The notes beneath the pieces were generated by a model. That model saw nothing but the letters and a program-made list of their open reading frames with translations. It ran no database searches and was not told the DNA's origin. From Hyphomicrobiales bacterium (GTDB lineage Bacteria > Pseudomonadota > Alphaproteobacteria > Rhizobiales > Aestuariivirgaceae), in assembly GCA_027051995.1 (NCBI GenBank), contig JALUFY010000243.1:1-10996 (forward strand): 10,996 nt of DNA. Reading direction: 5' to 3'. Shown here piece by piece: positions 1-10,996 of the stretch. Both the position numbers and the translations under genes were made by a program. The stretch's first letter is position 1. Each line of letters begins with the position of its first letter.

Positions 1-535
1 TGTTTTCGTCATCGGCCTTGTAAATGGACTTGACCAGCTTGCGCGCCGCCTTCCTGAGGGTTTTGATCTTGCTGCCGGTCATGGAATAGGTATTGTCCAG
101 CACCAGCGCCAGCTCCAGATTGCCGAAATCACGTTTCGCCACCGCCCTGGCCGCGATATCCATCTCGCTGATACCGGCTATTCTCAGGAAAGTGGTCGGC
201 ATCTTCGTGCGCGCGGTCACCGTGACGTCCTTCTTGGTGATCTTGAAATGCGCGATCACCTTCTGCTTGTTTGTGCCGGCGCTCGAGAAATTGATCTTCA
301 GCGCCTTGCGCCCCGCCTTCTTGCGCTCGCTTTTGGTCAGATTATGCGCGGAGGCCGCCTCGAGCGCGGCGGCGTCAACGGCCGCTTGCAGCCGCGCCTT
401 GGCCTTGTAGCTGCCGACGACGTCGATCGCGCCGCCCGCGATAATCACCATCGGAACGGCCGACAGAGCGAAGATGATGGCCGTGTTGCCGCGCCGGTCG
501 CGCGCAAAGGGCTTGAGGAAGGAAAACATGGACAT
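1..535 (-). CDS. TadE/TadG-like Flp pilus assembly protein with vWA domain (5' part, C-terminus outside window)
   Basis: The minus-strand frame is open from position 535 to the window edge and gives 178 N-terminal residues. A short basic cytoplasmic stretch ending in DRRGN is followed by one hydrophobic segment at about residues 18-40. This is the pattern of the TadE/TadG-like N-terminal anchor of Flp (Tad) pilus assembly proteins. After a basic linker, residues 140-152 read LELALVLDNTYSM, the first beta strand and metal-ion (MIDAS) motif of a von Willebrand factor A domain, with D147, T149 and S151 as the DxSxS-type residues. Known TadG-like proteins of this type are membrane anchored with a periplasmic vWA domain. 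The start at 535 is chosen because GGGAG lies 8 bases upstream. An in-frame ATG at 598 has no ribosome binding site. A second ATG two codons inside (529) is also possible. No other tad genes are visible, so a role in pilus assembly rests on family resemblance. Confidence 0.82.
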   Translation of the reverse strand, partial: MSMFSFLKPFARDRRGNTAIIFALSAVPMVIIAGGAIDVVGSYKAKARLQAAVDAAALEAASAHNLTKSERKKAGRKALKINFSSAGTNKQKVIAHFKITKKDVTVTARTKMPTTFLRIAGISEMDIAARAVAKRDFGNLELALVLDNTYSMTGSKIKTLRKAARKLVKSIYKADDEN

Positions 536-615
536 GATAGGGGCTCCCGCATGAAGACGATGATCTTGAGTCATGCGGCACAATGCGGGAAAATTCATAA
601 CAAATCGCGTAAACG

Positions 616-629
616 GCAATTAAAATTGC
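616..629. repeat. Short inverted repeat GCAATT-AA-AATTGC
   Basis: Perfect 6-base arms with a 2-base centre lie between the divergent pilus-type gene and the polysaccharide operon. This 254-base gap (536-789) contains no gene that I can support. The repeat could be a regulator site or simply an AT-rich coincidence. The same hexamer pair, in the opposite order, occurs at 8121-8134. Confidence 0.25.
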
Positions 630-733
630 AAGGAATTCTCCTCCCGCTCCGGTTTTTTCGCCTGGCCGTTAATAACTCCCTGCCGGGTTGTCTCAAGCTG
701 CCCCCCTGCGCTCTTGCATTGAAAACATGCTTC

Positions 734-762
734 TTGACACCCTTCCGCCTTCGCCAGATCAT
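734..762 (+). promoter_or_regulatory. Candidate sigma-70-type promoter of the polysaccharide operon
   Basis: TTGACA at 734-739 is a perfect -35 box and, with the preceding C, matches the CTTGAC form common in alphaproteobacteria. After a 17-base spacer, GATCAT at 757-762 matches the -10 consensus at three of six positions. Transcription would begin near 769, just upstream of the preferred hydrolase start, and would leave only a short leader. The weak -10 box keeps confidence low. Confidence 0.35.
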
Positions 763-789
763 GGCATGGGCGTTGCATTCCGCATGGGC

Positions 790-1887
790 ATGAGTGCGAA
801 TCTGTCCCGGCGCAAGACACTGGGCCTGCTGGCGGCGCTGCCGGCGGGGGGGCTGGCGCATGCCTATGCCGCCCGGCGAAAGGACGGCGGCCTGGGCGAA
901 ATCGCCGCCAGGGCGGGCGTTACCTATGGCGCGTCCGCCGGGACGGTGATCTTCGATGACGCCGAATACCGCCTGCTCTATCTGAAGCACTGCAAGGCGC
1001 TGACCACCGACGTGGACATGAAATTCGACTGGCTGCGTCCCGAGGCCGGCAAATGGGACTGGGGGCCGGCGGACAGGCTCGCGGCCTTCGCCGAACGCAC
1101 CGGCATGACGCTGCGCGGCCACGCATTAATCTGGAACGAGAACGCCCCGGACTGGCTCAAGGCTCTGTCGCTGGCGGAAATCCGCCGGGTGTTCGATGAG
1201 CACATCGAGACGGTGGTGGCGCGCTACGCCGGGCGCGTGGCGGTGTGGGACGTGGTCAACGAGCCCTTCTGGCCGGGGCACGGCAAACCGGGCGGATACC
1301 GCGCCGGGCCGTGGCATGAGGCCTTCGGGCCGGGCTACGTCGAGCGCGCCCTGAAGCGCGCCCGCGCCGCCGATCCGCATGTCAAGCTGGCCATCAACGA
1401 AGCCCATTGCGAGCGCGACGACGACGTGGGCCGGGCCATCCGCGAGGGCATGTCGCGGCTCGTCGCGCAATTGCGGGACGCGGGCGCGCCGCTGGATGTT
1501 TTGGGCTTTCAGGGGCACTTGCAGCCGGGCAGGCCTTATGACGACGCCGCCTTCGCCGCCTTCCTGCGGCGCTTCTCCGGCCTTGAGCTGCACATCACCG
1601 AGCTGGATGTGAACGACGAGACATTCCCCGCCGCCATCCGCAAGCGCGACGCCCTTGTGGCGCGGCGCTATCATGATTTTCTCTCCGCCGTGCTCGCCGT
1701 GCCCGCGGTGAACACCGTCATCAACTGGCAGCTGGCCGATCACTACAGCTGGTACAACGATCTGGCGCGCGCCGGGCAGTTGCGCTCCCGCCGCGCCCCG
1801 CGCCCGCTGCCGTTTGATTCCGCATACCGGCGCAAGCCCGCCTGGTTCGCCATGGCGCGGGCCTTTCGCGAAAGGAAGGCGGCATGA
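790..1887 (+). CDS. Tat-exported GH10 glycoside hydrolase (endo-1,4-beta-xylanase family)
   Basis: This is a retaining beta-glycosidase of family GH10, 365 residues from this start. Residues 5-27 form a Tat signal: LSRRKTLG, a hydrophobic stretch, then AYA before the likely cleavage site. The fold-specific motifs appear in order: GHALIW at 110-115, DVVNEPFW with acid/base E158, GFQGH at 239-243, and HITELDV with nucleophile E271. An NWQLADHYSWY segment near the C-terminus fits the last strand. Two subsite motifs deviate from xylanases: DVDMKF replaces the usual ENxMKW, and the residue after the IW pair is Asn, not His. The substrate may therefore not be plain xylan. The neighbours suggest that it cuts the exopolysaccharide made by this operon. 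The start is uncertain: in-frame starts also exist at 784, 766, 727 and TTG 688, none with a good ribosome site. I chose 790 because it gives the shortest normal Tat n-region and lies downstream of the candidate promoter. Confidence 0.9.
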   Translation: MSANLSRRKTLGLLAALPAGGLAHAYAARRKDGGLGEIAARAGVTYGASAGTVIFDDAEYRLLYLKHCKALTTDVDMKFDWLRPEAGKWDWGPADRLAAFAERTGMTLRGHALIWNENAPDWLKALSLAEIRRVFDEHIETVVARYAGRVAVWDVVNEPFWPGHGKPGGYRAGPWHEAFGPGYVERALKRARAADPHVKLAINEAHCERDDDVGRAIREGMSRLVAQLRDAGAPLDVLGFQGHLQPGRPYDDAAFAAFLRRFSGLELHITELDVNDETFPAAIRKRDALVARRYHDFLSAVLAVPAVNTVINWQLADHYSWYNDLARAGQLRSRRAPRPLPFDSAYRRKPAWFAMARAFRERKAA

Positions 1888-3041
1888 GCAAACAGGACAT
1901 TTCGCGCCCGCCCGCATGGCCTGCGGACATCAGGCCGCTGACATCTCTGCGCTTTTTCGCCGCCCTCTTCGTGGTGCTCCTGCATTTCCGCGAGCGTTCC
2001 GGGCTCGACGGGCTGATGGACAGCGCCCTGTTCACGCGCGGTTATCTGGCGGTGGATTTCTTCTTCATCCTTTCGGGCTTCGTGCTGGCGCATGTCTATA
2101 TGCGTTCCGTGCGGGCGGGAACGTTCTCGCACATCGCCTTTGTGGAAAAGCGGCTGGCCCGGCTGTGGCCCATGCATCTGGCCTCGCTGGCGGCGGTGAT
2201 CGTGCTCTATCTGGTCATGACGCTGGCTGGCCTGACGCCGGACAACCCGGACAGATACCGCCTCGATCTGCTGCCGGCCAATCTCTTCATGCTGCACGCC
2301 TGGGGATTCAATTACGAGCAGAGCTTCAACTACCCCTCCTGGTCGGTGAGCGCCGAATGGTTCGCCTATATCCTGTTCCTGCCCTTCGCGGCGCTGCTGG
2401 CGCGGCTGTGGCGCAGGCCTGTGCTGTTTCTCGATCTGGCGGCGGCCCTTTTCGTGGTCTTCTATCTTCTCGCGCCAGCCTTCACAGGCGCGCCGCTGAT
2501 GCGCCTGACGGACGGATATGGCGTCTGGCGGATCGTTCCGGAGTTTCTCATCGGCATGGGCCTGTGGCGGCTGGGGCTGTCCGTGCAAATGGACCGTTCT
2601 CTGACCGCGCTGCATCTGCTCATGGCGGCGCTCACCATCGCGGCGCTGGGCGCTATGGGGGCGGCTGACTTCCTGTTCGTTCCCGCCTTCGCCTGGCTGA
2701 TCTTCGCCGCCGCCGAATCGGCGCGCCAGCGCACGCCGGGCGCGGGATGGCTGGGGGCCGGGCCGCTGGTCTATCTGGGCGATGTCTCCTTCGCTCTCTA
2801 CATGGTGCATGCGATCGTCTATACGGTCTGGTTCCACGGCGTCGATCTGGCGGCGGGCGCGGACTTCGCGGCCCGCTGGCGCACGGAGATATGGGCGGCG
2901 GGCATCGGCGTTTCCGTGCTTGCGGCGATCCTCGCCCATCACCTGATCGAACTGCCGGGCAAGCGGCTGATCCTGCGCCTTGCGCCGCTGCGGCGGCTTG
3001 ACGCCCTCAAGGGCGAAAGCGGCGGAAGGCAGCACCCATGA
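1884..3041 (+). CDS. Acyltransferase-3 family membrane protein (OafA/ExoZ-like)
   Basis: This 385-residue polytopic inner-membrane protein belongs to the acyltransferase-3 family, which transfers acetyl or similar groups to sugars of surface polysaccharides. Family marks include SLRFFAA with R23 and the conserved H34 in helix 1, VDFFFILSGFVL at 58-69, the basic FVEKRLARLWPMH segment at 86-98, and SWSVSAEW at 152-159. A late YLGDVSFALYMVH helix is also typical. The length fits the bare membrane domain with no SGNH esterase-like extension. The gene starts inside the stop of the GH10 gene (ATGA overlap), with GGAAGG just upstream, so translation is probably coupled. In this context it most likely decorates the polysaccharide handled by its neighbours. 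The acyl group and the acceptor sugar cannot be read from the sequence. Confidence 0.92.
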   Translation: MSKQDISRPPAWPADIRPLTSLRFFAALFVVLLHFRERSGLDGLMDSALFTRGYLAVDFFFILSGFVLAHVYMRSVRAGTFSHIAFVEKRLARLWPMHLASLAAVIVLYLVMTLAGLTPDNPDRYRLDLLPANLFMLHAWGFNYEQSFNYPSWSVSAEWFAYILFLPFAALLARLWRRPVLFLDLAAALFVVFYLLAPAFTGAPLMRLTDGYGVWRIVPEFLIGMGLWRLGLSVQMDRSLTALHLLMAALTIAALGAMGAADFLFVPAFAWLIFAAAESARQRTPGAGWLGAGPLVYLGDVSFALYMVHAIVYTVWFHGVDLAAGADFAARWRTEIWAAGIGVSVLAAILAHHLIELPGKRLILRLAPLRRLDALKGESGGRQHP

Positions 3042-4351
3042 GCCCGCGCGCGGCATATGCGCCCGCTTCGCCCGCGCGCGGCCTGGGGGCCGCTCCGTCC
3101 GCGCCTGCCCTGCCGCAGGGGGCGGGATACAATCTGCTGCTGGCGCTCATGACGGTGGCGCTGTTCGCCGTTTCGCATCTGCTGCTCTCCATGCTGGGGC
3201 TGCATTACGAGGTGCCGGGCGGCTCCATCATCGAGAAAATCCATCCGGCCACGTGGCTGGCGGTTCTGGCTTTCGCCTGGGCCCTGCTGGCGCGCGGCCA
3301 TCCGCTGGAATGGGCCAATGACGCCGTGGCGCGCCACAAGGGGCTGCTGATCTTCGCCGCCGCAAACGGCGTGCTGCTGTGGCATCTGATGCTCAATCTG
3401 CATCTGCCCTTCTCCATGCTCATCGACACCTTCTTCCTGCCCATGCTGCTGGTGCTGCTGCTTGGCGCAGCGAGCGGGCGGCAATTGCGCATGCTGCGCC
3501 TCATCGTTCACGGGCTGATGGCGGCCAATGCCCTGCTGGGCATCTTCGAGGTGGCCGCGAACTTGCATCTGACGCCGCTGATCATCGGCGATCTGGTGCA
3601 GACGGACGACTGGCGGGCCACCGCCCTGATGGGCCATCCGCTGAACAACGCGGCGGTGACGGCGCAGTATCTGATCGCCCTGTCGCTGGGCGGCGGGCGC
3701 GATCTGCCAAGGCCCTTGCGCATCGGCCTGTTCGTTCTCAACATGGCGGCGCTGAGCGCCTTCGGCGGGCGCATCGCCTTCGTGCTGGCCATCGCCATCA
3801 TCGGTTCAATAGCCATCTGGCGGCTGCTGAATATTGCCGCCGGGCGGCGCTTTTCCGTCTCCTCGGCGATTTTCGTCTCGCTGGCGGTTCCCGCCGCCAT
3901 CGCCGCCGTCATCCTGCTTTACGACGCCGGGATTTTCGACCGCTTTCTCACCCGCTTCGTCTCCGACAAGGGCTCGGCGGAGGCGCGCATGATCATGCTG
4001 GAGCTGTTCAACGCCATCCCGGAACGCGACATCTTCTTCGGCCCGCAGGCCGAACAGGTGGCCGCCCTGATGCGCTCAAAGGGGCTGGTGGGGCTGGAGA
4101 GTTTCTGGGTGGCCTTCATCCTCTCCTACGGACTGGCGGTGAGCTTGATCTTTTTCGCCGGACTTTTCGCTTTCCTGTGGGATCTGGTGAAGTCCTCTTC
4201 GCCGAAGGCCCTGGCGCTGGTCATCTTCTTTTTGCTGGAGGGCTCCACCTCGGTGTCCGTCTCGGCCAAGACCACCACCCTGGCGATGCTCGTCTTCATC
4301 GCCATGACCATGTTGCGCCGCGACGAAGACAGCGGCTACAGGGAATTGTAG
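3038..4351 (+). CDS. VpsF/Wzy-like polytopic polysaccharide biosynthesis protein (O-antigen ligase/polymerase superfamily)
   Basis: The 437-residue protein has a Pro/Ala-rich cytoplasmic lead of about 30 residues and then roughly ten hydrophobic segments. Between them lie polar loops with features typical of Wzy polymerases and O-antigen ligase-like proteins: ALMGHPLNNAAVTAQ at 196-210, AFGGRIAFVLA at 241-251, and DKGSAEARMIMLELF at 310-324. I recognise it as close to the VpsF group of exopolysaccharide proteins, so its probable role is polymerising lipid-linked repeat units at the periplasmic face of the inner membrane. It begins inside the stop codon of the acyltransferase gene (ATGA overlap) and has GGAAGG upstream, so the three genes form one operon. 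Its last 16 bases overlap the 3' end of the opposing flavoprotein gene. Polymerase versus ligase cannot be decided here, because this superfamily is called by topology and a few loop residues. Confidence 0.8.
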   Translation: MSPRAAYAPASPARGLGAAPSAPALPQGAGYNLLLALMTVALFAVSHLLLSMLGLHYEVPGGSIIEKIHPATWLAVLAFAWALLARGHPLEWANDAVARHKGLLIFAAANGVLLWHLMLNLHLPFSMLIDTFFLPMLLVLLLGAASGRQLRMLRLIVHGLMAANALLGIFEVAANLHLTPLIIGDLVQTDDWRATALMGHPLNNAAVTAQYLIALSLGGGRDLPRPLRIGLFVLNMAALSAFGGRIAFVLAIAIIGSIAIWRLLNIAAGRRFSVSSAIFVSLAVPAAIAAVILLYDAGIFDRFLTRFVSDKGSAEARMIMLELFNAIPERDIFFGPQAEQVAALMRSKGLVGLESFWVAFILSYGLAVSLIFFAGLFAFLWDLVKSSSPKALALVIFFLLEGSTSVSVSAKTTTLAMLVFIAMTMLRRDEDSGYREL

Positions 4352-5721
4352 AACATCTCCTGGAACATGCCCCGGCCCCACTGGATGTTGGCCTTGCCCA
4401 AGGAGCGCGAGCGTTTGGGGAAGGCCTGCGCCTTCTGCATGAAGCGCTTTTCGCCCGTGCCTCGGTCATAGACCCAGCCGAAGCTGATCTTGAAGGCCAC
4501 CGATTGCAGGGGCTTGGCGTTGACCGCCACATAGCACATCAGCCCCGGCGAGCTGAGCGGCGAGAGATCCTTGCCCTCCATCTGGCTGGTGATGACGCGG
4601 GCGATGTGCCCGGCCTCGTAGTTGGCCGCCATGCCCGCCTTGATGAAGGGCATGGGCCGCGCGTCGCCGCCGACGAAAACACGCTCGTCGCCCCGCACCC
4701 GGTAGCTGATGGGATCGATATCGGCGAACCGGCCGGGGTCTTTCATGTCGGCGATGCCGAAGCGCTCCAGAACGCGCGAGCCGCGAACGGGCGGATAGAT
4801 GGCCGCGTCGGTGAAGACGATTTCGCCCATCTCCGTCTCGATGCGCCGTTTGCCGATGTCCACCCCGGTGATGTTGACGCCGCCGATGCGCACCACGTAG
4901 CGGCGGTAGAGATCGCGGATGGCCTCGTTGATGCCGTCGGGGTGGAAGGGCGGATGCTCGCGCGAATCAAGCAGCAGCACGCGGCCCTTGATGTCGTTGT
5001 CCTTCATGTATCCGGCGATCATGCAGGCGCGCTCGTAGGGCGCGGGCAGGCAGCGGTAATTGCCCGGCGGAGCGGTGAGCACGAAGACGCCGCCGTCGAA
5101 CTCCTCCAGCTTGCGCTTCAGGGTGAGAAGCTCCGAACCGGCCATGAAGGCCGCCGGATAGGTGGCGCGCAGGCGCGCGGCGTCGCCCGGATCGGCGACG
5201 CCGTAGCGGGTGTAATCGTAATCGATGCCGGGGGCCACCACCAGAAAGTCATAGGTCAGCCAGCCCTGATCGGTGTAGATAACGCGCTTGTGGCGGTCCA
5301 CATCCACCACCGCCGCATGCAGCCATGTGTAATCGTTGTTGTGAGCCGCGTCGATGTAGCTGTGGGTGAGATCGTCCAGCGGAATGCGGTCCACCAGCCA
5401 CAGGTTCGACAGCGGGCAGGAAAAGAAGCTGGCGCGCTTCTCGATGAGAACGACGTCGAGATCGCGCCTGTTCTTCTTCAGCTGGCGGGCCGTCTCCAGC
5501 CCCGACCAGCCACCGCCGATGACGGCGACGCGCGTGCCGCCGAAACCGGGCACCTCCGCCTGGCGGGAAAAGGCGCTGGGCGGGCGCACCTTCAGCGGCT
5601 TTTCCGCCCCCAGCGCGCCGCCGGAACCCGCGCCAGCGCCGGCCGCCGCGCCCAGGGCGGCGGCGGACGCGGCCTTGATGGCCTCGCGCCTGTTCAGGCC
5701 TGTCTTTTTCTTCCTGGCCAT
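4336..5721 (-). CDS. FCSD-type flavoprotein, second copy (FccB/SoxF-like sulfide dehydrogenase flavin subunit)
   Basis: The protein has 461 residues. A Tat signal occupies residues 1-39 (LNRREAIK, Ala/Gly-rich core, cleavage probably after LGA). The FAD Rossmann motif AVIGGGWSG is at 66-74, and a second FAD motif VFVGGDARPMPF is at 348-359. Three cysteines match flavocytochrome c sulfide dehydrogenase: C102 in FFSCPLSNLW (covalent 8-alpha-cysteinyl FAD site) and C224 in YRCLPAPYERA plus C396 in LMCYVAV (redox disulfide beside the flavin). Spacings of 122 and 172 resemble the 119 and 176 of the Allochromatium protein (C42, C161, C337, as I recall them). The family oxidises sulfide to sulfur or polysulfide in the periplasm. 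It is the last gene of the operon, 45 bases after the Rieske gene, with GGAG 11 bases before the ATG. It is paralogous to the copy at 6610-7959: 31 of 52 residues match around the first FAD motif. The true substrate is inferred. Confidence 0.9.
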   Translation of the reverse strand: MARKKKTGLNRREAIKAASAAALGAAAGAGAGSGGALGAEKPLKVRPPSAFSRQAEVPGFGGTRVAVIGGGWSGLETARQLKKNRRDLDVVLIEKRASFFSCPLSNLWLVDRIPLDDLTHSYIDAAHNNDYTWLHAAVVDVDRHKRVIYTDQGWLTYDFLVVAPGIDYDYTRYGVADPGDAARLRATYPAAFMAGSELLTLKRKLEEFDGGVFVLTAPPGNYRCLPAPYERACMIAGYMKDNDIKGRVLLLDSREHPPFHPDGINEAIRDLYRRYVVRIGGVNITGVDIGKRRIETEMGEIVFTDAAIYPPVRGSRVLERFGIADMKDPGRFADIDPISYRVRGDERVFVGGDARPMPFIKAGMAANYEAGHIARVITSQMEGKDLSPLSSPGLMCYVAVNAKPLQSVAFKISFGWVYDRGTGEKRFMQKAQAFPKRSRSLGKANIQWGRGMFQEMFYNSL

Positions 5722-5741
5722 GATCTCAAGCTCTCCGTTGC

Positions 5742-5756
5742 GCCCCGCGCGGGGGC
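5742..5756 (-). promoter_or_regulatory. GC hairpin in the leader of the second flavoprotein gene
   Basis: In the 45-base gap between the Rieske and second flavoprotein genes, GCCCC and GGGGC form a 5-base stem around a GCGCG core, which is itself self-complementary. It lies about 20 bases before the start codon and just upstream of the GGAG ribosome site. It could tune mRNA stability or translation of the last gene. No U-run follows, so it is not a standard terminator. Confidence 0.35.
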
Positions 5757-5766
5757 CGCCATGCCA

Positions 5767-6492
5767 TCAGCATTCGATGGCGTCTTCGGAATATCCCGAT
5801 ACGGGCATGGCGGTGACATCGCCCTCCACCCGCTTGCGGTATTTGCTGCGCCCGAACTCCTTGCGCAAATCCTTGCGGTAGGCCTTGAAGAACTCCTTGT
5901 AGAGCTCCGAGCCGGCGATGCCGGTGGCGAAAAGCTCATCCGTCTTTTCGTCATGCTCCAGCAGCACGGCGGCCAGCGGAAACTTGGCCGGCCCGGCCAG
6001 CACCCTGGCCCCGGCGGCGGGATCATAAACGCTGGCGTGGGCGCAGCAGGTGATGACGCGGCCATGGCCGGACATCTCGTTGCGCTTTCTGCGGTAATTG
6101 AGAAAGCTGGTTTCCTTGCTGTCATAGGACAGGGCATGGGCGCAAATGGCCGCGTAGGCGACGATGGAGCCGCCAGGGCCCACGCCGCCGGGCCATGTAT
6201 ATGCCTTGCCGTCGCGGTCTTCCACATCCATCGCCGGGGCGGGATCCTCGACCCGGATGAGCAGAACGGGGGTGGATTCGTAAGGATAGTGAAAAATCCA
6301 GTTGGCGTGCATCGGCAGCCTGGAGGCCATCAGCGGCTTGCCGTCCGCCGTCACCAGGCGGGCGCGCGGCGGATTGTCCAGCGCGAAGGCGGGCGCGGTG
6401 GCGCTCCTTACCGCCGCTCCGGCCACGGCGGCGGCCACGGCCGTCTTGCCGCACAGTTTCATGAACCCCCTGCGATCAGTCTCCCGCGTCAT
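5767..6492 (-). CDS. Tat-exported Rieske [2Fe-2S] protein with atypical cluster-binding boxes
   Basis: From the chosen start the protein has 241 residues. A Tat signal comes first (DRRGFMK, then an Ala-rich core and APAFA, cleavage probably after residue 37). The Rieske domain is marked by box 1 with C117 and H119 (ICAHAL) and box 2 with C149 and H152 (TCCAHASVYD), followed by the usual AGPAKFPL turn and strands. The boxes are 32 residues apart, longer than the roughly 20 of ordinary Rieske proteins. The cysteines that form the extra disulfide in cytochrome bc-type proteins are missing (CAHAL, CCAH), but Ser154 and Tyr156, which raise cluster potential in that family, are present. A charged, Lys/Arg-rich tail of about 45 residues ends in Cys. 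It lies between two FCSD-type flavoprotein genes, so it probably relays their electrons. The start at 6492 follows an AGGGAGGA site 10 bases upstream. An ATG at 6519 would lengthen the Tat n-region to 15 residues and sits before that site. Confidence 0.85.
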   Translation of the reverse strand: MTRETDRRGFMKLCGKTAVAAAVAGAAVRSATAPAFALDNPPRARLVTADGKPLMASRLPMHANWIFHYPYESTPVLLIRVEDPAPAMDVEDRDGKAYTWPGGVGPGGSIVAYAAICAHALSYDSKETSFLNYRRKRNEMSGHGRVITCCAHASVYDPAAGARVLAGPAKFPLAAVLLEHDEKTDELFATGIAGSELYKEFFKAYRKDLRKEFGRSKYRKRVEGDVTAMPVSGYSEDAIEC

Positions 6493-6529
6493 TCCCCTGG
6501 CGTCCTCCCTATGCTGCATGATCCGGGAA

Positions 6530-6573
6530 TCGCGCCCGCCCTGCCCCCAGACTGCCCCAAAAGGCGGGCGCGA
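6530..6573 (-). promoter_or_regulatory. Strong intercistronic hairpin between first flavoprotein and Rieske genes
   Basis: Two perfectly complementary 11-base GC-rich arms, 6530-6540 and 6563-6573, flank a 22-base loop that holds two near-copies of GGGGCAG on the transcribed strand. The element fills the middle of the 117-base gap between the two genes. No U-run follows, so it looks less like a classical terminator than like an mRNA processing, stabilising or attenuating structure that sets the ratio of the first flavoprotein to the downstream genes. Confidence 0.55.
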
Positions 6574-6609
6574 GACCGTTTGTGTCCGTTCAGCCGTCAG
6601 CCTGGCGCA

Positions 6610-7959
6610 TCAGGAGAACATGTCGCGGTAAAGGCCCTTGCCCCACTCGATGTTGGCCTTGCCGAGCTGCTTCGAGCGTTTTTCGATCAGCTTGACATCG
6701 GTGAAGCCCCAGCCCTTGCCCTTGGTGAACTTGTATTTGGCGTCCACCATGATGGACTGCTTGCCCTCGCCATCGACCATGGAATAGCAGATGGTGTTGG
6801 GGCTCTCCCAGGGCACATCCTTGCCCTGGGCGCGGGCGGCGATCATCTTCGAGACGATGTGCGCCTCGGTATTGGCCGTGTTGCCCGACTTGGAGAAGGG
6901 CATGGGCCGCGCATCGCCCGCGATATAGGTGTGATCGTCTCCCGGCACGGTATACTTGAAGTTGTCGATCTTGCCTTCCATCTGCGGGCTCTTGGGATCG
7001 GCCAGGCCCAGATCCTGAATGATGCGGGCGGCGCGCACGCGCGGATAGAGCGCCGCGTCGGCGAATTCCACCTCGCCGAACTCGGTGACAACCTTCTTCT
7101 TGTCCACGTCCACGCCGGTGATGTTGACCGCCGTGCGGTATTCCAGATGATCCTTGTGCAGCTCCTTGAAGGCGGCCAGGAAGCCATCGGCCTTGATGGT
7201 CGGCTTTTCGTTGGGATCGAGCAGCACCACCTTGCCCTTGATGCCCTCGCGCTTGAAGTAGGAGGCGATGAGGCAGGCGCGCTCGTATGGGCCGGGCAGG
7301 CAGCGGTAGTTGCCGGTGGGCACGTTGAGCAGGAAGACGCCTTCCTCGAAATCGTCCAGCTTGGCCTTGATGGACAGATGCTCCGAACCGGGCTTGAAGC
7401 CGGCCGGATAGCTCTGCGCCACGCGGATGGCCTCCGCCGGATCCTTCACGCCCAGTGAGGCGTAATTGTAATCGATGCCGGGCGAGAGCACGATATAGTC
7501 GTAATCGATGTAGCCCGCCGTGGTGAAGGCGCGGCGCTTCTCGCGGTCGAGCTGCACCAGCATGCCCTGCAACCAGGTGTAGCCATTGTTCTTCGCCGCG
7601 TCGGTATAGGAGTGCAGCAGCAGATCGAGATCGACGACATCCCCCAGCCACAGGTTGGACAGCGGGCAGGAGAAGAACGTCGAATTCGGCTCGATCATCA
7701 CCACGTCGAACTTCGGATTGTTCTTCTTGAGGTATTTCGACATGGTCAGGCCCGACCAGCCGCCGCCGACGACGATGACCCGCTGTCCGGACGGTTTCGG
7801 CAGATCGGCGGCGCGGCTCAGCGGCCCGGCCACGGCCGCCAGCGCCGGCGTGGCGCCCGCCGCAACCGTCAGGCCCGCGCCGGCCCCGGCGCTGGCCAGC
7901 GCCGCGCCCTTCAGGAAATCACGCCGGCCCAGGCCGGTCTTGCCAGTGTTTTTCGTCAT
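6610..7959 (-). CDS. FCSD-type flavoprotein, first copy (FccB/SoxF-like sulfide dehydrogenase flavin subunit)
   Basis: This is the first gene of the operon: 449 residues with an excellent ribosome site (GAGGAGGG, 8 bases before ATG). A classical Tat signal GLGRRDFLK starts at residue 9, and cleavage is likely after ALA at 39-41. FAD motifs are VVGGGWSG at 63-70 and YIAGDARPMPF at 345-355. The three diagnostic cysteines of flavocytochrome c sulfide dehydrogenase are present: C98 in FFSCPLSNLW for covalent FAD, and C220 (YRCLPGPYERA) with C391 (TICYSMV) for the redox disulfide, with spacings of 122 and 171. A fourth cysteine, C229, is shared with the second copy. The C-terminal block with LGKANIEWGKG is also shared. 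The family passes two electrons from sulfide through flavin to a cytochrome c subunit, but no such subunit is encoded nearby and the next gene is a Rieske protein. Sulfide as substrate is an inference. Another reduced-sulfur donor is possible. Confidence 0.9.
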   Translation of the reverse strand: MTKNTGKTGLGRRDFLKGAALASAGAGAGLTVAAGATPALAAVAGPLSRAADLPKPSGQRVIVVGGGWSGLTMSKYLKKNNPKFDVVMIEPNSTFFSCPLSNLWLGDVVDLDLLLHSYTDAAKNNGYTWLQGMLVQLDREKRRAFTTAGYIDYDYIVLSPGIDYNYASLGVKDPAEAIRVAQSYPAGFKPGSEHLSIKAKLDDFEEGVFLLNVPTGNYRCLPGPYERACLIASYFKREGIKGKVVLLDPNEKPTIKADGFLAAFKELHKDHLEYRTAVNITGVDVDKKKVVTEFGEVEFADAALYPRVRAARIIQDLGLADPKSPQMEGKIDNFKYTVPGDDHTYIAGDARPMPFSKSGNTANTEAHIVSKMIAARAQGKDVPWESPNTICYSMVDGEGKQSIMVDAKYKFTKGKGWGFTDVKLIEKRSKQLGKANIEWGKGLYRDMFS

Positions 7960-8053
7960 GCTTCGTTCCCTCCTCTAAGACGTAACATGGAAACATCCTT
8001 TCGGGGACATTCCCGCCCTCCGGACGCGCCGCGCTGTCATGGACGCGCTGAGA

Positions 8054-8068
8054 GTGATTGCCGATCAC
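8054..8068. promoter_or_regulatory. Inverted repeat GTGAT-N5-ATCAC, possible operator
   Basis: Perfect 5-base arms around a 5-base centre overlap the -10 box and the expected start point of the flavoprotein-operon promoter. That is a normal place for a repressor site. It resembles a CRP/FNR-type site but has the wrong spacing for CRP, so I do not assign a regulator. Confidence 0.35.
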
Positions 8069-8091
8069 ATTCACGCAATGCAATGTGTCAA
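8064..8091 (-). promoter_or_regulatory. Candidate promoter of the flavoprotein-Rieske operon
   Basis: On the minus strand, TTGACA (8091-8086) is a perfect -35 box. After 16 bases, TGTGAT (8069-8064) matches four of six -10 positions. Transcription would start near 8057 and give a leader of about 97 bases before the first flavoprotein start codon. No competing gene lies between. Confidence 0.45.
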
Positions 8092-8120
8092 TATATAGAG
8101 CAATAATGCCAGCCGGTAAC

Positions 8121-8134
8121 AATTGCAAGCAATT
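8121..8134. promoter_or_regulatory. Inverted repeat AATTGC-AA-GCAATT, possible activator site
   Basis: Six-base arms with a 2-base centre lie about 70 bases upstream of the predicted start of the flavoprotein operon, where activators such as LysR-type proteins usually bind. No regulator gene is present in the window to pair with it, so the role is a guess from position. Confidence 0.3.
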
Positions 8135-8343
8135 TTCACTTTTTCGTGCGGCAGTTAGCCAGTAAACACAAGCATATAACAGCGCATTTCCCGTATGGAT
8201 GGATGTATATCAGGCGTTTCTTATATATTATTTCTCTCATATACGAATTTAATACAATATCCCATTCCGCCTTTTCGCCCGGCCCCGGCGTTTCCTCCGG
8301 CCGGACGGAACCGGCGGCGTTTCTTCACCGCCCCTCCGGCCTG

Positions 8344-8372
8344 TTCCCATCGCGGGCGGGGAGGCCTATATT
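8344..8372 (+). promoter_or_regulatory. Candidate uvrB promoter giving a leaderless or near-leaderless mRNA
   Basis: TTCCCA at 8344-8349 matches four of six -35 positions. After exactly 17 bases, TATATT at 8367-8372 matches five of six -10 positions. The start point predicted 6-7 bases after the -10 box falls on or next to the A of the uvrB ATG at 8379. This would explain why the only Shine-Dalgarno-like sequence (GGGGAGG, 8358-8364) is a poor 14 bases from the ATG. No LexA-type GTTC-N7-GTTC box was seen upstream. Confidence 0.4.
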
Positions 8373-8378
8373 GCCCGC

Positions 8379-10694
8379 ATGGGACACAACAGGACAAAGG
8401 GCGGAACGAAGCCGCTGGGGCTGGAAGAGGCCCCTGCGGCCATGCTGCGGCCCGATCCGCTGGCCTCCGCCGAGGCCGGGCGCGAGGCCCTGGCGCGGCT
8501 GCGCCCGCCCATGCCCGCCTTCGAGGGGTTCACGCCCTACCGCCCGAGTCGCCCGGCCAAGGGCGAGGGCGGGCGGCCCTTCCGGCTGGTCTCGGATTTC
8601 GAGCCCAGGGGCGATCAGCCCCGGGCCATCGCCGAGCTGGTGGAGGGTATCGGGAACGGCGAAGTGGATCAGGTGCTGCTCGGCGTCACCGGCTCGGGCA
8701 AGACCTTCACCATGGCCAAGGTGATCGAGGCGGTGCAGCGTCCGGCGCTCATCCTCGCCCCCAACAAGACCCTGGCGGCGCAGCTCTATGGCGAGTTCAA
8801 GAGCTTCTTTCCCGAAAACGCGGTGGAGTATTTCGTCTCCTACTACGACTACTACCAGCCGGAAGCCTACGTGCCGCGCACCGACACCTATATCGAGAAG
8901 GACAGCGCCATCAACGAACAGATCGACCGCATGCGCCATTCGGCCACGCGCGCCCTGCTGGAGCGTGACGACGTCATCGTCGTGGCCTCCGTCTCCTGCA
9001 TCTACGGCATCGGCGACGTGGAGACCTACGCCGCCATGTCACTGCCGCTGAAGGCCGGGCAGGAGATCGCCCAGAAGCGGATCATGGACGATCTGGTGAA
9101 GCTGCATTATCAGCGCAACGACGGCAATTTCATGCGCGGCGCCTTCCGCGTGCGCGGCGATGTCATCGAGGTCTGGCCCTCGCATCTGGAAGACCGCGCC
9201 TGGCGCATCTCCATGTTCGGCGACGAGGTGGAGGAGATCACCGAATTCGATCCGCTGACCGGCAGGCGCGCGGCGCAACTGGAGGAGGCGCGCATCTACG
9301 CCAACTCCCATTACGTGACGCCCAAGCCGACGCTGGAGCAGGCGGTCACCCGCATCAAGGAGGAGCTGCGCCAGCGGCTGGAGCAGTTTCACGCCGCCGG
9401 GCGCATTCTGGAGGCCCAGAGGCTGGAGCAGCGCACTCTCTTTGACATCGAGATGATGCTGGCCACCGGCTCGTGCCCGGGCATCGAGAACTATTCGCGC
9501 TATCTGACGGGCCGCAAGCCGGGCGAGCCGCCGCCGACGCTGTTCGAATATCTGCCGGACAACGCCCTTCTCTTCGCCGACGAGAGCCATGTCTCGGTGC
9601 CGCAGATCGGCGGCATGTTCAAGGGCGACTTCAACCGCAAGGCGACGCTGGCGGAGTTCGGCTTCCGCCTGCCCTCCTGCGTGGACAACCGTCCGCTGCG
9701 CTTCGAGGAATGGGACGCCATGCGCCCGCAGTCCATCTTTGTTTCGGCCACCCCCGGCCCCTGGGAGCTGGAGCGCACCGGCGGGGTCTTCGCCGAACAG
9801 GTGATCCGCCCCACCGGACTGGTCGATCCGGAAATCATTGTGCGCCCCTGCGCCAGCCAGGTGGACGATCTCATCGCCGAATGCCGCGATGTGGCGGCCC
9901 GCGGCCAGCGCGCCCTGGTCACCGTGCTGACCAAGAAGATGGCCGAGGATCTGACCGAATACATGCACGAGCAGGGGCTGCGCGTGCGCTATATGCATTC
10001 GGACATCGACACCATCGAGCGCATCGAGATCATCCGCGATCTGCGTCTGGGAGCCTTCGATATTCTGGTGGGCATCAACCTGCTGCGCGAGGGGCTGGAT
10101 ATCCCCGAATGCGCCCTGGTGGCCATTCTCGACGCCGACAAGGAGGGCTTCCTGCGCTCCGAAACCTCGCTCATTCAGACCTTCGGCCGCGCCGCGCGCA
10201 ACGTCGAGGGGCGCGTCATCTGCTACGCCGACCGCATGACCGGCTCGCTGGAGCGCGCCATCGGCGAGACGAAGCGGCGGCGCGAAAAGCAGCTGGCGTG
10301 GAACGCCGAACACGGCATCACGCCGGAAACCGTCAGGAAGAACATCGGCGACATCATCGGCAGCCCCTGGGAGGCCGACCGGGTGACGGTGGACGCCGGC
10401 CCGGCGGGCGAGGACGGCGCGCTTGTGGGCCACAACATCGAGCAGGTCATCGCCTGTCTGGAAAAACGCATGAAGGCCGCCGCCGCCGGTCTGGAATTCG
10501 AGGAGGCCGCCCGCCTGCGCGACGAGGCCAGACGCCTGCGCGAGCAGATGATGGCCGCCATGGACGGCCCGGTGTCCAGATCCGCCCTGCAAGCCCCCGA
10601 AACAACCTGGCCCGGCGCCCCCGGCGGCGCAAAAAGAACAGGCAAAAAGGGCAAAAGCGCCAAAAAGGCCGCCTCCCGGAGGCGGTCCGGATGA
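8379..10694 (+). CDS. uvrB: UvrABC excision repair system subunit B (excinuclease helicase)
   Basis: UvrB is the damage-verifying helicase-like subunit of nucleotide excision repair. It is loaded by UvrA and recruits UvrC. The 771-residue protein has Walker A GVTGSGKT at 102-109, the beta-hairpin that clamps DNA ([12 protein letters not shown], 155-166), the DESH Walker B at 401-404, motif [11 protein letters not shown] at 600-608, and a C-terminal UVR domain for UvrA/UvrC contact at about 687-722. Bacterial UvrB proteins are usually near 670 residues. The excess here is a lead of about 65 residues before the first helicase segment ([14 protein letters not shown]) and a tail of about 45 residues rich in Lys, Arg, Ala and Gly ([10 protein letters not shown]). 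Both are likely flexible, and similar additions are common in alphaproteobacteria. The gene stands alone between an unrelated divergent operon and a tRNA. Its start is the first in-frame ATG and is supported by the adjacent promoter candidate. Confidence 0.98.
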
Positions 10695-10703
10695 TTTCCG
10701 GAC
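10669..10703 (+). terminator. Possible hairpin terminator at the end of uvrB
   Basis: Two adjoining inverted repeats span the uvrB stop codon: CCGCCTCC/GGAGGCGG (10669-10685, one-base centre) and GTCCGGA/TCCGGAC (10685-10703, loop TGATT holding the stop codon). A short T-run occurs only about 12 bases later, so classical Rho-independent termination is doubtful. The two stems share base 10685. Confidence 0.35.
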
Positions 10704-10891
10704 TTGAAGCGAAATTTTCCCGGCCGCGCCTCCCGCCGCTGAAACTGGCGGAGCCTGTCTGGCGCGCGCATCCGGCTCATGCCTGAATACATGAGAAAGG
10801 TGCAAAGCAAAGCATCGCCGTTGGCCGCCAAGGCCATGATGCAACCCGCCAAGCGCCTTGCACGATATGCTGAATCCATGAAAAGGCAGGA

Positions 10892-10978
<87 letters not shown>

Positions 10979-10996
10979 ACTTGATGAGGCCGTGTT

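Follow-up and report, generated by a model that had tools for sequence, protein, structure and literature searches.

A recurrent, sulfur-linked flavoprotein–Rieske–flavoprotein gene triad and its Rieske protein ending in cysteine

Described systems closest to the triad

A Rieske gene lying between two sulfide dehydrogenase genes was published in 2012. In the uncultured Sulfurihydrogenibium-like Aquificae bacterium LSSB, the order is dhsU1–Rieske–dhsU2; upstream of this cluster lies a flavocytochrome gene, and soxXYZAB follows downstream (PMC3504083). The available part of that paper presents DhsU1 as a monomeric flavoprotein with no other chromophore, which oxidizes sulfide and reduces horse-heart cytochrome c alone, retains the FAD-linking cysteine and the redox cysteine pair, and has FccB as its nearest assayed enzyme; there, the word Rieske appears twice, solely to place the gene (PMC3504083). 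A follow-up examined the dhsU1 and dhsU2 transcripts by RT-PCR, and the text available from it does not use the word Rieske (PMC4912159). Among the papers examined in our literature search, PMC3504083 was the only one with this gene order: the parts consulted of a Caldithrix paper (PMC5317091) and of a review (PMC8097209) do not describe it, and the accessible portion of a cable-bacteria paper mentions Rieske proteins only within complex III (PMC13047784). An earlier note on the DNA analyzed here had known of no characterized system with such an arrangement, yet the 2012 paper had already described a gene order of this kind.

The window analyzed here is the whole 10,996-base contig C243 from a 2.14 Mb draft genome (G000, 88.6% complete), and it carries two flavoprotein genes of the flavocytochrome c sulfide dehydrogenase (FCSD) type, FCSD-A and FCSD-B, on either side of a Rieske gene. 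Compared by its published description, of which part was available, the LSSB cluster likewise belongs to a sulfide oxidizer and has flavoprotein genes for sulfide dehydrogenase on both sides of a Rieske gene, but differs in the flavocytochrome and sox genes that flank it. FccAB (1fcd, 3vrd and 5n1t) shares the flavoprotein domain and three diagnostic cysteines with the triad flavoproteins, whereas the triad locus has no FccA gene and its flavoproteins, which carry ERAC where FccB mostly has ERAS, fall in clades apart from FccB. Unlike AioB, the Rieske protein of the triad scores 40 bits against TIGR02694 (NCBIfam AioB, cut-off 95.65), has a C-terminal stretch that ends in Cys, and neighbors a flavoprotein rather than the molybdenum subunit AioA, for which Pfam found no gene among the eight window ORFs that were scanned. 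Its best NCBIfam match is SoxL2 of the Sulfolobales (TIGR03171) at 100.6 bits, although this is far under the equivalog cut-off of 582.1. SoxL2 is set in an archaeal terminal-oxidase context in the available part of its source (PMC5461723).

The triad locus and its two flavoproteins

The triad is real, recurrent and sulfur-linked; its arrangement is not brand-new, and that it replaces a cytochrome is a hypothesis. The three genes run consecutively on the minus strand in the order FCSD-A, Rieske, FCSD-B (Table 1), and their coordinates agree with those of the earlier note except that the Rieske start is moved to 6492. The Rieske ORF as listed opens at 6519 and encodes 250 residues, and residue numbers follow this longer frame. 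The start at 6492 is favored because GGGAGGA precedes its ATG, with nothing similar before 6519, and because the ten best homologues are 240–241 residues long. In a simple scan of positions 4300–8400, no promoter-like or terminator-like sites were found on the minus strand. All three products had also been credited with Tat signals. RR motifs are indeed present (residues 12, 16 and 11 in gene order), but none of the three proteins reached E 1e-3 against TIGR01409, the general Tat model of NCBIfam, and the label is thus a motif recognized by eye. The same model reached E 1e-3 for one canonical FccB in a related genome (G003).

Table 1. Features of the triad locus, in positions of the window; Rieske residues are numbered on the 250-residue frame.
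Feature	Position	Strand	Remarks
FCSD-A flavoprotein, 449 aa	6610..7959	-	RR motif at residues 12-13
FCSD-A Cys98	7666-7668	-	FAD-linking
FCSD-A Cys220	7300-7302	-	redox Cys
FCSD-A Cys391	6787-6789	-	redox Cys
FCSD-A Cys229	7273-7275	-	subfamily Cys
Rieske-type [2Fe-2S] protein, 241 aa	5767..6492	-	ATG with Shine-Dalgarno; AioB-like predicted fold
Rieske cluster loop 1, Cys126-Ala-His128	6136..6144	-	
Rieske cluster loop 2, Cys158-Cys159-Ala-His161	6037..6048	-	Cys159 invariant, no canonical ligand
Rieske C-terminal Cys250	5770..5772	-	final residue
FCSD-B flavoprotein, 461 aa	4336..5721	-	RR motif at residues 11-12
FCSD-B Cys102	5416-5418	-	
FCSD-B Cys224	5050-5052	-	
FCSD-B Cys396	4534-4536	-	
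FCSD-B Cys233	5023-5025	-	
Intergenic region, divergent FCSD-A / uvrB	7960..8378	.	likely triad promoter

Both flavoproteins clear the 27-bit cut-off of the Pfam family FCSD_central (PF21706), with scores of 82.1 and 66, and each finds its best PDB matches among FCSD flavoprotein subunits (5n1t, 3vrd and 1fcd). Comparison with these matches bore out the three diagnostic cysteines, defined as the equivalents of Cys42, Cys161 and Cys337 in the numbering of PMC3504083, at C98, C220 and C391 of FCSD-A and at C102, C224 and C396 of FCSD-B. Both proteins therefore retain the FAD-linking cysteine and the redox cysteine pair, together with the Glu after the first redox cysteine. An extra cysteine nine residues past the first redox cysteine (ERAC) is nearly invariant in the A/B subfamily, whereas most canonical FccB rows have ERAS. 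In a tree of 76 rows (22 from the loci and 54 picked from 195 database proteins), neither flavoprotein belongs to the FccB clade: a branch with 100/100 support and a length of 3.07 sets the six FccB rows apart from FCSD-A and FCSD-B. FCSD-B sits within a 17-row clade (100/100) and FCSD-A within a 36-row clade (99/99), clades whose relative order the tree does not settle; their separate support rules out a recent duplication of A into B. Kin of FCSD-A are rare, being found at E 1e-70 in 3 of 398 phylum genomes (G000, G003 and, at 36% identity, G511) when four candidates at most were scored per genome.

The differences from FccB bear on the substrate, which could be an organic thiol, a persulfide or sulfane sulfur rather than sulfide if the active site of the subfamily differs. 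The long branch and the nearly invariant ERAC cysteine would fit such a change, as would the presence of classical fccAB in six of the eight genomes with a triad or dyad, because sulfide is already covered there. Conversely, every FCSD catalytic residue compared is kept, and one triad genome (G001, 98% complete) has no FCSD besides its triad-type genes at E 1e-8. On balance, a substrate other than sulfide seems unlikely.

A plasmid search with FCSD-A returned 79 records, every one below 60% identity. For instance, an FCSD-like gene adjoins soxC and a cytochrome c on an Allomeiothermus silvanus plasmid, and another adjoins soxY on a Paracoccus alcaliphilus plasmid. The gene tables of these plasmids, which are incomplete, list no Rieske gene in either region, and the two regions give sulfur context for FCSD relatives, not for the triad. 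The same search with the Rieske protein returned one AioB-like record.

A Rieske protein with a terminal cysteine

The middle gene encodes a Rieske protein, as had been claimed: the CAH...CCAH segments are kept and the predicted fold is AioB-like, though the protein falls below the Pfam Rieske cut-off (PF00355, 14.7 vs 20.3 bits), which a relative in G043 passes at 22.8 bits. The ligand motif CxH...CxxH is present as C126/H128 and C158/H161, and position 161 is His in 106, Glu in 19 and Asp in 4 of 129 aligned rows. One fold search (VIA) with the predicted model matched Rieske proteins, AioB-like in kind, and the C-terminal stretch reaches past the AioB matches, whose ends fall at residues 211–229.

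This stretch closes with a cysteine as last residue in all 120 database homologues and all nine locus rows (129/129 aligned rows), and Cys159 is kept in the same 129. The usual Rieske disulfide between loop 1 and loop 2 is absent, its places being occupied by Ser131 and Ala160. We propose a Cys159–Cys250 disulfide in its place, which would pin the C-terminal tail over the cluster, but this bond is not seen in the model coordinates, where the last ten residues have a mean pLDDT of 69. The new part of the locus is a Rieske family with an unvarying terminal cysteine that is repeatedly paired with non-FccB FCSD clades. A literature search of mostly non-subscription papers found no published Rieske family with a C-terminal cysteine, and the invariant residue offers a precise, testable handle on a family for which no studied member was found.

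The last cysteine of DsrC and the arm of SoxY are sulfur-carrying precedents for a carrier with a terminal cysteine. By analogy, the Rieske protein might also carry sulfur, with its C-terminal cysteine accepting sulfane sulfur from the flavoprotein. The invariance of the terminal cysteine and of Cys159 is consistent with this role, as are the lack of a C-terminal cysteine in all 195 FCSD homologues, a sulfur oxygenase reductase (SOR) gene beside a G043 dyad and a dsrC gene on the triad contig of G003. However, two orphan Rieske homologues without an FCSD also end in Cys, and a structural disulfide is the simpler explanation because a second invariant cysteine lies at the cluster; sulfur carriage is accordingly judged improbable. 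In its fullest form, the protein would be a double carrier, whose cluster takes electrons while the terminal cysteine (with Cys159) takes sulfane sulfur from FCSD-A or FCSD-B, which we regard as a long shot. The onward path that it would imply is just as doubtful: cytochrome c would receive the electrons, and the Sox or Dsr pathway the sulfur. If true, such a protein would combine a Rieske cluster with a thiol arm, and we know of no other Rieske protein that does.

Recurrence, cytochromes and the electron path

Searches with the Rieske protein matched 10 of 60 relatives at E 1e-3, 1 of 385 class genomes at 1e-10 (the window's own), 8 of 398 phylum genomes at 1e-10 and 4 of 397 order genomes at 1e-25; these sets partly coincide and contain the genome of the window itself, and misses are possible in the class, phylum and order sets, where at most seven candidates were scored per genome. 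Strong matches lie in six of the 11 genomes of the genus, counting the window's own, the other five having no Rieske match, in G043 (two copies) and G814 (same order), and elsewhere in the phylum in G458 and G769. Seven weak matches (G016, G041, G046, G522, G559, G635 and G669) showed no FCSD in the stretches read, which in G046 was only about 3 kb, and were left out of the family counts.

The full triad occurs in six genomes of two families (G000, G001, G003, G007, G009 and G814), with triad flavoprotein genes cut off by contig ends in G007 and G814 and FCSD-B running to the last bases of its contig in G009. On this point the earlier note is supported: the order recurs, and its presence in other species makes it more than chance. 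FCSD-A and Rieske occur without FCSD-B in two further genomes, which brings the genomes where an FCSD adjoins Rieske to eight. In G006, the pair lies between the same neighbors as in G000 and G001 (the gene at 3038–4351 and uvrB), and G043 has two divergent FCSD–Rieske pairs, one flavoprotein being split over two overlapping frames. The triad is therefore not constant within the genus, and its smaller unit consists of A and Rieske. The two flavoproteins had been suggested to form a heteromer; this may hold in places but is not needed everywhere, because G006 keeps A–Rieske at the same chromosomal site without B.

In G458 and G769, no FCSD lies within about 9 kb of the Rieske gene, and the family therefore has at least one other role. 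These orphans, which share the terminal cysteine, are consistent with flavoproteins that act on their own as sulfide dehydrogenases and hand electrons straight to cytochrome c, the Rieske protein having another partner or role. DhsU1 of LSSB provides a precedent, being monomeric, free of other chromophores and active as a sulfide:cytochrome c enzyme in the part of the paper available (PMC3504083), and an FCSD-A-like gene stands alone, without Rieske, on contig C108 of G814. Nevertheless, the two genes adjoin in all eight genomes, including G006 without B and the two divergent dyads of G043, which makes independent action rather improbable.

Sequence distances of Rieske correlate with those of FCSD-A (r 0.81, 22 pairs) and FCSD-B (r 0.855, 11 pairs), with 0 of 5000 permutations as high in either case, but the correlation is partly shared ancestry, which alone gives such a result, and 17 of the 22 A pairs and 6 of the 11 B pairs were matched by equal longest-contig size, not by read adjacency. 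Near copies and partial or split genes were left out, which removed G009 from both sets and, from the A set, also G000, G007 and one G043 pair. For 21 of the 120 Rieske rows, the longest contig has the same size as that of some of the 195 FCSD rows, which is a linkage hint only; at least the two shortest of the shared sizes, 2293 and 2297, may be chance matches.

The setting is likely sulfur oxidation, because several genomes carry such genes around or besides the triad. G003 has its triad on a 258 kb contig, of which 60 kb was read and found to hold a dsr run. NCBIfam identifies dsrA in it, Pfam a second sulfite reductase gene, and both of them dsrC; a DsrL-like gene also belongs to it, as do further genes judged dsr-like by eye, one of them a DsrJ-like frame bearing CxxCH. 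This run stops 13–16 kb short of the triad, and fccA was not seen in between. In G043, the SOR open frame (PF07682) begins 45 bases past one FCSD–Rieske pair. Twelve of 13 genomes have SoxY, all but the incomplete one of the window, and Thermopetrobacter sp. TC1 carries dsr, apr and sox according to the available part of its description (PMC5099947).

The earlier note had the Rieske center replace or precede a cytochrome subunit, and its observation that no gene of the window has a CxxCH heme motif extends to all six frames, which rules out an overlooked cytochrome at this locus. No heme c gene such as fccA or soxE adjoins the triad in G000, G001, G003 or G009 (11.0, 13.5, 60 and 7.5 kb read), the check in G009 ending with the contig on the far side of FCSD-B. 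Within the 60 kb of G003, three frames of at least 60 residues bear CxxCH: the DsrL-like gene, the DsrJ-like frame about 18 kb off and a 161-residue frame of unknown kind about 12 kb off. The window's genome has 17 PF00034 matches. However, when 13 genomes were searched with FCSD-A at E 1e-8, ten of them (G002–G009, G043 and G814, the last most clearly on contig C460) showed a second FCSD kind (32–35% identity to FCSD-A) with an adjacent CxxCH-bearing frame; weak or fragmentary matches (G043:C140, G814:C279 and G814:C340) were left out of the locus reading. Of the eight triad or dyad genomes, only G000 and G001 lack classical fccAB. Thus, the absence of an adjoining cytochrome gene stands, and replacement as a general rule does not.

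The preferred reading is that FCSD-A and FCSD-B are sulfide dehydrogenases whose electrons reach cytochrome c through an AioB-like Rieske relay, in a periplasmic module oxidizing sulfide or persulfide, which we judge about equally likely to be right or wrong. It is anchored in the gene order, the conserved residues, a predicted fold like that of AioB, the recurrence of the unit and the separation from FccB in the tree. The flavoproteins would oxidize reduced sulfur at the cysteine pair beside covalently bound FAD, and the flavin electrons would leave singly to the Rieske [2Fe-2S] cluster. Because the cluster of AioB passes electrons to cytochrome c, the cluster here would by analogy most likely hand its own to a soluble cytochrome c, with an oxidase as the next acceptor; the Rieske protein would then serve the flavoprotein as AioB serves arsenite oxidase and FccA serves FccB. 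A cluster potential of some +130 to +300 mV would be expected from the comparison with AioB and bc1 (PMC3758308). FCSD-A and Rieske would form the core, and FCSD-B, as an old paralogue, may serve another sulfur species or condition. Several points speak against the relay, namely the lone reduction of cytochrome c by DhsU1, the Rieske orphans, the coexisting fccAB, the shared ancestry and contig-size pairing behind the distance correlation, and the patchy occurrence of the triad among same-genus genomes. Still, the locus suggests an AioB-like Rieske center as a possible electron outlet for FCSD-type enzymes in place of a cytochrome subunit, and such an outlet would widen the gene set to look for in predicting sulfide oxidation.

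Naming is uneven across sources. The Rieske protein appears as 'arsenite oxidase small subunit', 'Rieske Fe-S protein' or without a name, and the flavoproteins as 'sulfide dehydrogenase [flavocytochrome c] flavoprotein subunit', 'NADH dehydrogenase FAD-containing subunit' or likewise unnamed. A close relative of the window's Rieske protein is labeled Thermopetrobacter sp. by its source.

FCSD–Rieske pairs and orphan Rieske homologues

In G043, a genome that has two FCSD–Rieske pairs, the first pair is followed after a gap of 45 bases by a sulfur oxygenase reductase frame (Table), and its FCSD is split into two overlapping frames. The FAD-linking Cys motif appears to be absent from the FCSD-like protein of the second pair. 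Elsewhere in the phylum, the Rieske homologues of G458 and G769 have no FCSD within about 9 kb; they keep the C-terminal Cys and carry Asp or Glu at the place of the fourth ligand (CCADH, CCAEH).

Flavoprotein genes in other arrangements

At two loci, L121 and L123, a c-type cytochrome gene is followed by those for an FccB-type flavoprotein, one further protein (YeeE/YedE in L123), an FCSD-like flavoprotein and SoxY. In the FCSD-like protein of genome G511, Gly replaces the FAD-linking Cys. Four FCSD database rows and one Rieske row (P0009, P0126, P0178, P0245 and P0256) share a contig size of 8565, and judging from this equal size, they perhaps represent one locus with four flavoprotein genes.

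Genes next to FCSD-B

The GH10 xylanase-like gene of the window contains an RR motif. Of the three plus-strand genes, each of the first two overlaps the start of the next at its end, and the third, the one without a Pfam match, overlaps the 3′ end of FCSD-B, on the opposite strand, by 16 bases.

Table. Coordinates of the features compared
Feature	Location	Strand
Sulfur oxygenase reductase frame (PF07682), G043	L028:1864-3684	
FCSD-like protein, second G043 pair	L029:10514-11893	-
Orphan Rieske homologue, G458	L030:8771-9550	-
Orphan Rieske homologue, G769	L031:8944-9648	+
Cytochrome/flavoprotein/SoxY gene run	L121:4384-9384	
Cytochrome/flavoprotein/SoxY gene run, Paracoccus alcaliphilus plasmid	L123:4246-9026	
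GH10 xylanase-like gene, acyltransferase, protein without Pfam match	window 688-4351	+
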